DNA of 64,000 nt from the NCBI RefSeq assembly GCF_027257155.1, contig NZ_JAPWDU010000004.1, positions 124,001 to 188,000 of the forward strand, written 5' to 3'. Made by a program: the position numbers and the translations under genes. The notes under the pieces were generated by a model. It had not been told where the DNA came from. It saw nothing but the letters and a program-made list of their open reading frames with translations, and ran no database searches. This document shows, piece by piece, positions 1 to 64,000 of this stretch (position 1 is the first letter of the stretch; each line of letters starts with the position of its first letter). The stretch is from Cerasicoccus sp. TK19100 (GTDB lineage Bacteria > Verrucomicrobiota > Verrucomicrobiia > Opitutales > Cerasicoccaceae).

Positions 1-424
1 CGGACTCCAGCGCGTCTTCCACGTGACCAACCGGATCGTCGCCACGATGCGGCTTAATGCCCACATCGCTCAGCGGCTTAAAGGTCACCGTGAGCACGGC
101 CAGGAGACCGAGCACGAGCGTCACCCACCAGAGAGGCTTGGCAGCCTGCGGCTTTTTATTGATGAACGCCGTCATCGCGCCAAGGGCCAGCCAGATGACA
201 AACTTGATCATCGCCCAGCCTGGGAAGCCGTAGTTAAATTTCGCCAACAGCCCGAAGCCACCGACCAGCAAAAACACCAGACCAATGCCGCTTGTGATGC
301 CACCAAATTTGCGCCACGAAACGTTGTCCGGCTGCAGCGCCGAACGCGCAATCATGCTGCCAAACGCCAGAAACACGAGCAAGATGCCCGCAAAGTGCAT
401 AACCAAGTAAATACGATAATCCAT
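1..424 (-). CDS. Four-TM membrane protein, C-terminus cut by window edge
   Basis: The frame is open from an ATG at 424-422 to the left edge, so about 141 residues are seen and no stop. The protein starts MDYRIYLVMHF and has about four hydrophobic segments (residues ~4-25, 40-60, 68-85 and 98-115) joined by short polar loops, one with the run INKKPQAAK. I do not recognise the family; it is a small integral membrane protein. The opposite strand is also open here but would encode a basic, low-complexity product, so I take the minus strand as coding. A purine-rich 'taaagg' word repeat (441-470) lies just upstream. Confidence 0.7.
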   Translation of the reverse strand, partial: MDYRIYLVMHFAGILLVFLAFGSMIARSALQPDNVSWRKFGGITSGIGLVFLLVGGFGLLAKFNYGFPGWAMIKFVIWLALGAMTAFINKKPQAAKPLWWVTLVLGLLAVLTVTFKPLSDVGIKPHRGDDPVGHVEDALES

Positions 425-440
425 GGCGCGAGGTTTATAG

Positions 441-470
441 CTAATGCCTAAAGGTTAAAGGCTAAAGCGA
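441..470. repeat. Single-sided 'taaagg' word repeat
   Basis: The stretch repeats the word TAAAGG/TTAAAGG (cctaaaggttaaaggctaaa). It resembles one arm of the purine-rich inverted repeats at 41871-42011, but no partner arm is visible nearby. Probably a decayed half element. Confidence 0.4.
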
Positions 471-504
471 CTGGCTGACGTCGATTTTTTGGCAGATCGA
501 TGTG

Positions 505-1833
505 CTAGTTACACTTTGCCAGCATCAGCTCATCAAGCGCGGTGCGGGTGCTTTTGGCGGGGGCGATGAGGTCGTAGTAACGCCGGGCATCCGCCTTGCG
601 CCCCGCACCGGCCAGCGCATTGAAATAGGCCAGACGGAACAAGTCGTCCTGCGCGTCACTGCCGCCCACCATGGGCAGGCGGTCCACGATTGGCTCGATC
701 AGCTCAACCACGCGCTGGTGATCACCGCGGCCACTGGCAGCGCAGGCTTCGACAAAGTCCGCGCCGACGGGGCACCAAATTTCGCGGCCTTCGTGGTCAC
801 TCTGTGCCGCGCGTTCGCGTGCTCGGGCAATGGCGGCCTCAACGGCGTCGTCGTGTCCATTGCGCGCCAGTCCGTAGATGAATTGCCCATCTAAAAAGGG
901 AATCAAGCATTCGCCGGCATGCTCGCCGGACTTGGCCACTACATCCGCCCAGACATCGTCTGCCGGCTGCCCGGCCATGTCCATCCGCCAAAGCAGCGCA
1001 ATGGCGTCGATCTGTTCGCCCACGTAATCCGGAGTAATGCCCCAGATGTCGCCGCGCAAGATTACGTCGGTCTTGGCCCAGTCGGCATTTTCCAGATAAA
1101 AAAGCGACTGATGCCAGGCGTTGTGCGCGTGGATGCCGCGCGCGCAGCTTTTCCAATACGGGGCAAAGCGCTCCATCTCGCGAGCCCCCTCCTCCACCTG
1201 CCCGGTGCGGATCAGGATGTGCGCCAGCGTGTGGTGGGACCAGGGTTGCCCTGGCTGTTGCTCCAGGGATTTCTCCGCGGCCTGCCGGGCGTCGTCATAG
1301 CGCGCGGTGAGCTCGAAGGCAAAGGACAGCATCGACAGAAACCCCGGGTGATCGCCATTGGCCTCACGCAGGCGCATCATATGCCACAGGAAGCGTTCAC
1401 CATTAAAATGCTGGCCCGATGTGTAGTAAAGAAACTCGCTGATTTTGGCCGAAACGAGGTCGCGCGGGTGGTCCACCGTCACCCGCTCCAGCTTCTCCAG
1501 AGCGGCATGGTATTGCCCGCGTTGGAAGTGCTCAATCGCCTCCACAAAAACCACTTCGCGCGTGCTGGCCCCGTAGAGGCTGCGGCGCGCGGCGAGCAGG
1601 AATTCCGCCGCTTGCGCGACGCCCGACGCAGCCTGGGAGTAGAGCATCGCCGCTGCCGCATAAGCCTGAATGAGCGGCGTTTCCTGAAACTGCTTGGCGT
1701 GCGCAAATATCGCCTCCACCTCCGGCGTGATGCCGAGTAAATTCGTCTCAAACGCTTCAATCGCGTCAACCGCTTCCGGGGACTCCGCCCAGACCGCCAA
1801 TCCGCGCTGTGTAGTATATTCAGGCACGGGCAA
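505..1833 (-). CDS. TTC38-like tetratricopeptide repeat protein
   Basis: A 442-residue soluble protein without signal peptide. The order of motifs follows the tetratricopeptide-repeat-38 family: an N-terminal helical repeat region, 'LSFAFELTARYDDARQAAE' (TPR-like, residues ~175-195), 'WSHHTLAHILIRTGQVEEG', and the family-typical 'HNAWHQSLFYLENADW' segment followed by 'DIWGI'. Function in bacteria is unknown; TPRs suggest protein-protein contact. The gene stands alone, ending close to the membrane gene at 1-424 and divergent from the secreted protein at 1946. Family assignment is from motif memory, not a search. Confidence 0.7.
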   Translation of the reverse strand: MPVPEYTTQRGLAVWAESPEAVDAIEAFETNLLGITPEVEAIFAHAKQFQETPLIQAYAAAAMLYSQAASGVAQAAEFLLAARRSLYGASTREVVFVEAIEHFQRGQYHAALEKLERVTVDHPRDLVSAKISEFLYYTSGQHFNGERFLWHMMRLREANGDHPGFLSMLSFAFELTARYDDARQAAEKSLEQQPGQPWSHHTLAHILIRTGQVEEGAREMERFAPYWKSCARGIHAHNAWHQSLFYLENADWAKTDVILRGDIWGITPDYVGEQIDAIALLWRMDMAGQPADDVWADVVAKSGEHAGECLIPFLDGQFIYGLARNGHDDAVEAAIARARERAAQSDHEGREIWCPVGADFVEACAASGRGDHQRVVELIEPIVDRLPMVGGSDAQDDLFRLAYFNALAGAGRKADARRYYDLIAPAKSTRTALDELMLAKCN

Positions 1834-1884
1834 GAACTAACGTTACGCGCACGCACAACGCAATCAAGAAGCGTACTGCGTAAC

Positions 1885-1909
1885 ATTTCAGGGAATATAT
1901 ACCCTGTGG
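1885..1909. promoter_or_regulatory. Upstream palindromic motif A (CAGGG-N8-CCCTG)
   Basis: GGAATATATACCCTGTG with flanking TTTCAG lies 37 bases before the chosen start of the secreted protein. A near-identical block occurs at 40747-40769, upstream of the Bat operon. It could be a promoter element or operator; no factor can be named. Confidence 0.4.
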
Positions 1910-1945
1910 TTGACTCGCACTGTTTACTTATCCACAAACGCTATC

Positions 1946-4426
1946 ATGCGCGCCCTCCAATTCTGTGTTTTCGTAATAGCCTATCTCGTCGCGGGAACTG
2001 CCAGCGGCCAGTTGGACGGCTTTTACGTGGAGAAGAGGCAGATTTTTTATCAAGACCAGACTTCCGGCATCTCCATGCCAAAGCATGGCGCGTTCCTCGA
2101 CTACTATTTTAGCCGAACGGGAAACACTGATATACTCCAGGCCTCATTTTCGGCAAATTTCTCAAACGTCCCGATTCAGTTTCGCGACACGGGACAATAT
2201 CGCGGTTTTGTTGCCTTCGAAGACGTCAATGCACTGGAGGCGGTTTATAAAGACATCTTCTACTATGAGTTCACCACCCAGCTACTGGGAGAGCTCCCGA
2301 AGAACGCCAACGTGCGTTTTACCTCTACCGGTTGGTATTCCGGGGCCAATCCACGGGTTAGTAATTTCGCTCAACTGAGCACGATTAATGCGCCGTTTAA
2401 CTTTAACCTTTCGCTCACTCAGTCGGCAATCGGGAGCGCCGGTGTGGGCTGGCAAAACTACATTCAGTTGACCGTCATCGATCCGGTTGCGCTGTCCGGC
2501 GTTCACGTCAGCCAATACGCAGGCACCTCGAACACCTTGCAGATTCCGGGCGGCACGCTGGGCAACAGCCGTGAGTATGTTGCGCGCATTCAGTTTATCA
2601 GCCCGGATACTTGGTCCGAGGTCGGCACGTTCAACGACTACCGCGTGGTTTCCCAGTATTCGAACGAAACCTGGGTAAAGCTTCGCACGCTGGGCTCCTA
2701 TCCGGATTTCCTCGCAGAGCTAACGCGCTACTACCACTGGAAACAGACCAGCCCGAGCCCGAGCGAGCCCCTGGCCGATAAGGACTACCTGCTGGCTCGC
2801 ATCCCCACGGCGCAAAACCCAAACGTCGCCGCCGCCTCGCTGCTCCAGCTCGATGTGCGCAAAGGCTACGCCCTCGAAAAATTACCCGATGACAAGAACG
2901 ACGAAACCCTCTTTGCGTATGAACTCCGCGACGAGGAGCTGGATAATTTCGTCAGCGGCCTGCTTTCCGTGGGCCTTCGCTACAGCGCTGGCAACACCCG
3001 CGCGGAGATGGTCAACTGGGACCTCAACCCCGCGACCAACACTCCCCTCATTACCAACTGGGAGGCCGCGCAAGCAATCGCGCCGGACTTGGATTTCGCG
3101 CTCATGGTAAACGTCCCAAACAATATGGTCGGCACCAGCCTGGCCACCACGCTGACCTTCTACGATCAGGACGGCGCAGTCGTGACCACCATTGAAGAAA
3201 CCCATGCCACGGCATCAAGCATCGCGGTGGAAATTCCGGCAACCGCGCTCGCCGAGAACACCCAATACGACGCAACACTAACCCTGACTGCCAGCAACGG
3301 CGTAACCAATGGCATCGATCTGCAAGTGGCACACGTGGTCGATTTTTCTGTCGAAACCAGCCTGAGTAATTGGCTCGGCGTCGCCTCCGCTGCAATTTAC
3401 CGCGGGACGTATTTCGCCAATGGCAACACGGACACGCCCGACGTCCTGTCGTCCGTTCGTGTGCGGTTGACCCAGGACAGTGCGGACAGTCTGACCGCCG
3501 CCAGCGTGCTGGAAGGTGAAACCGTGAAGACCACCCTCACCCCCCAGGCATCAGATCCGCTTTTGATGCAGAGTTTGCTTTTCTACGCGGATGAGCCGAC
3601 GGCGCTAAGCGATTTCCCGTATGAGACCTATCTGTTCCAGACGACCATTGACAACCTGTCCCAGAGCGTGCCCTACGACTTTGCACTCCAGGCAGAGGCC
3701 GCTCCCGTGATCACCGTGGAGACCAGCCACCTGCTCAACTCTCTGGACCCCAGCCTGCCGATCCCCTTGTCTTGGACCGGGATCGACGCATCGGCGGACA
3801 ACGTATCTATCGAGGTCGTCAACTCCGCGGACCCACAGACTCCGATTGCGCTCGAAAACATTGCACCAGACGGCCTGAGTGGCGAAATTCCGGCCAACAC
3901 CTTTGCCGTCAACAGCAGCTACTCGCTCATGATCTTTTTCCGCCGCGATCTGCAAAATAATTACGATGATGCCTTGCAAGCCACGCTGATCCACGGCGAC
4001 GAATACTTCACGTTTATCCCTGTCACGACCGGCATCGCCAGTTATGCGGGCTGGCTGTCGCTCTACTTGGACGCCGGGCAATTAGCCGATCCGGCCTACA
4101 CAGCGCTCACTGCCAACCCCGATGGCGACACGCTGACCAACCTTCAGGAGTACGCCTTCAACGGGCATCCGCTCGCCCCGACAACACCGCCCCAGGTGCA
4201 GGCAGATGGCGGGCTGTATAAGCTGAAGTTTCAGTTCCGCTCGGACAACCCGCTCCTTTCCTATCAGGCCGAACAAAGCACTACGCTGGACCCTCCGTTT
4301 GCGCCCTTTAACGGCAATACGCAGGTGACCGCTGGCTCACCTTATCAGACGGTCCAGTTGACTTTTGTCAGCGCCGAGCGACTATTCGTCCGCCTCATCA
4401 CACGCTTCGGCCAGACCGCCGAGTAA
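1946..4426 (+). CDS. Large secreted protein with Verrucomicrobia-type C-terminal tail
   Basis: The reading frame is open from 1910, but the ATG at 1946 gives a normal signal peptide (MRALQFCVFVIAYLVAG, cleavage near TASG-QLDG), so I use it; the product is 826 residues. The body is beta-rich and low in cysteine, with several Ig/FN3-like stretches such as 'IPLSWTGIDASADNVSIEV'. The end carries 'NPDGDTLTNLQEYAFN' followed by a ~70-residue beta segment, a C-terminal module common in secreted verrucomicrobial proteins. No catalytic motif is recognised. It probably acts outside the cytoplasmic membrane. It converges with the Hsp33-like gene, the two stops being 2 bases apart. Confidence 0.8.
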   Translation: MRALQFCVFVIAYLVAGTASGQLDGFYVEKRQIFYQDQTSGISMPKHGAFLDYYFSRTGNTDILQASFSANFSNVPIQFRDTGQYRGFVAFEDVNALEAVYKDIFYYEFTTQLLGELPKNANVRFTSTGWYSGANPRVSNFAQLSTINAPFNFNLSLTQSAIGSAGVGWQNYIQLTVIDPVALSGVHVSQYAGTSNTLQIPGGTLGNSREYVARIQFISPDTWSEVGTFNDYRVVSQYSNETWVKLRTLGSYPDFLAELTRYYHWKQTSPSPSEPLADKDYLLARIPTAQNPNVAAASLLQLDVRKGYALEKLPDDKNDETLFAYELRDEELDNFVSGLLSVGLRYSAGNTRAEMVNWDLNPATNTPLITNWEAAQAIAPDLDFALMVNVPNNMVGTSLATTLTFYDQDGAVVTTIEETHATASSIAVEIPATALAENTQYDATLTLTASNGVTNGIDLQVAHVVDFSVETSLSNWLGVASAAIYRGTYFANGNTDTPDVLSSVRVRLTQDSADSLTAASVLEGETVKTTLTPQASDPLLMQSLLFYADEPTALSDFPYETYLFQTTIDNLSQSVPYDFALQAEAAPVITVETSHLLNSLDPSLPIPLSWTGIDASADNVSIEVVNSADPQTPIALENIAPDGLSGEIPANTFAVNSSYSLMIFFRRDLQNNYDDALQATLIHGDEYFTFIPVTTGIASYAGWLSLYLDAGQLADPAYTALTANPDGDTLTNLQEYAFNGHPLAPTTPPQVQADGGLYKLKFQFRSDNPLLSYQAEQSTTLDPPFAPFNGNTQVTAGSPYQTVQLTFVSAERLFVRLITRFGQTAE

Positions 4427-4428
4427 CG

Positions 4429-5235
4429 CTACTGATCCTGGAGCGCGCACCAGCCTTCCAGGGCCTCGCGCGTCACCCCGTATTTCGCAGCACAGCGCGG
4501 GCAGTTGACGGTGATGATGTCGTCCCCGGCAAAGAGCTCGTCCGCCTGATGACGGAACACCGGCTCCAGCGCCGCAAAGATACGCTGGTCATTACAACCG
4601 CACTCCCACTTCACGAAACGCGTCTCAATCGTGTGCAGGTCTTCCAAATCATCGAGCCGCATGATGTCATCTTCCTGCACGCGGTAAAACCAGTCGCGGT
4701 TCCAATCCGGATGCGCCGACAGCAGCGCAAACTGCGTTTCGGACAACTGGAAAAAGCGGGCCGGCCGCTGCTCACTACGCTGATAATACTCCTGCGCAGC
4801 ATGGATCGGATCGCGCCCCTCGAAGTCCACAAAACTGCGGTAGGGTTCCTCGCCCCGCTTACCGACCTCCTGGTAGAAGCTGTTGTATTCCGCCTCGGCA
4901 ACATTCTCCGTGAAGATGCGCCCGGCGACGGTGTCTTCATCCGTATCGCCAACCAGGAAGAGGTTCGTCAGCGGCTCCTGAAAGTTAATCGTCCACGAAA
5001 GCGTCTGGCGGCGCGGCCGCGACACGCAGTGCAGCGTAAAACAGCCCAGCGCCCGCTGAAACAGGTTTTGCAGTTCGACGGGGGCGTCCAAGTGATGCTT
5101 TTGCATGTGCGCGCGCCATTGCTCGATGAGCGGCGCGAAGTCCGCCCGCGTCAGCAGAATATTCCTACCGCGTAGAAACAAGGATTCCACCCGCGTGTGC
5201 TCCGACTCCTGGCCAAATAACGATTCATCCATCAC
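4429..5235 (-). CDS. hslO: Hsp33-type redox-regulated chaperone
   Basis: 268 residues, slightly short of the usual ~290. The C-terminal zinc/redox switch is visible: C212-G-C214, then 30 residues, then C245-P-R-C248, matching the CxC...CxxC arrangement of Hsp33, followed by 'KYGVTREAL'. The N-terminal domain has the expected length and 'FQEPLTNLFLVGDTDED' but is diverged. Known family role: cytosolic holdase activated when oxidative stress releases zinc and forms disulfides. MM at the start leaves a 3-base ambiguity. Solitary gene. Confidence 0.75.
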   Translation of the reverse strand: MMDESLFGQESEHTRVESLFLRGRNILLTRADFAPLIEQWRAHMQKHHLDAPVELQNLFQRALGCFTLHCVSRPRRQTLSWTINFQEPLTNLFLVGDTDEDTVAGRIFTENVAEAEYNSFYQEVGKRGEEPYRSFVDFEGRDPIHAAQEYYQRSEQRPARFFQLSETQFALLSAHPDWNRDWFYRVQEDDIMRLDDLEDLHTIETRFVKWECGCNDQRIFAALEPVFRHQADELFAGDDIITVNCPRCAAKYGVTREALEGWCALQDQ

Positions 5236-5289
5236 GGCACTTTTTTAGCACATCGGGTGCCGGGGCAAGCTTGAGTGTGCAAAATCGAA

Positions 5290-5688
5290 TTACGAGAAAT
5301 CGAAAAAGTAGAAATTCAACACCGCGGATAAGACACATGCGCCACCAAATGCCGAAGCCAAATTAGGCACCGTTAGCCGGAAACGTCGGCACCACCATTC
5401 TGCGACTGGGTAGACCAGTGCCATCGAGAGAAGAACCGCAGTACGAAACGCCCGTGGGTGGCCGCTCGCCAGCATCACCGGCAATAGAAAATTGAGGATC
5501 AACGCATGCAGCGGCGTCAGCAGCAGGAACAAAACCCAAGTCCATTTAAGACGTTCTTTGCTCATTTGCTCCCGACGTTCACGACGGCTGCGTAGCTCTT
5601 GAGTCCGTGATTCGGTGTCATCCATGGAGGCGATCTTACTCGGATCGAGCCGCACACCCTTGGGTCTGTTTTCGGATGGTTTCATCAT
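5290..5688 (-). CDS. Small two-TM protein, coupled to upstream gene
   Basis: 132 residues. A charged N-terminal half (about 45 residues, rich in R/E/K, probably cytoplasmic and helical, 'ELRSRRERREQMSKERLKW') precedes two to three hydrophobic helices (residues ~50-75, 82-100 and 108-130). No family recognised. Its ATG directly follows the TAA of the 5689-6072 gene, so the two are almost certainly translated from one message. The pair may act together in the membrane; nothing more can be said. Confidence 0.65.
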   Translation of the reverse strand: MMKPSENRPKGVRLDPSKIASMDDTESRTQELRSRRERREQMSKERLKWTWVLFLLLTPLHALILNFLLPVMLASGHPRAFRTAVLLSMALVYPVAEWWCRRFRLTVPNLASAFGGACVLSAVLNFYFFDFS

Positions 5689-6072
5689 TTATTCCCGCCC
5701 CAGTAGCTCGCGGTCCAGTTCGTGCACGAGCTCCACATTCTTTTGTTTGCGCATGAAATACATCGAACTGCCGCCAAGCAGGACAAACAAAGCCGCCGCA
5801 AAGAACGCCCGGTGGAAGATAAACCCCAGCACCACCGTCGCCGCAATCATGACTAGTATCACCTGCAAAATACTCGCTAACCCCGACCGCAAGATGTCGG
5901 CTTTCAGCAAGGTCACTTCACGCTGGAACTGCTCGAAGCTCATCGTGGGATGCTTCGAGTCATGGGCAGTAAACGCCTCGCCCCGCGCACTTGGATTCGG
6001 CGGAAACCGTCTGCGCAACTCCGTTAGCCGCTCAATTTGATCTGGTCGTATAACGGACATCGCGTGATTCAA
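5689..6072 (-). CDS. Small two-TM protein
   Basis: 127 residues (123 if the second ATG at 6060 is used). A polar N-terminus with predicted helix ('MSFEQFQREVTLLKADILRS') is followed by a helical hairpin of two transmembrane segments (residues ~66-85 and 89-105) and a charged tail ('MRKQKNVELVHELDREL'). No recognised family. It abuts the next two-TM gene stop-to-start, forming a two-gene operon divergent from the PEP-CTERM gene. Confidence 0.65.
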   Translation of the reverse strand: MNHAMSVIRPDQIERLTELRRRFPPNPSARGEAFTAHDSKHPTMSFEQFQREVTLLKADILRSGLASILQVILVMIAATVVLGFIFHRAFFAAALFVLLGGSSMYFMRKQKNVELVHELDRELLGRE

Positions 6073-6233
6073 GCGGGTGAGTCAACCACTGGCAAACATC
6101 GTTTCACCGCAATCATCACGATCTCGCGACCCAAGAGACAAATACTCGGATTAAGGCAAAAAGAACTAACCATATAGGCCATACCCTTTAGGTTTGACCA
6201 TCGGTTAATCATACCAGTAATAAAACTCCTCTC

Positions 6234-6854
6234 ATGAAAAAGCATATTATTCCTATTATACTACTATCCCTCGTTTCAACGGCTCAGGCTGCCTTAACGA
6301 TCTACATATATGACACAGGGCCTAACTTGGGTGTTACCGCGACTGGTCAGCTTGATTTAACGGGCCTGACCTATTCGGGCACATTAAATAGCTACAGCGG
6401 AGACTTCATCGCCACCGCCGGCCCCAATGTGGTCAACATTGCCCTTGGAGCTAGCTTTGATTTCTACACCGACTTCATTTCCTACCCGGCAAATTTCGGT
6501 GCTGGCGTCGGGTCAGTATCAGGCCCCGGAGCCGTGGGAGACACCTTCTTCGTTCAAGGTGATGAAGGCGGCGGCTTTACGCCCTTCGTGGGTGTGCCGG
6601 TAGGCTACAGTTCAGCCCCCTACGTACTGAATTTCAGCAAGGTTTATTCTGGGCAAAGCATTGCCAGCCTCATGGCCGTCCCGGGAACCTACAGCTGGAT
6701 TTGGGGCGCTGACTCGGTCAATGTCCTGATCGGGACAACGCCTCCCATCACGCCGGTGCCCGAACCAGCAGCCATCATTTCCATGATCGGCTTTAGCTCA
6801 CTGGCTGGAATCCTTTGGATGCGCCGGAAACGCAAAAGCAAGCAATCCGCGTAA
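6234..6854 (+). CDS. PEP-CTERM sorting-domain protein
   Basis: 206 residues. There is a signal peptide (MKKHIIPIILLSLVSTAQA), a glycine/serine/tyrosine-rich middle without recognised catalytic residues, and a C-terminal PEP-CTERM module: 'PVPEPAAI', a hydrophobic helix, then the basic tail RRKRKSKQSA. In known systems an exosortase recognises this tail and delivers the protein to the cell surface or matrix; no exosortase lies in this window. Monocistronic, with a strong terminator right behind it. A second, unrelated PEP-CTERM protein is at 51705. Confidence 0.9.
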   Translation: MKKHIIPIILLSLVSTAQAALTIYIYDTGPNLGVTATGQLDLTGLTYSGTLNSYSGDFIATAGPNVVNIALGASFDFYTDFISYPANFGAGVGSVSGPGAVGDTFFVQGDEGGGFTPFVGVPVGYSSAPYVLNFSKVYSGQSIASLMAVPGTYSWIWGADSVNVLIGTTPPITPVPEPAAIISMIGFSSLAGILWMRRKRKSKQSA

Positions 6855-6877
6855 CTCCGCACCACATAGTTTAAACA

Positions 6878-6912
6878 GCCAAGGCTTCCCCATCGGAAGC
6901 CTTGGCCTTTTT
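6878..6912 (+). terminator. Rho-independent terminator after PEP-CTERM gene
   Basis: A perfect 12-bp stem (GCCAAGGCTTCC / GGAAGCCTTGGC) with a 5-base loop is followed by CTTTTT. Confidence 0.9.
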
Positions 6913-6954
6913 CCGACCAAATGCAGAACAGTTATACGCAAAACTCATTCCCCC

Positions 6955-6984
6955 TTGACGCTGTGGCGCTCAGGGGTCTAATTT
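6955..6984 (+). promoter_or_regulatory. Possible sigma-70 promoter of leuC
   Basis: TTGACG (6955-6960) and TCTAAT/TAATTT (6977-6984) are spaced 16-18 bases apart and end 25 bases before the leuC start. Spacing and boxes fit a housekeeping promoter, read by eye only. Confidence 0.4.
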
Positions 6985-7008
6985 GGAATGTTTCTAAATA
7001 GATTGATC

Positions 7009-8436
7009 ATGGGCAAAACGCTTTTTCATAAAGTCTGGGAAGACCACGCCGTACGCAAACTGCCAAACGGCCAAACGCAGCTGTTAATCGGCACGCACCT
7101 CATCCACGAGGTGACCTCGCCGCAAGCCTTCGGCATGCTTCGTGACCTGGGTGCCACCGTCAAGTATCCCCAGCGCACCTTCGCCACCGTCGACCACATC
7201 GTGCCGACCAACGAAGCGATCGAGCCCTACAGCGACCCGCTCGCCCAAGCCATGATTGAAGAGCTGCGCAAGAACTGCGCGGACAACGGCATCACTTTCT
7301 TTGACACCAACACCGGCAAGCAGGGCGTCGTCCACATCGTCGGCCCCGAGCAGGGCATCACCCAGCCCGGCACCACCATTGCTTGTGGTGACAGCCATAC
7401 GGCCACCCACGGCGCATTCGGCGCAATCGCCTTCGGCATCGGCACCAGCCAGGTCCGCGATGTATTGGCCACCCAGACCCTCGCCTTGAACGCACTCAAG
7501 GTGCGCCGCATCAACGTCAATGGTCAGCTCGGCCCCGGCGTCTATGCGAAGGACGTCATCTTGCACATCATCCGCCTGCTTGGCGTAAATGGCGGCCTCG
7601 GCTACGCCTACGAATACGGCGGCGAAGTCTTTGACAACTTCACGATGGAAGAGCGCATGACCGTGTGCAACATGTCCATCGAAGGCGGCGCACGCTGCGG
7701 CTATGTCAACCCGGACGAAACGACCTTCGAGTATCTCAAGGGCCGCCCCTACTCGCCCAAGGGCGCTGAGTGGGATGCCGCCGTCGCCAAGTGGAAGGCC
7801 TACGCCTCCGACGCCGACGCCGAATACGACGACGTGTTCAACATCGACGCTGCCGACATCAAGCCGACCGTCACCTGGGGCATCAATCCTGCGCAGGCCA
7901 TTTTCGTCGACGAAAACATGCCGATGCTCGACTCCCTCAGCTCACACGACCGCGCCACTGCCGAGGAAGCCTACGAATACATGAGCCTCACTGAGGGTGC
8001 TCCGATTCGCGGCCAAAAGATCGACGTCGCGTTCATCGGCTCCTGCACCAACGGCCGCCTGAGTGACTTCGAGGAAGTCGCCCAATACGTAAAGGGCAAG
8101 AAAGTCGCCCCGCATGTGAAGGCTATCGTCGTTCCCGGCTCGCAAGTCGTCGCGGCTATCGCGATCGAGAAGGGCCTCGACAAAGTCTTTACCGAAGCCG
8201 GCTTTGAATGGCGCGGTGCCGGTTGCTCCATGTGCCTGGCCATGAACCCGGACAAGCTCATCGGCAACCAACTTTGCGCCAGCTCCTCGAACCGCAACTT
8301 CAAGGGCCGCCAAGGCAGCCCGACTGGCCGCACGCTCCTCATGAGCCCGGTCATGGTCGCCGCCGCCGCCATCACCGGCGAGGTCACCGACGCCCGCGAG
8401 CTGTTCCAGCAAGTCGCTGAGCCAGTCGGCGTCTAA
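7009..8436 (+). CDS. leuC: 3-isopropylmalate dehydratase large subunit
   Basis: 475 residues from the ATG at 7009 ([15 protein letters not shown]), the start shared by LeuC proteins; the frame is open upstream to 6988. It catalyses, with LeuD, the isomerisation of 2- to 3-isopropylmalate in leucine synthesis in the cytosol. The [4Fe-4S] ligands are C346 (in 'GSCTNGR'), C406 and C409 (in 'GCSMC'). The aconitase signature '[14 protein letters not shown]' is present. Length is typical. Unusually, leuD does not follow: a terminator and a convergent gene come next. Confidence 0.97.
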
Positions 8437-8461
8437 GCCGCAGCCAAAGTTTCCAACAAAG

Positions 8462-8494
8462 AGCGCCGGTTCCCCTAAGGACCGGCGCTTTTTT
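8462..8494 (+). terminator. Terminator after leuC
   Basis: Stem AGCGCCGGT / ACCGGCGCT with a 10-base loop, followed by a T6 run. It lies between the convergent genes leuC and the PQQ-type dehydrogenase. Confidence 0.85.
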
Positions 8495-8498
8495 GAGG

Positions 8499-9881
8499 CT
8501 ACTCCACGGGCACCAGGCGCGCCAGCTCGTCCGGGCTGTTCAGCACCAGATAGACGGCTCCATCGGGGCCACTGCCCACGTCGCGCAGACGGCCACGGTC
8601 TTCGAGGATGATCTCGTCGCGGACGACCTCTTCGCCATTAAGCGTGATCAGGTGAAGCTCCTGCTGACGCAGTGAGGTGACCAACAGCTTGTTCTTCCAG
8701 CTAGGGAAGGCGTCGCCCTCGTAGAAATCGATCCCGCACACGGCGATGGATGGCGTCCAGTAAGTCACAGGCTGCGCCATGCCCGGGCGCTCGGTTTCGC
8801 TGGTGATCGGTGTTCCGTTGTAATTCATACCGTAGGTGATGACCGGCCAGCCGTAGTTGACGCCACGCTTGATCACATTGAGCTCGTCACCGCCGCGCGG
8901 GCCGTGCTCGCTCTCCCAGAGCTGCCCGGTTTCGGGGTGGAAATCGAGCCCTTGCGCATTGCGATTGCCGTAGCTCCAAATCGTCGGGTAGCCGTCGTCG
9001 ACAAAGGGATTGTCCTTCGGGATGCGGCCATCGTCGTGAATGCGGTGAATCTTGCCGTTGGGGCGCGTGGTGTCCTGCGCCTGATCCTGCTGCCCGCGAT
9101 CACCGATGCTAAAGAACAGGTAGTTGTCTTTATCGAAGGCAATGCGGTTGCCAAAGTGGTGCCCGCGATTGGTGTAAAATTCCTCTGGCGCTTCGAAAAT
9201 CGTTTCCTCGTCGACCCAGCGATTATCCCGAATCCGGCCGCGCACAATTTTAGTCATCTGCGCATCGCCCTTCGGATCGGCAAAGGACAAATACACCCAG
9301 CGGTTTTCCGCAACGTCCGGATGCAGCGCCACCTCGAGCAAACCGCCCTGCCCCTTGTCGCGGACTTCGGGGATGCCCTCGATTGGCGGGCCGACCTCGC
9401 CGTCGGCCTCAATGATGCGCAGTTGCCCGGGCTTCTCCGTCACCAGAAAACGCCCCCCCGGCAGAAACGCCACGGACCACGGTGTGGAAAGGCCGCTGGC
9501 CACCGTCTCCAGGCGGAAGCGTTCGCCGGCCACATGGTAAACATCTTTGGTGCCGGGCTCGGGACGCGGTGGATTTTCCAGCGCGTATTTTTCCTTCTCT
9601 TGAATGTAGATGACCAGCCCACGGATTTCCTCCTTGGAAAGCACTTCGCCAAAGGGCGGCATACCAAGCTCAGGTTGGCCGTTGCGGATGATTTCCGTCA
9701 GCGAAGCAGCAGAGCCATCGCCGCGCCATACGCCGTCGATCAGGGACTTTCCCAGACCACCTTCCAGCTTCTCGCCGTGGCAAATCTGGCAGTGCTGGGC
9801 GTATAACTCATCGACTTTTTGCTTGGCCTCGCAAAGCCCGGTGATGATGAGGGGTAACGCAGCTAGCAACGAACGATTCAT
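8499..9881 (-). CDS. Cytochrome c - PQQ-type sugar dehydrogenase fusion
   Basis: 460 residues: signal peptide (to ~A19), a cytochrome c domain with C31-Q-I-C34-H35 and a likely distal ligand M74 ('LGMPPFG'), then a six-bladed glucose/sorbosone dehydrogenase domain (~110-460) of the YliI/aldose dehydrogenase type. Landmarks are 'LSTPWSVAFLPGGRFLVTEK', 'YTNRGHHFGNRIAFDKDNYL' and 'WESEHGPRGGDELN'. Expected role: periplasmic PQQ-dependent oxidation of an aldose, with electrons passed to the fused haem. The true sugar is unknown. Monocistronic and convergent with leuC. Confidence 0.9.
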   Translation of the reverse strand: MNRSLLAALPLIITGLCEAKQKVDELYAQHCQICHGEKLEGGLGKSLIDGVWRGDGSAASLTEIIRNGQPELGMPPFGEVLSKEEIRGLVIYIQEKEKYALENPPRPEPGTKDVYHVAGERFRLETVASGLSTPWSVAFLPGGRFLVTEKPGQLRIIEADGEVGPPIEGIPEVRDKGQGGLLEVALHPDVAENRWVYLSFADPKGDAQMTKIVRGRIRDNRWVDEETIFEAPEEFYTNRGHHFGNRIAFDKDNYLFFSIGDRGQQDQAQDTTRPNGKIHRIHDDGRIPKDNPFVDDGYPTIWSYGNRNAQGLDFHPETGQLWESEHGPRGGDELNVIKRGVNYGWPVITYGMNYNGTPITSETERPGMAQPVTYWTPSIAVCGIDFYEGDAFPSWKNKLLVTSLRQQELHLITLNGEEVVRDEIILEDRGRLRDVGSGPDGAVYLVLNSPDELARLVPVE

Positions 9882-9959
9882 GCCGAACCCATAGCAGAAA
9901 AATACGAGTCGGCAATCACCAACGGTAAATTACCATCGCACAATCCCCACCAGCCGTCC

Positions 9960-11528
9960 ATGCTTAGCGTTGTGAAAACCGCTGACACCGCTGACGAATT
10001 CCTGGCCTGCGCCGCCGATTTCCAACTGGGCAAACTCGACACCGAGCAGCCGCATCCGCTGACGGCAAACTTATCGGCCCAATGCCAGTCCGACCTTCCA
10101 GCCGCCGTCAGTGCGCTCAAGGCAGTGGACCAGCAGGCGCTGGCCACGCTGACAGAACGGCTCACCCCGACGGAGGAGGTCGTGGCCTCGATCCGCGAAA
10201 CGTGGGCCGACGGCGGGCGGATTTTCCTGGCAGGCTGCGGTGCCACCGGGCGGCTGTCCATCGCATTGGAAACATTCTGCCGCGAGGGGCTCGTCCCGGA
10301 AGCTTTGCAAGACAAAGTAATCGGGTTCATGGCGGGCGGGGATGCCGCGCTGATCCGCTCCATCGAAGGCTTTGAAGACTTTCCTAGCTACGGTGCGCGC
10401 CAACTGCGCGAGCTGGGCTTTACCCAAAACGACTTACTCATTGCCTCGACCGAGGGCGGCGAGACACCGTGGGTCATTGGCGCGACCGAGGAAGCCACGC
10501 GTATCAGCCGCCGGACCCCGTGGTTTTGCTACTGCAACCCTGACGCCATTCTGCATGAACTGGTCGAGCGCTCGCGCCGTGTGCTGGACAACCCCGCCAT
10601 TCGCAAGTGGAACCTCGCCGTCGGCCCCATGGGCATAGCCGGCAGCACGCGCATGCAGTCGACCACCGTCCTCCAATACTGCATTGGCCTGGCGCTGGAG
10701 CTGGCCGCGCAGAATACCCAAGACGCGTCCACCCAATTTGCCCAGCGGCTGGCTAGTTTTACCGATTCGGTTAATAAACTGAACTGGGGTTTTCTTAGCG
10801 ACTTCATCTTGCGCGAAAGCGAAATCTACCAACAGGGCGACCGCACCCTCTACGTGACGGAGGACTTCGGCGTCACCGTGTTGACCGATACCACTGAGCG
10901 CTCGCCGACGTTTTCCTTACCGGTGTTTGAGAATTACACGCTCGGCGAAACCACCGAACCGCTCAGCCTATGCTATTTGTCGATCCCGGAACAGCGCCAC
11001 GTCGGCCCCGCCTGGCAGCGATTGCTGCGCCGCGAGCCGCGCTGCCTGACCTGGCCCGACGACCTGCCCGTCACCCGCCATGAGCGACTGATGGGTTACG
11101 ACATCAGCGCCCACGCCGCGCACAACCGTGCCATGTCCTGCGGTGAGGCACGGCACCACATTTTCGGCATCGATGACGTAGACGGTGGCATTGTTTGGGC
11201 ACTAGGCCGACTCGCCGCTGAAGCCGTGCCTGCGGGCTTGCCGATGCTCGAAAAACAAACCCTGCTCAAGATGCTGCTCAACGCGCACTCCACATTGGTC
11301 ATGGGCCGGCTGGGACGCTACGAGGGCAACCTGATGACCTACGTAAAACCCAGCAATAACAAGCTGATCGACCGCGCTATCCGCTATATCCAAACTTTGC
11401 AGTGCAAAGTAGCGGATAAACCCGCCACTTACGAAAACATCTGCCGTGAGCTCTATCGACAACGCGCCACGCTGGCACCAGACGAACCCATTGTTCTTAA
11501 AACCCTCCATGCGCTCAATAATGGCTAA
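9960..11528 (+). CDS. MurQ/GCKR-like double SIS-domain protein
   Basis: 522 residues, far longer than MurQ (~300) and closer to a two-SIS glucokinase-regulator layout. The first SIS has 'LAGCGATGRLS' (91-100) and 'IEGFED' (135-140); the C-terminal region has 'LVMGRLGRYEGNLM', like the MurQ tail. In MurQ etherases a catalytic Glu lies ten positions from the G of GRLG; here that place is F106, with a Glu at 104 instead. Etherase activity is therefore doubtful; it may bind a sugar phosphate or regulate a kinase. It lies 79 bases before a GH20 gene, suggesting amino-sugar use. The palindrome at 11394-11410 is inside this gene. Confidence 0.75.
   Translation: MLSVVKTADTADEFLACAADFQLGKLDTEQPHPLTANLSAQCQSDLPAAVSALKAVDQQALATLTERLTPTEEVVASIRETWADGGRIFLAGCGATGRLSIALETFCREGLVPEALQDKVIGFMAGGDAALIRSIEGFEDFPSYGARQLRELGFTQNDLLIASTEGGETPWVIGATEEATRISRRTPWFCYCNPDAILHELVERSRRVLDNPAIRKWNLAVGPMGIAGSTRMQSTTVLQYCIGLALELAAQNTQDASTQFAQRLASFTDSVNKLNWGFLSDFILRESEIYQQGDRTLYVTEDFGVTVLTDTTERSPTFSLPVFENYTLGETTEPLSLCYLSIPEQRHVGPAWQRLLRREPRCLTWPDDLPVTRHERLMGYDISAHAAHNRAMSCGEARHHIFGIDDVDGGIVWALGRLAAEAVPAGLPMLEKQTLLKMLLNAHSTLVMGRLGRYEGNLMTYVKPSNNKLIDRAIRYIQTLQCKVADKPATYENICRELYRQRATLAPDEPIVLKTLHALNNG
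11394..11410. repeat. Palindrome copy 1 (ACTTTGC-N3-GCAAAGT)
   Basis: Perfect 7-bp arms around AGT, inside the SIS gene (residues ~479-484, TLQCKV). Confidence 0.8.
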
Positions 11529-11607
11529 TCCAAGCGTTTCGCAAAATTAGCGTTAGGTAAGAAATCCCATTTGACCCCAGCCTGGAAAACACAAAAATTG
11601 CGCCACC

Positions 11608-13305
11608 ATGCTGCTCATTCCAGAACCGCGAAAAATCAAGATCAACGAAGGTTCCTGCCCCGGCGATGTCGCCTCATCGCTGTCCATCGGCGCGCGCAGC
11701 ATTCCGCCACAGGGCTACCGCTTAACCATCGAGCCTGGCAAAATTTCCATCGAAGCCGCGGATGCCGCGGGTGCCTTTTACGCCGAGCAGACGCTTCAGC
11801 AGATCACCGAACAGTCGCCGGAAGCCGGCCTGCCCTGCCTCAAGATCAGCGACTGGCCCGACTTTACCAACCGGGGTTACATGCTCGACATCTCACGCGA
11901 CCGCGTGCCGACGATGCCCCAGCTTTACCGGCTGATCGACACCTTGGCCACGCTGCGCTACAACCAGCTACAGCTCTACACCGAGCATACCTTTGCCTAC
12001 GCCGGGCACGAAACCGTGTGGGGCATGGCTTCGCCGATCACCGCCGAGGAGATTGAGGCCCTCGACGCCTACTGCGCAGACCGCCATATCGAGCTGGTGC
12101 CCAACCAGAATTCCTTCGGCCACTTCGAGCGTTGGCTCAAGCACGAGGAATACCAGGAGCTGGCCGAATGCCCGGACGGCTTTACCCACCCCATCACCGG
12201 CCCGCGCAGCCACGGCACCACCTTGCGCCCCAATGAGGAAAGCCTGAGCTTCCTCAACGAACTTTACGACGAGCTACTGCCGCACTTTACGAGCACGAAG
12301 TTTAACGTCGGTGGTGATGAGCCCTGGGAGCTTGGCCAGGGCTGGAGCGCGCCGCAAACTGAAGTCGAGGGCAAGCACGCCATTTACGCGCGCTTCCTCA
12401 AGCGCGTTTGCGAGCTGGCAGAAAACCACAATGCCGCCCCCATGTGCTGGGCGGACATCCTGCTCGAAGACCCGGCCTTTATCGATGAACTGCCCGCTGG
12501 CGTGCTGCCGATCATCTGGGGCTACGAGGCCGACCACCCCTTTGACACCCAGTGCGAAACCGTCGCCAGCACCGACCGCCCCTATTACGTGGCACCGGGT
12601 GACTCGTCCTGGAACAGCTTTACGGGTCGCGTCCGTAACATGCTGGAAAACGTCCGCTCCGCCGCGCGCCACGGCCTCACCCATGAAGCCAGCGGCCTGC
12701 TCATGACGCATTGGGGCGACAACGGGCACCCGCAAACCTGGCCCATCGCGTTCCCGGGCCTAGTTGCTGGAGGTGTCTTTAGCTGGTATGGCGATGCCGA
12801 GAGCAACCTCGATCTTACGGTGCAAATTAATCGCCTATTTTTCAAGGGCGAGGACCGCACCGCTGCGACCGTCTTGCTGGAGCTGGGCGATGTCGACCGC
12901 CTGTTGCCCGTAAAAATGCGCAACCAGAGCTTCCTCTGCACGAGCCTTCGCCTGCCGGTGGAGGAGCTGATCGTCAAGTTGGCCGACTGCCCGGAATCTG
13001 TGCTGGAGGCCGTCGTCAGCCAGACCTGGGAGTGGGAAGCCTCGCTCAATAGCACCAATTTGCACGCTGAAGACGCCGACTGGCTGCGCGACGAGCTCGA
13101 CCTGGCCATCGATATGACGCGCTTCGCTGCCCAGCGATGCCTCGCGGTGAAGAGCCACACCGATTCGCCGCGCCAGTTTAGCCTCAGTTCCGGCCTGCGC
13201 TCAGAGCTGGCCTTAATCATTGGCCAATATGAGAAGCTCTGGATTCGCCGCAGCCGCGTGGGCGGGCTCTACGAAAGCAGCAACATCCTCCGCCGTTTAA
13301 TGTAG
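11608..13305 (+). CDS. GH20 beta-N-acetylhexosaminidase, cytoplasmic
   Basis: 565 residues without a signal peptide. A small N-terminal alpha/beta domain ('AAGAFYAEQTLQQI') leads into the GH20 barrel: 'GYMLDISRDRVPTM', 'NQLQLYTEHTFAY', 'LVPNQNSFGHFERW' and the catalytic pair D237-E238 in 'NVGGDEPWELG'. Expected reaction: removal of terminal N-acetylhexosamine by substrate-assisted catalysis. Lack of a signal peptide implies intracellular chito- or glycan-oligosaccharides. It follows the SIS gene on the same strand and probably shares its message. Confidence 0.9.
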   Translation: MLLIPEPRKIKINEGSCPGDVASSLSIGARSIPPQGYRLTIEPGKISIEAADAAGAFYAEQTLQQITEQSPEAGLPCLKISDWPDFTNRGYMLDISRDRVPTMPQLYRLIDTLATLRYNQLQLYTEHTFAYAGHETVWGMASPITAEEIEALDAYCADRHIELVPNQNSFGHFERWLKHEEYQELAECPDGFTHPITGPRSHGTTLRPNEESLSFLNELYDELLPHFTSTKFNVGGDEPWELGQGWSAPQTEVEGKHAIYARFLKRVCELAENHNAAPMCWADILLEDPAFIDELPAGVLPIIWGYEADHPFDTQCETVASTDRPYYVAPGDSSWNSFTGRVRNMLENVRSAARHGLTHEASGLLMTHWGDNGHPQTWPIAFPGLVAGGVFSWYGDAESNLDLTVQINRLFFKGEDRTAATVLLELGDVDRLLPVKMRNQSFLCTSLRLPVEELIVKLADCPESVLEAVVSQTWEWEASLNSTNLHAEDADWLRDELDLAIDMTRFAAQRCLAVKSHTDSPRQFSLSSGLRSELALIIGQYEKLWIRRSRVGGLYESSNILRRLM

Positions 13306-13371
13306 GCGGCCCGACTTTTCGGGAACTACAGAATTGACCCTACGACGCGGATACCAAGCATATCAAAACTT

Positions 13372-14724
13372 ATGGCAAACGATGAACCTGAGGAAATTCA
13401 GGCGCTGCGGCAGGCGCTGTCATTCTCACCAGAGAATGTTGCATTGCGGCAGCATTTGGGCGCACGCCTGATGAAGCTCGGGCGCTTCTCGGCCGCCGAA
13501 ACCGAGTTTCGCGACGCGCTCAAAATCGAGGCCAACAACAGCGAGCTAAACGTGCTCCTGGCCGAGGCTTACTTCCAGCAGCATAAGCAGTCCGAAGCCC
13601 TCGTGGTGCTGGAGTCACTGGAGCGCGCCGATCGCCTGACCGCACAGGGTAAGCTGCTCTACGCGCGCGTCTTGGCGCAAACGACCGAGCTCGTCAAAGC
13701 CGCAAAAGTTTACCGCGACCTGCTGGCGGACCATCCGAACATGCAGGACGAATCGCTCGACGAGGAACTTTCGCCCTTCCTTCTTGAAGACTCCGAGGAC
13801 GACGCCGATGGCCCCATGCGCGTGCCCGCTGGCGATATCCCCGGTGCCGGTTATTTGGAAAAAGAAGCCCCGGATATGACCTTCGACCACGTAGGCGGCA
13901 TGGACGAAGTCAAGGACCAGATCCGCATGAAGGTCATCCACCCGCTGGCCAATGCCGACCTCTTCAAGGCTTATGGCAAATCCGTTGGCGGCGGCATCCT
14001 GCTCTACGGCCCTCCCGGCTGCGGCAAGACACTGCTCGCCCGCGCGACCGCCGGCGAAGTCAAAGCCAGCTTCATGGCCGTCGGCCTCCACGATGTGCTC
14101 GATATGTGGATCGGCCAGAGCGAAAAGAACCTTCACGAAATTTTTGCCTCGGCCCGCATCCACACGCCCAGTGTGCTGTTTTTCGACGAAGTCGACGCGC
14201 TCGGTGCCAGCCGCTCCGACCTCAAACAAAGCGCCGGTCGCAACACGATTAACCAGTTTCTCTCCGAGCTGGATGGCGTCGATTCAAACAACGATGGCCT
14301 GCTAATCCTTGCCGCGACCAATGCCCCGTGGCACCTCGACTCGGCCTTCCGCCGCCCGGGCCGTTTTGACCGCATCATCTTCGTCCCCCCGCCTGACCTG
14401 CCCGCCCGCGCCGCGATCCTGCAAGTGATGCTGCGCGACAAGCCCGCAGACCGGATCGATTTCGAAGCCGTCGCCAAGAAGACTGATGGCTACTCCGGGG
14501 CGGACCTCAAGGGGCTGGTGGACGACGCCATCGAGGCCAAACTGGAAGAAGCCATGAAGCGCGGCGACCTCGTTCCGCTGACCACAAAGGACCTGTTAAA
14601 ATCCGCCAAGCGCATCAAGCCGAGCACCCGCGAGTGGTTTGCCACGGCGAAAAATTACGCGCTCTACGCGAATCAGAGCGGCCTCTACGACGACATCCTT
14701 GAGCACCTGAAGCTGAAACGCTAA
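13372..14724 (+). CDS. TPR-AAA+ ATPase (Cdc48/Vps4-like module)
   Basis: 450 residues. Residues ~10-130 form TPR-like helical pairs ('HLGARLMKLGRFSAAETEF'), and an acidic linker ('EDSEDDADG') follows. The classical AAA domain has Walker A GPPGCGKT (213-220), Walker B VLFFDEVD with D272-E273, sensor-1 'AATN' and arginine fingers 'RRPGRFD'. The C-terminus 'STREWFATAKNYALYANQSG' resembles the end of Vps4-type ATPases. Probably a hexameric remodelling ATPase recruited through its TPRs. Its TAA is directly followed by the ATG of a TPR membrane protein, the likely partner. Substrate unknown. Confidence 0.85.
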   Translation: MANDEPEEIQALRQALSFSPENVALRQHLGARLMKLGRFSAAETEFRDALKIEANNSELNVLLAEAYFQQHKQSEALVVLESLERADRLTAQGKLLYARVLAQTTELVKAAKVYRDLLADHPNMQDESLDEELSPFLLEDSEDDADGPMRVPAGDIPGAGYLEKEAPDMTFDHVGGMDEVKDQIRMKVIHPLANADLFKAYGKSVGGGILLYGPPGCGKTLLARATAGEVKASFMAVGLHDVLDMWIGQSEKNLHEIFASARIHTPSVLFFDEVDALGASRSDLKQSAGRNTINQFLSELDGVDSNNDGLLILAATNAPWHLDSAFRRPGRFDRIIFVPPPDLPARAAILQVMLRDKPADRIDFEAVAKKTDGYSGADLKGLVDDAIEAKLEEAMKRGDLVPLTTKDLLKSAKRIKPSTREWFATAKNYALYANQSGLYDDILEHLKLKR

Positions 14725-15978
14725 ATGACGGACTCACTACATCGCGCCTTCGAGCTGCTGAGAATCAAGCGCTACAAAGAAGCACAAAGCGCCGCTCAGG
14801 AAGTGCTGACTAAGAACCCGCATTCTGTGGGTGCGCACATCATCATTGCGCAAGCGGCCATGCAGCTGAACCAGCCACACGAAGCGCTGGAGTCGGTCAA
14901 TCGGGCCATCGGCATGGCCCCAGACGAAGCCGAATGCTTCGTTACCCGGGCCCGCATTTTCCTGAGCCAAAAGCGCAACAAACAGGCTCGCGCCGACTGC
15001 GAAAAAGCCATTGAGCTCGACCCCAACAATGCGGCGGTTTACGGCATTCTCGCTTGGAGCTACGGTGCCGACGGCGACTGGCAAAACACACTGCGTTTTG
15101 CCAACGAAGGACTCGAAAAAGATCCGGAAGAAGGCAATTGCGTGAACGCCCGCGCCCGCGCCCTGCTCTATCTGAACCAAGGCGACCAGGCCTTTGAAGC
15201 CATTGGCCGCGCGCTCTCCCGCGACCCCGACGATGTTTACACCCATACCAATGCCGGGTGGGCCAAGCTCCAGGCGGGTGACCGCGAGGCCGCGCTCAAC
15301 CACTTTACCGAGGCCCTCCGCCGCGAGCCGAACTACACCTACGCGCGCGATGGCCTGATCGCCGCCATGAAGGCGCGCAGCCCGATCTATGGGGCGCTGC
15401 TGGCCTATTCCTTTTTCATGACCGGGCTGAAGCCCAGCATGCGGATCGCAGTCTTGGTGGGGGCCTTTGTTGTCTATCAAATCTCTTGGCGAACTCTCGT
15501 CTCCCAAGGTCACCTGCTACTGGCGGGCGTCATCGTAACCCTATGGATGGGCCTCGTGTTGCTCACTTGGGCCGGCGATGCGATCTTCAATCTACTGCTG
15601 ATGCTCGACCGACGCGGACGGCAGATTCTCAGTACCAGCCAAAAATGGATTTCCGTCGCGGTCGGCTCCACGTGCGTGCTCGGCTTCGCCACGATGATTT
15701 CCTACTTCGCATTTCTCGGCAAAAACCCGTTGTTCCTGATCGGCGTGGGCTTCCTGCTCTGCTGTTTGCCGCTGGCTTACGCGGGGCGGCTAGAGGGCAA
15801 AAAGCTCAACATCTGCGTGGCGATTTCGCTCGTTTGTATGCTGTTGCTATCCGTCTCGACGATCATGCATTTCATGGGCTTCGACATCCCGCAAGTCCAC
15901 TCCGTGCGCGACATCGCCATTTACATCCTCGTCGCCTTCAGTTGGATCGGCCCCGCCGCGCTCTCGCGTAATTTCTAA
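14725..15978 (+). CDS. TPR membrane protein, partner of the AAA ATPase
   Basis: 417 residues. Six or so TPR units occupy residues 1-210 ('AHIIIAQAAMQLNQPHEALE', 'AVYGILAWSYGADGDWQNT'). The C-terminal half has about six transmembrane helices and the motif 'NLLLMLDRRGRQILS' between helices 3 and 4. There is no signal peptide, so the TPRs should face the cytoplasm next to the AAA ATPase. The gene starts on the base after the upstream stop, implying coupling. I know similar TPR/membrane proteins beside AAA genes in other bacteria, but no defined function. Confidence 0.75.
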   Translation: MTDSLHRAFELLRIKRYKEAQSAAQEVLTKNPHSVGAHIIIAQAAMQLNQPHEALESVNRAIGMAPDEAECFVTRARIFLSQKRNKQARADCEKAIELDPNNAAVYGILAWSYGADGDWQNTLRFANEGLEKDPEEGNCVNARARALLYLNQGDQAFEAIGRALSRDPDDVYTHTNAGWAKLQAGDREAALNHFTEALRREPNYTYARDGLIAAMKARSPIYGALLAYSFFMTGLKPSMRIAVLVGAFVVYQISWRTLVSQGHLLLAGVIVTLWMGLVLLTWAGDAIFNLLLMLDRRGRQILSTSQKWISVAVGSTCVLGFATMISYFAFLGKNPLFLIGVGFLLCCLPLAYAGRLEGKKLNICVAISLVCMLLLSVSTIMHFMGFDIPQVHSVRDIAIYILVAFSWIGPAALSRNF

Positions 15979-16616
15979 AGGTAGTCCGACAAATCCAAGC
16001 AAAACTCCGTCATCGCTTCGATCTCCTGGCGAGCCGCGTCATCGTATGGCAGGCCCATTTTCAAGTGCGTGAGGATGCTGTCCTGAAGCGTTAAAAAGCT
16101 GTCCTCCTTCGGCCACTCGGCAGCCACTTTGGCGCGCCAGGTTTCGTCGAACAGCTGCTTCGCAGCCTCGGCGTCGTTGCACTTCAGGGAAAAAACGTCA
16201 TCGAAGCTCGCGTCGCCCGTGCGGACCTCTTTCAGGCGGCCGACCTGCCCCAGCTTACCCGCTAAATTTCGCTTCGCCAAGGTCAGGTGGAGCTTCGCAT
16301 TGGCCCGCGTCGTAATGCGCACGGCGACATCCGTCTGCCGTGTATTATCGAGGCCATAGCCCTTGGGGAAGATCGACATTTCATGCCCGCGGCAACGCCC
16401 ATAAAGCGTAGGGCTACGGCGATAAATCCCGCCCATAGTCGCCTCAGGAATGGTCAACTCCAGCTCGAACTTCTCACTCAGCAAACGAAACTGATGCACC
16501 AGTTTTGCGTTCAGTTTCAAATTGTAAACAATCGCTGCGCCAGCAACCCCGAGCAACAGCACGAGCATGCCGGCCAGGGCTATCCACATTTCCGGCGATA
16601 CCGCATTTTCTTCCAT
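15975..16616 (-). CDS. Single-TM anchored protein of unknown function
   Basis: 213 residues from the ATG at 16616; a TTG at 16643 would add nine residues. One N-terminal transmembrane helix (residues ~10-32, 'WIALAGMLVLLLGVAG') anchors a soluble domain of ~175 residues with 'GIYRRSPTLYGRCRGHEMSI' and 'VAVRITTRANAKLHLTLAK'. It resembles DUF-type proteins that bear a beta-rich domain behind one helix, but I cannot name it. Its stop overlaps the convergent TPR membrane gene by 4 bases. Confidence 0.6.
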   Translation of the reverse strand: MEENAVSPEMWIALAGMLVLLLGVAGAAIVYNLKLNAKLVHQFRLLSEKFELELTIPEATMGGIYRRSPTLYGRCRGHEMSIFPKGYGLDNTRQTDVAVRITTRANAKLHLTLAKRNLAGKLGQVGRLKEVRTGDASFDDVFSLKCNDAEAAKQLFDETWRAKVAAEWPKEDSFLTLQDSILTHLKMGLPYDDAARQEIEAMTEFCLDLSDYL

Positions 16617-16662
16617 GGGCGAAACGTAGGCAGAGAACCCCAAGGCTCCAAGCGCAAAAAAT

Positions 16663-17811
16663 TTAACGCACCTCCAGCACCATACCCTTGAGGTAATGGC
16701 TTTCGGGCATGTTGAGCAGCGCAGGGTGGTCCGCCGGTTGACCGGTGATCTCCATCAACCGCACATCGCGCTTGGCGTCCGCTGCAGCTTGCTGGGCCAC
16801 GTCGAGAAACTCGTTCAGGCCGACATTGGCTGAGCACGAATAGCTGGCCAGAATTCCGCCCGGCGACAGCAGTCGCATCGCGCGCAGGTTCAACTCTTTG
16901 TAGCCACGCAAGGCACCAGCTACGGCCTTCTTGTTCCGCGCGAAACTTGGCGGATCGAGCACGATCAGGTCGAACTGGCCGTCACGGTTTTGCGTGAACC
17001 AATCAAAGACGTTCGCCTCCTGCGCCTCGACAGTCAGCTGGTTTTTACCTGCGTTGAGCTTGGTCGCCTTGATGCAGTCGGCGGAGATATCCAATGCGAG
17101 CACCGAGGCCGCGCCCGCCTTGGCACACTGCAGGCCGAAGGCACCCTGGTTGCAAAACGCGTCCAGCACGCGCCGTCCGTTTGCCAGCCCGGCGATGCGC
17201 AAATGCTCGCGGCGCTGGTCCAGGTAGAAACCCGTCTTCTGCCCCGCATACAAATCGAGATAATACGCAACGCCATCGATCTCGAACCACTGCGCTGGCA
17301 GGCGCTCGCCGGAGCGAGTCGTGGTCTCCATGCGCAGGCCCTCGTGTTGGCGACTCGGGGCGTCGTTGCGGTAAATGATCTCACGCGGCGACAGGTGTTT
17401 CTCCAACGCGGCTTCGATCTCGGCGCGGCGGTCGTCCATCCCCAGCGTCAAAAGCTGCACCACAAGCACGTCGGCAAACTGATCCACCACGAGGCCGGGC
17501 AAGCCATCGGCCTCCGACCACACGACACGGCGAAACGCATCGTCGCTGCGGCGCTCAATTGCGGCACCGATCGCGCTTTCCAGATAGGCGGCATCCAGCT
17601 TCACCGCGTCACGTGAATAGCGACGCCAGACAATCTGCGAGTGGCCATTGTAAAGCCCCATTCCGAGGCTTTTGCCCCGCGAGTCTTTCAGCTCAACGGC
17701 CTTACCGTTGGCTGCGTCGGGCAGCAGCCCTTTTACATCACTGGCGTACGCCCACGGGTGACCGTGCAACGCGCGAGGCCCCTTACCGGGCTTAAGTTGG
17801 AGTTCCGGCAT
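16663..17811 (-). CDS. rlmI: RlmI-type 23S rRNA m5C methyltransferase
   Basis: 382 residues with the RlmI layout: an N-terminal PUA-like domain ('PRALHGHPWAYASDV'), an EEHEE linker ('GLPGLVVDQF'), then a Rossmann methyltransferase. SAM-binding motif I is 'VLDAFCNQGAFGLQ' (the usual YTGGF is CNQGAF here), motif IV is 'LIVLDPPSFARN', and the catalytic cysteine is in 'LASYSCSANV'. Expected action: methylation of C1962 (E. coli numbering) of 23S rRNA using SAM. Start is the ATG at 17811. Same strand as gatA but separate. Confidence 0.9.
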   Translation of the reverse strand: MPELQLKPGKGPRALHGHPWAYASDVKGLLPDAANGKAVELKDSRGKSLGMGLYNGHSQIVWRRYSRDAVKLDAAYLESAIGAAIERRSDDAFRRVVWSEADGLPGLVVDQFADVLVVQLLTLGMDDRRAEIEAALEKHLSPREIIYRNDAPSRQHEGLRMETTTRSGERLPAQWFEIDGVAYYLDLYAGQKTGFYLDQRREHLRIAGLANGRRVLDAFCNQGAFGLQCAKAGAASVLALDISADCIKATKLNAGKNQLTVEAQEANVFDWFTQNRDGQFDLIVLDPPSFARNKKAVAGALRGYKELNLRAMRLLSPGGILASYSCSANVGLNEFLDVAQQAAADAKRDVRLMEITGQPADHPALLNMPESHYLKGMVLEVR

Positions 17812-17842
17812 AAATACTTTCTATTGCAAAGTTAATGACCGA

Positions 17843-19303
17843 CTAGAGCGCAGGCATGCGCTTGGACCAGTCGTGTTGCTGCTCGTAAGCATGAGCGATG
17901 GCGAGCATCTCGGCCTCCTCAAAAGCCTTACCAATGATCTGCAGACCGATTGGCAAACCTCCCGAAGTGAAACCACAGGGCACGCTTACCCCGGGCAAAC
18001 CGGCCAGGTTCACATTGATCGTGAAGATGTCCGAGAGATACATCGAGAGCGGATCATCGGTCTTCTCGCCGGCCTTAAATGCGGCCGTTGGCGAGGTGGG
18101 CGTCAGCAGCGCGTCGCACTTTTCAAAGGCCGCATTGAAGTCGTTGCGGATGATCGTGCGCGCCTTTTGCGCCTTCAAATAATAGGCGTCGTAATAACCA
18201 CTCGAAAGCACGTAGGCACCCAGGATGATGCGACGCTTTACCTCCGCACCAAAACCTTCTGCACGACTCTTGTAGTAAACATCGATCGCGTCCTTCGCCT
18301 TCTGGCTGCGGTGGCCGTAGCGAATGCCATCGTAGCGGGAGAGATTCGAGGACGCCTCCGCGGGTGCCAGGATGTAGTAAACCGGCACGGCGAGTTCGGT
18401 GGTCGGCAGGCTGACTTCCACGATCTCGTGGCCCATGCTTTCGTAGGACTTGATCGCTGCGTCAATCGCCGCGCGCACCTCCGGATCGAGGCCTTCACCA
18501 AAGTATTCCTTGGGCACGCCAAGACGCCATTTTTTGTCGGTCTTGAGCGCGGCGCGGTAATCCGGAACCGGTGTATTGATCGAGGTCGAGTCACGGCGGT
18601 CGTGGCCGACTATGCCCTGCAGCAGCAGCGCGGCGTCTTCCACAGTTTTGGCAAACGGACCGATCTGGTCCAGCGACGAGGCAAAGGCGATCAGTCCGTA
18701 GCGCGACACCAGGCCGTAGGTCGGCTTCATGCCCACACAGCCACAAAGCGACGCCGGCTGACGAATCGAGCCACCGGTGTCACTGCCCAGCGTAAACGGC
18801 GCTTCGCCGGCGGCCACTGCGGCGGCGCTGCCCCCCGAGCTACCGCCCGGAATGCGCTCCAGATCCCACGGATTGCAGGTGCGCGCAAAGCCACTGTTCT
18901 CCGTGGAGGAGCCCATGGCAAATTCGTCCAAATTCAGTCGGCCAAAGAGCACTGCCCCCTGGCGCTTGAGCAGCTCGGTAACGTGCGCATCGTAGGGCGA
19001 AACAAAGTCCTTCAGCATGTTGCTCGACGCCGTCAGCGGTTGGTCCTTGACTGCGATCACGTCCTTGAGCGCCACCGGAATGCCGTCCAGCGGGCCGACC
19101 GCGAGGCCATCCATCCGGCGCTTGTCGGCCGCATCGGCTTGGAGCAGCGCATCATCGCGATCAAATGAATTAAAAGCGCGCACCTTGCCATCGACATTGT
19201 CGATGCGCGACAGGTAGGCGGCCATGATTTCTTTGGAGCTGACTTCGCCCTTGCTCAGCATATCGCTCAGCGCGGCGGCGGTTTGTTCGTAAATTTCTGC
19301 CAT
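17843..19303 (-). CDS. gatA: Glutamyl-tRNA(Gln) amidotransferase subunit A
   Basis: 486 residues, amidase-signature family. The Ser-cisSer-Lys triad is K80 ('VALKDVI'), S155 ('GGSSGGSAAAVA') and S179 ('SDTGGSIRQPAS'). With GatB and GatC it converts Glu-tRNA(Gln) (or Asp-tRNA(Asn)) to the amide form; GatA releases ammonia from glutamine. Its ATG is 5 bases after the gatC stop, so gatCA is an operon; gatB is not in the window. Confidence 0.97.
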   Translation of the reverse strand: MAEIYEQTAAALSDMLSKGEVSSKEIMAAYLSRIDNVDGKVRAFNSFDRDDALLQADAADKRRMDGLAVGPLDGIPVALKDVIAVKDQPLTASSNMLKDFVSPYDAHVTELLKRQGAVLFGRLNLDEFAMGSSTENSGFARTCNPWDLERIPGGSSGGSAAAVAAGEAPFTLGSDTGGSIRQPASLCGCVGMKPTYGLVSRYGLIAFASSLDQIGPFAKTVEDAALLLQGIVGHDRRDSTSINTPVPDYRAALKTDKKWRLGVPKEYFGEGLDPEVRAAIDAAIKSYESMGHEIVEVSLPTTELAVPVYYILAPAEASSNLSRYDGIRYGHRSQKAKDAIDVYYKSRAEGFGAEVKRRIILGAYVLSSGYYDAYYLKAQKARTIIRNDFNAAFEKCDALLTPTSPTAAFKAGEKTDDPLSMYLSDIFTINVNLAGLPGVSVPCGFTSGGLPIGLQIIGKAFEEAEMLAIAHAYEQQHDWSKRMPAL

Positions 19304-19308
19304 GGCGG

Positions 19309-19596
19309 TTACTCCACTACCTTCGGTACGACGACTTGGTTTTCGCGGGCGGCGGGCGCGTTGCGCAGCGCTTCCTCCGGCGTGAAGCCGGGCTGCGGCT
19401 CATCCTCATCGAGCACATTGCTCAACGGAAAGGAGTGCGCCGTGGGCTCGACGTCGTCCAGATTGAGCGCGTTGAGCTTTTCCATGTGCTCCAGCACCTG
19501 CCCGAGCTGCGCCGCGTAGGTTTGCTTTTCTTCGTCGGAAAGATCCAGCCGCGCGAGCTTGGCGACTTTGTCGATGTCTATTTCGGTGTGGGCCAT
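19309..19596 (-). CDS. gatC: Glutamyl-tRNA(Gln) amidotransferase subunit C
   Basis: 95 residues, typical length. GatC hallmarks are 'VAKLARLDLSDEEKQTYAAQ', 'LNALNLDDVEPTAH' and the conserved end region 'EALRNAP'. GatC clamps GatA and GatB together. First gene of gatCA. Confidence 0.97.
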   Translation of the reverse strand: MAHTEIDIDKVAKLARLDLSDEEKQTYAAQLGQVLEHMEKLNALNLDDVEPTAHSFPLSNVLDEDEPQPGFTPEEALRNAPAARENQVVVPKVVE

Positions 19597-19625
19597 GATG
19601 AAGTCAGTGTTCTGTCTTCCGGGGT

Positions 19626-20195
19626 CTAGTCCAGAGCATTCTTTTTGAACAAACTTAATTTATCTAGTTCGGAATCAGTGATAATCGACCGTGGAATCGA
19701 AAACAATCGCGCACCAGCCTCCGTAGTCAGGAAGAGGTAGTTATTCGTTATCAGAAATTTGCCAAGCACACGCCATTGATACGCGTGCGTCTCGACCGGA
19801 TTCTTAATCTCGATGGAGCTTGAATCGGCAGTAACTGCAATTTGCTCATATCGCTCCATGGGCCCTTTTTCAAAATCTTGGCGCAGCGACTGAATAAACC
19901 GTTGCTCCCAGAATGCGCATAAGCCCCAGCCGACCCCAACCGCAATCCCACCAAGAATCAAAAGCATCGTGACTTGATGGAATAGCTCATATGAGACACC
20001 TGCAACGATGGTATGTCCATTGGTGCCCCAATCATTCAGAAAACCAAATATAACGAACAATATCACAATGACAAGACCTCGGAAGATTCTCCGTAATTGC
20101 TTCACCTTTGGAGATTGCTTCAGGAACTCACAATGCGCCTCATAAGCCATATTCGGGTCACTGCTAAAACAAAATCTGACGTGTTCCATGCTCAT
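19626..20195 (-). CDS. YcxB-like membrane protein
   Basis: 189 residues from the ATG at 20195 (MSMEHVRFCFSSDPNMAY). The frame continues upstream to 20360, but that stretch contains the terminator of the next gene. Two transmembrane helices (about 40-60 and 75-97) are followed by a domain of YcxB type: 'IEIKNPVETHAYQWRVLGKF', then 'NNYLFLTTEAGARLFSIPRS'. Function of the family is unknown. Base composition is visibly more A+T-rich than the flanking genes, hinting at a later arrival. Confidence 0.65.
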   Translation of the reverse strand: MSMEHVRFCFSSDPNMAYEAHCEFLKQSPKVKQLRRIFRGLVIVILFVIFGFLNDWGTNGHTIVAGVSYELFHQVTMLLILGGIAVGVGWGLCAFWEQRFIQSLRQDFEKGPMERYEQIAVTADSSSIEIKNPVETHAYQWRVLGKFLITNNYLFLTTEAGARLFSIPRSIITDSELDKLSLFKKNALD

Positions 20196-20340
20196 TGACG
20201 ATCCAATCGTAAATAAAGGTCTTCCATCACCTAACACGCTGAGGGCCATGATGAAAGGGCACAATAGAATCAGGCGATAAGGCTCTGTCGAGTAAGTATT
20301 TGGCGAGGCCGTGACAACCGGCCAAAGAAAAGCCCCCGGA

Positions 20341-20370
20341 ATCAACCGAGGGCTCGTCAAATGATTTTCT
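20341..20370 (-). terminator. Terminator after DUF2383-like gene
   Basis: Read on the minus strand, AGCCCTCGG and CCGGGGGCT pair with one mismatch around a 6-base loop, followed by TTTTCTTT. It sits 9 bases after the stop at 20379. Confidence 0.8.
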
Positions 20371-20378
20371 GCCGTGGG

Positions 20379-20843
20379 CTAGGCTTTGATGGCCTCTAAC
20401 TCGCGAATGGACTGATCCACGTGCATGTTGAGCTGGCTGAGCAAGTCCGTGGTGTGGCCGTCGGTCTTGCACTCTTCCTTGGTTTCCACGATCAGATCCT
20501 GCAGCTCATTTTCGCCGCGAAGGCATTCCTTAACGACTGCCTCGACATCCTTGCCGCTCACGATTTCGCGGAGCTTGAGCATGCCGCGGTGGATCGCGCC
20601 ACGGAAGGTGCCGCTATCCTCGCCGTCTTCGCCGATGTCGCGCAAACGGTTGGAAAGGCGTTGCGAGAGGATGACTCGCTCGGCGGCACGCGCCTTGAAC
20701 TGCTTCGCGAGGATCGTGTTTTCCTCCTCGATGGAGTCAGCTGCGCTTTCGTAGCCGCTGATCGAGTCGTTGCAGTATTCGGTGATCTGTTTCAGATTGT
20801 CGGCAAGTTTGGATTTTACGGATGACATATACTTATCTTTCAT
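20379..20843 (-). CDS. DUF2383-type four-helix-bundle stress protein
   Basis: 154 residues (149 from the second ATG at 20828). All-helical and charged, with 'LKQITEYCNDSISGYESAAD', 'FKARAAERVILSQRLSNRL' and 'LRGENELQDLIVETKEECK', which fit the PA2169/DUF2383 ferritin-like family. No role is established; the family often sits with general-stress genes. It follows a YciF-like gene by 27 bases and ends in a clear terminator, so the two form a small operon. Confidence 0.75.
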   Translation of the reverse strand: MKDKYMSSVKSKLADNLKQITEYCNDSISGYESAADSIEEENTILAKQFKARAAERVILSQRLSNRLRDIGEDGEDSGTFRGAIHRGMLKLREIVSGKDVEAVVKECLRGENELQDLIVETKEECKTDGHTTDLLSQLNMHVDQSIRELEAIKA

Positions 20844-20870
20844 TTGAGTTAAAGTGAGGTTTGGCGCGAA

Positions 20871-21371
20871 TTAGCTGGCCGCTTCTTCGTGCAGGCCCTT
20901 GGAGAACATTCCGCCATCGGCCATCTTGTTAAGCTCGTCGCTGGCGTCGTTTTCCTGGCTAAGGTTTTCCTTGAGGAGCTTCACGTCCTCGTCGTGACCG
21001 AGGGCCTTAGCCATCGAAATTGCGGTTGTGTAGGCGGCGATTTCGTAGTGCTCAATGCGGTAAGCATTGGCCACGAGGTGGGCGTCGATGATCTCGCTGT
21101 CGCCGTGGGTATCGAGGGCCTCCTTACCTTCGCGAATCAGACCCTTCATCGCGTGGCAGGCGTGACCACCGGGCTTCACACCAGCGTAGCGATCAAAAAT
21201 CTTTTCCAGGCGCTCCTTCTGGCCCTTGGTTTCTTCGAGGTGGTCGCCGAACGCCTTCTTCAAATCGTTGTCGCGGGCTTTCCAGGAAACCTGATGGAGA
21301 AAGTCCACCAGCTGCGTTTCGGCACTATAAATGTCTTGGAGTTGTTCTTGATACAGTTCTTCTAGGTTCAT
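20871..21371 (-). CDS. YciF/DUF892 ferritin-like protein
   Basis: 166 residues, normal for the family. 'LYQEQLQDIYSAETQL' opens helix 1; 'HLEETKGQKERLEKIF' and 'ANAYRIEHYEIAAYTT' carry the Glu/His residues that could form a di-iron site. YciE/YciF proteins are induced by osmotic and general stress; catalysis is unproven. First gene of a two-gene operon with the DUF2383-like gene. Confidence 0.9.
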   Translation of the reverse strand: MNLEELYQEQLQDIYSAETQLVDFLHQVSWKARDNDLKKAFGDHLEETKGQKERLEKIFDRYAGVKPGGHACHAMKGLIREGKEALDTHGDSEIIDAHLVANAYRIEHYEIAAYTTAISMAKALGHDEDVKLLKENLSQENDASDELNKMADGGMFSKGLHEEAAS

Positions 21372-21498
21372 AACTCTGAGTAGGGTTTGTGGTTGATTAA
21401 TTGCCCCTACCTAGTTGCAACCGCGATGCCAATTGGCCCTACCAATCCAGTAACCCTTTAACCCAGAGCGAGATACAGCTTTTCAAAGAAATCCACCA

Positions 21499-21533
21499 AC
21501 AAAGAACCCCTGCATGATGCAATCATACAAGGG
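21499..21533 (-). terminator. Terminator after pheT
   Basis: On the minus strand CCCTTGTATGAT pairs with ATCATGCAGGGG (12 bp including three G-T pairs) around a 3-base loop and runs into TTCTTTGTT. It lies ~60 bases past the pheT stop. Confidence 0.65.
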
Positions 21534-21592
21534 TCCAGATAGTTGAAATTTGCAGTGGCACCGTAGCCACTCAACCAATGCCTCAATGGTTA

Positions 21593-24022
21593 TTATCCGC
21601 GCACTTCGTAGCCGGCCTCTTTCATCGCTTTTTGAACGGCGTCGAAGGCGGAGTTTACCTCCTTATCCTTGAGCGTGCGCTCAGGGCTACGGTAGCGAAT
21701 GCTGAAGGCCAGGCTCTTCTTGCCCTCGGGCAGACCCGTGCCCGTGTAAACATCGAACACTTCCACGGCCTCCACGCCAAAGGCGCCGGCGGTGGATTTG
21801 TCTGCGGCCTTGGCCAATGCTTTGCGAACATCTTCCGCGGGCAAGGCAGCATCGACCACCAGTGCGAGGTCCTTCTCGCTGCCCGGATAATCACTGAAGC
21901 CTTGGAAACGCGTTGCCTTGTCGGACTTCGGTTGACGCGCGGCGAGGAAAAGGATTTCGCCACCGAGCCACAGGCCGTCGACCTCCATTGCCTTGAGCAT
22001 CTGCATGTCCAACAGGCCGGCGCGGACCATCGACTGGCCCTTGAACCAGCAACCGGCACCGCCGCTCTGACCAGCTTGCCACGCGGGGTGATCCGTCGTA
22101 TCCCACTGCGGCGTCTTGAAGCCACCGAGGCCGAGCAAATTCTCAACCATGGCCTTCGCCGAATAGAAATCCGGAGCGCCGCGCTCGCGCCACTGGCGTC
22201 CTTCGCCATCCGCACGCCAGAGGAAGGCAATGCTCGCGATTTCAAAAATTTCGCCTTCGCCCCAACGGAACACGCGGCCCGTCTCGAAGAAGCGCGTTGG
22301 TGAATTGCCGCGGCTTTGGTTGAGCTGCGCAGCCTTGACCAAGCCCGGGATCAGCGATGCGCGCAGGTGGCCCATCTCCGAAGTCAGCGGATTGGCCAGT
22401 TTGAGGTTCGGGTATTGATCGCCGTATTCAAAGGCACCCAGCTGATCGCCGTCGACCAGCGTGTAGTGCGAGCACTCGGCAAAGCCATTTGAAGCCAGGA
22501 AATTGGCAGTGAGGCGATTATACTTGGCCAGTGGCGCATCGTCGCGGGTGAGGCCCGTTGCCTTAACTGCGCCTTCGGGGATCTTCGCCGTGCCGTAGAG
22601 GCGGACGAATTCTTCCACTAGGTCGATCGGGCGATCCACCTCCGGGCGGAAGCTCGGAACGGTCACTTGCCAGGCAACGCCTTCACTTTGCGATGCAGAG
22701 TCACTTTGCACGACAAAGCCCAAGCGTTTAAAAGCCGACTCGATCTCGGCGTCCTTCACGGTGAAGCCGCAGACCTGGCGCACGTAATCACCGGTGATGT
22801 CGATGGTGCGGTCGCCACGCGGCGGCTCGCCAACAACGATTGGATCGCCGACGACTTCGCCTCCGGCAACTTCGAGAATCAAATCGATCGCGCGCTTGGC
22901 GGCATACTCGACACCTGCCGGATCAACATCGCGCGTGAAGCGGTGCGAGCTGTCGGAAAAGAGATTCAGGCGGCGTGTGGTCCAACGCACGGAGCCCGGC
23001 TGGAACCACGCGCTTTCGAGCACGATATCCACCGTGTTGTCGTCGACTTCCGCATCAAGGCTGCCCATGACACCGGCCACGACCAGCGGGCGCTTGGCAT
23101 CGGCAATGACCATCATCTGCTCGCTCAGCTTACGCTCCTTTTCGTCGAGCGTGGTGATCGGCTCGCCTTCCTTGGCTTGGCGAACGATGATCTTGCCACC
23201 CTTGATTTTACCCGCGTCGAACGCGTGCAGTGGCTGGCCGGTTTCCATCAGCACGTAATTGGTAACGTCCACCACGTTGTTAATCGGGCGCTGGCCAATG
23301 GCGGTCAGTGCCTTCTTCAGCCACTCGGGGCTCTCGGCAATTTTCACGCCCTTAATGCTGCGCGCGGTGTAATACGGGCAGCCATCGGTCGTCACTTCCA
23401 CGCCGCTGATCAGCGCATTGCCCTGACCCGATGCGTCGGAAACTTCCGGCGTTTTCAAATCCTTGCCAAAGTAGGCTGCAAGCTCGCGCGCCACGCCGAT
23501 GTGGCTCAGGCAGTCGCCGCGATTAGCGGTCAGCTCCAGCTCGATGACGGTGTCGCTGTCCTTAAAAATGTCGTTCATCGGCGTGCCGATTTCCGGACGG
23601 TCGGTCAGGATCATCAGGCCGCTGTGGTCATCGCCGAGACCCAGCTCTTTGGCGGAGCACATCATGCCGTTGGACTCAACGCCGCGCAGCTTGCTCTTCT
23701 TGATCTTGAAATCGCCCGGCAGCTTCGCGCCTACCAATGCGACAGGGATGCGGTCGCCCACCTTGTAGTTCGACGCGCCGCAAACGATCTGCGTCGGCTC
23801 GGCGTCGGGGGCAAACTTCACCATGCACACGCCCAGCTTGTCCGCATTGGGGTGCTGCTCGCGGCTCAAGACTTCGCCCACGACAAGGTTGTCGATCTGG
23901 GGCATGCCCTTAGTTTCGACGGACTCCACTTCCAAGCCGATCATCGGCAGGGCCTCGCAGATTTCATCCACGGAGGCGTCGAGATCGACGTAGTTTTTCA
24001 GCCAGTTTAAAGATACTTTCAT
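21593..24022 (-). CDS. pheT: Phenylalanyl-tRNA synthetase beta subunit
   Basis: 809 residues from the ATG at 24022 (MKVSLNWLKNYVDLD), the conserved PheT start; the frame continues upstream to 24133 but that stretch runs into an inverted repeat. Domains: tRNA-binding OB fold ('VVGEVLSREQHPNADKLGVC'), B1/B5 core ('ELTANRGDCLSHIGVAREL'), B3/B4 editing, and a C-terminal anticodon-binding FDX-ACB domain ('DYPGSEKDLALVVD'). It joins PheS in the alpha2-beta2 enzyme charging tRNA-Phe. A short insertion 'QSDSASQSEG' in the B5 region is encoded by a copy of the dispersed palindrome (22685-22709). Separated from pheS by a GxxExxY gene. Confidence 0.97.
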   Translation of the reverse strand: MKVSLNWLKNYVDLDASVDEICEALPMIGLEVESVETKGMPQIDNLVVGEVLSREQHPNADKLGVCMVKFAPDAEPTQIVCGASNYKVGDRIPVALVGAKLPGDFKIKKSKLRGVESNGMMCSAKELGLGDDHSGLMILTDRPEIGTPMNDIFKDSDTVIELELTANRGDCLSHIGVARELAAYFGKDLKTPEVSDASGQGNALISGVEVTTDGCPYYTARSIKGVKIAESPEWLKKALTAIGQRPINNVVDVTNYVLMETGQPLHAFDAGKIKGGKIIVRQAKEGEPITTLDEKERKLSEQMMVIADAKRPLVVAGVMGSLDAEVDDNTVDIVLESAWFQPGSVRWTTRRLNLFSDSSHRFTRDVDPAGVEYAAKRAIDLILEVAGGEVVGDPIVVGEPPRGDRTIDITGDYVRQVCGFTVKDAEIESAFKRLGFVVQSDSASQSEGVAWQVTVPSFRPEVDRPIDLVEEFVRLYGTAKIPEGAVKATGLTRDDAPLAKYNRLTANFLASNGFAECSHYTLVDGDQLGAFEYGDQYPNLKLANPLTSEMGHLRASLIPGLVKAAQLNQSRGNSPTRFFETGRVFRWGEGEIFEIASIAFLWRADGEGRQWRERGAPDFYSAKAMVENLLGLGGFKTPQWDTTDHPAWQAGQSGGAGCWFKGQSMVRAGLLDMQMLKAMEVDGLWLGGEILFLAARQPKSDKATRFQGFSDYPGSEKDLALVVDAALPAEDVRKALAKAADKSTAGAFGVEAVEVFDVYTGTGLPEGKKSLAFSIRYRSPERTLKDKEVNSAFDAVQKAMKEAGYEVRG
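22685..22709. repeat. Palindrome copy 2 in pheT
   Basis: ACTTTGC-GAT-GCAGAGT (one arm mismatch) followed at once by another ACTTTGC half. It encodes a serine-rich stretch in the B5 domain. Confidence 0.7.
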
Positions 24023-24059
24023 GGGAAAATTGTTGGGTGCAAGAGGCAGGTGAAAATTG

Positions 24060-24525
24060 TTGAACAGAAGGCAGCAAAGAAAGCAAAGGACATCAATCTG
24101 CTGAACCAGGCAGCAGCATCCGATGAATATCATCGGTAAGTTTGACGGAATTGAAATTCATGATCAGCCCTAAGGGAACATCCAGTAACTTCATGTAGCT
24201 CATGAGTTGTGCCCTGTGGATTGGTAAAATTTTTTCAACCGCTTTTAATTCAATGAGTAGGCAGCTTTCGATTAAAACATCGTAACGCAAAGGCTCCTCG
24301 AAAGTGAGGTCTTTGTAAGAAATACGCACGGGCTGCTGAGAGTCCCAGCGAATGCCCTGTAACGTAAGCTCATGTGCAAAGCACTTTTCATAAATGGACT
24401 CAATCAAGCCAGGCCCCTTGTCGCGATGAACTTCAATGCCCGCTCCAATCGCCAGCTTGCTTAATTCATTCGCCCTTTGATATTTCGGATGCACCGCTTT
24501 GCTTTCTTTGCTACCTTCTGTTCAA
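24060..24525. mobile_element. GxxExxY gene framed by 29-bp inverted repeats
   Basis: Left arm 24060-24088 begins TTGAACAGAAGGCAGCAAAG; right arm 24497-24525 is its reverse complement with 1 mismatch in 29. Similarity extends outward another ~12 bases (AGGT...TTG). Only the GxxExxY gene lies inside. The unit sits in the pheS-pheT gap, starting ~14 bases past the pheS stop. Mobility is inferred from structure only; no transposase is present. Confidence 0.6.
24093..24494 (-). CDS. GxxExxY protein (PDDEXK_3 type)
   Basis: 133 residues from a GTG start. The family motif is 'GPGLIESIYEKCF' (G-x-x-E-x-x-Y), followed by 'EEPLRYDVLIESCLLIELKA' with the D...ExK residues of a PD-(D/E)XK nuclease-like fold, then 'MKLLDVPLGLIMNFNSVKL'. 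No activity is established for the family. It is A+T-richer than its neighbours and lies between the two halves of an essential operon, framed by inverted repeats. The right repeat directly precedes the start codon and supplies the only purine-rich stretch that could serve as ribosome binding site. Confidence 0.85.
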   Translation of the reverse strand: MHPKYQRANELSKLAIGAGIEVHRDKGPGLIESIYEKCFAHELTLQGIRWDSQQPVRISYKDLTFEEPLRYDVLIESCLLIELKAVEKILPIHRAQLMSYMKLLDVPLGLIMNFNSVKLTDDIHRMLLPGSAD

Positions 24526-24538
24526 AAACAAGTTCTAC

Positions 24539-25579
24539 CTACGCGAACTGACGCAGGAAGCGGAGGTCGTTGTTGTAGAAGTGGCGAATGTCGTCGATGC
24601 CGTGTATAATCATGGCTATGCGCTCGACGCCCATACCGAATGCGAAGCCGGTCCACTTGTTCGGGTTGATGCCGACGGCGTCGAAGACCTTGGGGTCGAC
24701 CATGCCGCAGCCGCCGAGCTCGATCCACTGGTTCGAGAGCTTGCCGAGGTTGGGGGTCATCATATCGAGCTCGAAGGACGGCTCGGTGAACGGGAAAAAG
24801 CTCGGGCGCAGGCGGACCTTGGAGCCCTTGCCAAAGATTTCCGCCACGAAGTAATCCAACACCGCCTTGAGGTCCTTGATCGTTACCTCACGGTCGACGT
24901 AAAGGCCCTCGCACTGGTGGAAGTTCGCGCTGTGCGTGGCGTCGGTGGTGTCGCGGCGGAACACGCGGCCGGGCGAGATAATGCGCAGCGGCGGCTTCTC
25001 GGCGAGCATCGTGCGGATCTGCACCGTGGAGGTGTGCGAGCGCAGAATGTAACGCTCGTCGCCGTGCTTGGTCACGTTGCCCAGCTTGGCACCCTCGGGC
25101 ATGAAAAGCGTGTCCTGCTCATCGCGGGCGGGGTGGTCCTCAGGCGTGTTCAACGCGTCAAAACAGAACCACTCGCTCTCGACCTCGGGGCCTTCGGCCA
25201 CGGTGAAGCCGATCTTGCGGAACACGTCGTCCATCAGGCGGCGGGTCTGCGTCAGCGGGTGCAGCAGGCCGGCGGTCGGGTCCGGGCTGGGCAGCGTGGG
25301 GTCGATCGGCGGGCCAATGCGGGCCGCGAGCTCGAGCTCCTCCAGCTTGGCGAGGGCCTGCTCGTAGAGGGCCTCGATCTGCACTTTATATTCGTTGATG
25401 ATCTTGCCCATGGCGGGGCGGTCTTCCTTGGGCACATCTTTCATGCCTTTGAGGATGTCCGTCAGCTTGCCTTTGGGACCAGAAATAGTGGCCTTAAACG
25501 CCTCGAAATCCGGTCGCTTGGCGATGCCGGGGATGGCGCTTTCGACTTCAGTGAGAATTGCCTGGAGTTGTTCCTTCAT
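24539..25579 (-). CDS. pheS: Phenylalanyl-tRNA synthetase alpha subunit
   Basis: 346 residues from the ATG at 25579 (MKEQLQAILTEVE); the frame is open to 25612 but the first 11 residues overlap the terminator side and look non-native. An N-terminal coiled coil is followed by the class II catalytic core: motif 2 'ILRSHTSTVQIRTM', 'CEGLYVD', 'FPFTEPS' and motif 3 'GMGVERIAM'. Catalyses Phe-tRNA formation with PheT. Lies downstream of rpmI-rplT after a terminator. Confidence 0.97.
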   Translation of the reverse strand: MKEQLQAILTEVESAIPGIAKRPDFEAFKATISGPKGKLTDILKGMKDVPKEDRPAMGKIINEYKVQIEALYEQALAKLEELELAARIGPPIDPTLPSPDPTAGLLHPLTQTRRLMDDVFRKIGFTVAEGPEVESEWFCFDALNTPEDHPARDEQDTLFMPEGAKLGNVTKHGDERYILRSHTSTVQIRTMLAEKPPLRIISPGRVFRRDTTDATHSANFHQCEGLYVDREVTIKDLKAVLDYFVAEIFGKGSKVRLRPSFFPFTEPSFELDMMTPNLGKLSNQWIELGGCGMVDPKVFDAVGINPNKWTGFAFGMGVERIAMIIHGIDDIRHFYNNDLRFLRQFA

Positions 25580-25610
25580 GAGGGTTTGCGGTTTGCGCTG
25601 ATTGCGCGGC

Positions 25611-25639
25611 AAAGAAAAAGGCGGCCATCGTTGGCCGCC
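25611..25639 (-). terminator. Terminator between rplT and pheS
   Basis: On the minus strand GGCGGCCA / TGGCCGCC pairs over a 4-base loop, then TTTTTC. It should end or attenuate the rpmI-rplT message before pheS. Confidence 0.85.
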
Positions 25640-25685
25640 TCCGTAAATTCGTCAAGCAGGGACATCCCTACTCTGGTGGGTTTCT

Positions 25686-26063
25686 TTACTCAGCCTTGGA
25701 AGCCTTGTCCGCGAGAGCGGCCTTGGCCTTCTCTACCAGAGAGGCAAACGCGGCTTCGTCGTGGATCGCCATTTCGCTGATGGCCTTGCGGTCGAGACCG
25801 ATCTCGGCAGCCTTGAGGCCTTCCATGAGGCGGCTGTAAGAGATGTCCAGCGGACGGCAGGCAGCGTTGATGCGAACGATCCAGAGTTGACGGAACTCGG
25901 ACTTCTTTTTGCGGCGGTCGCGGTAAGCGAACTTACCGGAGCGTGAAACGGCATCCTTCGCGTAACGATAGAGACGCGACTTGTTGCCGAAATAACCCTT
26001 AGCCTGCTTCAGCTTACGCTTACGACGGGCGCGGGTGGCGGGTGCATTGGTTGCTCGTGGCAT
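25686..26063 (-). CDS. rplT: 50S ribosomal protein L20
   Basis: 125 residues, highly basic. The L20 pattern is clear: '[20 protein letters not shown]', '[20 protein letters not shown]' and '[19 protein letters not shown]'. It binds 23S rRNA early in 50S assembly and in other bacteria represses its own operon. Follows rpmI by 85 bases. infC, its usual partner, is not adjacent. Confidence 0.98.
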
Positions 26064-26148
26064 GTTGTGTTATTTCCTTGTGTTTCGTGGGCGGCGAGGT
26101 CGCCTGGGTGTGATTCACCTCGAACGCGCCCGGATTTATCTGTGTTGG

Positions 26149-26343
26149 TTACGCGTGCGGGACACCGTTTAGCATCTGGCGGGCTTGGCCCTCACCGAGG
26201 CTGTGGTCCTGACGCATCGCGCGCTTTTGCTTTTGCGACTTATTACGCAGCAGGTGGCGGTGGTTTGCCTTCCAACGACGAACCTTGCCTGTGCCGGTAA
26301 CCTTGATGCGCTTGGCGATTGCTTTGCGTGTTTTTTGTGCCAT
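26149..26343 (-). CDS. rpmI: 50S ribosomal protein L35
   Basis: 64 residues from the ATG at 26343 (MAQKTRKAIAKRIKVTGTGK). The frame is open further upstream, but the L35 fold begins here. 'KANHRHLLRNKSQKQKRAM' is typical. Upstream, where infC is usual, prmC is found. Confidence 0.96.
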   Translation of the reverse strand: MAQKTRKAIAKRIKVTGTGKVRRWKANHRHLLRNKSQKQKRAMRQDHSLGEGQARQMLNGVPHA

Positions 26344-26432
26344 AAGAATTGTGGAAAAGCCGAAGAAAACACCGGGTTTTCCGGCGTTTGGCAAGGATAA
26401 TTTGGAAAAACCCGTCGCCAGGCGAGGCCGCC

Positions 26433-27272
26433 CTACTTCCAGGCCCAAAAGAAGCGCGGACGCCCATCCAGGTCTTTTTGCGACTCCGATTTGGCAAAGC
26501 CGGCCCGCCGAGCCATATCCGCCAGCACCGCATGCTGGGAAATGCCCGTTTCCGCAACCAGTAAACCATTGTCAGTTAATCGCTTAGGGGCCTTCTCGAT
26601 AATCGTCTCCAAATCGCGCAGGCCGTCGTCTCCCGCAACGAGCGCGCTGGATGGTTCAAATTTCACCACCTCGGGCTCGGCGGTGGTCATTTCTTTTTCG
26701 GTGAGATAAGGCGGATTGGTCACGATCAGATCAAACGAGCCATTGACCGCAGCAAACCAGTCGCTTTGTAGAAAGTTCACGCGTTCCAGCTCATTGGCAG
26801 CGGCATTTTCCCGGGCCAGAGCCAGGGCATCGGCGCTGACATCCACCGCGGTCACGGCGGCGTCCGGCCAGGCCTGCGCCAGGGACAAGGCCAACGCGCC
26901 AATCCCGGTGCCCAGGTCGAGCACGCTCGCAGGCGGCGTCTTGCCGAAGTGGCGAATCAGCAGATCGGCCAGCTCCTCGGTTTCCTGTCTCGGAATCAAG
27001 GCGCGACGGTCGCACTTGAGCTTGAGGTCGAGAAAGTCCGTTTCGCCAATGATGTATTGCAGCGGCTCGCGCTTGGCACGGCGGCCCACCAGCGGGCGCA
27101 GCGCGGCGAGGAGGTCTTCCGTCAGCGGACGCTCAAACTGCAGATACAGGTCCAGCCGCGTACACTCCAGCACGTGCGCCATAAGCCGCTCAGCATTCAA
27201 TTTAGCATCCGGCACGCCTTTCTGCTCGAAATAGGCCGTCGTTTTTTGCAGGATTTCCAGAACGCTTTGCAT
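26433..27272 (-). CDS. prmC: Release factor glutamine methyltransferase
   Basis: 279 residues from the ATG at 27272; an ATG at 27287 would add five. N-terminal helical domain, then a methyltransferase with SAM motif 'VLDLGTGIGALALSLA' and the catalytic 'VTNPPYL' that presents the Gln of the GGQ motif in RF1/RF2. It sits upstream of rpmI-rplT-pheST, not next to prfA. Only 23 bases separate its start from the divergent dciA start, so at least one of the two promoters must lie inside the neighbouring gene. Confidence 0.93.
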   Translation of the reverse strand: MQSVLEILQKTTAYFEQKGVPDAKLNAERLMAHVLECTRLDLYLQFERPLTEDLLAALRPLVGRRAKREPLQYIIGETDFLDLKLKCDRRALIPRQETEELADLLIRHFGKTPPASVLDLGTGIGALALSLAQAWPDAAVTAVDVSADALALARENAAANELERVNFLQSDWFAAVNGSFDLIVTNPPYLTEKEMTTAEPEVVKFEPSSALVAGDDGLRDLETIIEKAPKRLTDNGLLVAETGISQHAVLADMARRAGFAKSESQKDLDGRPRFFWAWK

Positions 27273-27295
27273 AATGTGGCGAAGCAACCAACACG

Positions 27296-27661
27296 ATGCA
27301 CTTCAGCCGGGAAGTCAATAACCTGATCGCCAATCTGCGGGGAGTCCCCGAAGACCGGGGGCGCTCGGTGCGTCGTGATGCCAAGCCTATCGACAGCATT
27401 GTCGAGGTGATCATCGAGCGTTACAAAATCGGCAAGCCGACCGCCGAGGAAATCATCGTGAAGCATTGGAAGGACATCGTTGGCGAGCAAACCGCCCACC
27501 GCGCCCGCCCGATGAAGATCGTCAACGGCAAGCAGTTGGTGATCCTCGCGTCAAACTCCGTCATCAAACAGGAGTTGCTCTTTGCCGAGCGGCAAATCCT
27601 CAAACGCATTCGCGCCCTCCCCGAATGCGGCGGCATCCGCGACGTGTCAATTAAGGGGTAG
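27296..27661 (+). CDS. dciA: DciA-like (DUF721) protein
   Basis: 121 residues. The DUF721/DciA domain is seen in 'VEVIIERYKIGKPTAEEIIV', 'HWKDIVGEQTAHRARPMKIV', then 'LVILASNSVIKQELLFAERQ'. DciA is the ancestral bacterial factor that helps load the replicative helicase DnaB in species without DnaC/DnaI. The last ~32 codons lie in a 328-bp segment that is tandemly duplicated downstream. Confidence 0.85.
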   Translation: MHFSREVNNLIANLRGVPEDRGRSVRRDAKPIDSIVEVIIERYKIGKPTAEEIIVKHWKDIVGEQTAHRARPMKIVNGKQLVILASNSVIKQELLFAERQILKRIRALPECGGIRDVSIKG

Positions 27662-27688
27662 CCGTCGTAAAAAAACGTTCGCTGGCTA

Positions 27689-27828
27689 TGGAGTGCGGCA
27701 GCCCTCTTCCGCTTTCAGCATTTTGTGGGAACGGCGGACTCCACCGAAACGCATCGTCAACTGAGCGTTTCACTGAAGCTTAGAGCGTCTTGGAAAATGC
27801 GAAAGCGCCAGAGGGCTGGCGCACTCCA
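27689..27828. repeat. MITE-like inverted repeat (TGGAGTGCGGCAGCC family), copy 1
   Basis: Left arm 27689-27724 begins TGGAGTGCGGCAGCCCTCT; right arm 27794-27828 is its imperfect reverse complement. The interior holds a GAAACGC / GCGTTTC hairpin. A second copy lies 328 bases on in the tandem duplication. No coding content. Confidence 0.75.
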
Positions 27829-27891
27829 AACTCGGATGACGGAAACCGCATTCTAATAGGTAGAAAGCACCTTCACACATTTCCCGGGAAT

Positions 27892-27989
27892 TCAAGCAGG
27901 AGTTGCTCTTTGCCGAGCGGCAAATCCTCAAGCGCATCCGCGCCCTCCCCGAATGCGGCGGCATCCGTGACGTGTCGATCAGCGGCTAG
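27892..27989 (+). pseudogene. Duplicated dciA 3' fragment
   Basis: Continues the dciA frame from KQELLFAERQ to a TAG at 27987-27989. Of about 8 base changes from the intact copy, all but one (K to S near the end) are synonymous. It has no start of its own and is presumably not translated. Confidence 0.8.
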
Positions 27990-28016
27990 CCGTCGCAAAA
28001 AAGCGTTCGCTGGCTA

Positions 28017-28156
28017 TGGAGTGCGGCAGCCCTCTGCCGCTTTCAGCATTTTGTGGGAACGGCGGACTCCACCGAAACGCATCGTCAACTGCGCGTTTCA
28101 CTGAAGCTTAGAGCGTCGTGGAAAATGCGAAAGCGCTAGAGGGCTGGCGCACTCCA
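28017..28156. repeat. MITE-like inverted repeat, copy 2
   Basis: Same element as 27689-27828, shifted by 328 bases; the arms read TGGAGTGCGGCAGCC and GGCTGGCGCACTCCA. This covers most of the gap between dciA and the di-haem protein. Confidence 0.75.
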
Positions 28157-28286
28157 AACTAGGATGACCGAAACCGCATTTTAATAGGTAGATAGCACCT
28201 CTACACATTTCCCGGGAATAACACCTTGATCGGGGCCTCTCATGTTAAACGGCGTGCTCGCTATCGCCGATCAACGTCCTACACCC

Positions 28287-30854
28287 ATGACTCGATACCT
28301 AAAGCTGCTCGCGGCCATTGGCTTGGTGCCGTTTTTGTCCTTTGCCGCCACGATCACCTTTCACGGCGATACGCATCGCATCCATTGGCAGGCAGCAGCG
28401 GACACCGTGTATTTCACCGAACGCTCCGACGACCTGAAAGCCTGGGAGCCGCTGGGGCCGGTCTATATTGGCGACGACACCGAGCGCAGCAGTGACATCG
28501 CCGCCACCGGCAGCGAACTTGCCTTTTACCGCCTGCTTCGACTCCCGCGCGACAACGTAAAAAGCAGCATCAGCGACGGCGTGACGCCCGACTACCTTGC
28601 TTGGGTCACCGAGCTAAACGACGGCACGCTGAAATTCAACTTCCTCGCCCTCACGCCCGGAAATTTTGCGGACATCCATTATCGCGTCAACGGCGGCGAC
28701 CAGCTCAACCTGCGCATGGACGGCGATGGCCCGCACTTCACCTACGTGACGCCCCCGCTGCAGGCCGATGACGAGATTACCTTTTATTACACCTTCGATC
28801 GTGAGGGCCCCGTGGAAGACACGCCCACCTATGCGCACATTTTCGGTGGTGATAACTCCGGCGGTAACAATGGTGGCAACGGCGGTAATGAATACGAAGA
28901 CGTGCTCCCCGATCCGCTCACCCCGGCCGGCTTTAACCATGGGCTGACCTACGCCAACGGGCAGGCCACGATCCGCATTCAGCCGGGGCACCAGCCCGAC
29001 TCCATGCGCGTCCACTATTCGCTTAATGGTAGCTCCGTGCGCGGCGAAAACATGACGCAAAACGGCGACGAGTGGACCTACACGCTCAACGCCGCAGATG
29101 GCGACACGCTGGTTTACTCCTTCCGCTCCAGCTCGCCCAATTACATCTACAGCAGCGACTTCACCCGCGTGGTGGGCTCCCAGCAACCCGAGGCCGACGA
29201 GCCATTGGAGATCATCGCCGCCGGCCGTTTCCGCGACCGTCACGAGAACGAATTGCGCTTCAATCCCTACGTGGAAAACTACTTCGATCACAGCTACTTC
29301 GGCCTGCGGATGATCGACCACGGCGACGGCGTCGAGGTGGAAGTAACCCCGGCCGAGCCGGTCGATTTTGTCGACATCAAGCTCTACGACCGCAACGAAA
29401 CGCCGCACGAAGAACGCCCACTCGAAGAGCGCGCCGACTACGCGCAGGCAATCCGGATGTTCGAGGTCGACGGGAAATTCTACTGGCGCATCAACCCCGT
29501 CGAGCCGGGCAAATTCGTCGACCTGGAATTTACCCTCCGCCGCACCAGCACGGGCCAGCAGTATTACACCGCAATCTTCCGCTTCTACGTGGGCGATGGA
29601 GCCCTCACCCAACGCATCACCGATCCCGAGGCCTACAGCGGCGGCGCGACCAGCGTGGATGTCTACACCGAAACGCAATATTCCTTCGCCCAGGCGGCGC
29701 ACAATGTCCGCCCCGACACGCTCCGCGACTTCCTCAACGGCAAGCGTGTGTTCGACCAGGTCTTTGACGAATCCACCGGCCTCGGCCCGCTTTACAACGC
29801 CAAGTCCTGCATACAGTGCCACGTCAACGACGGCTCCGCGCGCCCACCCTCCTCCTTCGACGAAATGATGAACGGTATGCTCGTGCGCCTTTCCGAGGGC
29901 GATGCCGGCAGCCAGGGTCCACACAGCGTTTACGGCTCGCAACTCCAGGATCGCGCCGTCGACGGCCAGTTCCCCGAAGGTCGCGGCCATGTGTCTTACA
30001 CGAACGTCATTGGCCAGTTTGGCGATGGCGGTGCCTACACACTCGCCAAGCCGACCTACTCCTATTCCGGCCTGCAGGGCCCCGCATTTTTATCCGCCAA
30101 AAAGTCACCCCGCGTCGCGCCGAAGATCATCGGCATGGGTCTGCTGGAGTCCATACCCGCCGAGACCCTCGAAGCTTGGGCCGACCCCGAGGACGCCGAC
30201 GGCGACGGCATCTCCGGGCGCATCCATTACGTGACCGATCCGGAATCGGGCGAGACCACCATTGGCCGCTTCGGCTGGAAGGCGACGCAGCCCAGCGTGC
30301 GCGCTCAAACGGCAATCGCGTTGACGGAAGACATTGGCGTGAGCAACCCGGTTTACCCGGATGACGGCGCCGAACTGGGCGAAACAGAATTTGACCACCT
30401 GGCCCACTACACGCAGCTGCTTGGCGTGCCGCTCAAGCGCGATCAGGGTGATGCCGACGTGGTGGTCGGCCAACAACTTTTCGGGGAAATGGGGTGCGTT
30501 GCCTGCCACGTTCCTACTACCGCTACCGGCGATATCCACACGCTGACCGAGTTGCGCGGGCAACGCATCCACCCCTACACTGACCTCCTCCTGCACGACA
30601 TGGGCGATGGCCTGGCCGACGAGGTCGAAGAAGGCCAAGCCACTGGTCGCGAATGGCGCACGGCGCCGCTGTGGGGCATCGGCCGCACGGAAGAAGTCAG
30701 CGCCCACTCGCGCTACCTGCACGACGGTCGCGCCCGCAACCTGACCGAGGCCATCCTCTGGCACGGCGGCGAAGCAGAATCAGCCAAGGAAAACTTCCGC
30801 ACCCTCAGCGCCGAGCAACGCGCACAGGTAATCGCGTTTTTGAAGAGTCTCTAA
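28287..30854 (+). CDS. CBM56-like / di-haem peroxidase-type fusion
   Basis: 855 residues from the ATG at 28287, which gives a signal peptide (MTRYLKLLAAIGLVPFLSFA). Order: a beta domain with 'ERSDDLKAWEPLG'; two CBM56-like beta-glucan-binding modules ('IHYRVNGGDQLNLRM' ... 'DTPTYAHIFG' and 'MRVHYSLNGSSVRGENMTQN'); a domain opening 'RFRDRHENELRFNPY'; then a di-haem oxidoreductase (DUF1111) with C508-I-Q-C-H and C737-V-A-C-H. Likely periplasmic or surface redox protein acting near polysaccharide; the electron partner and substrate are unknown. Modules are named by pattern, not by search. Confidence 0.8.
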   Translation: MTRYLKLLAAIGLVPFLSFAATITFHGDTHRIHWQAAADTVYFTERSDDLKAWEPLGPVYIGDDTERSSDIAATGSELAFYRLLRLPRDNVKSSISDGVTPDYLAWVTELNDGTLKFNFLALTPGNFADIHYRVNGGDQLNLRMDGDGPHFTYVTPPLQADDEITFYYTFDREGPVEDTPTYAHIFGGDNSGGNNGGNGGNEYEDVLPDPLTPAGFNHGLTYANGQATIRIQPGHQPDSMRVHYSLNGSSVRGENMTQNGDEWTYTLNAADGDTLVYSFRSSSPNYIYSSDFTRVVGSQQPEADEPLEIIAAGRFRDRHENELRFNPYVENYFDHSYFGLRMIDHGDGVEVEVTPAEPVDFVDIKLYDRNETPHEERPLEERADYAQAIRMFEVDGKFYWRINPVEPGKFVDLEFTLRRTSTGQQYYTAIFRFYVGDGALTQRITDPEAYSGGATSVDVYTETQYSFAQAAHNVRPDTLRDFLNGKRVFDQVFDESTGLGPLYNAKSCIQCHVNDGSARPPSSFDEMMNGMLVRLSEGDAGSQGPHSVYGSQLQDRAVDGQFPEGRGHVSYTNVIGQFGDGGAYTLAKPTYSYSGLQGPAFLSAKKSPRVAPKIIGMGLLESIPAETLEAWADPEDADGDGISGRIHYVTDPESGETTIGRFGWKATQPSVRAQTAIALTEDIGVSNPVYPDDGAELGETEFDHLAHYTQLLGVPLKRDQGDADVVVGQQLFGEMGCVACHVPTTATGDIHTLTELRGQRIHPYTDLLLHDMGDGLADEVEEGQATGREWRTAPLWGIGRTEEVSAHSRYLHDGRARNLTEAILWHGGEAESAKENFRTLSAEQRAQVIAFLKSL

Positions 30855-30869
30855 CCAGCGTCCCGCTGG
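30855..30869 (+). repeat. Hairpin CAGCGTCCCGCTG after stop codon
   Basis: CCAGCG-TCC-CGCTGG begins on the base after the TAA. The same core follows the batE stop at 49712. No T-run here. Confidence 0.5.
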
Positions 30870-30996
30870 AACGAAAGATTGGCGCATTGCGTCAATGCCG
30901 TCATACGAAGCAAAGCGGCACGAATGCGGGTCACTTTAGAGATTGTCATGTATTGCCGGGAATCAAGGCGGATGGCTAAAGCCAACCGCGCACGTT

Positions 30997-31440
30997 TCAC
31001 CCGAACTGGCGGAGGAAATCATTTCGCCAGTAGTAGTGATCCAGTAAACTCGGATCGTCTTCGCCCAGGAGTTTTTTGGCCAAATAGAGAGCCTCAACCG
31101 AGGCCAAGCCGCGAGCCGGATCTTCCGCGATTTTGCTGACGCGCGGGTAAGCCGTGCGCACATGCATTGGCAAAGTGCGGCGTATCGGCTCGCCGTGGAC
31201 TTTGCACATCAGCTGCGGCAAAAGCCGCCAGGTCGAGTCGAGCAAGAGCAGCGGCTTACCGGCGTCAGCGCGGGAGATTTCCGGCGCGTCGATCGCGAGC
31301 AGCAGGTAGCCTGTGGCGTCGAACGTAAAGTCGTCGTGCGCCTTAAAAAACTCAATGTCCGGGCGGCCGCGCAGAGGCTCCAGTGAGCACTTGCTAAGCT
31401 TCTCCTTCGGGTGCCGGATAACGGTGATCGGTGTGCTCAT
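30997..31440 (-). CDS. Tsr3/DUF367-like protein
   Basis: 147 residues, soluble. '[18 protein letters not shown]' at the N-terminus, '[16 protein letters not shown]', '[18 protein letters not shown]' and '[17 protein letters not shown]' follow the order of motifs in Tsr3-type aminocarboxypropyl transferases (D-x-S/T-W, then R-x-L-P). If correct it would modify RNA with SAM, but the bacterial branch is uncharacterised. Its start overlaps the stop of the upstream ligase gene by 4 bases. Confidence 0.5.
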
Positions 31441-33419
31441 GGGACGAGGATTTTGCGCCGCAGGTCAGCCGCTTTTTCGTTACTTGGCTGGAGCGCCAAC
31501 GCGCGCTCCACGGCCACCCGCGCCTCTCCGCGCGTCGCGTTCATCGAGTTCAAATGCAGCGCATAAAAATACCAAACATCGGAGCGATTGGGGGCTATTT
31601 CGGTGGCCCGCTGGTAGGCCTCCCCTGCGTCCGCCATTCGTCCTTGCAACGAGAGCGCGTGCCCGAGGTTTATCCACGCATAGGGCAGTTGCTCATTGAT
31701 CTCGAGCGCGCTCCGGGCATGCGCTTCGGCTCGTTCGCCAAACTCCGCGCTCCGGCCCGGATAGAGGAAGTCCTGCATCGCCACGGTGCAGCTCAAATCA
31801 GACCACGCCTCGGCATGATCCGGCATTTGCGCCAAGCTAAGTTGGAGCATCTCAATCAGCTCCGAATAGTAAACTTCGTCTTGCTTCAACTCGGCGAGAT
31901 TCTCGGTCAGTTGATCCAGCTTGCGGTCACCGTTTTGCACATACAGATAGCCCGTGCTGTTGGGTATCGCCCACAGTGGGATCAGCACCGAGAGCATGAG
32001 CCCCAGCGCCATCGCACCAATACGCCATAATGGCGCGCGCGGTAGCTTAATGCGCTCAATGGGCACACATTTGCTGATGAATCCAAGGAACAGGAAAAAG
32101 AGCAGCAGCAGCGCTGGCGTCTTTAGGTGAGACTCCATTAGCAGGTGGCCACCAAAGAGAAACAAACCCAGGCCGAGAGCGCTAATGATGAACTTTGGCG
32201 TGGTCATGCGGCGCTTGGCCCGGGGATTATCCGAGGCCCCCAAGCGGACGGATTCCGGCTGGGCGAACCACTCCTTGACCGCCAGGAAAGCGATGGCCCC
32301 GACCGGCCCCCAGAACAGGATAAAGCCCACGGCACCGAGATCGGCCAGCGTTTCCAAGTAGTCATTGCTCGCGTGGATGGCCTCGCGGTTAAAGCCTTCC
32401 GGCCGGTGGTTTTCAAAAAGCATATCGTAGCCGCCGAGGCCATTGCCCAATATCGGCGCATCGAGAAACTGCCCCCACGCCGCCTGCCACATCACCGGGC
32501 GCACGGATTCGCGGCTGGCATCGAGCGTCGCCAGTAACCGCAGTTGGAAGTCTTCATTGAACAAAAACAGCAGCGAAAACGACCCCGCGAACAACATCAG
32601 GAGGAGCAGCCAGGCAATGACCGTTGTACTGCGTTTGGCACGCACCGCAAACGGCAACAGAAAGATGCCCACCACGACCAACACCAGCGCCCCACGCGAC
32701 ATCGACAGGAACACCGCGCCAATCATCAGGAAGCCCGCGTAAATGAAAAACGCCCGCGCCATCCCGGTGAAACGTCGGCTGAAGCCCGCCACCAGCATCG
32801 GAAATCCAACCAGCAGCATGAACCCGGCATAAGTCGCCGGCGCAGCAAACGACCCCGTGGCCCGGCCAATGTATTCACCCGCCATCGGCACGCGGAATGA
32901 CCGGCCTTCAATCGGATCGATCACGCTCGGCAACCATTCGGGATTGTAGAAAAACTGCATGATGCCAATCGCCGTCCCCAGAATCGCGAGCAGGATCACC
33001 GAGCCGAGCACCATCCACACGTGGTTCTTCGTGCGGAAATTCTGCACTGCCAGCCAAAAGATCGTCACTCCCTGCACCATCGCCAGCAGCTCTTCCCGCC
33101 CGCGCCACACAAAGTCACTCAGCAGGTATAGGTTGGCGATCATGTAGAGCAGCGCCGGGAAAAACGCGAAGCCCAGCGGGTTGAATTTTATCGGGTCACG
33201 CGAAGTGTCGACCATCAGCCCCAGCGTATGAAAGGCCAGCGCCACTCCGAGAAAGCCCGCGGAAAACACCATGGTGTCCGGTCGGACCCCGCCCAACTGG
33301 TAGCCAATAAAGAACAACCATGCGCATACAGTCAGCGTAACCGCCCAATCCAGGCAATTGCTCAGCGACAGATCGCCAAAGACGGCGATCTTATGTTGTT
33401 TCATGCGGCGCTCCGCCAT
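31437..33419 (-). CDS. O-antigen ligase-like protein with TPR tail
   Basis: 660 residues (655 from the second ATG at 33404). About 12 transmembrane helices span residues ~20-480. The Wzy_C region carries '[18 protein letters not shown]' and '[18 protein letters not shown]', with the usual large periplasmic loop. A C-terminal TPR region (~530-655, '[20 protein letters not shown]') follows. Family role: joining or polymerising surface glycan, here perhaps a wzy/ligase-type step; no glycan cluster is adjacent. Overlaps the Tsr3-like gene by 4 bases. Confidence 0.8.
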
Positions 33420-33501
33420 CTCAGGTCGTGGAAGGTGTTTCGGGGACGATTATCCCGCCATGCTTATGCAAGCGCGGTAAATGCTCGCAAACCTAAAAAA
33501 C

Positions 33502-34932
33502 ATGTCTTTTGCTCGCCAAACCATGACACCGAAAGAAGTTATCGCTCTGGCCCAGGCCAAAGACGTCAAAATGGTCGATCTGAAATTCTGCGACCTGCAC
33601 GGCGCCTGGCAGCATTTTACCGTCCCCGTCAGCCAACTCACGGAAGAACTTTTCGAAGACGGTCTCGGCTTCGACGGCTCTTCGATTCGAGGTTGGAAAA
33701 GCATCGAAGCCTCGGACATGCTTGTCATCCCCGATGCGACCACGGCCTGGATGGACCCCTTTACCGAAATGGCTACGCTGAGCCTGCTCTGCGATATCCA
33801 GGAACCCATTACCCGCGAGCCCTACGAGCGATCACCGCGCGGTGTGGCGGTCAAGGCTGAGCACTATTTAAAGTCCACCGGCATTGCCGACACCGCTTTC
33901 TTTGGCCCGGAAGCCGAGTTTTTCATCTTCGACGACGTCCGCTACGGTACGGCCAACAACGAGGCCTTCTACCACGTTGACTCCGCCGAGGGTGCCTGGA
34001 ACACCGGTCGCGAAGAGTTTCCCAACCTTGCTTACAAGATTCGTCCCAAGGAAGGCTACCTGCCCGTTCCGCCCGCCGACCGCGGTATGGACATCCGTAA
34101 CGAGATGGTCGCCGTCATGCAGGAGCTTGGGCTCGAAGTCGAAGCGCAGCACCACGAAGTCGCCACCGGCGGCCAGGCCGAGATCGACCTGAAGTATAAC
34201 ACGCTGCTCAAGATGGCCGACATGATGTGCACCTACAAATATGTCGTGCGCAATGTCGCCGCCCGCCGTGGCAAGACTGCCACCTTCATGCCGAAGCCGC
34301 TCTTCAGCGACAACGGCTCGGGCATGCACACCCACCAGTCTCTCTGGAAAAAGGGCAAGCCGCTCATGTCCGGCGAAGGCTACGCCAACCTCTCGCAAAA
34401 CGGCCTGTATTACATCGGCGGTCTGCTCAAGCACGCGCCCGCCCTGTGCGCGCTGACTAACCCCACGACCAATTCCTACAAGCGCCTGGCACCGGGCTTC
34501 GAAGCCCCCGTCATGCTGGCCTACTCCGCGCGCAACCGCTCGGCCATCTGCCGCATCCCGACGTATTCGAGCAACCCCAAGTCGATCCGCGTCGAATTCC
34601 GCTGCCCAGACCCGGCCGCCAATCCCTACCTCGCCTTTTCCGCGCTGCTCATGGCCGGTCTCGATGGCATCGAGAACAAGATCGATCCGGGCGAAGCCAT
34701 GGACAAGAATCTCTACGACCTGCCTCCAGAAATCGCCGCCAACGTGCCACGCGTCCCCGGCAGCCTCGGTGAAGCGCTCGACGCCCTCCGCGACGACCAC
34801 GAATTCCTCCTCAAGGGCGAGGTTTTCACCGAAGATTTCATCAAAAACTACATCGCCATTAAGCAGGCCGAGCACGACGCGATTCGCTTGCGTCCGCACC
34901 CACACGAGTTTAGTATGTATTTTGACGTTTAA
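33502..34932 (+). CDS. glnA: Glutamine synthetase type I
   Basis: 476 residues from the ATG at 33502 ([17 protein letters not shown]); the frame is open upstream to 33481. Signatures: 'FDGSSIRGW', '[17 protein letters not shown]', and the adenylylation-site segment 'KNLYDLPPE' with Y405. It condenses glutamate, ammonia and ATP; the tyrosine means activity could be controlled by GlnE-type adenylylation. A cyclic-nucleotide-domain gene follows 58 bases later on the same strand. Confidence 0.97.
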
Positions 34933-34990
34933 CCAGTTCGAACATTATTCATTATACCAACTGGCGCAGTAACATCGGAACATCATCACC

Positions 34991-35488
34991 ATGCCTAACA
35001 CTAATGCCATCGAGGGCGGCGCAGACCTGCTTCGCCGCCATGCGCTGTTTCACAAAATAAACGACGCCGCACTTGAGCGTTTTCTCAATGTCCTGCAGGT
35101 CGAAACCTTCCAGAATGGCGACGCCATTATCCGCGAAGGCGAGACCGGCAACCGCCTGTATATGATCTCGTCCGGCCGCGTGGTCATCGAAAAGAAAGTC
35201 TTCAACAAGGAGGCCATCACCTCCGAGCGTATCGCCGTCCTGCAAAAGGGCGAAACCTTCGGCGAGATGGAACTGGTCGACACCCAACCGCGCTCCGCCA
35301 CGGTCCGCGCACTGGAAGACACCACCTGCCTCTCCCTCTCCCGCGAAGACCTGCAATACGCCACCGAGGACGACATCATGACCTTCTCCCAGGTCGTCAT
35401 GAACCTCGCCCGCGAAATCAGCCTCCGCCTCCGCAACACCGACGTGTGGCTGGCAGGCTCGCTCTTCAGCATCCGCCAAAAAGACTAG
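34991..35488 (+). CDS. Single cyclic-nucleotide-binding-domain protein
   Basis: 165 residues. One cNMP-binding beta-roll spans ~20-135: 'FQNGDAIIREGETGNRLYMI', then 'GEMELVDTQPRSATVRALED'. The phosphate-binding cassette 'GEMELVDTQPRSATV' keeps GE and R-x-A. No helix-turn-helix or kinase domain follows, only a helical tail, so it is a sensor/adaptor rather than a CRP-type regulator. Co-directional with glnA and closed by a terminator; a link to nitrogen status is only suggested by position. Confidence 0.85.
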   Translation: MPNTNAIEGGADLLRRHALFHKINDAALERFLNVLQVETFQNGDAIIREGETGNRLYMISSGRVVIEKKVFNKEAITSERIAVLQKGETFGEMELVDTQPRSATVRALEDTTCLSLSREDLQYATEDDIMTFSQVVMNLAREISLRLRNTDVWLAGSLFSIRQKD

Positions 35489-35524
35489 CACCTTCGGCGA
35501 TTTCAACGCGCACCTTTCCCGAAA

Positions 35525-35550
35525 GGCCGTCCATGTGGGCGGTCTTTTTT
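35525..35550 (+). terminator. Terminator after cNMP-domain gene
   Basis: GGCCGTCC / GGGCGGTC (8 bp, two G-T) over a 4-base loop, then T6. Its 3' half (CGGTCTTTTTTCGGCCC) recurs at 36383, beyond the transposase. Confidence 0.85.
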
Positions 35551-35564
35551 CGGCCCTACCCCGA

Positions 35565-35678
35565 GCGCCAAAGCGCGACAGCATCCTCGGACCAATAGAC
35601 ATCCAGACGAGCGCCTAAGATGCGACAGCATCCTCGGCCAACGGACATCCAGTCGAGCGCCAAAGGCGCGGACTCATC
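35565..35678. repeat. 47-bp direct repeats and outer arm left of transposase
   Basis: GCGACAGCATCCTCGG recurs at 35575 and 35622 (47-base period), with a degenerate third unit near 35668. Each unit carries GGACATCCAG-type and GAGCGCC words. The last part, GAGCGCCAAAGGCGCGG, is an arm shared with 36333-36354 and 60494. Confidence 0.7.
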
Positions 35679-35725
35679 CTAGCCTAGGGTCAGCAAGGAG
35701 CGAAGCGACGAAGCGCAGCCCTAGG
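35679..35725. repeat. REP-like palindrome, left of transposase
   Basis: Begins CTAGCCTAGGGTCAGC and ends GCGCAGCCCTAGG; the ends can pair. An inverted copy is at 36282-36332 and another at 60540-60589. Confidence 0.8.
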
Positions 35726-35780
35726 AAACCGTGACAACATTTAAACTTGAGCGCTGAAAGCGCGGATTCATGCTTGCTGC

Positions 35781-36234
35781 ATGCCGCAGTCACTTAGCCA
35801 GGTTATGGTGCATTTCGTCTTTTCGACTAAAAGATCGGCAACCATGGCTACCTCCTCAAATGCGCCCGCGTTTATTTGGCTACCTGGCCGCAATATCAAA
35901 CGACCTAGCTTGCCCTTGTCATCGAGTAGGCGGCACAGTTGACCATGTGCATCTCGCGGTAAGCCTTGGGCGTGAAACGACACAGAGCGATTGGATCAAA
36001 GAGGTAAAGTCCCGTTCGTCAAAATGGATTAAGCAAGAATGGCCAGAGCTAACATCGTTTGCCTGGCAGCGCGGATATGGCGCCTTTTCCATCAGCCCGA
36101 ATCACCTAACCGCATTGCTTGAATACATCGACCGTCGAGAGGAGCACCACCGCCATGAAACGTTCCAGGACGAGTATCTACGCTTGTTAGCGAAATACCA
36201 CATTGATTACAGCGAGCACTATCTCTGGGACTAA
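35781..36234 (+). pseudogene. Y1 (IS200/RAYT-like) transposase, frameshifted
   Basis: The family start MPQSLSQVMVHFVFSTK reads from the ATG at 35781, but the rest ('DRQPWLPPQMRPRLFGYLAA', 'DHVHLAVSL', 'WQRGYGAFSISPNH', 'YIDRREEHH') is in another frame. One extra A in the run at 35829-35832 explains the shift. Repaired length is ~150 residues, normal for this family, and the HUH motif (H-V-H) is intact. Y1 transposases of this kind move hairpin-ended DNA as single strands. It is framed by mirrored palindromic arms. Either the gene is dead or the shift is a sequence error; programmed slippage seems less likely. Confidence 0.8.
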
Positions 36235-36238
36235 CCGT

Positions 36239-36354
36239 TTGAAACCGCACCGTTGGCGCTCTAGATCGATCTACCTCAATTCCTAGGGCTGCGCTGCAGT
36301 CGCTTTGCTCCTTGCGCTGACCCTAGGCTAGGATGAAACCGCGCCGTTGGCGCT
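36239..36354. repeat. REP-like palindrome and arms, right of transposase
   Basis: An inner arm (36240, CCGCACCGTTGGCGCTC), an inverted REP copy (36282-36332) and an outer arm (CCGCGCCGTTGGCGCTG) mirror the left side of the transposase. Confidence 0.8.
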
Positions 36355-36382
36355 GATATTCGAGAAACAAAGGTCTCGTAGA

Positions 36383-36404
36383 CGGTCTTTTTTCGGCCCC
36401 ACCC
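36383..36404 (+). repeat. Second copy of terminator 3' half
   Basis: CGGTCTTTTTTCGGCCC then CACCC matches 35540-35561 with one mismatch, 843 bases apart, flanking the transposase block as direct repeats. Confidence 0.75.
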
Positions 36405-36479
36405 ATGAGGCCAAGGCCCGGAATAAATGCGTTTGCCGCTGCTCCCAACCTAACTAGCATAACTGGCAACTTTCCTAAG

Positions 36480-38486
36480 ATGACTCTAGTACGCACTTTA
36501 TCCAAACTATCCTGCTTCGCACTGGCAATCACGGCTGCCAACGTGGCCTTCGCGCAGAGCCCGAGCCAATACTCGGCAGTCGAGATCACCCAGACCGACA
36601 TTGACAACGCCGTTGCCGAAATGGATGGCATCGTCGCCGACGTGATGACCCAAACCGGCGTTCCCGGCATGGCGGTGGCCATCGTCCACAACGACGCGGT
36701 CGTCTACGCGAAAGGATTTGGCATCAAGCAAATTGGCTCGCCTGATCCAATCGACGAAAACACGGTTTTTCAAATCGCGTCGGTCTCCAAGTCGGTCTCG
36801 GCCACCATCATCGCCGCGCTCGTGGGCGATAAAGAAATCACCTGGCAAACCCCGATCGTGGAATATATGCCGGGCTTCACCTTGGGCGATCCCTACGTCA
36901 CCCAGCATGTGACCATCGGCGACATGTTCTCCCACCGCAGCGGCCTGCCCGGCCACGCCGGCGACCTGCTGGAAGACCTCGGCTTCGACCGCGAGACCGT
37001 GTTCGACCGCCTGCAATACCTGCCGCTCAAGCCGTTTCGCGCGAACTACGATTACACCAACTTCGGCCTGACCGCCGGTGGTGTCGCCGCCGCCAACGCC
37101 ATGGGCACGGACTGGGAAACCATCTCAAAGACCCGCCTCTTCGACCAACTCGGCATGACGACGGCCAGCATGAGCTTTGCAGATTTTCAGGCGCAGCCGA
37201 ACAAGGCGCTGGGCAACATTTTCCGCGATGGAACCGGCTGGGAAGCCACCCCGCAACAACGCGATCCAGACGCCCAGGCCCCGGCCGGCGGCGTCAGCGC
37301 CAACGTGGTCGACATGGCCAAGTGGCTGCGCATGGTGCTCAACGAAGGCCAGTTCGGCGGCGAAACCATCGTCGCCGCTGATCCGCTCAAGGAAGCCATT
37401 CTCCCCCAAAGCTACGAAGGCCCGCTGGCCAGCTTTGACTCTCGCCCCAGCAGCTACGGCTACGGCATTGGCATTGGCACAGACCAGACTGGTCGCGTGC
37501 GCTTCAGTCACTCCGGTGCCTTCCTGATCGGCACCGGCACGACTTACATGCTCCTGCCTTCCGAAAACCTCGGCATCATTGTGCTCACCAACGGCACGCC
37601 CGTCGGCGCCGCCGAAGCCGTCACCCAAATCTTCATGGACTACGTGGAGCTCGGCGCACCGCGCATCGACTGGACCACCGGCTACGAGCAGCTTTACGCC
37701 GCCTTCCGCGTCAACCACAGCGAGCTGGCTGACAAAAACTTTCCCACCAACCCAACGCCTGCGCCCGACCACGCCTTGCTGATCGGCAACTACCACAGCG
37801 ATTACTTCGGCGAGCTGGAAATCGTCGACGACGGCGCGGGCGGCCTCATTGCACGCCTTGGCCCGGATCAAACCGACTACGCGATCCCCCATTGGGACGG
37901 CAAGATTTTCGCCTGGTATGCCCCCGGCGAAAACGGCGTTGGCATCTCCGCCGTGACCTTCAATCAAACCGGCGAAGACAACGCCGAATCCGTCACCTTC
38001 GAGTTCCTTGATGAATACGGCTTGGGAACCTTCGTTCGCCAAAACTACACCTTTGGAGCCTTCATCGAGCGCCAGCCCGGAACGGGCGGTGAAGCGTGGT
38101 CTGACGACAAGAGCGGCATCGGCGTTGCCAATGGACTCGACTACGCACTGACCTCCGACGCCTCCTCACCGATCAGCGACATCGCCGGCCCGCAAACCAT
38201 CGCCCAGCGCGTTAGCGGCGGCGTCGATGGCAACAAGCTCGCCGTGCAGGTCCAGCTCCCCGCCAACCCGCCCGAGGAGGTCGTCTATCTCATCTACGCC
38301 AGCGACGATCTGGAGCGCGAGCATGCCGAAGTCTTGGCCACCTTTGAGGACAATCGCTGGCTCTTGGGCACAGGCTCCGTCCTGCAAAACACGCCCATCA
38401 CCGGCGTCGACACCATTCTCGACTACCAGACTATCCCCGGCCTCGACTCCCGCTTTCTCTGGCTGGGCGTCCAGCAGCGCAACTAG
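36480..38486 (+). CDS. Secreted serine hydrolase (class C beta-lactamase fold)
   Basis: 668 residues from the ATG at 36480, which yields a signal peptide ending AFAQ; the upstream frame to 36405 overlaps the duplicated terminator. The beta-lactamase domain (~45-390) has S101-V-S-K104, Y192-T-N194 and H344-S-G346 in place of KTG. Then come a DUF3471-like beta domain ('LLIGNYHSDYFGELEIVDDG') and a ~120-residue C-terminal beta region ending 'FLWLGVQQRN' of verrucomicrobial type. Likely a periplasmic or surface D-Ala peptidase or esterase rather than a resistance enzyme. Monocistronic. Confidence 0.88.
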   Translation: MTLVRTLSKLSCFALAITAANVAFAQSPSQYSAVEITQTDIDNAVAEMDGIVADVMTQTGVPGMAVAIVHNDAVVYAKGFGIKQIGSPDPIDENTVFQIASVSKSVSATIIAALVGDKEITWQTPIVEYMPGFTLGDPYVTQHVTIGDMFSHRSGLPGHAGDLLEDLGFDRETVFDRLQYLPLKPFRANYDYTNFGLTAGGVAAANAMGTDWETISKTRLFDQLGMTTASMSFADFQAQPNKALGNIFRDGTGWEATPQQRDPDAQAPAGGVSANVVDMAKWLRMVLNEGQFGGETIVAADPLKEAILPQSYEGPLASFDSRPSSYGYGIGIGTDQTGRVRFSHSGAFLIGTGTTYMLLPSENLGIIVLTNGTPVGAAEAVTQIFMDYVELGAPRIDWTTGYEQLYAAFRVNHSELADKNFPTNPTPAPDHALLIGNYHSDYFGELEIVDDGAGGLIARLGPDQTDYAIPHWDGKIFAWYAPGENGVGISAVTFNQTGEDNAESVTFEFLDEYGLGTFVRQNYTFGAFIERQPGTGGEAWSDDKSGIGVANGLDYALTSDASSPISDIAGPQTIAQRVSGGVDGNKLAVQVQLPANPPEEVVYLIYASDDLEREHAEVLATFEDNRWLLGTGSVLQNTPITGVDTILDYQTIPGLDSRFLWLGVQQRN

Positions 38487-38593
38487 CCGAAGCCGAATGG
38501 TGAGTCGTGAGTATCGTTTTCACTGAACGATATAGTGGCTTGGCCTGTCAAAGAATCGGCAACCCGTAACAACTTGCCGGACACCAAAAGGGT

Positions 38594-38753
38594 AGCGCGG
38601 ACCGTCTCGGTCCGCAAGGATCCCGGGGCAAATCGCAGGTTCACGCCCAAGCTCAATTCGCCAAAGAGCGCTAAGCGAACACAATTCGCCATCCAGCTTC
38701 CACGAACTCAGTGGCTCTTCTGCCACCGCTTGCGGATCGAGACGATCCGCGCC
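38594..38753. repeat. Inverted repeat pair, CGGACC-GTCTC-GGTCCG type
   Basis: Each arm is itself a hairpin: GCGGACCGTCTCGGTCCGC (38596-38614) and GCGGATCGAGACGATCCGC (38732-38750), in inverted orientation around ~115 bases. Confidence 0.7.
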
Positions 38754-38781
38754 ATCTTTGCCGCTTCTCAGCAACGCTGCA

Positions 38782-38863
38782 CTGTAGGGCTCGCGCTCGC
38801 GCGATGCCGCCATTGCCTCGCCTCCAACAGGGTGCGGCATCGCACAAGCGCGAGCCCTACAAG
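38782..38863. repeat. Inverted repeat pair, TGTAGGGCTCGCGC type
   Basis: Left arm 38782-38810 (TGTAGGGCTCGCGCT...GATGCCGC) and right arm 38834-38863 are reverse complements with 2-3 mismatches over 29 bases and a 23-base spacer: a MITE-like foldback. Confidence 0.8.
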
Positions 38864-38910
38864 CCAACCGGCCCCTTCGGAACGCATGAACACCCAACCC
38901 AAGCGACTAA

Positions 38911-38969
38911 GCCAACCGAAGCAACTGAGCCAACCGAAGCAACTGAGCCAACCGAAGCAACTGAGCCAA
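38911..38969 (+). repeat. 18-bp tandem repeat, three perfect units
   Basis: GCCAACCGAAGCAACTGA repeats at 38911, 38929 and 38947, with partial units on both sides. A multiple of three keeps any frame open, which explains the spurious open frames here. Confidence 0.9.
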
Positions 38970-38984
38970 AATAGCGTTTCCTAT

Positions 38985-39145
38985 ACCTTTGTTTCGAAAA
39001 AGCCCTATGCTGTGTTTCCAAAAAGCCTACTGGGTCTTTTTCAAAAAGCAGCATGCTTTGTTTAGAAAAAGCCACTACTGTTGTTGCCGCAACATAGCCA
39101 CTGTTGTTGAGGCAACACAAGTAGTGTTGTTTCAGAGAAACCGCA
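38985..39145. other. A+T-rich hairpin cluster upstream of TIR-like gene
   Basis: Four loosely repeated 'TTT(C)NAAAAAGCC' words are followed by small hairpins: AAAGCA-GCA-TGCTTT, TGTTG-CCG-CAACA (39082-39094) and TGTTG-TTGAGG-CAACA (39102-39117). The last two are enclosed by CACTACT (39073-39079) and AGTAGTG (39120-39126), giving a three-way-junction shape. Could be a structured RNA or a recombination site. Confidence 0.4.
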
Positions 39146-39433
39146 GGCGTTGTTTTTCCGTGACCAGTGAACGCAGCTAGCGAACGCATAAAGCCTTTCG
39201 TTCTCCGCTCCTTATACGATCATTCACGCTCACTTCCAGCCCCCTCAAGCATAGCAATAAAGCTACGAACTGGAATGCTAGCCACTACCATGATAAACTG
39301 ACTCCTATCATGCTGAAACCTTGACGAACACAACCTTTACGACCACTCTCAAGCCATGACACACGCCTGCAATCCACCCAGTTCGTAAGTTTGGAGGTGT
39401 GATCAATCATACTCTTCGTCAAAAGAAGGAAAA

Positions 39434-40354
39434 ATGTATAATCTATTAGTTGCATATGGAAATGATTATTGGGAAAAGAGTCCTGCCACTATTCCCAAAG
39501 AGCGGTTTCTTGAATACACTGATGAAATAACCAAGGATAGATTCAAGAAACTAACACAGGAGCTCATAGATGAAATCAAAGAATTTCCTACTTTGTTCAT
39601 GTGTGAAGGAGAGAAGTCTCCAACTATAATTGGCAGAATTACAGATATAAAAGTTAGAGAGGCCGAACTCAGAATTTACTTTGAAGAATCCGAGCATCTA
39701 TCTCGAATCGAAACCGGCCTAATAGCAGAACATGCTACTGCATTGGATATATACGATTTTGAAATGAACCGCACTCATTGGGCGATAAAAGACGAAGATT
39801 TATACCATGAGTTGACGCGAGCGAATATCATATCCAAAGAGCAGCTCAGTCAAGAGAATCAAGAGAGCGGGAGTCAAATCGAAAACATCCCTCCAGAAGT
39901 TGGGAATAAATTCAACAACGATCAGATATTCATTGTCCATGGGCATGAAGACCTTGCAAAAAATGATGTGAAAAACTTTGTCACTAGTTTAGAAAAGGAG
40001 CCAATTATTCTTCACTTACAAGCAAGTGGTGGAATGACAATCATAGAAAAGATTGACTACTATTCAAACGTTGGGTTTGCTATTGTTCTATATACAGAGT
40101 GTGATGTTGGGGCTAAAAGAAATTCATTGGTATTTAAAAGGAGAGCTCGACAGAATGTTGTATTCGAGCATGGATATCTAATTGGTAAAATTGGGCGCTC
40201 AAGGGTTGTCGCATTAGTCAAAGGGGATGTTGAAACCCCAAATGACGTTAGCGGTGTTGTTTACGTTAAAATGGACAAAGAAGAAAATTGGAAAGTCGAA
40301 ATCAAGAAAGAGTTGTTAAGCTGTGGATACATAAAAACCACTAGCAAACCGTGA
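39434..40354 (+). CDS. TIR-like (CAP12 type) putative defence protein
   Basis: 306 residues, visibly A+T-rich with codon use unlike its neighbours. The C-terminal domain (~163-298) fits the CAP12/PCTIR nucleotide-binding TIR family: 'QIFIVHGHEDLAKNDV', 'LQASGGMTIIEKIDYYSNVG', 'FAIVLYTECDVGA', 'RARQNVVFEHGYLIGKIGRS' and 'ALVKGDVETPNDVSGVVYV'. E205 or E245 could be the catalytic glutamate of an NAD-cleaving TIR. The N-terminal part (~45-125: 'FPTLFMCEGEKSPTIIGRIT' ... 'NRTHWAIKDEDL') is a domain I have seen with this TIR type but cannot name. No nucleotide cyclase, Argonaute or phage gene is adjacent. Likely a horizontally acquired abortive-infection effector. Confidence 0.8.
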   Translation: MYNLLVAYGNDYWEKSPATIPKERFLEYTDEITKDRFKKLTQELIDEIKEFPTLFMCEGEKSPTIIGRITDIKVREAELRIYFEESEHLSRIETGLIAEHATALDIYDFEMNRTHWAIKDEDLYHELTRANIISKEQLSQENQESGSQIENIPPEVGNKFNNDQIFIVHGHEDLAKNDVKNFVTSLEKEPIILHLQASGGMTIIEKIDYYSNVGFAIVLYTECDVGAKRNSLVFKRRARQNVVFEHGYLIGKIGRSRVVALVKGDVETPNDVSGVVYVKMDKEENWKVEIKKELLSCGYIKTTSKP

Positions 40355-40877
40355 GAGAATAACCAAGTAAGCATCATCTCCTCAGTTCCCCTACTCAAAC
40401 ACCCTATGCTTGTCTTTTTTTCCGAGTTCTGGAAACCAAAGACAATGGAATGAAACAACTCGTAACAAGGCAGTAGGGTCGAATCCGTTACGCGCACTGC
40501 GTGATTCACTTTGACGTTAAGCACAATCTTCCCCAACTGCTCCTTCGCGCCTTTGTGTCTTCGCGTGAGATTCTCTAGGCAAGATTGGCGCGAGAGGACG
40601 TGACAACGCCAAGCGCACCTGTCAGGCAAATTTCACACCGCAATTTGCTTTCTTACAGCATACGCTTTGGCTTTCTTACCATTGGCCGTTTCACTCGCCC
40701 CCCCGTATCCGGCCTTGACCTAACACGTGCATCGTTTTTGCTGATTTTCACGGAATAATTTACCCTGTGTTCCGCTCAAATTATTGAAACCAACCACCTG
40801 AACCGTTGTCTTGGAAAAAGCGTGCCTGCTTTGGAAGAGGCAGGGCGTTCAGGATTAACCGAAATTTTTATCCAGCT
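40355..40877. other. Gap between TIR-like gene and Bat operon
   Basis: 523 bases without a convincing gene. Near 40535-40575 it carries a word-like stretch (CTTCGCGCCTTTGTGTCTTC) resembling one arm of the inverted repeats at 24060 and 63215, without a partner. Upstream motif B (40747-40769) is near the right end. Confidence 0.6.
40747..40769. promoter_or_regulatory. Upstream motif B, before the Bat operon
   Basis: CGGAATAATTTACCCTGTG preceded by TTTCA matches motif A at 1885-1909 closely. It lies ~110 bases before the moxR start. Confidence 0.4.
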
Positions 40878-41870
40878 ATGTCCGCTTCCTCCCTTTCAGA
40901 AGTCAATGAACGCGTGAAAGAGGCCTCCGCCTGGGTCCCGCAATTGCGACAGGAGATCGCGAAGGTCATCGTCGGCCAGCAATACCTGGTTGACCGCCTT
41001 ATCGTCGGCATTTTGGCCAATGGCCACGTGCTGCTCGAAGGTGTCCCCGGCCTCGCAAAGACTCTCTCCGTCCGCACACTGGCCAGTGCGATCCACGCCG
41101 ACTTTTCGCGCATCCAGTTCACGCCCGACCTGCTGCCCGCCGACATCGTGGGCACGCTCATTTACAACCCGCAAAAGGGCGAATTCTTCACCAAGAAAGG
41201 CCCGGTCTTCGCGAACATCGTCCTCGCCGACGAAATTAACCGCGCGCCGGCCAAGGTGCAGTCCGCCCTGCTCGAAGCCATGCAGGAGCGCCAGGTAACG
41301 CTCGGCGACGAGACGCACAAGCTGCCCGCGCCGTTCCTCGTTCTGGCCACGGAAAACCCGATCGACCAGGAGGGCACCTATCCGCTGCCCGAGGCGCAGG
41401 TTGACCGCTTCATGCTCAAGCTGAAGATCGGCTACCCGACCCGCGCCGAAGAACGCCAGATCCTCGACGCCATGGCCTCGACCGCCCCCAAGATGGACAT
41501 CACGCCCGTCATCACGCCCGAGCAGATTCTCGAAGCGCGCAAGGTCGTCGACGAAATTTACATCGACGAAAAGGTCCGCGACTACGTGGTCGACCTCGTC
41601 TTTGCAACCCGCAAGCCGAGCGACTACGGCCTACAGATCGACAACTTTGTGCAGTTTGGTGCCAGCCCGCGCGCCACGATCGCCATCACCCTCGCCGCCA
41701 AGGCTTGGGCGTTCCTCAACGGCCGCGGCTATGTGACCCCGCAGGACATCAAAACGATCGGCGTTGACGTGCTCCGCCACCGCGTCATCCCCTCCTACGA
41801 AGCCGAGGCGGAAGACTTCACCAGCGAGCAGCTGGTCGCGAAGATTTTGGAAACGGTTCCCGTTCCGTGA
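40878..41870 (+). CDS. MoxR-family AAA+ ATPase of the Bat operon
   Basis: 330 residues from the ATG at 40878 (MSASSLSEVNERVKEAS); a longer frame from 40806 adds a basic stretch not typical of MoxR. 'IVGILANGHVLLEGVPGLAK' holds the Walker A, 'VLADEINRAPAKVQSALLEA' the Walker B, and 'ATENPIDQEGTYPLPEAQVD' sensor 1. MoxR ATPases act as chaperones for co-encoded VWA proteins. First gene of the operon; an inverted-repeat element lies between it and the next gene. Confidence 0.93.
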   Translation: MSASSLSEVNERVKEASAWVPQLRQEIAKVIVGQQYLVDRLIVGILANGHVLLEGVPGLAKTLSVRTLASAIHADFSRIQFTPDLLPADIVGTLIYNPQKGEFFTKKGPVFANIVLADEINRAPAKVQSALLEAMQERQVTLGDETHKLPAPFLVLATENPIDQEGTYPLPEAQVDRFMLKLKIGYPTRAEERQILDAMASTAPKMDITPVITPEQILEARKVVDEIYIDEKVRDYVVDLVFATRKPSDYGLQIDNFVQFGASPRATIAITLAAKAWAFLNGRGYVTPQDIKTIGVDVLRHRVIPSYEAEAEDFTSEQLVAKILETVPVP

Positions 41871-42011
41871 GGAAAAAGGAAAAAGATTAAAGGAAAAAGG
41901 GAACGGCAGCAGAGTGCACTGGAAAAATCCAAAGCACACGTCACAAGCCAAACCTTCTTCCTATCCATGACTCTGAAACTTTAATCTTTAATCTTTTTAC
42001 TTTAATCTCCC
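41871..42011. repeat. Purine-rich inverted repeat element inside the Bat operon
   Basis: Left arm 41871-41901 (GGAAAAAGGAAAAAGATTAA...) starts on the base after the moxR stop; right arm 41979-42011 (CTTTAATC...CTCCC) ends 1 base before the next start codon. The arms are imperfect reverse complements around ~77 bases. It fills the whole gap and leaves the DUF58 gene without a clear ribosome binding site. Confidence 0.65.
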
Positions 42012-42012
42012 A

Positions 42013-42936
42013 ATGCCCTCCACCAGTGAAATGTTGCGCAAGGTGCGCCAGATCGAAATCCGGACGAATCGACTCGTTACGGACTCTCTGACTGGTGCCT
42101 ACCACAGCGTGTTCAAGGGGCGCGGGATGGACTTCGAAGAAGTCCGCGAATACGCGCCCGGCGACGACGTCCGCGCGATCGACTGGAACGTCACCGCGAA
42201 GATGGACCGCCCGTTCATCAAGCAATTCCGCGAAGAGCGCGAGCTGACCATCGTGCTCATGGTCGACCTGTCGGCCTCGGGCGCTTTTGGCTCGCTGGAC
42301 GAATCCAAGCGTGAGCTCGCGGCCGAAATCGCCAGCGTCCTTGCCTTCTCCGCCACCAAGAACAACGATAAGGTGGGCCTGCTGCTCTTCACCGACGAGG
42401 TCGAGCAATACATCCCGCCGCGCAAAGGCCGCCAACACGTGCTGCGCGTGATCCGCGAAATCCTTTTCCACGAGCCTCGCCACACCGGCACGAATGTCGT
42501 CAAGGCGCTGGACACCGTGAACCACATGATCAAGCGCAAGGCCATCGTGTTTCTGCTGACGGACTTTCTGCAAGGCCCCGACGGCCGCTTGCCCACGCCC
42601 GAGGAACGCCAGGGCGACGACCTTTTCCGCGCACTCGGCATCACCAATCGCCGCCATGACCTGACGACGATTCTGATCTCCGACCGCCGTGAAGTCGAGC
42701 TGCCCGACATCGGCATCATCTCGCTGGAAGACGCCGAGACCGGCCAACTGGTCGACATCGATACCAGCAGCGCCAAGGTCCGCCAGCTCTACGCCAAGCA
42801 AAACCGCGAACGCATCGCCGGGCTGCATCGCGGCCTGCGGCAAGCCGGCGTCGGCGCCCTCCCCGTCACCACCGGTGAGCCTTACGTGAATAATCTTCGC
42901 CGCTACTTTGAATCCCGCAGCCAAAGGAGACACTAA
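42013..42936 (+). CDS. DUF58 protein of the Bat operon
   Basis: 307 residues, no signal peptide. The DUF58 hallmark 'GRGMDFEEVREYAPGDDVRA' followed by 'IDWNVTAK' is present, then a VWA-like half ('IVLMVDLSASGAFG', 'VFLLTDFLQGPDGR'). DUF58 proteins pair with MoxR ATPases; function unknown. The weak translation signal upstream may be caused by the inverted-repeat element. Confidence 0.93.
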   Translation: MPSTSEMLRKVRQIEIRTNRLVTDSLTGAYHSVFKGRGMDFEEVREYAPGDDVRAIDWNVTAKMDRPFIKQFREERELTIVLMVDLSASGAFGSLDESKRELAAEIASVLAFSATKNNDKVGLLLFTDEVEQYIPPRKGRQHVLRVIREILFHEPRHTGTNVVKALDTVNHMIKRKAIVFLLTDFLQGPDGRLPTPEERQGDDLFRALGITNRRHDLTTILISDRREVELPDIGIISLEDAETGQLVDIDTSSAKVRQLYAKQNRERIAGLHRGLRQAGVGALPVTTGEPYVNNLRRYFESRSQRRH

Positions 42937-43542
42937 GTGAACTTTGCATCGCAAATTAACTTTGTCCGGCAAAGCTTAACGGCATTTATCCTGACCGCGC
43001 CCGCCATGGCCTTCGCCCAGGAGGCGACCGGCCTGCGCCCGATGCGCGGCCTGCGCCCCACCTCCTACTGGGAGCAAAACTGGCCGTGGATCACGGCGCT
43101 CATTGTCGTGGCAGTCATTGGGCTGATCGTGCTCACCGTCTGGCTCGCCAAGCGCAAGCCGCCCGCGCGCACGCTCTCCCCGGCCGAAGAGGCACGCCTG
43201 CGCCTGGGCGAAGCATCGAGCCTCGCCAATGGACAGGATGACAAGGCGTTTTCCGTCACCGTCTCCGACGCGCTGCGCGTTTATCTGGAGCGTGCCTATG
43301 CCCTGCGCGCGCCGGAGCAAACGACCGAAGAATTTCTCCAACACGCCAAGCAAAGCAACCGCCTGCCCGGCAAGTCGCTCGACACGCTCGCGAAGTTCCT
43401 CGAGCTTTGCGACCTGGCCAAGTTCGCCCAACACGCCTTTGGTGATGAAGAGCGCCAGGACCTCCTCAACACCGCGCGTAACTTCGTGGACGAGGCCGAG
43501 CAGCGCAACCAACCCGCAAGCAAGGAGGCTGTCGCGACATGA
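42937..43542 (+). CDS. DUF4381-like membrane protein of the Bat operon
   Basis: 201 residues from a GTG that follows the upstream TAA immediately, with AAAGGAGA as ribosome binding site. A signal peptide-like segment (~13-28, ending AMAFAQ), one TM helix (~48-70, 'WITALIVVAVIGLIVLTVWL') and a cytosolic helical domain ('LRVYLERAYALRAPEQTTEE') follow. It overlaps batA by 4 bases (ATGA). Two tandem palindromes related to ACTTTGC-N3-GCAAAGT form its first 12 codons. Confidence 0.8.
   Translation: MNFASQINFVRQSLTAFILTAPAMAFAQEATGLRPMRGLRPTSYWEQNWPWITALIVVAVIGLIVLTVWLAKRKPPARTLSPAEEARLRLGEASSLANGQDDKAFSVTVSDALRVYLERAYALRAPEQTTEEFLQHAKQSNRLPGKSLDTLAKFLELCDLAKFAQHAFGDEERQDLLNTARNFVDEAEQRNQPASKEAVAT
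42941..42979. repeat. Palindrome copy 3 and a relative, at a gene start
   Basis: ACTTTGC-ATC-GCAAATT (42941-42957) is followed by AACTTTG-TCCGG-CAAAGCTT, both in the first codons of the DUF4381-like gene. Confidence 0.65.
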
Positions 43543-44579
43543 CCGAAAGCTTCGAATTTCACACCCCGTGGATGCTGTGGTTTCTCCTGGCGCTGCCCGT
43601 GCTGCTTTTCATCAAAGGGCGCACTGGTCGCTCGGCGTCGTTGATCTTTTCTTCCACGGCCATCGCGCGTGATGTCGCCAAGCAAGCCAAGACCCGCGCG
43701 GGTGGTTTTCTCTTCTTCCTGCGCCTGCTCGCGTTGGCTGCATTGATCATCGCCATGGCACGTCCGCAGATTGGCAAGGGTCACTCGGAAGTCGAGGCGA
43801 GCGGCATCGACATCGTGCTCGCGGTGGATGTCTCCGGTTCAATGGCAGCGCTCGACTTTGCAACGCAAAGTGATCTCGCCACCCGTCTCGATATCGTGAA
43901 GCGCGTCATTAACGAATTTATCGAAGAAAGGCCCAATGACCGCATCGGCCTGATCGCCTTTGCCAAGGAACCGTTTCTCGTGAGCCCACTCACGCTGAAT
44001 CATGATTGGCTGCGCCGCAATTTGGAGCGGCTCGACCTCGGCATCATCGATGGCGCGGGCACCGCGATTGGCCCAGCCATTGGTATGAGTGCAAACCGCC
44101 TGCGCGATCTGCCCGCCAAGAGTCGCGTGGTGATTCTGCTCACCGATGGTGAGGACACCGTGGGCCAACTCCCACCCATCGCCGCAGCCGAGGCCGCCGA
44201 ATCTTTTGACGTAAAAATCTACACCATCGCCGCCGGCAAATCCGGTCGCGTGCCGATGCCGCGCGTCGACCGCATGGGCGTGCCCGTGCGCGATCAGAGC
44301 GGCAACCTCATTTTCACCGGACAATATGGCGACAGCCGCGTCGATGAAGAGACGCTGGAGAAGATTGCCGAAGTGACCAACGGCAAGTTCTACCGCGCCA
44401 CCAACACCGACGAGTTGGCCAAGATTTATCAGGACATCGACGAGCTCGAAAAAACCGAGGTCAAGCTGAAGCACTACGCCGAGTATGAAGAGCTGTTCTT
44501 CTGGCCGGCGCTGCTCGGGCTGACCCTGATCTCGCTGGAGCAACTGCTCGGCAACACCCGCTTCAAACGACTGCCATGA
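43539..44579 (+). CDS. batA: BatA-like VWA protein
   Basis: 346 residues: two N-terminal TM helices (~10-25 and 58-78), a VWA domain with MIDAS residues 'AVDVSGSM' and 'LLTDGED', and a C-terminal TM helix (~320-336). Known operon role: a membrane complex with BatB and others, linked to aerotolerance or envelope stress in Bacteroides. Overlaps its neighbours by 4 bases on each side. A perfect palindrome copy (43855-43871) encodes 'DFATQS' just after the MIDAS loop, where relatives carry an unrelated segment of equal length. Confidence 0.9.
   Translation: MTESFEFHTPWMLWFLLALPVLLFIKGRTGRSASLIFSSTAIARDVAKQAKTRAGGFLFFLRLLALAALIIAMARPQIGKGHSEVEASGIDIVLAVDVSGSMAALDFATQSDLATRLDIVKRVINEFIEERPNDRIGLIAFAKEPFLVSPLTLNHDWLRRNLERLDLGIIDGAGTAIGPAIGMSANRLRDLPAKSRVVILLTDGEDTVGQLPPIAAAEAAESFDVKIYTIAAGKSGRVPMPRVDRMGVPVRDQSGNLIFTGQYGDSRVDEETLEKIAEVTNGKFYRATNTDELAKIYQDIDELEKTEVKLKHYAEYEELFFWPALLGLTLISLEQLLGNTRFKRLP
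43855..43871. repeat. Palindrome copy 4, in batA
   Basis: ACTTTGC-AAC-GCAAAGT, perfect arms. Confidence 0.8.
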
Positions 44580-47209
44580 ACTTTGAATACACCAGTTGGT
44601 TGATCGCTATCCCCGTCGCACTTTTGCTGCTGAGCGGGCTGTTCCTGTCCAACAGTCGCGCGCGGCGCAAGCGGGTGCGGCAGTTCGCCTCCGACCGTTT
44701 GGTAAAGCAACTGCTCGCCAGCTACAGCCCGGCACGTCGTCGTTTTAAGAACGCGCTGATCCTCGTCGCGCTCGCGCTGTTGCTCTTTGCCTTGGCACGT
44801 CCCCAGTGGGGCTTCACGTGGCGCGAGACGAAGAGCAAGGGCATCGACATCATGTTCGTCATGGACGTTTCCCGTAGCATGCTCGCCAAGGACATTAAGC
44901 CGGATCGTCTGGAGCGCTCAAAACTGGCGATCCTCGACTTTCTCGACAAGCTGGAGGGCGACCGCGTGGGCCTCGTCGCCTTTGCTGGCAACGCATTTTT
45001 ACAGTGCCCGCTGACGCTGGACTACGATGCCTTCCGCCAGTCGCTGGAGGCGGTCGACACGAATGTCATTTCGCTTGGCGGCACCGACATTGCCCGCGCG
45101 ATCAACGAAGCCGAAGCCGCCTTTTCCGATAAGAACAATTACAAGATCGTCGTCATGATTACCGACGGCGAAGACTTGGAAGAAGACGGTATCGCCCGCG
45201 CCAAAGAGGCTTCCGATAACGGCATCACAATTTACACGGTCGGCGTCGGCACACCCGAGGGTGAACTGATCCCCGTACGCAATCGCTATGGCCAGCTCAC
45301 TTATCTACGTGACGACGACGGCGAACTGGTCCGCACCAAGCTCGATGCCGACACGCTGAGCGAGATCGCTGAGGCCACCGATGGTTTCTACACGCCCTTG
45401 GGCCCGACCGGCTATGGGCTGGAGCAAGTTTACGAAGCCGGCCTGGAGGCCATCCCTGAACAGGAGCTGGCCTCGCGCATGCAGAAAGTCTGGCTGGAGC
45501 GTTTCCAATGGCCGCTGGGGATAGCAATCATTCTGCTTGCCTGGGAGCCACTGATCGGCACACGACGCCTTACTTTGCGTCGCAAAGTAAAGGCTACCGG
45601 CGTCGCAAAATCCACTTCAGGCATGGCGACCAAAGCCGCGGCAGTCGTTATTTTTCTCGGTGCCCTCTTTGCGACAAGTGACCTTAACGCATCGGTCCGC
45701 CAAGGCGAGCAACTCTTTCGCAATGGCGATTATGCGGCCGCTGCGGAGGAGTTTAAAGCCGCCGTCGACAGTGATCCAATGAATGCCCAAGCGTCGTTCA
45801 ACCTCGGCAATGCTTACCAGGCACTCGGCCAGAATGAAGAGGCGCAAGAGGCCTATATGCGCGCGCTGGTCACGACGGACTTCGAGCTGCAAGCCGACGC
45901 ATTTTATAACCTGGGTACGTTGCGTTATTCTGCCGCCTCCGAGAAGTTGGGCGAAGCCGATGTCGGCACCATCGTCGAGCAAGGTAAAGAAATCAGTCGC
46001 GCGACTAGCGTAGCGATTCAAAACGGCAATGCGATCCTACAACAAGCAACCTCCATTGACGAAGCGCCACAGCCGCAGAGCGGTCAACCCAGCCCCAAGC
46101 AAATGCTACTGCAGCGCGCGCAACAAGCCCTGCAAGCCGCCGAGCAAGCCAAGGCCGGAGGCGAAGAAGCGATCAAAGCCACTGCCACCGCTCAAGCCGC
46201 CGCTAAGCCAATCAGCCTGGCATGGGAGCAAGCTGCAAATGACTTTCAAAGCTCGTTGGAGCTCAACCCGGCTGGCGAAGACGCCGCGCATAATTATAAT
46301 TTCGTCTCGAAGCAAATCGAAGACTTGAAGCGGGACTTGCACGAACTCAAGCGCGCCGAGGATCGCATTAAAAAAGACCAGCCCGAGCTGGAGCACGTCA
46401 TTGAAGAACTGCGCAAACTGCTGGAGGAAAATCAGCAGGACCAACAGAATCAGGATCAGCAGAATCAAGACCAGCAAGACCAACAGCAAAACCAGGATCA
46501 ACAGAACCAGGACCAGCAGCAGAATTCCGATCAGCAGCAACAGCAGGATCAACAACAGCAACAAGATCAGCAGTCCGGCCAGCAGAACGATCAAGAGCAG
46601 CAAAGCCAGCAGGACCAGCAACAGCAGCAAGGCGACCAACAGGAATCGCAAGATCAGCAATCCGGCGAAGAACAAAACCAGGAGCAATCCGAACAGCAGC
46701 AATCTGGCGAAGAAGAGCAGCAGCAAGATGGTTCTGAGCAAACGGAAGGTTCTGAAGAGCAAGAGGGCTCGGAGAAGGAGCAACAGGACGCGGAGCAATC
46801 CGAAGAAGGCGAGCAGGAAGGTGAAGACCAACGCGGCCCGGAGCGCGACCCCGAGGAAGTTGACCGCATGATCGACAACATGGAGCAAGGCGAGCAGCCC
46901 GGCGAAGAGGAATCCGTCGCTCAGGAGAGTGGTGAGCAGTCGGCCGAGCAGCAGCCCAATGAAGACTTGATGCAGATGTCCGAAGAAGACGCGCAGAAAG
47001 CCATGGAAGAAGCTGCCCGAGCCGCCGCGATCGCCGAGGCCACCGAAGGCGAACCCGGCGAAGACGCCGTGCCAATCGGGGTGATGTCCGTCGACGATGC
47101 GCGCCGCTTGTTGGAATCTTTAAAACGATCTGAAAAGAAACTACCGGTGTCCGGCTATGGCCGCCGGGAGTCTAACCGTGACGATGATGGCAAACGAAAG
47201 GATTGGTAA
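44576..47209 (+). CDS. BatB-BatC fusion: VWA + TPR + Gln-rich tail
   Basis: 877 residues. The BatB part (1-~330) has two TM helices, a VWA domain ('VMDVSRSMLAKDI', 'MITDGEDLEEDG') and a third TM helix. The BatC part begins near M350 with a signal-like helix ('AAAVVIFLGALFATSDLNA'), then TPRs ('ASFNLGNAYQALGQNEEAQE'), a coiled stretch, and a ~190-residue Gln/Glu/Asp low-complexity tract (~618-810). The two parts are normally separate genes. At the joint (codons ~331-338) sits the dispersed palindrome. An in-frame ATG at 45623 could still start BatC alone. Confidence 0.88.
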   Translation: MNFEYTSWLIAIPVALLLLSGLFLSNSRARRKRVRQFASDRLVKQLLASYSPARRRFKNALILVALALLLFALARPQWGFTWRETKSKGIDIMFVMDVSRSMLAKDIKPDRLERSKLAILDFLDKLEGDRVGLVAFAGNAFLQCPLTLDYDAFRQSLEAVDTNVISLGGTDIARAINEAEAAFSDKNNYKIVVMITDGEDLEEDGIARAKEASDNGITIYTVGVGTPEGELIPVRNRYGQLTYLRDDDGELVRTKLDADTLSEIAEATDGFYTPLGPTGYGLEQVYEAGLEAIPEQELASRMQKVWLERFQWPLGIAIILLAWEPLIGTRRLTLRRKVKATGVAKSTSGMATKAAAVVIFLGALFATSDLNASVRQGEQLFRNGDYAAAAEEFKAAVDSDPMNAQASFNLGNAYQALGQNEEAQEAYMRALVTTDFELQADAFYNLGTLRYSAASEKLGEADVGTIVEQGKEISRATSVAIQNGNAILQQATSIDEAPQPQSGQPSPKQMLLQRAQQALQAAEQAKAGGEEAIKATATAQAAAKPISLAWEQAANDFQSSLELNPAGEDAAHNYNFVSKQIEDLKRDLHELKRAEDRIKKDQPELEHVIEELRKLLEENQQDQQNQDQQNQDQQDQQQNQDQQNQDQQQNSDQQQQQDQQQQQDQQSGQQNDQEQQSQQDQQQQQGDQQESQDQQSGEEQNQEQSEQQQSGEEEQQQDGSEQTEGSEEQEGSEKEQQDAEQSEEGEQEGEDQRGPERDPEEVDRMIDNMEQGEQPGEEESVAQESGEQSAEQQPNEDLMQMSEEDAQKAMEEAARAAAIAEATEGEPGEDAVPIGVMSVDDARRLLESLKRSEKKLPVSGYGRRESNRDDDGKRKDW
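45568..45593. repeat. Palindrome copy 5, at the batB/batC joint
   Basis: The core ACTTTGC-GTC-GCAAAGT (45572-45588) is extended to 12-bp arms (GCCTTACTTTGC and its complement with one bulge), the longest stem of the set. Confidence 0.85.
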
Positions 47210-48981
47210 TGACTAAGTATCTTCCACGCCTGCTGATGCTAGTCGCGCTCATTTCTATCGGCAGCGCGGCGCAGGCACAGCGCATTCAGGCAAGCAGTGA
47301 GGCCCACCAGGAAATCCGCCAAGGGCAGACCGGCGTGTATCAATTCACGCTGCGCAGCTCAGACGTCGATCCACAGATTCCGCCGCCGGAGATTCCCAAG
47401 ATCGACGGGCTCGACATCGAGTTTGCCAACATCTCGCAGGGCGTTAGCCAGCATATTATTAATGGCTCGTTTTCGCGCACGATTTCAAAAACCTACCAGT
47501 ATCAAGTCACCGGCATTGAGCAAGGCGACTACACGATCCCGGGCTTCACCGTGGATGTACAGGGGGAAAAGGTGCACATCCCCGCCGCCAGTGTGCGCGT
47601 TGTCGAGGGACTGAACACCACCATCTGGACCGAGCTCGAACTACCGCGCGAAAAAATCTACGTCGGCGAGGCCGTCCTGGCGACTTTGAAGCTCTATTAC
47701 GATCCGTCGGAAATCATCAGCATCAGCCAGGCACGCAACCCGCCCTTTAGCGTGAAGGACAACGACTCGGTGACCATTGGCCAGTTTGGCAATCAGCGGG
47801 AACGCGTCGTCCGCCGCGACGGGCGCGACCTGCACGAAATTAGTTTTCAGGTGATGATCACTCCGCTGAAGTCCGGCCCGACGCCGATGGTCATTCAGTC
47901 CGATTTGGTCATTACTACGCGCAACGATCAGCCGCAACGCCGTTACCGCAGCATGCTCGATCAATTCATGAATAACCGCTACCAGCGCCACCAGGTGTCG
48001 CTCTACACGCCTGATGATCCCATCGACGTGCAGCCGTTGCCCGCGGAAGGCCGGCCCACGTATTTCACCGGCGGCATCGGCATCTTCAGCGTGGACAAGC
48101 CGCAGCTTTCCGACACGAAAACCATGGCCGGCGAACCGCTGACCATGACCCTCACCGTGCGCGGCCAAGGCAACTTCGACCGTCTGCAAGCTCCCACATT
48201 GGCCGAAGACGACAATTGGCGCGACTACCCGCCGGAGGAGGAATTTTTCCCGGCTGACCAAATGGGCTACACCGGTGCCAAGACCTTTGAATACACTCTA
48301 ATCTCGCGCGAGCCGGGCGAGATGATGACGCCGGAAATCAATTTTAACTTCTTTGATCCGGAAACGGAAAAATACGTGGAGCTGCCCATCCCTGGTCAGC
48401 AAATTATGGTGGAAGCCAACCCGAATGCACAGCGCCCGAAGCGCAACCCGGTCGCCGCACGCCGTGGGCCGGAGCTGCTGCCAATCGCCACCACGACAGG
48501 ACGCTTGGTCAGCACAATCAAGCCCATCGTCACGAACCCGATTTTCATTGGCTCGCAGTTGATACCGGCGCTCGCGATCGGGCTGCTGTTCTACTCGCGC
48601 CGCCAGCAACTGCGATTGGAGAACGACTCCGCCTATGCGCGAAATTTCTACGCCGACCGCGCGACCAAGACCGAGCTGACCGCTGCCAAGCAGGCCGCTG
48701 ACCAGTGCGACGCCACCGCATTTTACGCCGCCGCTCAGCGCGCGGTGCAGGCCGCAGCCGGGCGTCATGTCGCACAGGCACCGGAGTCATTGACCATCGC
48801 CGATCTGGAGCAGATCGCACATAACCGCAATGCAGACGAGGATCAGTTGGCGCGTATTCATGCGTTTATGGAGGCCGGGGATGCGATTCGTTTTGGCGGC
48901 CTGGCCGATGCCCAAATCGACTTTAGCGCCGAATACGCGCAGCTCGAGAAAACCGTGAACGCATTGGGAGGTAATCGATGA
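47209..48981 (+). CDS. batD: BatD-like oxygen-tolerance protein
   Basis: 590 residues from the ATG at 47209, which shares one base with the upstream stop (TAATG); a TTG at 47203 is possible. Signal peptide (to AQAQ), then the BatD beta-rich region ('GQTGVYQFTL', 'GLDIEFANISQGVSQHI', 'YQVTGIEQGDYTIPGF'), and a late TM helix (~445-465). The cytosolic tail is helical. It is expected to face the periplasm in the Bat complex. Overlaps batE by 4 bases. Confidence 0.9.
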   Translation: MTKYLPRLLMLVALISIGSAAQAQRIQASSEAHQEIRQGQTGVYQFTLRSSDVDPQIPPPEIPKIDGLDIEFANISQGVSQHIINGSFSRTISKTYQYQVTGIEQGDYTIPGFTVDVQGEKVHIPAASVRVVEGLNTTIWTELELPREKIYVGEAVLATLKLYYDPSEIISISQARNPPFSVKDNDSVTIGQFGNQRERVVRRDGRDLHEISFQVMITPLKSGPTPMVIQSDLVITTRNDQPQRRYRSMLDQFMNNRYQRHQVSLYTPDDPIDVQPLPAEGRPTYFTGGIGIFSVDKPQLSDTKTMAGEPLTMTLTVRGQGNFDRLQAPTLAEDDNWRDYPPEEEFFPADQMGYTGAKTFEYTLISREPGEMMTPEINFNFFDPETEKYVELPIPGQQIMVEANPNAQRPKRNPVAARRGPELLPIATTTGRLVSTIKPIVTNPIFIGSQLIPALAIGLLFYSRRQQLRLENDSAYARNFYADRATKTELTAAKQAADQCDATAFYAAAQRAVQAAAGRHVAQAPESLTIADLEQIAHNRNADEDQLARIHAFMEAGDAIRFGGLADAQIDFSAEYAQLEKTVNALGGNR

Positions 48982-49712
48982 AAAACATGATTCGCATCAG
49001 CTTGTTCTTCGCCGCCCTGATAGCCTCGCTCGTCGCGCGCGGCGAGTCTGCGGACGCCCAATTCGCGCAGGCCAACCAACTCTACACCGACGGCGAATAC
49101 GCGCAGGCCATCGAAGCCTACCAGCAAATGCTACCGGCGCAGCAATCGGCCAATGTCCACTTTAACCTCGGCAACGCTTACTATCAGCTCGGCGAATACG
49201 GGCCCGCGGTTTTGCACTATGAAAAAGCGTTGGCGCTTGCTCCGCGTAACCCGGACATCAAGGCCAACCTCGAACTCACGCAAGAAGCCGCACAGCTCAC
49301 CCCTGCCCCTCCCGGCTGGGCGCAAATCGTGGGCGACCTCGCACCGGTAAATTTCTGGGCCTGGTTGGCGGTCATTGTCTTTTGGGCATTGGTCGCGCTG
49401 ATCGTGATTGCCCCGATGTATCGTTGGAAAGGGCTATCCCGCAACGGGCTCACGGCACTGTGCGCGCTGGTGCTGATCGTGAGTATGGTCGGCCTTTACG
49501 GCTGGCACGTGCGCGGCAGTTACGGCGTGGTGCTCACCGACGAAGCCACGCTAAGCGTCGCGCCGACGTCCACCAGCCCGGCGGCAGGTTCCGTAAAAGC
49601 CGGTCAACTCGCACAGATTCGCGAGCGTCACGGTGAGTATTTCCTGGTCACCGTTGGCACAGATAAAATCGGCTGGCTGCCGAACAAAGCTTTTTCGCCC
49701 ATCTGGGATTAG
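48978..49712 (+). CDS. batE: BatE-like TPR/SH3 membrane protein
   Basis: 244 residues: signal peptide, one or two TPRs ('VHFNLGNAYYQLGEYGPAVL'), two TM helices (~118-138 and 150-170) and a C-terminal bacterial SH3-like segment ('AAGSVKAGQLAQIRERHGEY', then 'DKIGWLPNKAF'). Last gene of the Bat operon; ATGA overlap with batD. Confidence 0.88.
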   Translation: MKNMIRISLFFAALIASLVARGESADAQFAQANQLYTDGEYAQAIEAYQQMLPAQQSANVHFNLGNAYYQLGEYGPAVLHYEKALALAPRNPDIKANLELTQEAAQLTPAPPGWAQIVGDLAPVNFWAWLAVIVFWALVALIVIAPMYRWKGLSRNGLTALCALVLIVSMVGLYGWHVRGSYGVVLTDEATLSVAPTSTSPAAGSVKAGQLAQIRERHGEYFLVTVGTDKIGWLPNKAFSPIWD

Positions 49713-49740
49713 CAGCGTCCCGCTGCACCGAGAGTTTTTT
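49712..49740 (+). terminator. Possible terminator of the Bat operon
   Basis: GCAGCG-TCC-CGCTGC begins within the stop codon, and a T6 run follows after eight bases; the T-run then forms one arm of a TTTTTTGC-AGT-GCAAAAAA hairpin. The distance between stem and T-run makes it a weak call. Confidence 0.45.
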
Positions 49741-49896
49741 GCAGTGCAAAAAAACGGTGAGGCAGTGAGGCGATGAGGCAGTGCGGCGGCGATGACGGAG
49801 CATCGCCCTCCAGCGTAGAGGCAACTTTACTTTGCGATGCAGAGTGACAATCGCCAGACAGGCAAGATTACTTTGCGATGCAAAGTAAAACGTGCG
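49735..49896. repeat. Cluster of four small repeat types
   Basis: In order: TTTTTTGC-AGT-GCAAAAAA; the word repeat GTGAGGCAGTGAGGC; an inverted GGAGGGCGATGC unit (49785-49813, family of 63027); and two palindromes ACTTTGC-GAT-GCAGAGT (49829-49845) and ACTTTGC-GAT-GCAAAGT (49870-49886). No gene. Confidence 0.75.
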
Positions 49897-50769
49897 CTAA
49901 GCGCCGCCTTGCGGTTCGATGTAGTCGCGGCAAGCGAACTTCACTTCGTGTAGGAAGTGGACGGGATCATCCTGCGACCAGCGATTGGAGAAAATTTCAA
50001 TTTCCAGCATTCCATCGAAGCCGGCTTCCTCGACTTGCTTGCTGATGCGGCGCAGCTCAATGCAGCCTTCGCCAGGAATGCCACGATCATTGAGGAAGTC
50101 TAGCGTGGGCGTTTTCCAGTCGGCTACGTGGTAGCAAAAGAGATTATCGTTCTCGCCAGCGCGGGCGATCTCATCACCGAGAGAGGAGTCCCACCACTGC
50201 TGATAGGTATCCACGCAAACGCCGAGATAAGTCGAGCCGAGCTGCTCCACCAGGTCGTTGGCTTCGCGCAGCGTGTTGATGCATCCGCGTTCGTCAGCAT
50301 GCATGGGGTGCTGAGCTTCGAGCGCCATGCGCACGTGCTTTTTCTCGGCATAGGGTATGAGTTTTTCCAGTGCTTCGCGCACCTGTGCACGGCTGGCGTC
50401 CATGCTCTGTAGGGGGTCGGCACCGGGGATGATCAGCACCGAGGAGGCACCGATGGCTTCCGCCTCGTCGATGCAGCGCTCGGTGTCGTAGATCGCCGAG
50501 CGACGTGCATTCGCGTCGACCGCGGCGAAGAATCCGCCACGGCAATAGGAGGCGACTTCGAGCTTATACTCGTTGAGCAGTTTGCGAATTTCGGCAGGCG
50601 GTTTTTCCATGACATCCTGCCGCCAGAGCGAGACCCCGGCAAATCCCGACTCCGCAATCACGCGCAGCTTATTCTCGATCCCCTGAAGATCGAGAGAGAT
50701 CGTGTGGATCGCCAAGCGTGACGACAGCGGTCGGGCCCGCTTTTTCGCAAAAAGCGTCAATGGATTCAT
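49897..50769 (-). CDS. Sugar phosphate isomerase/epimerase-like TIM barrel
   Basis: 290 residues from the ATG at 50769 (MNPLTLFAKKRARPL); the upstream open frame to 50967 crosses the divergent promoter region. AP-endonuclease-2-type barrel: 'KLRVIAESGFAGVSLWRQDV', 'GASSVLIIPGADP', 'HVRMALEAQHPMHADERGCI', 'LGVCVDTYQQWWD', 'CYHVADW', 'IPGEGCIEL' and 'GMLEIEIFS', with E, D, H and E metal ligands in the usual order. Substrate unknown. Divergent from the TetR-like gene. Confidence 0.85.
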   Translation of the reverse strand: MNPLTLFAKKRARPLSSRLAIHTISLDLQGIENKLRVIAESGFAGVSLWRQDVMEKPPAEIRKLLNEYKLEVASYCRGGFFAAVDANARRSAIYDTERCIDEAEAIGASSVLIIPGADPLQSMDASRAQVREALEKLIPYAEKKHVRMALEAQHPMHADERGCINTLREANDLVEQLGSTYLGVCVDTYQQWWDSSLGDEIARAGENDNLFCYHVADWKTPTLDFLNDRGIPGEGCIELRRISKQVEEAGFDGMLEIEIFSNRWSQDDPVHFLHEVKFACRDYIEPQGGA

Positions 50770-50930
50770 GGGTTTGGGTAGAATATTCGAGTTGCGTAAC
50801 CGTCTCGTCACTACGCTAACAATTCTAAGACACTTGGAAAGCCAAACTGTTGCCAAAAACGATATGCTCAGCCGCCCAAAATTGATCACCAACGACTTGA
50901 GATTTCCGCCAGTCGCGCTTAAATAACTGC

Positions 50931-51584
50931 ATGGCAAAAAAAGCAGCGCAAAAAAGCCGTCAGTCATGGATTGACGCCTATCTGGACCACCTGCTGGAAG
51001 AGGGGGAACCGCCCGCCAGCGTTTACCGATTCGCCAAGAATCAGGGGGTCGGCGAAAAGGCGTTTTACGCGCATTTTGCCAACTTCGAGTCCTTGGAAGG
51101 CGAGATCTGGAAGTCCCTCGTGGCCGACACCGTTACCGCGCTGCAGGCTGATGAAGACTACGCCAGCTTCCCGGTACAACAGAAGCTGGCGGCTTTCTAT
51201 TATACTTTTTTAGAGGGTGCGCTGGAGTATCGCTCGTTCATGCTGTTGCGCTTTCCGGGGGTGCAACTGGTGGCCTGCCCCGGGCGGCTCAATAAGTTTC
51301 GCGATGCCTTCATCGACTATGCCAAGCCGCTGCTGGACGCCGCCAAGGCCGAGCAGGAGATTCCCGAGCGCGGCAAGCTTAACCAGACCTACCCCGGCTT
51401 AGTGTATGCCCAGCTGCTGTTCATCATCGACTTTTGGCTCAAGGACGAGAGTGATCAATTCCAGCGGACCGACGCACTGATTGAGAAATCCGTCACGCTG
51501 GGCTTCGACCTGATCGGCACGCAAGTCGTCGATAGCGCCTTTGACCTCGTGCGCTTCCTCGCGGGTGAGCTAAAAGCGGGCTGA
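50931..51584 (+). CDS. TetR-like transcriptional regulator
   Basis: 217 residues. The N-terminal ~60 residues look like a TetR helix-turn-helix ('ASVYRFAKNQGVGEKAFYAH', then 'FANFESLEGEIW'). The larger helical C-terminal domain ('KLAAFYYTFLEGALEYRSFM') would bind a ligand or partner. It lies between the isomerase-like gene and, after a PEP-CTERM gene, an ABC1 kinase; similar regulators are known beside ABC1 kinases, so that gene is a plausible target. Confidence 0.75.
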   Translation: MAKKAAQKSRQSWIDAYLDHLLEEGEPPASVYRFAKNQGVGEKAFYAHFANFESLEGEIWKSLVADTVTALQADEDYASFPVQQKLAAFYYTFLEGALEYRSFMLLRFPGVQLVACPGRLNKFRDAFIDYAKPLLDAAKAEQEIPERGKLNQTYPGLVYAQLLFIIDFWLKDESDQFQRTDALIEKSVTLGFDLIGTQVVDSAFDLVRFLAGELKAG

Positions 51585-51704
51585 GCTAAACACAGTCGAA
51601 ACCACTGAACATACGCTCCACCGAAAGAGTGTATGCTTATCGCGAGTGCGGTGAATCTGTAATGAATGGCCCCCGCAGAGGGTGTTGGGATAGTTTTGGT
51701 GCCA

Positions 51705-52478
51705 ATGAAAACCCCAACACTCATACTCACATCTGCACTCATTACGAGTATCGCATCGGCCAACATCGTTGTTAACGGAGACTTCTCCTCGCCCATGGCG
51801 GGCACCTACAGCGCTTCCGTATTTGGCGGTGGCAACCTGAATGGAACCGGTGTCGCTGCTGGATCGGCAAACATTTATGATGGCGGCTGGGTGACCTACA
51901 GCGCCTCATCTAATGACTATTGGGAGGTCTCGGGCGGCGAAGGCGTTCGCACGTTCAACGCCAATTTCAACTACGGCGGCTTCGGCCAATTCGTCTCGAA
52001 TCCCGGTGACGGCAACTTCGACAATGGCGACTCGATTGAGTTTTCGCTGGATTACATATTCAATGGGTTGGACACCACGGGTGGCTTCGCGGCGACGGTT
52101 TACGGGGTCACCGCCCCCAACGGCACCAGCGCTGGCTGGAATCTCTTCTCCGGCGAAGGCATTAGTAATGCAGGGCAAAGCGGATCTGTGACGATCGACA
52201 CCGACTACACCAGCGGCGCGGATTACCAGTTCTACGTGCTCGATACAGTCTTCAGCAGCAGTGCGAGCACCGGCACCATTAGCTACGCTTCCGGTGCCAT
52301 AGAACTTACCCGCGATTATGCACTGTTTGCCATCGTATTCCAGGCGGATCGAGACTCCGGCTCAGCGGGGCCGATCAGTGTGGACAATGTGTCGCTGGCA
52401 GCCATCCCCGAGCCCGGCCACTACGCGATGCTGCTGGGTGTCGTAACGCTGGGGCTGCTCCGGGTGCGCCGCCGCTAA
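51705..52478 (+). CDS. PEP-CTERM sorting-domain protein
   Basis: 257 residues from the ATG at 51705, which gives a signal peptide (MKTPTLILTSALITSIASA). The beta-rich body ('NIVVNGDFSSP', 'DSIEFSLDYIFNGLD') resembles surface-matrix proteins of this class. The C-terminus has 'IPEPGHYAM', a hydrophobic helix and 'RVRRR'. An exosortase substrate by family knowledge. Followed by a terminator. Confidence 0.9.
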   Translation: MKTPTLILTSALITSIASANIVVNGDFSSPMAGTYSASVFGGGNLNGTGVAAGSANIYDGGWVTYSASSNDYWEVSGGEGVRTFNANFNYGGFGQFVSNPGDGNFDNGDSIEFSLDYIFNGLDTTGGFAATVYGVTAPNGTSAGWNLFSGEGISNAGQSGSVTIDTDYTSGADYQFYVLDTVFSSSASTGTISYASGAIELTRDYALFAIVFQADRDSGSAGPISVDNVSLAAIPEPGHYAMLLGVVTLGLLRVRRR

Positions 52479-52504
52479 CGATTTTTTCTTAAGCGAAAAA
52501 CACG

Positions 52505-52546
52505 CAACGCCGGTGGGTCATGCTGACTGCCGGCGTTGTTTTGTTT
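52505..52546 (+). terminator. Terminator after second PEP-CTERM gene
   Basis: CAACGCCGG / CCGGCGTTG (9 bp, perfect) around a 16-base loop, then TTTTGTTT. Confidence 0.85.
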
Positions 52547-52595
52547 ATCGGGCCAGCTTGCGAATTGGCAACTTCTGGCTTAGCTGAGAACCAGT

Positions 52596-53915
52596 ATGAA
52601 GGAACAGCGGTCCATTCCGAAACATAAGCTTACCCGCGCCGCTTCGCTCGTAAAAACCGGGGCTAAAATCGGCGGGAACTACGCCAAGTATTACGGCAAG
52701 AAACTAGCCACTGGCGAGGACGACCGCGCGGCGTTGCATGAGGCCAACGCTGAGGAAACCTACAGCGCCTTCAGTAAGCTCAAGGGTGGCCCGCTCAAGG
52801 TCGCCCAAATGCTGAGCATTGATCAAAACATCCTGCCCACGGCCTACCAACAGCAGTTCGCCCAGGCCCAGTATTCGGCACCGCCCCTCTCCTACCCGCT
52901 CGTTGTGCGGACCTTTAAACAGGAGTTTGGCCAGGGGCCCAACGACATTTTTGACACGTTTACGAAGTCCGCCGTCAACGCCGCCTCTATTGGGCAAGTC
53001 CATCGCGCGACCATTGGCGACGAAACCTTTGCCGTAAAGATACAGTATCCCGGCGTCGCCCAGAGCCTGCAGTCCGACCTACGGCTGGTGAAGCCCATCG
53101 CCATGCGGATGATCGGCCTGACCGCGAAGGAGATCGACTACTACTTTGTCGAAGTCGAGGAACGCTTGCTCGAAGAAACCGATTACAACCTCGAGCTCAA
53201 GCGCTCACAGGAGTTAACCGCCAAGTCCGCCCATTTGCCCGAGGTCAAGTTCCCCAAATACTACCCGGATTTCTCCAGCAAACGCATCCTCACCATGGAG
53301 TGGATTGACGGTATGCCGCTGGATAAATTCATCGCGACCAACCCCGATCAGGAAACGCGCGACCGCATTGGCCAAGCCATGTGGGACTTCTATCATTTCC
53401 AGGTGCATGAGCTGCGCGAGTTCCATGCCGACCCCCACCCGGGCAACTTTCTCATCAGCCAAAACAACGAGCTTTACGTGCTCGATTTCGGCTGCGTCAA
53501 GAAGCTGGAAGATGATTTCTACCGCGAATATTTCCAACTGCTCGACATGAACCGCGTCCTCGACAACGCACACTTCGAGGCGATGCTTGAAGCGCTGGGC
53601 CTGATCCAAAGTAACGACAACGCCGAGGACCGCGTGAAACTGCGCGAGCTCTACCGGGAGTCGATCGAGCTGCTCTCCCGCCCCTTCCAGCAAGGCACAT
53701 TCGACTTTGGCGACGAAACCTACGTGCGGGAAATTTACGACTTTAGCGAGCGCACCCAGAAGGATCCAGAAATCAAGCGCCTGAATACGGCGCGCGGGTC
53801 ACGCCATGCGATTTACCTGAATCGCGCCTACTACGGGCTCTATAACCTGCTGGCGCAGTTGCGCTCACGCATTCGCGCAGAAATTCCCGGTGAGTTGACC
53901 GCAGTCAAAGCCTAA
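52596..53915 (+). CDS. ABC1/UbiB-family atypical kinase
   Basis: 439 residues. 'LKGGPLKVAQMLS' corresponds to the KxGQ motif with Ala for Gly (K68-V-A70-Q71); 'NAASIGQVHRA' stands for the A/S-rich loop; 'FAVKIQYPG' has the catalytic lysine, 'EETDYNLEL' the ExD motif, 'FHADPHPGNF' the catalytic loop and 'LDFGCVK' the metal-binding DFG. Family members are ATPases or kinases tied to ubiquinone or isoprenoid lipids. Soluble, without a C-terminal TM pair. A polyprenyl synthase is the next gene, convergent. Confidence 0.88.
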   Translation: MKEQRSIPKHKLTRAASLVKTGAKIGGNYAKYYGKKLATGEDDRAALHEANAEETYSAFSKLKGGPLKVAQMLSIDQNILPTAYQQQFAQAQYSAPPLSYPLVVRTFKQEFGQGPNDIFDTFTKSAVNAASIGQVHRATIGDETFAVKIQYPGVAQSLQSDLRLVKPIAMRMIGLTAKEIDYYFVEVEERLLEETDYNLELKRSQELTAKSAHLPEVKFPKYYPDFSSKRILTMEWIDGMPLDKFIATNPDQETRDRIGQAMWDFYHFQVHELREFHADPHPGNFLISQNNELYVLDFGCVKKLEDDFYREYFQLLDMNRVLDNAHFEAMLEALGLIQSNDNAEDRVKLRELYRESIELLSRPFQQGTFDFGDETYVREIYDFSERTQKDPEIKRLNTARGSRHAIYLNRAYYGLYNLLAQLRSRIRAEIPGELTAVKA

Positions 53916-54019
53916 AGCATTTTCTTCGCTGGCCGCGCTGGCTAGCGGTTGTTCAGTGTGGGGGCTCAAGAGGCGGTAGTTATCCTCCTTAATATCCTGC
54001 GCCAGGCATCGATGCCGCC

Positions 54020-55120
54020 CTACGCGACACCCTTATCCGAGGACGACTCGGAGTGCTGGCGATTGCACTGGATGAACTCAACCACCTGCTCCAGAAACGC
54101 GATTTCACGCGGCTGCAGCGAGGACTCACGCAAGGCATGGCGCGATTCGCTAAAGTGGCTGCGGACCTCGCCACGCAAGGTCTGAATCACCCCGGATTTG
54201 GCGAACAACTGAGCCAAGTCTTGTAAGGCCGAGGGCTGCTCGGATTGCTCAAGAGCTTTGGCCAGGCGCTTTTGATCCGCCGGAGTAAGTGCATCATGCA
54301 GGCGCTTGAGCACCAGGGTTTTGACGCCACAGTGAAAGTCATAAGCCAGGTCGGGTGCCGCGTCGGGCAGCAGCTCGACCTCGTGTAAGTCGTTCTCGAT
54401 CTGAAAGGCCAGGCCAAGCGGCTTGGCAAATTGGCAAAGTGATTTGCGGGCCTCATCGTCCGCGCCAGCCAACATCGCGCCCAGCACGAGCGGGCACTCA
54501 ATGGTATAGCGCGTGGTTTTTAAATGATAGGTCTGGCGGATTTCACTTTCGCAAACCTCACTCAAAGGCAGGTCCAAATGTGCGATTTCGGCCGCCTGCC
54601 CCATCCCGGTTTCCTGCGCAATACGGAGGAAGTAGCGCATCGCCACCATCGACTGCGCGCGTGGCAGCTCGGGGTCGATGAAGCACTCCATCGCAAAGCC
54701 AAATAAGATGTCCCCCAAGACCAGCGCCAGGCTTTGCGCATTGCGCTCGGTGTTGGTGACGTCATTAGCCAACGCACGATGCAGGGTCGGCTTGCCGCGG
54801 CGGGATTCCGAGCAGTCAATCAAGTCATCGTGGATCAGCGCAAACGCGTGAAAAAGCTCCAATGCGCCAGCCACCCTCAACGCCGCTCTCGGCGGTGGTG
54901 CATCACGCTGATCAAACAGGCTATAACTTAATAAAAATAGCAGCGGACGCAGGCGTTTACCTGGTCGTCGTAAAAAGGATTTTAGGCTGCGCCAAGCCGG
55001 CTCAAGCGAATGATGCTGCGCCAAGTGATCCTCCAACTCCTTGAGTTCCATAGTGATGCAGGCATGGAGATCTTCTTCCAGGACCAGCAACATTTCGAGG
55101 GGATCAGGTGGTTTACTCAT
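54020..55120 (-). CDS. Polyprenyl synthase-family protein
   Basis: 366 residues from the ATG at 55120 (MSKPPDPLEMLLVLEE). The first Asp-rich motif is intact ('LIHDDLIDCSESRRGKPT'). The second is degenerate: 'FQIENDLHEVE' where QxxDDxxD is expected. 'RPGKRLRPLLFLLSY' carries the usual Arg/Lys for pyrophosphate. Normally such enzymes add isopentenyl units to make quinone or carrier-lipid tails; the altered second motif may change or weaken activity. Monocistronic. Confidence 0.82.
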   Translation of the reverse strand: MSKPPDPLEMLLVLEEDLHACITMELKELEDHLAQHHSLEPAWRSLKSFLRRPGKRLRPLLFLLSYSLFDQRDAPPPRAALRVAGALELFHAFALIHDDLIDCSESRRGKPTLHRALANDVTNTERNAQSLALVLGDILFGFAMECFIDPELPRAQSMVAMRYFLRIAQETGMGQAAEIAHLDLPLSEVCESEIRQTYHLKTTRYTIECPLVLGAMLAGADDEARKSLCQFAKPLGLAFQIENDLHEVELLPDAAPDLAYDFHCGVKTLVLKRLHDALTPADQKRLAKALEQSEQPSALQDLAQLFAKSGVIQTLRGEVRSHFSESRHALRESSLQPREIAFLEQVVEFIQCNRQHSESSSDKGVA

Positions 55121-55304
55121 AGAGTTCGTTGGCCATTGATAAGCGTTGGCTCCGCGCAGCATTAGACGAAGATGACGGTTTTGAGCAGTATTTCAAGCGA
55201 CAAGCGCGTTTTGTGCCATTATCATTACGCCAATGCAGATTGAATCTTGCGCCCAATCAAACGCCGTTCAAATTGAAATCACACTGCTCCAGAGCGATCC
55301 GAAT

Positions 55305-55862
55305 ATGGCGCAACCCAAGAAGAAGTCCGCAAAAGCAAAGCCCAACCTCTATTTGGTCGGCTTTATGGGCACCGGTAAAAGTACCGTGGGCCGGGCTTTG
55401 GCGCGCCGTCTGGGCATGAAGCAGATCGACTCCGACCGTGCAATCGAGGAAGATCAGGGCCGGCCGATCCCCGAGATTTTCGCCAACGAAGGCGAGGCGC
55501 ATTTCCGTCAATTGGAGCACGACTTTATCCATGGCGGGCATCCGGAAACGGGCTGCATCATCTCCTGCGGCGGTGGCCTGGTGACCGCACCCGGCATGAT
55601 TGACGAGTTGAAGCGACGCGGCCTTGTGGCCTGTTTGTTCGCCAGCCCGGAAACCATCCTCCAGCGCACCAAAGGCAATGCCAACCGCCCGCTCCTGAAC
55701 GTGGAAAACCCCCGCCAGCGCATTGCCGAACTACTCTCCGACCGCGAGCCTATCTACCTGCAAGCCGGCGCGTGCTTCTACACCGACGCCCAGCCGATGG
55801 CGGAAATTGTCCGCCACCTTGAGCGTTTTTATCAGCGCGAATCCAAGAAGTTCGGCAAATAA
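55305..55862 (+). CDS. aroK: Shikimate kinase
   Basis: 185 residues from the ATG at 55305; the frame is open from 55233 but the earlier part is not kinase-like. P-loop 'GFMGTGKSTVGRALA', 'QIDSDRAIEEDQGRPI' with the substrate-binding Asp, 'HFRQLE' Arg and 'ISCGGGLV'; lid Arg in 'NRPLL'. Phosphorylates shikimate in the aromatic amino-acid pathway. No other aro gene nearby. Confidence 0.95.
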   Translation: MAQPKKKSAKAKPNLYLVGFMGTGKSTVGRALARRLGMKQIDSDRAIEEDQGRPIPEIFANEGEAHFRQLEHDFIHGGHPETGCIISCGGGLVTAPGMIDELKRRGLVACLFASPETILQRTKGNANRPLLNVENPRQRIAELLSDREPIYLQAGACFYTDAQPMAEIVRHLERFYQRESKKFGK

Positions 55863-55913
55863 ATTACACGTCCTGAAATCGTTGCACTACGGGTAATTTT
55901 TCCTACGCTGCGA

Positions 55914-56375
55914 TTGATGAAAAAACTGCTGATCGTCATTGCTATCCTTGCCCTCATTTTTGTTGGCATCCAATTCGTCCCCGCCAACACGACCAACCCG
56001 CCCGTTACGCATGAAGTCGCCTGGGCCAACCCGCAGACCAAGGAATTCTTCACCAACGCCTGCGCGGACTGCCATAGTAACGAAACCGTTTGGCCATGGT
56101 ATGCCAAGGTCGCGCCGATTTCCTGGTGGATCAGTTATCATGTGGACCACGGTCGCGAACACTTCAACATCTCCGAGCCCAATATGGGCGACTACGACGA
56201 AGCTTACGAAGCCGTCCACGAAGGCTGGATGCCACTCGAAAGCTACACCTGGATGCACCCCAAGGCCCGGCTCACAACTGAGCAGCGCGACGAATTTTCA
56301 GCCGATTTGCAGGCGACGTTTAACGTCGGCGAGGCCGCTAAAGACAAGGAAGCGCACGACGATCACAGCCATTAA
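55914..56375 (+). CDS. Haem-binding-domain membrane protein
   Basis: 153 residues: N-terminal signal anchor (MMKKLLIVIAILALIFVGIQ), then the short haem_bd domain with 'CADCHSNETVWPWYAKVAPI', the family core, and 'SWWISYHVDHGREHFN'. A His/Asp-rich tail (HDDHSH) ends it. One c-type haem is attached at CADCH. Function unknown; periplasmic. The stop overlaps the convergent ClC gene by 4 bases. Confidence 0.9.
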   Translation: MMKKLLIVIAILALIFVGIQFVPANTTNPPVTHEVAWANPQTKEFFTNACADCHSNETVWPWYAKVAPISWWISYHVDHGREHFNISEPNMGDYDEAYEAVHEGWMPLESYTWMHPKARLTTEQRDEFSADLQATFNVGEAAKDKEAHDDHSH

Positions 56376-58180
56376 CGCCCCATCTGCTCGCTGACGGTAT
56401 TTTGCTGGCGGGCGATGTCGTGCAGCGTCAATACGCCGATTAATTTACGCTCGTCTTTCTCGGACACAACCGGGGCCTGCAAGACATCTTCCTTGATCAG
56501 CTTACCCGCTGCGGCGCGGATTGAGGTATCGGGCGTCACGGTGTAAATCGGGCGTTTATCAAGCTTTTCAATCAGCGGGCAGTCCTCACCAGCGGCGACG
56601 AACTCCTCCATCTCATGGTGGCAGATGACGCCCACCAAATGCCCCTCGGCATTGACCACCGGGTAGCCATGGTGCGGCTTGTCGATGAGCTGCAAATTCT
56701 CACTGGAGGTCTTCTCGGCAATGGCGGTAACGGCGTCGTAGGTCATGATGGTGGACACCGGCAAGTTCCGATAATCCTGCGCACCCTGATACGCTGGCAT
56801 CCGCCGCAGATTCAGCCCATCCTGCAAGAGCAGTGAATTATACAGCGGCACGCGCAGTAGCCGGCTGGCCAGGTAATACGAGATCATGTTGCCCGCCATG
56901 AGCGGCAGGATCAGCCCGTAGTTTCGCGTCATTTCAAAGATGATCAGCAGCGAGGTAAACGGGCAGCGCACGATTGACGCAAACAACGCGCCCATGCCCA
57001 AAAGCACGCAGGCACCGACCACCTGATTCGCCTCAGGCAAAGTAAAGATATCGGCCACACCGTTGAGCTTCACCATCAGCACGCCGATAATGCCGCCCAG
57101 CATCCCGCCAAGGAACAGCGTGGGCGAAAACAGACCACCGGAGCCCCCCGTCGCGTAGCAGATGATGACCGCGATAAACTTAAACACGAACAGCATCAGC
57201 ATCACCGTGATGACGAGGTTGTTCTCAAAGGCCTCGGTCAGGCTCTCATAACCAATCGAGAACACGCCACCTTGGCTGTCGCCAAACAAGCCCGTGACAT
57301 ACCAAGCGGTCACGCCGATCAGTCCCATCGCCAAACCACCCGAAGCCGGCCGCAGCCAGGGCGGCATTTTGCTGACGCGCATTTGCCCGCGCGTCCACAG
57401 CAGGCTCTTCACAAAGCCATGGCCGATAAAGCCGCTCAACAGGCCAATGGGAATCGCCACCAGCATCCACCAGTTCGTCTTGTAAACTTCGTTGATATCG
57501 ACCGTGAGCACCGGGTCCTCGCCCAAGATGATGCGCGACACCGCCGCGGCCACGACCACCGCTACCACGATGCCACCCAGCGCCTTCGAGGAGAAGTCAT
57601 CAAGCAACTCCTCGAACACAAAGGTAATCGCCGACAGCGGCGCGTTAAAGGCCGCCGCGATACCCGCGCCCATGCCCACCGGCACCAGCGCCTGGATGCG
57701 CACCTTGGCCAAGCCGAAGGCCTGCCCGAGTTTACTGGCGATCGCCGCGCACATGTGGACCGTCGGCCCCTCGCGGCCAAGCGCGTTGCCCAAACCGACG
57801 TAAAGCGTGCCCAGCACAAAGCGCCAGACGCCGTCGCTCAGCTTGATGATGCCAAAGTCATTGTAAAAAGCGGATTTCGTTTGCGGGATGCCACTACCCA
57901 CCGCGTTGGGCGCGAGCTTCGTTAAAATGATGCCCACCAGCAGACCGCCCAAGGCCGGTGCGAGGCCCAGGATCAGCGGAAACAGCCATTGGTTTTCCTC
58001 GCCCATGACCTCGGCAAAATGCCAAAGCCAGTGGAACAGACCGTGAATCGCCAAGTGAAACGCCACCGCCGCCAGCCCGCAAAGCACACCCGCCACCGTA
58101 CAAAGAATTAAAAAACGCTGCCCGTCGGTAAAACGGGCGCGCATCCAGTCCGGAAGATTAAGAATCCACGGCTTGCTCAT
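56372..58180 (-). CDS. ClC chloride channel/exchanger with CBS pair
   Basis: 602 residues. ClC core with 'GSGIPQTK', the gating-glutamate motif 'GREGPTVHM' and 'GGSGGLFSPTLFLGG'; a C-terminal CBS pair (~470-600: 'VSTIMTYDAVTAIAEKTSSE', 'IRAAAGKLIKEDVLQAPVVS') likely senses adenine nucleotides. Moves chloride or another anion, possibly with proton exchange. Its start overlaps the stop of a second ClC gene by 4 bases. Confidence 0.95.
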   Translation of the reverse strand: MSKPWILNLPDWMRARFTDGQRFLILCTVAGVLCGLAAVAFHLAIHGLFHWLWHFAEVMGEENQWLFPLILGLAPALGGLLVGIILTKLAPNAVGSGIPQTKSAFYNDFGIIKLSDGVWRFVLGTLYVGLGNALGREGPTVHMCAAIASKLGQAFGLAKVRIQALVPVGMGAGIAAAFNAPLSAITFVFEELLDDFSSKALGGIVVAVVVAAAVSRIILGEDPVLTVDINEVYKTNWWMLVAIPIGLLSGFIGHGFVKSLLWTRGQMRVSKMPPWLRPASGGLAMGLIGVTAWYVTGLFGDSQGGVFSIGYESLTEAFENNLVITVMLMLFVFKFIAVIICYATGGSGGLFSPTLFLGGMLGGIIGVLMVKLNGVADIFTLPEANQVVGACVLLGMGALFASIVRCPFTSLLIIFEMTRNYGLILPLMAGNMISYYLASRLLRVPLYNSLLLQDGLNLRRMPAYQGAQDYRNLPVSTIMTYDAVTAIAEKTSSENLQLIDKPHHGYPVVNAEGHLVGVICHHEMEEFVAAGEDCPLIEKLDKRPIYTVTPDTSIRAAAGKLIKEDVLQAPVVSEKDERKLIGVLTLHDIARQQNTVSEQMGR

Positions 58181-59604
58181 AGCGCCGGTTTCTCCGACGT
58201 CTTCGGTTCCTCGGGCGCGCAGGTCGCGTTTTTGAGGAAGTTAAACGCCAGCGCCTCGTAGAGCGCTGTTCGGCAGACCAGCCGGGAAACTTCGTAGGCG
58301 AGCATGGCCGTCATTGCCAGTGGCAGCGCAAACATCGTAACCCCGGTCATTTCGAGCAGAATGATAAACGACGTCATCGGGCTCTGCACCACCCCGGAAA
58401 AATAAGCCACAATGAAGAGCAGTATCACCGACTGCTCCGTCGCTCCCGACCAGGCAAACATCGGAAACAGCGTGTGCCCCATGCCCGCACCTACCGAGAA
58501 GGATGGATCAAATAAACCACCGGGAATCGCCGTCAGCAGCACCAGGAAAGTCGCCAGCGCGCGCCAGAGGAAATAAAACGGGGTAACGTGGTCCTTGGCC
58601 TCGGCCAGGATGTCCTGATGGTGCGGCGTGAGCGTTTCCAGGTATTCCGGGCTACCCTGCAGGAGCAATGCCTGCGCCTGGGCATAGCCACTACCCAGCG
58701 TGCCGCCCTCGGTAAACCAAGCCAGACAAGCGCAGCTAAGGCCAATCAGCCCCGCCGTAATGACGAAGTTTTTCTTCATCGCCCGCCCGACATGCGGCAT
58801 GCAAATCAGCAGTGTGCGCGAAAATAATCCGCCCAGCAAACCGCCAACAATCGCAATCACCGGAACAATCAACCATTGTCCAATGGAATCAAACATCAGT
58901 GGATCGCGGTCGTGGTCGAGATCACCGTAAAAATAGTAATTGCCCATGAATATGGTGCAAACCACACAAGCCAGGATCACCGTGCGCACCAGCGTGCCCA
59001 TGTTGTTTTTATCAAAACGCCGGCCAATCTCCTCCATTGCAAAGACCACGCCCGCGATCGGCGCGTTAAAGGCCGCCGCAATGCCCGCCGCGCCACCGGC
59101 CAGGATCAACCCGCGCTGCACGAGGTGCGCCGGAAAATGCGCGAAGCGATTGCAGCAGCGCATGAAGCACGCCCCAAGCTGCACCGAGGGCCCCTCACGG
59201 CCAATGGATAAATAGGCTAGCAGCCCAAGCGTCGTCAGGATCAGCTTACCGACGGCAATGCGCATGGAGAGCACAGCGTCGCGCGCCACCCCGTCGCGCA
59301 ACTTCAGCGCGGCAATGGTCTGCGGAATACCAGTCCCGTCCGTCCCGCAGAAAAAATTATCGCGCAGGTAGATGATTAAAATCAGGAAGGCCGGCATCAC
59401 CAAAAACGCCAGCCAGGGCTGCTCGTTATTCCAGTCGCGCACGTAGCCGCCGACAAACAGCTCCACCCCACAAAAATACATGGCCCCCAAGCCAGCCGCT
59501 AAGCCGCCCAAGGCGACAACGAGGTAGCCCCACCAGGCCTCTCGCGTAAACAACGCTTTGCGCCAATCTATTGTTTCTTCGTTTTCCGTTTCCCCTGTCG
59601 CCAT
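58177..59604 (-). CDS. ClC chloride channel/exchanger without CBS
   Basis: 475 residues from the ATG at 59604 (MATGETENEETIDWRK). Core motifs are 'GTGIPQTIAAL' (Thr for the usual Ser), 'SIGREGPSVQLGA' and 'IPGGLFDPSFSVGAGMG'. No CBS domain. Translationally coupled to the CBS-bearing ClC gene, so the two may form a heterodimer: ClC proteins are dimers by family knowledge. Confidence 0.94.
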   Translation of the reverse strand: MATGETENEETIDWRKALFTREAWWGYLVVALGGLAAGLGAMYFCGVELFVGGYVRDWNNEQPWLAFLVMPAFLILIIYLRDNFFCGTDGTGIPQTIAALKLRDGVARDAVLSMRIAVGKLILTTLGLLAYLSIGREGPSVQLGACFMRCCNRFAHFPAHLVQRGLILAGGAAGIAAAFNAPIAGVVFAMEEIGRRFDKNNMGTLVRTVILACVVCTIFMGNYYFYGDLDHDRDPLMFDSIGQWLIVPVIAIVGGLLGGLFSRTLLICMPHVGRAMKKNFVITAGLIGLSCACLAWFTEGGTLGSGYAQAQALLLQGSPEYLETLTPHHQDILAEAKDHVTPFYFLWRALATFLVLLTAIPGGLFDPSFSVGAGMGHTLFPMFAWSGATEQSVILLFIVAYFSGVVQSPMTSFIILLEMTGVTMFALPLAMTAMLAYEVSRLVCRTALYEALAFNFLKNATCAPEEPKTSEKPAL

Positions 59605-59810
59605 TTTGCAATTCCCGTTGGAGAATGTGGTAAGAACCGCAATTCCTGTCAAAATCATTCCCGTCTACTTGCATCGCAGTGGTTTACCGCCAAGTTACCT
59701 CGAATGCAGATAAAAGTTATTTTTTCAAAAAAAACACTTGGCAAGTTCGCGCTTAGCCCTACAACAGAGCGTTTTCCTGAACCACACACCGAGTGGTCAA
59801 CATAAGTGAC

Positions 59811-59897
59811 GGTGGGATATGCAAGCGGCCAAAGCACGCAGACTGTAAATCTGTTCCGATAATCGGTTCGGGCGTTCGAATCGCCCTCCCACCACCA
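59811..59897 (+). tRNA. tRNA-Tyr (GTA)
   Basis: Acceptor GGTGGGA pairs with TCCCACC, discriminator A and encoded CCA. Anticodon stem GCAGA/TCTGT with loop CTGTAAA gives GTA. T arm is GGGCG-TTCGAAT-CGCCC. The long variable arm (TCCGATAATCGG) is expected for bacterial tRNA-Tyr. 87 bases including CCA. Confidence 0.95.
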
Positions 59898-59964
59898 CTT
59901 AAGTTTTGTCAAATTTAGCCGATCTTCTGTGAAGTAACCATAAAACATAACCTGGCTAAAAATT

Positions 59965-60153
59965 ATGCCTAGAAAATCGACCAACAGCACCAAGACCAAA
60001 GGCAAAACCGCAACGAAACGCGCACCTGGCAAGACACAGATCTCGATCTCTCTTCCAGCTGACCTCATCGAGCGTATTGACAAGCTCGCCGCTGCGGAAA
60101 ATCGCAATCGATCCAATTTCATTGCGACTGCATTGGATCGGGTCACCGAATAA
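59965..60153 (+). CDS. Small ribbon-helix-helix DNA-binding protein
   Basis: 62 residues. A Lys/Thr-rich N-terminus (~22 residues) precedes an RHH fold: beta strand 'QISISLPADLIERIDKLAAA', then the second helix 'NRSNFIATALDRV'. Typical of CopG-type repressors and antitoxins. No toxin gene is adjacent, so I call it an orphan regulator. It starts 67 bases after tRNA-Tyr, a place where integrated elements often lie. Confidence 0.75.
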   Translation: MPRKSTNSTKTKGKTATKRAPGKTQISISLPADLIERIDKLAAAENRNRSNFIATALDRVTE

Positions 60154-60394
60154 TACATTCATAACTGGCGCCCAGCGTGGTTGTCGCCACGGATTCGCTA
60201 AGAATCCATCACAGTTGCATTCGCAACCGGTCGATAATCATTTCCCCAATAACAAACCCACTCAGCGCCAGCCAAGGAGCAGTTTGAAGGGCGCCGATTT
60301 TTCAAACTGTTTCCAGAGGCTGGCTATTCCCCCCTATCTCGCATCGGCTTTGATGCCCCCAGCCTTCAGGCTACATTTCGGCCCTAGGCCACAC

Positions 60395-60428
60395 ACCCTC
60401 CGCACCAAGCCGTGCGGTTTTTTTTGTG
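60395..60428 (+). terminator. Terminator-like hairpin
   Basis: CCGCAC / GTGCGG over a ~6-base loop followed by T8. It is 240 bases past the RHH gene with no nearer gene on this strand. Confidence 0.7.
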
Positions 60429-60493
60429 CCCAAATACCGGTTTCTCATTGGCGTGAATTGAGTCCTCTCCCAAGCCCAACGGACAATCATTCT

Positions 60494-60615
60494 GAGCGCC
60501 AAGGGCGCGGTCTCATATTAGCCTAGGGTCAGCACAGCACCTAGGGCTGCGCTCCAGTCGCCCTGCGACTTGCGCTGACCCTAGGCTAGTATGTGTTCGC
60601 ACCCTTGGTGCTCAT
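60494..60615. mobile_element. REPIN-like element, same arms as transposase locus
   Basis: Outer arms GAGCGCCAAGGGCGCGGTC (60494) and its imperfect complement ending GGTGCTC (60612) enclose TAGCCTAGGGTCAGC / GCTGACCCTAGGCTA and a full REP copy (60540-60589). The parts match the arms around the Y1 transposase at 35781. Confidence 0.75.
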
Positions 60616-60941
60616 CTTCAAGGGTTTATGGCAATCCGGTTTAAGGGCGATTCACCTTTTGAATGTCCGTTGGCCCAAGGATTATGCCTTTGGGTATAAC
60701 GGACACTCAACTTTCAGCAAATTTGCTCCAACGGGGCTACGAAATCTATAGCCCAGGGTTAGCTTGAGGCCGCAGGACGGCTGAACGCCTAGCCCCACAG
60801 TTCGCCGCATATAGCGCCATTGTGACACATTTACGCGCTTGGTCCATCCCGACACACGACTGAGTCAACTCGACACACTCCAATAAAGCCGGCATATCCA
60901 CTTTTCATTGATTACAAGCAACTTACGAATCCAGAAAGCTC

Positions 60942-60957
60942 TGGCATTCCTCTTGCA
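60942..60957 (+). promoter_or_regulatory. Sigma-54-type promoter of the Hsp20 operon
   Basis: TGGCATTCCTCTTGCA fits the -24/-12 consensus TGGCAc-N5-TTGCw with exact GG-GC spacing. It places transcription start near 60968, about 40 bases before the start codon. Confidence 0.6.
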
Positions 60958-60963
60958 TTAGAA

Positions 60964-60999
60964 TAGGTGCAAAAAACAAACACCTAATCTTTAAGGAGG
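60964..60999 (+). promoter_or_regulatory. 5' leader hairpin and strong ribosome binding site
   Basis: TAGGTG / CACCTA (6 bp, 11-base A-rich loop, 60964-60986) lies just before TTAAGGAGGA, an unusually strong Shine-Dalgarno 9 bases from the ATG. The stem does not cover the Shine-Dalgarno, so it looks protective rather than a thermometer. Confidence 0.5.
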
Positions 61000-61007
61000 A
61001 ACAAAAA

Positions 61008-61427
61008 ATGCATGTAATCAAGTATGACAACTTCTGGAATGATCCGTTTGCTGAAATGGATCGCATCTTCGACCGCACCGTTGGCAACAGCCGCTTTGCC
61101 GGTCTTTTCGATAACGCCAACACCGGGCGTAGCTTCCGCGTCGATGTTTACGACGACAACAACGAAGCCTACCAGGTCGTGGCCGAGCTTCCCGGTGTCG
61201 CCAAGGAAGACGTCGATATCCAGCTCGAAAACGGCGTGCTCACGATCAGCGCCAAGCGCCACATCAAGCAGGATGACAAGGAGCAAACCGCGCAATACCG
61301 CCGTTCCTTGACCATTAATGACGACATCAACGCCGACAAGGTCACCGCAAAGCTCGAAGACGGCATCCTGACCGTTTCCCTGCCCAAGGCCGAAGCCCGC
61401 AAGCCCAAGGCGATCACCGTCAGCTAA
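61008..61427 (+). CDS. Small heat-shock protein (Hsp20)
   Basis: 139 residues. Alpha-crystallin domain from ~42: 'FRVDVYDDNNEAYQVVAELP' and 'GVAKEDVDIQLENGVLTISA', then the conserved 'LEDGILTVSLPK' (A-x-x-x-G-x-L-x-v). The N-terminus 'DPFAEMDRIFDR' is typical. ATP-independent holdase of unfolding proteins. First of three heat-shock genes behind a sigma-54-like promoter. Confidence 0.95.
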   Translation: MHVIKYDNFWNDPFAEMDRIFDRTVGNSRFAGLFDNANTGRSFRVDVYDDNNEAYQVVAELPGVAKEDVDIQLENGVLTISAKRHIKQDDKEQTAQYRRSLTINDDINADKVTAKLEDGILTVSLPKAEARKPKAITVS

Positions 61428-61466
61428 CATCAAGCAACCAACATTCATCCAAAGGAGACCATTATC

Positions 61467-61850
61467 ATGAGCGACACTCAAGTAGCCGAAAAATCCACCC
61501 AAACACCGGCCCCCGCCAAGCGCGTCAACTACCTGCGCCCGCACTACGAAGTGGCCAGCAATGCCGACGCCTACACCGTCACGGTTTACGTTCCGGGTGC
61601 GGCCAAGGAAGGGGTGAAAATTACCGTCGATCAGGACACCCTCGCCATTGAGGCCTCGCGCCGGCCCACCGCCAACGACAAATGGCGTGCCCGCCACCGC
61701 GAGATCCCGACCGCTGATTACCGGCTCCGCCTCGACCTCAATGTGCCGGTGGACGCCGAAAAAATCACGGCCAAAACCGCCGACGGCGTGCTCACCCTCA
61801 CCTTGCCAGTGGCCGAGGCGGCCAAGCCGCGCCAGATCGCGGTTAACTAA
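61467..61850 (+). CDS. Second small heat-shock protein (Hsp20)
   Basis: 127 residues with an acidic-to-polar N-terminus and the crystallin core 'HYEVASNADAYTVTVYVPGA' ... 'KTADGVLTLTLPV'. 39 bases after the first Hsp20, preceded by AAAGGAG. It lacks the 'MDRIF'-type N-terminal arm, so it may form mixed oligomers with the first. A terminator follows before the DnaJ gene. Confidence 0.93.
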   Translation: MSDTQVAEKSTQTPAPAKRVNYLRPHYEVASNADAYTVTVYVPGAAKEGVKITVDQDTLAIEASRRPTANDKWRARHREIPTADYRLRLDLNVPVDAEKITAKTADGVLTLTLPVAEAAKPRQIAVN

Positions 61851-61886
61851 CCGCCGCCGCAACGCCGCCTGGCGCAACACATTCCG

Positions 61887-61918
61887 GGCCGGGCAGGTGC
61901 AAACCTCCCGGCCTTTTT
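61887..61918 (+). terminator. Terminator after the Hsp20 pair
   Basis: GGCCGGG-AGGT / ACCT-CCCGGCC (one bulged C) over a GCAA loop, then T5: a strong intrinsic terminator separating Hsp20 genes from the DnaJ-like gene. Confidence 0.88.
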
Positions 61919-62011
61919 CATGGATGCCTTCCCGGTATCGGGCAACCTTCCGCAATTTTGTTCGCCAAGACGGACAAGGTTGCGGACGATTGAGAAAGGA
62001 ATTTACTGCAC

Positions 62012-62986
62012 ATGGAGTTTAAAGATTACTACCAGACCCTCGGCGTCCCCAAAGGCGCCACGGCCGACGAAATTAAGAAAGCTTTCCGCGGCTTGGCCCG
62101 CCAACACCACCCGGACAAAGCCAAGCCGGAGGATCGCCCCGCCGCCGAAACCAAATTTAAGGAAATCAGCGAGGCCTACGATGTCCTCGGCGACGCCGAA
62201 AAGCGCCAAAAATACGACCAGCTCGGTGCCAACTGGGACCAATACGGTTCCGGCGGCCGCGCAGGCGGCTACCCCGGCGGCGGCTTCCGTCGCGCAGGTG
62301 GCATGGGCCCTGGCGGCTACGAGGAATTCCACTTCGGCGGCACCGGCTTCAGCGACTTCTTCGAACAATTCTTCGGCGGCGCTGGCCGGGGCGGCGATCC
62401 CTTTGGCGGTGCCGGAAATCCCTTCGGTGGGGCCGGCGGCTACCAGCGCGCACCCGCCCGCGGGCAGGATGTGGAGGCCGAGATCATGGTCCCGCTCCAC
62501 GAGGCCTACGCCGGTGCCGAGCGCACCGTTCGCCTCGAGCGCGTCAACCAGCAGACCGGCGAGCGCAAGGAAAACAGCTACAAGGTTAAAATCCCCGCAG
62601 GCGTCAAAGACGGCCAACGCATCCGCCTCGGCGGCCAGGGCGAGACCGGCGGCGCTGCGACCGCAGGCGACCTCTACCTGATCGTCCGCCTCGCCGCGCA
62701 TCCGGACTACGAGGTCACCGGCAAAGACTTGATTTACACGCTGGAGCTCCCCGCTTGGGACGCCGCTCTCGGCGCCGCGAAGGAAATTCCGCTCCCCAAC
62801 GGCAAACGCGTCCGCATCAACGTACCTTCAGGGGCCAAGACCGGCACGCGAGTCCGCCTGCGCGGCCTCGGTCTCCCCGGCAAAACGGCCAAGGGCGACC
62901 TCTTCGTCGAATACGTCATCACTGCCCCAGCCCCGGCCACCGACACCGAGCGCGAACTCTGGGAAAAGCTCCGGGACGGCGCGTAA
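62012..62986 (+). CDS. CbpA-like J-domain co-chaperone
   Basis: 324 residues. J-domain (4-70) with HPD in 'LARQHHPDKAK'; a Gly/Phe/Arg-rich linker (~85-150); no zinc-finger CxxCxGxG repeats; two C-terminal beta-barrel domains ('IMVPLHEAYAGAERTVRLE', 'VKIPAGVKDGQRIRLGGQGE', 'GDLFVEYVI'). Matches DnaJ class B/CbpA. Stimulates an Hsp70, not encoded here. Sits behind the Hsp20 terminator, so it probably has its own promoter or read-through expression. Confidence 0.92.
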   Translation: MEFKDYYQTLGVPKGATADEIKKAFRGLARQHHPDKAKPEDRPAAETKFKEISEAYDVLGDAEKRQKYDQLGANWDQYGSGGRAGGYPGGGFRRAGGMGPGGYEEFHFGGTGFSDFFEQFFGGAGRGGDPFGGAGNPFGGAGGYQRAPARGQDVEAEIMVPLHEAYAGAERTVRLERVNQQTGERKENSYKVKIPAGVKDGQRIRLGGQGETGGAATAGDLYLIVRLAAHPDYEVTGKDLIYTLELPAWDAALGAAKEIPLPNGKRVRINVPSGAKTGTRVRLRGLGLPGKTAKGDLFVEYVITAPAPATDTERELWEKLRDGA

Positions 62987-63026
62987 AGCAGCGGCTCACT
63001 GAAGATTAAAGGCGCACCCGCTCAAG

Positions 63027-63200
63027 CTGGAGGGCGACGCTTCGTCGTCGCCGCCCCTCGCCCGCAAACAACAAACCTTACCGCCTCCACTGGAGGGCGA
63101 CGCTCTGTCGTCGCCGCTCCATGCCCGCAAATCTTATCGTGTACTGGCAAGATTAGTGATGTGTTCCATAGGGCGGCGACGACGGAGCGTCGCCCTCCAA
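63027..63200. repeat. GGAGGGCGACGC palindromic repeat, two direct and one inverted unit
   Basis: Units at 63027-63067 and 63090-63130 are direct, share CTGGAGGGCGACGC...TCGTCGCCGC and end CCCGCAAA. The third (63167-63200) is inverted. Another inverted unit is at 49785. Confidence 0.85.
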
Positions 63201-63214
63201 ATCACTCCGTAAGC

Positions 63215-63311
63215 TTTGGCCACGAAGAGGCACAGAAATCACAAAACAATGCCTAGCTCATGCTTCTGGCATCCTTTTTTTCTGTGATTCTTGTGCCACT
63301 TCGTGACCAAA
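63215..63311. repeat. Empty inverted-repeat element, CACGAAG type
   Basis: Left arm 63215-63246 (TTTGGCCACGAAGAGGCACA...) and right arm 63276-63311 are reverse complements with ~5 mismatches in 32. The 29-base interior has no coding capacity. Confidence 0.75.
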
Positions 63312-63358
63312 TGATGCCTACTGCGCTTTTCAATGTCGCTTTTAAGCGCCTACGTGTA

Positions 63359-63546
63359 ACTTATTCGTTTGCGTTGGCTACTTATTAATTTTTGTCCTTA
63401 ATTAATTTACTGTCGTCTATGACTTATTTTTAAATGTCTGCGTCTTATTCTAAATTATTCGATACTTATTGAATATTGGTGGTAACTTATTGATTTTCAT
63501 CTATAACTTATTTAATTTTGTTGGGACTTAACTTTGCCATAGTATC
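63359..63546 (+). repeat. 21-bp phased A+T-rich array
   Basis: ACTTATT (or one-base variants) starts at 63359, 63380, 63401 (degenerate), 63422, 63443, 63464, 63485, 63506 and 63526. Spacing is 21 bases except the last (20). Unit consensus is roughly ACTTATTnAATTTTnGT. The array ends 4 bases before the next ATG. Confidence 0.85.
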
Positions 63547-63549
63547 ATC

Positions 63550-64000
63550 ATGCCGATTACTTCACCACAGTCATATCTTCCTACTATTAATGAGTTTATT
63601 GCTCATTGGGAATTGGTGAATGAGGCGCTGCCTCCGACGCAGCCATTGACCGTCGCCAATGGGCGCGGGATCAATAATCTGTGCGCCTTGGCCGCCACAT
63701 TGCTTGCCACGATCGACGCGGTGGAGGCTGCGCTCGTCGGGATGCGCACCGAAAGCGCCCAGGTCCGCGAGCTGAAGCGCGCGTTGAACCGTCGATTTGC
63801 CGAGTTCGCGCATCTGATCCGCGCATTGGACACCGCAGGCGTGTTTGTGAACTCCCTGCCCAGCGCGCCGAAGGTCAATCACATCGCCAGCAAATTTCGT
63901 GAGCCCTTGTTGAAGGCCGAAAATATCTGGGCAAGCGCCAATGCCGAGCTGGGCGTCATTGAACTCGCCAATGGTTACGGCCTGGCCGACTTTTCTGCCG
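63550..64000 (+). CDS. Unrecognised protein, C-terminus cut by window edge
   Basis: Open from the ATG at 63550 to the right edge (150 residues seen). No signal peptide and no TM segment; helical, with 'VANGRGINNLCALAATLLAT', 'ELKRALNRRFAEFAHLIRAL' and 'ANAELGVIELANGYGLADF'. The 'ANGRG'/'ANGYG' words may mark a repeat unit. No family recognised. No good Shine-Dalgarno precedes it; instead a 21-bp phased array runs almost to the start codon. Confidence 0.7.
   Translation, partial: MPITSPQSYLPTINEFIAHWELVNEALPPTQPLTVANGRGINNLCALAATLLATIDAVEAALVGMRTESAQVRELKRALNRRFAEFAHLIRALDTAGVFVNSLPSAPKVNHIASKFREPLLKAENIWASANAELGVIELANGYGLADFSA

Follow-up and report, generated by a model that had tools for sequence, protein, structure and literature searches.

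A GxxExxY gene framed by inverted repeats between pheS and pheT: a probable palindromic mobile element of an undescribed kind

Introduction

The junction between pheS and pheT in Cerasicoccus sp. TK19100 holds a small GxxExxY gene enclosed by long inverted repeats, which raises the question of what such a unit is and how it came to stand between two host genes. A sequence-only reading of the locus had inferred a minimal mobile cassette, formed by the repeat arms together with a nuclease-like protein. The question is addressed here within the window (the whole 64-kb stretch of DNA analysed), in the 5.07-Mb genome to which it belongs and in other genomes carrying GxxExxY genes.

Results

The element in the window

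The analysis of the window confirmed the layout given by the sequence-only reading: the two 29-bp arms match at 28 positions, the enclosed gene belongs to the GxxExxY family, with scores above the cut-offs of both PF13366 (121.2 bits, cut-off 22) and TIGR04256 (125.3 bits, cut-off 35), and profile matches of the neighbours place the unit between pheS and pheT (Table 1). The reading had also stated that no transposase is present and that the upstream arm stands two bases from the GTG start. Both statements held, since PF13366 was the only Pfam domain detected in the gene, with no transposase within the element, and two bases separate the GTG (24494-24492) from the end of the upstream arm at 24497. 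From the two-base distance the reading had suggested that the arm may supply the ribosome binding site; the start codon is comparably near the arm in the copies of genomes G290 and G289.

When short extensions are included (24057-24088 and 24497-24528), the arms are 94% identical, and T-runs external to the window arm are also present in one sister arm family. The 29-bp arms are separated by 13 bases from the end of pheS and by 37 from the start of pheT, the latter being read at the Met at 24022, which is residue 38 of the open frame and the point where the TIGR00472 match begins. The best self-match period of the 5' arm was 9. Within the window, the 23-nt arm core (up to three mismatches) occurs at two sites only, and shuffled sequences give an expectation of 0.00.

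Table 1. Coordinates of the element, its gene and its host neighbours, and of two further framed loci (a dot marks features without strand)
Feature	Location	Strand	Remarks
3' arm (3' of gene)	24060..24088	.	28/29 complementary to 24497-24525
5' arm (5' of gene)	24497..24525	.	Gene-strand sequence TTGAACAGAAGGTAGCAAAGAAAGCAAAG, about three purine-rich words
GxxExxY / PDDEXK_3 gene, 133 aa	24093..24494	-	GTG start; profile matches
Complete element with short arm extensions	24057..24528	.	Extended repeat
pheS, host neighbour outside the element	24539..25612	-	Profile match
pheT, host neighbour outside the element	21593..24022	-	Profile match; start codon read from sequence
Second-type arm pair framing its gene	C7:46761-47220		
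Four-helix-bundle gene in G288	L202:3040-3408		7-bp type arms

Framing repeats at GxxExxY loci

Of the 288 genomes sampled from the phylum, 162 had GxxExxY genes. In the framing test, the downstream side of a GxxExxY match was reverse-complemented and aligned with up to 280 bp from upstream of the match. The set of 168 loci, of which 164 were examinable, comprised four from the own genome, 30 from the phylum search (one per best genome), 74 on named contigs spanning many phyla and 60 hand-picked from multi-copy genomes (L043 and L210 are one and the same locus). The results showed a framing inverted repeat scoring at least 30 at 125 of the 164 loci and, after a shift of 400 bp, at 2 of 158 controls; the other 39 loci scored below 30. 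Similar proportions were obtained in the own and phylum subset (24/34 loci, 0/68 controls) and in the named-contig subset (51/73 loci, 1/187 controls). When the upstream side of one locus was paired with the downstream side of another (300 pairings), the 95th and 99th percentiles were 32 and 45, and the largest score was 107. Mispaired loci outscore shifted ones because arm types recur between loci, and thus a score of 30 alone is no proof of pairing.

Further analyses revealed a common arm layout: in each arm a word of 6-7 bp recurs about three times, usually at a spacing of 8-10 bp, and the two arms are mirror images. The best period of arm self-repetition was 9 bp in 66, 8 bp in 28 and 10 bp in 17 of 124 elements, and the upstream arm, read on the gene strand, was more than half purine in 108 of the 124. 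By a score of our own definition, a 6-mer recurred inside 91% of 110 arms and inside 18% of 330 shuffled arms.

Arm sequence and protein relatedness

Arm similarity was correlated with protein identity among 110 framed elements (Mantel rho 0.385; largest of 500 permutations, 0.144). The value was 0.381 with the GC difference removed, and the control, in which DNA 40 nt outside the element replaced the arms, gave a rho of 0.037 (n=109). The sibling test was restricted to elements whose nearest protein belongs to a different genome and is nearer than every same-genome sibling. In 43 of these 52 cases the arm resembled that of the nearest protein more closely, and in 9 it was closer to the mean of the same-genome siblings (p 2e-6). 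On these sequence comparisons, arm sequence tracks the protein and not the host genome.

Close relatives of the window protein were defined as ten named-contig loci with a match starting at residue 1 or 2 and an identity of at least 55%. The window-type arm was present in seven of them (L060, L061, L062, L065, L066, L067, and L127), in L066 on one side only, and its bearers include Geminisphaera, Schlesneria and, with one arm only, a Kiritimatiellae genome; L063 carries another arm type, and L064 and L113 have no scoring repeat. In the phylum sample, the window-type arm pattern was detected in 28 of 288 genomes, that is, in 10 of 15 having a relative at E<=1e-38 and in 18 of the 273 others (p 3e-8). 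This p value is only indicative, since the E limit was chosen after inspection of the list and the arms flanking the genes were included. Relatives lacking the window pattern can bear a variant arm, as in L336 and L337. At E<=1e-25, six genomes (G015, G157, G118, G185, G091, and G032) had either no relative or merely a distant one, and yet at least 11 arm matches, which is evidence against a strict one-to-one pairing of arm and protein.

Two of the checks proposed along with the cassette reading were whether the flanks of homologues carry inverted repeats and whether the arms vary with the protein clade, and both turned out in its favour. The inference that arms and nuclease-like protein form one unit is well supported by the framing and by the covariation of arm and protein; movement itself remains inferred.

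The GxxExxY protein

The window protein contains the signature E32..D72..E82xK84..Q96xxxY100 (numbering of window:24096-24494), which we take to be the Cas4/RecB-family type of nuclease motif. Across a set of 153 proteins, conservation is 97-100% for the E of GxxExxY, the D, the ExK, the Q and the Y, and 99-100% for the columns of D72, E82 and K84, all present in the window protein. The predicted structure (pLDDT 96.4) had its best structural match in 4ic1 (SSO0001, presumably a Cas4), with a Z of 9.1 and an rmsd of 4.5 over 102 residues, followed by a match with Z 7.8 and then mostly by restriction-endonuclease-like enzymes; Holliday-junction resolvases reached at most 6.9. Foldseek gave weak matches (best E 0.02), and no solved structure was found by sequence, the best E of the profile search being 0.44. 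The protein combines a nuclease signature with a predicted PD-(D/E)XK fold; cutting is inferred.

The motif pattern is shared with the Cas4 and RecB-family enzymes, and the match to 4ic1 is compatible with a Cas4 fold. As compared to Cas4, the window protein is shorter than the 202-residue 4ic1 chain and stands alone in an inverted-repeat cassette. Cas4 proteins have a four-cysteine iron-sulphur site, a feature not met here, as no cysteine column reached 80% in the 153 proteins. The comparison of the window gene with that of G290 (taken as C. maritimus) gave a dN of 0.048 and a dS of 0.976 (dN/dS 0.049), by which the gene is judged to be under strong purifying selection.

Signature, fold and selection would also be expected of a repair or defence nuclease that benefits the host, with the arms as recognition or self-protection marks. 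This explanation is very improbable in view of the several copies with different arms in one genome, the internally deleted copy in G289 and the other element at the G288 junction; in addition, the best PADLOC match, to Cas4, was weak (E 0.024), on which a defence-system reading was rejected. Carriage by plasmids or phages was likewise discarded: with the window protein as query (E 1e-5), relatives were rare in plasmid records (8 of 72,556) and were not found in 50,697 phage records.

Gene-less palindromes in the genome

In the whole genome, the arm core (up to three mismatches) had 25 matches, as compared to 5 for the reversed control. Gene-less palindromes with the window arm comprise six pairs of 66-163 bp, several of them nested, either inside other palindromes or enclosing them. 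The genome has four GxxExxY genes and four different framing repeats, which are the window type, CAGGAAGATCGGGAAGAACGGGAAG, a repeated CGCGGAT and a weak one scoring just 30. The second type had 32 matches, two of them at its own gene (Table 1), and none in the reversed control; beyond these arms, little was common except a T-run (24 arms, 20 loci).

The gene-less copies of the own genome (L351-L366) have near-identical arms and mostly unrelated loops. The best loop pair of each of two families scored 60 and 31 against a shuffled 99% level of 18, and one of these two high scores was due to a common nested palindrome. This combination suggests that the arms are the part that is recognised or copied; the unrelated loops are also a point against a mobile element, in so far as copying of the whole element predicts otherwise. 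Origin of the gene-less copies as plain deletion derivatives was rejected, since the loops in the window genome are mostly unrelated. The short copy in G290 retains, as judged by eye, a few bases from the beginning of the gene.

Inverted repeats with loops above 20 bp numbered 63 in an 846-kb census, some overlapping, and on a 586-kb contig 41 were observed against 2 in a Markov control; many of the census repeats belong to other palindromic families. At 27421-27964 of the window, a stretch (antisense reading MPPHSGRARMRLRICRSAKSNSCL) is present twice, adjoining a palindrome at 27801-28044.

The many other palindromic families, the eight Y1_Tnp genes of the genome and the absence of a transposase from the element itself are compatible with a passenger role, in which a tyrosine (RAYT-like) or other transposase moves the arms in trans and the GxxExxY gene is cargo. 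Such a role is quite unlikely, given that between genomes the arms follow the GxxExxY protein, and that each of the eight Y1_Tnp genes has a different, non-periodic best inverted repeat within 500 bp. The three arm motifs searched were absent from all eight Y1_Tnp loci (other arm types and transposase families lay outside the search), and trans-mobilisation by a RAYT was rejected on this ground. No cognate transposase was found elsewhere in the genome among Y1_Tnp genes, the sole family examined, and the single RVT_1 (reverse transcriptase) gene had no surrounding inverted repeat.

Turnover at pheS-pheT and at other sites

The pheS-pheT junction was visible in 20 of 30 genomes, own included. 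In the genus, some element was present at the junction in all four genomes surveyed, with differing contents. The order in G290 is pheS, a short copy (about 117 bp), a gene for a GDSL-like hydrolase (31.8 bits, slightly below the Pfam cut-off of 32.9), a full GxxExxY element whose protein is 92% identical to that of the window, and pheT. In G289, the hydrolase gene lies between an internally deleted GxxExxY copy, on the pheS side, and pheT, and a second element is lacking; in G288 the junction is occupied by a four-helix-bundle gene (PF05635, TIGR02436) with 7-bp type arms. The four genomes of a sister genus had four different palindromes at the junction, one enclosing a small unknown ORF, as judged by eye.

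That all four genus genomes carry some element at this place might suggest that the gene was fixed in the phe operon of an ancestor and that its repeats are fortuitous; the sequence-only reading had named a fixed ancestral gene among its refutations. The junction survey contradicted this explanation and leaves it next to untenable: the contents differ among the four genomes, and some junctions outside the family, in more distant relatives, are short (17 bp in L145 and 68 bp in L151).

Several arrangements were observed around these junctions. The G290 hydrolase gene is flanked by two element copies in a composite-like order (L195 and L196, G290:C6:158740-160100); as compared to G290, a single element is left at the junction in the window genome and the hydrolase gene is absent there. 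In L322 (G128:C1:2082734), the pheS-pheT junction has CACAGAG-type arms around a small ORF, unknown and membrane-like, which is possibly captured cargo. A more distant relative (L158, G301) has a tandem array of the 7-mer ACAGAAG at pheS-pheT.

A second site in two sister-genus genomes carries different GxxExxY elements between flanks that are 91% and 84% identical. These elements showed no blastn match across the gene, their proteins are 57% identical and their arm words differ. Persistent occupation with changing content may reflect preference for a target or the replacement of one element by another in place.

Turnover at the same junctions was seen in three sister species whose pheS sequences are about 90% identical, with 7.7-18 kb aligned per pair. 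Within this limited alignment, no exact insertion of an element in the style of the window arm was found; one 150-bp insertion with a tight boundary and 7-bp type arms was recognised by eye. No exact pair of empty and filled sites with a clean boundary was found, and no movement was observed. Target duplication showed no convincing excess among 124 elements: at least 4 nt were duplicated in 18 (14.4 expected), at least 5 nt in 10 (5.3 expected), at least 6 nt in 3 (1.8 expected), and at least 7 nt in 2 (0.3 expected).

A parallel layout with a four-helix-bundle gene

The framing test applied to four-helix-bundle (TIGR02436) loci of the phylum (L164-L193) revealed that 16 of 29 were framed at a score of at least 30, as compared to 0 of 87 controls. 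Of the 16 framed loci, 14 had arms with a best period of 7 bp and the other two a best period of 8 bp. GxxExxY and four-helix-bundle loci are both framed by arms, and one layout is therefore common to two unrelated families.

The part of PMC4990558 available describes the Coxiella intervening sequence as a unit of 428 nt that contains a single small ORF, has a terminal stem of 28 bp and is cut by RNase III. The arms of the window element might likewise act mainly as an RNA hairpin, comparable to the RNase III-cut 23S rRNA intervening sequences, binding the protein for autoregulation or mRNA excision, with dispersal being incidental. The position of a 29-bp stem between two operon genes agrees with this, as do the framing of the unrelated four-helix-bundle (intervening-sequence protein) family in the same style and its presence at pheS-pheT in the congener G288. 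A purely regulatory hairpin, however, needs no gene-less arm dispersal, no nesting and no conserved nuclease signature, and as the main role it is unlikely; an RNA function and a mobile element are compatible. The window element resembles the 23S rRNA intervening sequences (S23 or four-helix-bundle ORF, PF05635, TIGR02436) in having a small ORF and a terminal stem. It differs in the unrelated protein, with PF13366 only and no S23/four-helix-bundle match, in the spacing of the words and in its location between pheS and pheT instead of in a 23S rRNA gene.

Discussion

The explanation that we consider probable is a tiny palindromic mobile element, made of a small RecB/Cas4-type PD-(D/E)XK nuclease gene and of arms recognised by its protein, with binding, cutting and movement being inferred. 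Comparison among genomes, without experiment, is the basis for the unit, its word structure, its covariation, dispersal, nesting and turnover, and for the conserved nuclease signature under selection; movement is read from dispersal, nesting and turnover. According to this proposal, the nuclease would bind the arm words and cut the arm ends or an extruded cruciform, and host repair would copy the palindrome into a new intergenic site. The protein may also work in trans on gene-less palindromes.

In its manner of working the element would be like REP/RAYT with an unrelated enzyme, and there is a fair chance that it represents a new class. REPINs have conserved arms with mostly unrelated loops, a likeness to the gene-less copies described above. 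The REP/REPIN systems with RAYT, as well as the TIR-framed relatives of RAYT (TIRYT, 'TIRtrons'), share with the window element a small enzyme gene in inverted repeats and gene-less palindromes of the same family, and gene-less palindromes with the arms of the gene, as in REP/RAYT, were also found here. TIRYT and RAYT are described in PMC3733652, of which a part was available. REP/RAYT has an HUH tyrosine (Y1) transposase where the window element has a PD-(D/E)XK protein, and the window arms, unlike those of REP/RAYT, consist of about three direct words. In an unsystematic look for the REP/RAYT tag (GTAG or CGTC), GTAG was observed inside one window arm, not at its end, and was absent from the other arm. 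MITEs and small insertion sequences are similar to the window element in their terminal inverted repeats, gene-less versions and nesting; the window element differs from them in having neither a transposase nor a clear target duplication, and in the mostly unrelated loops of its gene-less copies.

Taken together, the evidence points to a tiny mobile element of a kind as yet undescribed. In the parts of the literature available, nothing linking GxxExxY with repeats was found and no function of GxxExxY was given; bioRxiv and most subscription papers lay outside the scope, and an earlier description is possible. A search for the arm words together with TIGR04256 returned nothing relevant.

We are evenly divided on a wider reading. 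It would make the window element a member of a pan-bacterial class of minimal elements, with a PD-(D/E)XK nuclease as the sole protein, three-word arms and a specificity that shifts along with all the words of the element. A parallel four-helix-bundle class with 7-bp words would stand beside it, both jointly explaining a large part of the short intergenic palindromes rich in purines that occur in Verrucomicrobiota and in other phyla. The rRNA intervening sequences would then be of the same wider kind. The link with repeats offers a function, open to testing, for a nuclease that is common but unexplained; it also offers an origin for intergenic palindromes of a frequent class, and the loci form a natural series of protein and DNA-word pairs bearing on how a small nuclease changes specificity. 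If the proposal is true, it represents a dispersal route without a tyrosine, serine or DDE transposase.

Two other repeat systems deserve mention. The Beggiatoaceae TAACTGA heptamers, which the available part of PMC4679880 describes as intergenic 7-bp direct repeats near start codons with one inverted case, are reminiscent of the 7-bp arms of the four-helix-bundle elements; the terms 'four-helix' and 'S23' are absent from the main text of that article, as far as it was available (GxxExxY was outside that look). The window itself contains, at 35656-36354, a known kind of the same layout, in which a Y1_Tnp (RAYT-like) match at 35821-36135 is framed by 39-bp inverted repeats, and palindromes resembling these repeats occur without a gene at 60493-60614 of the window and at C4:219095-219339.
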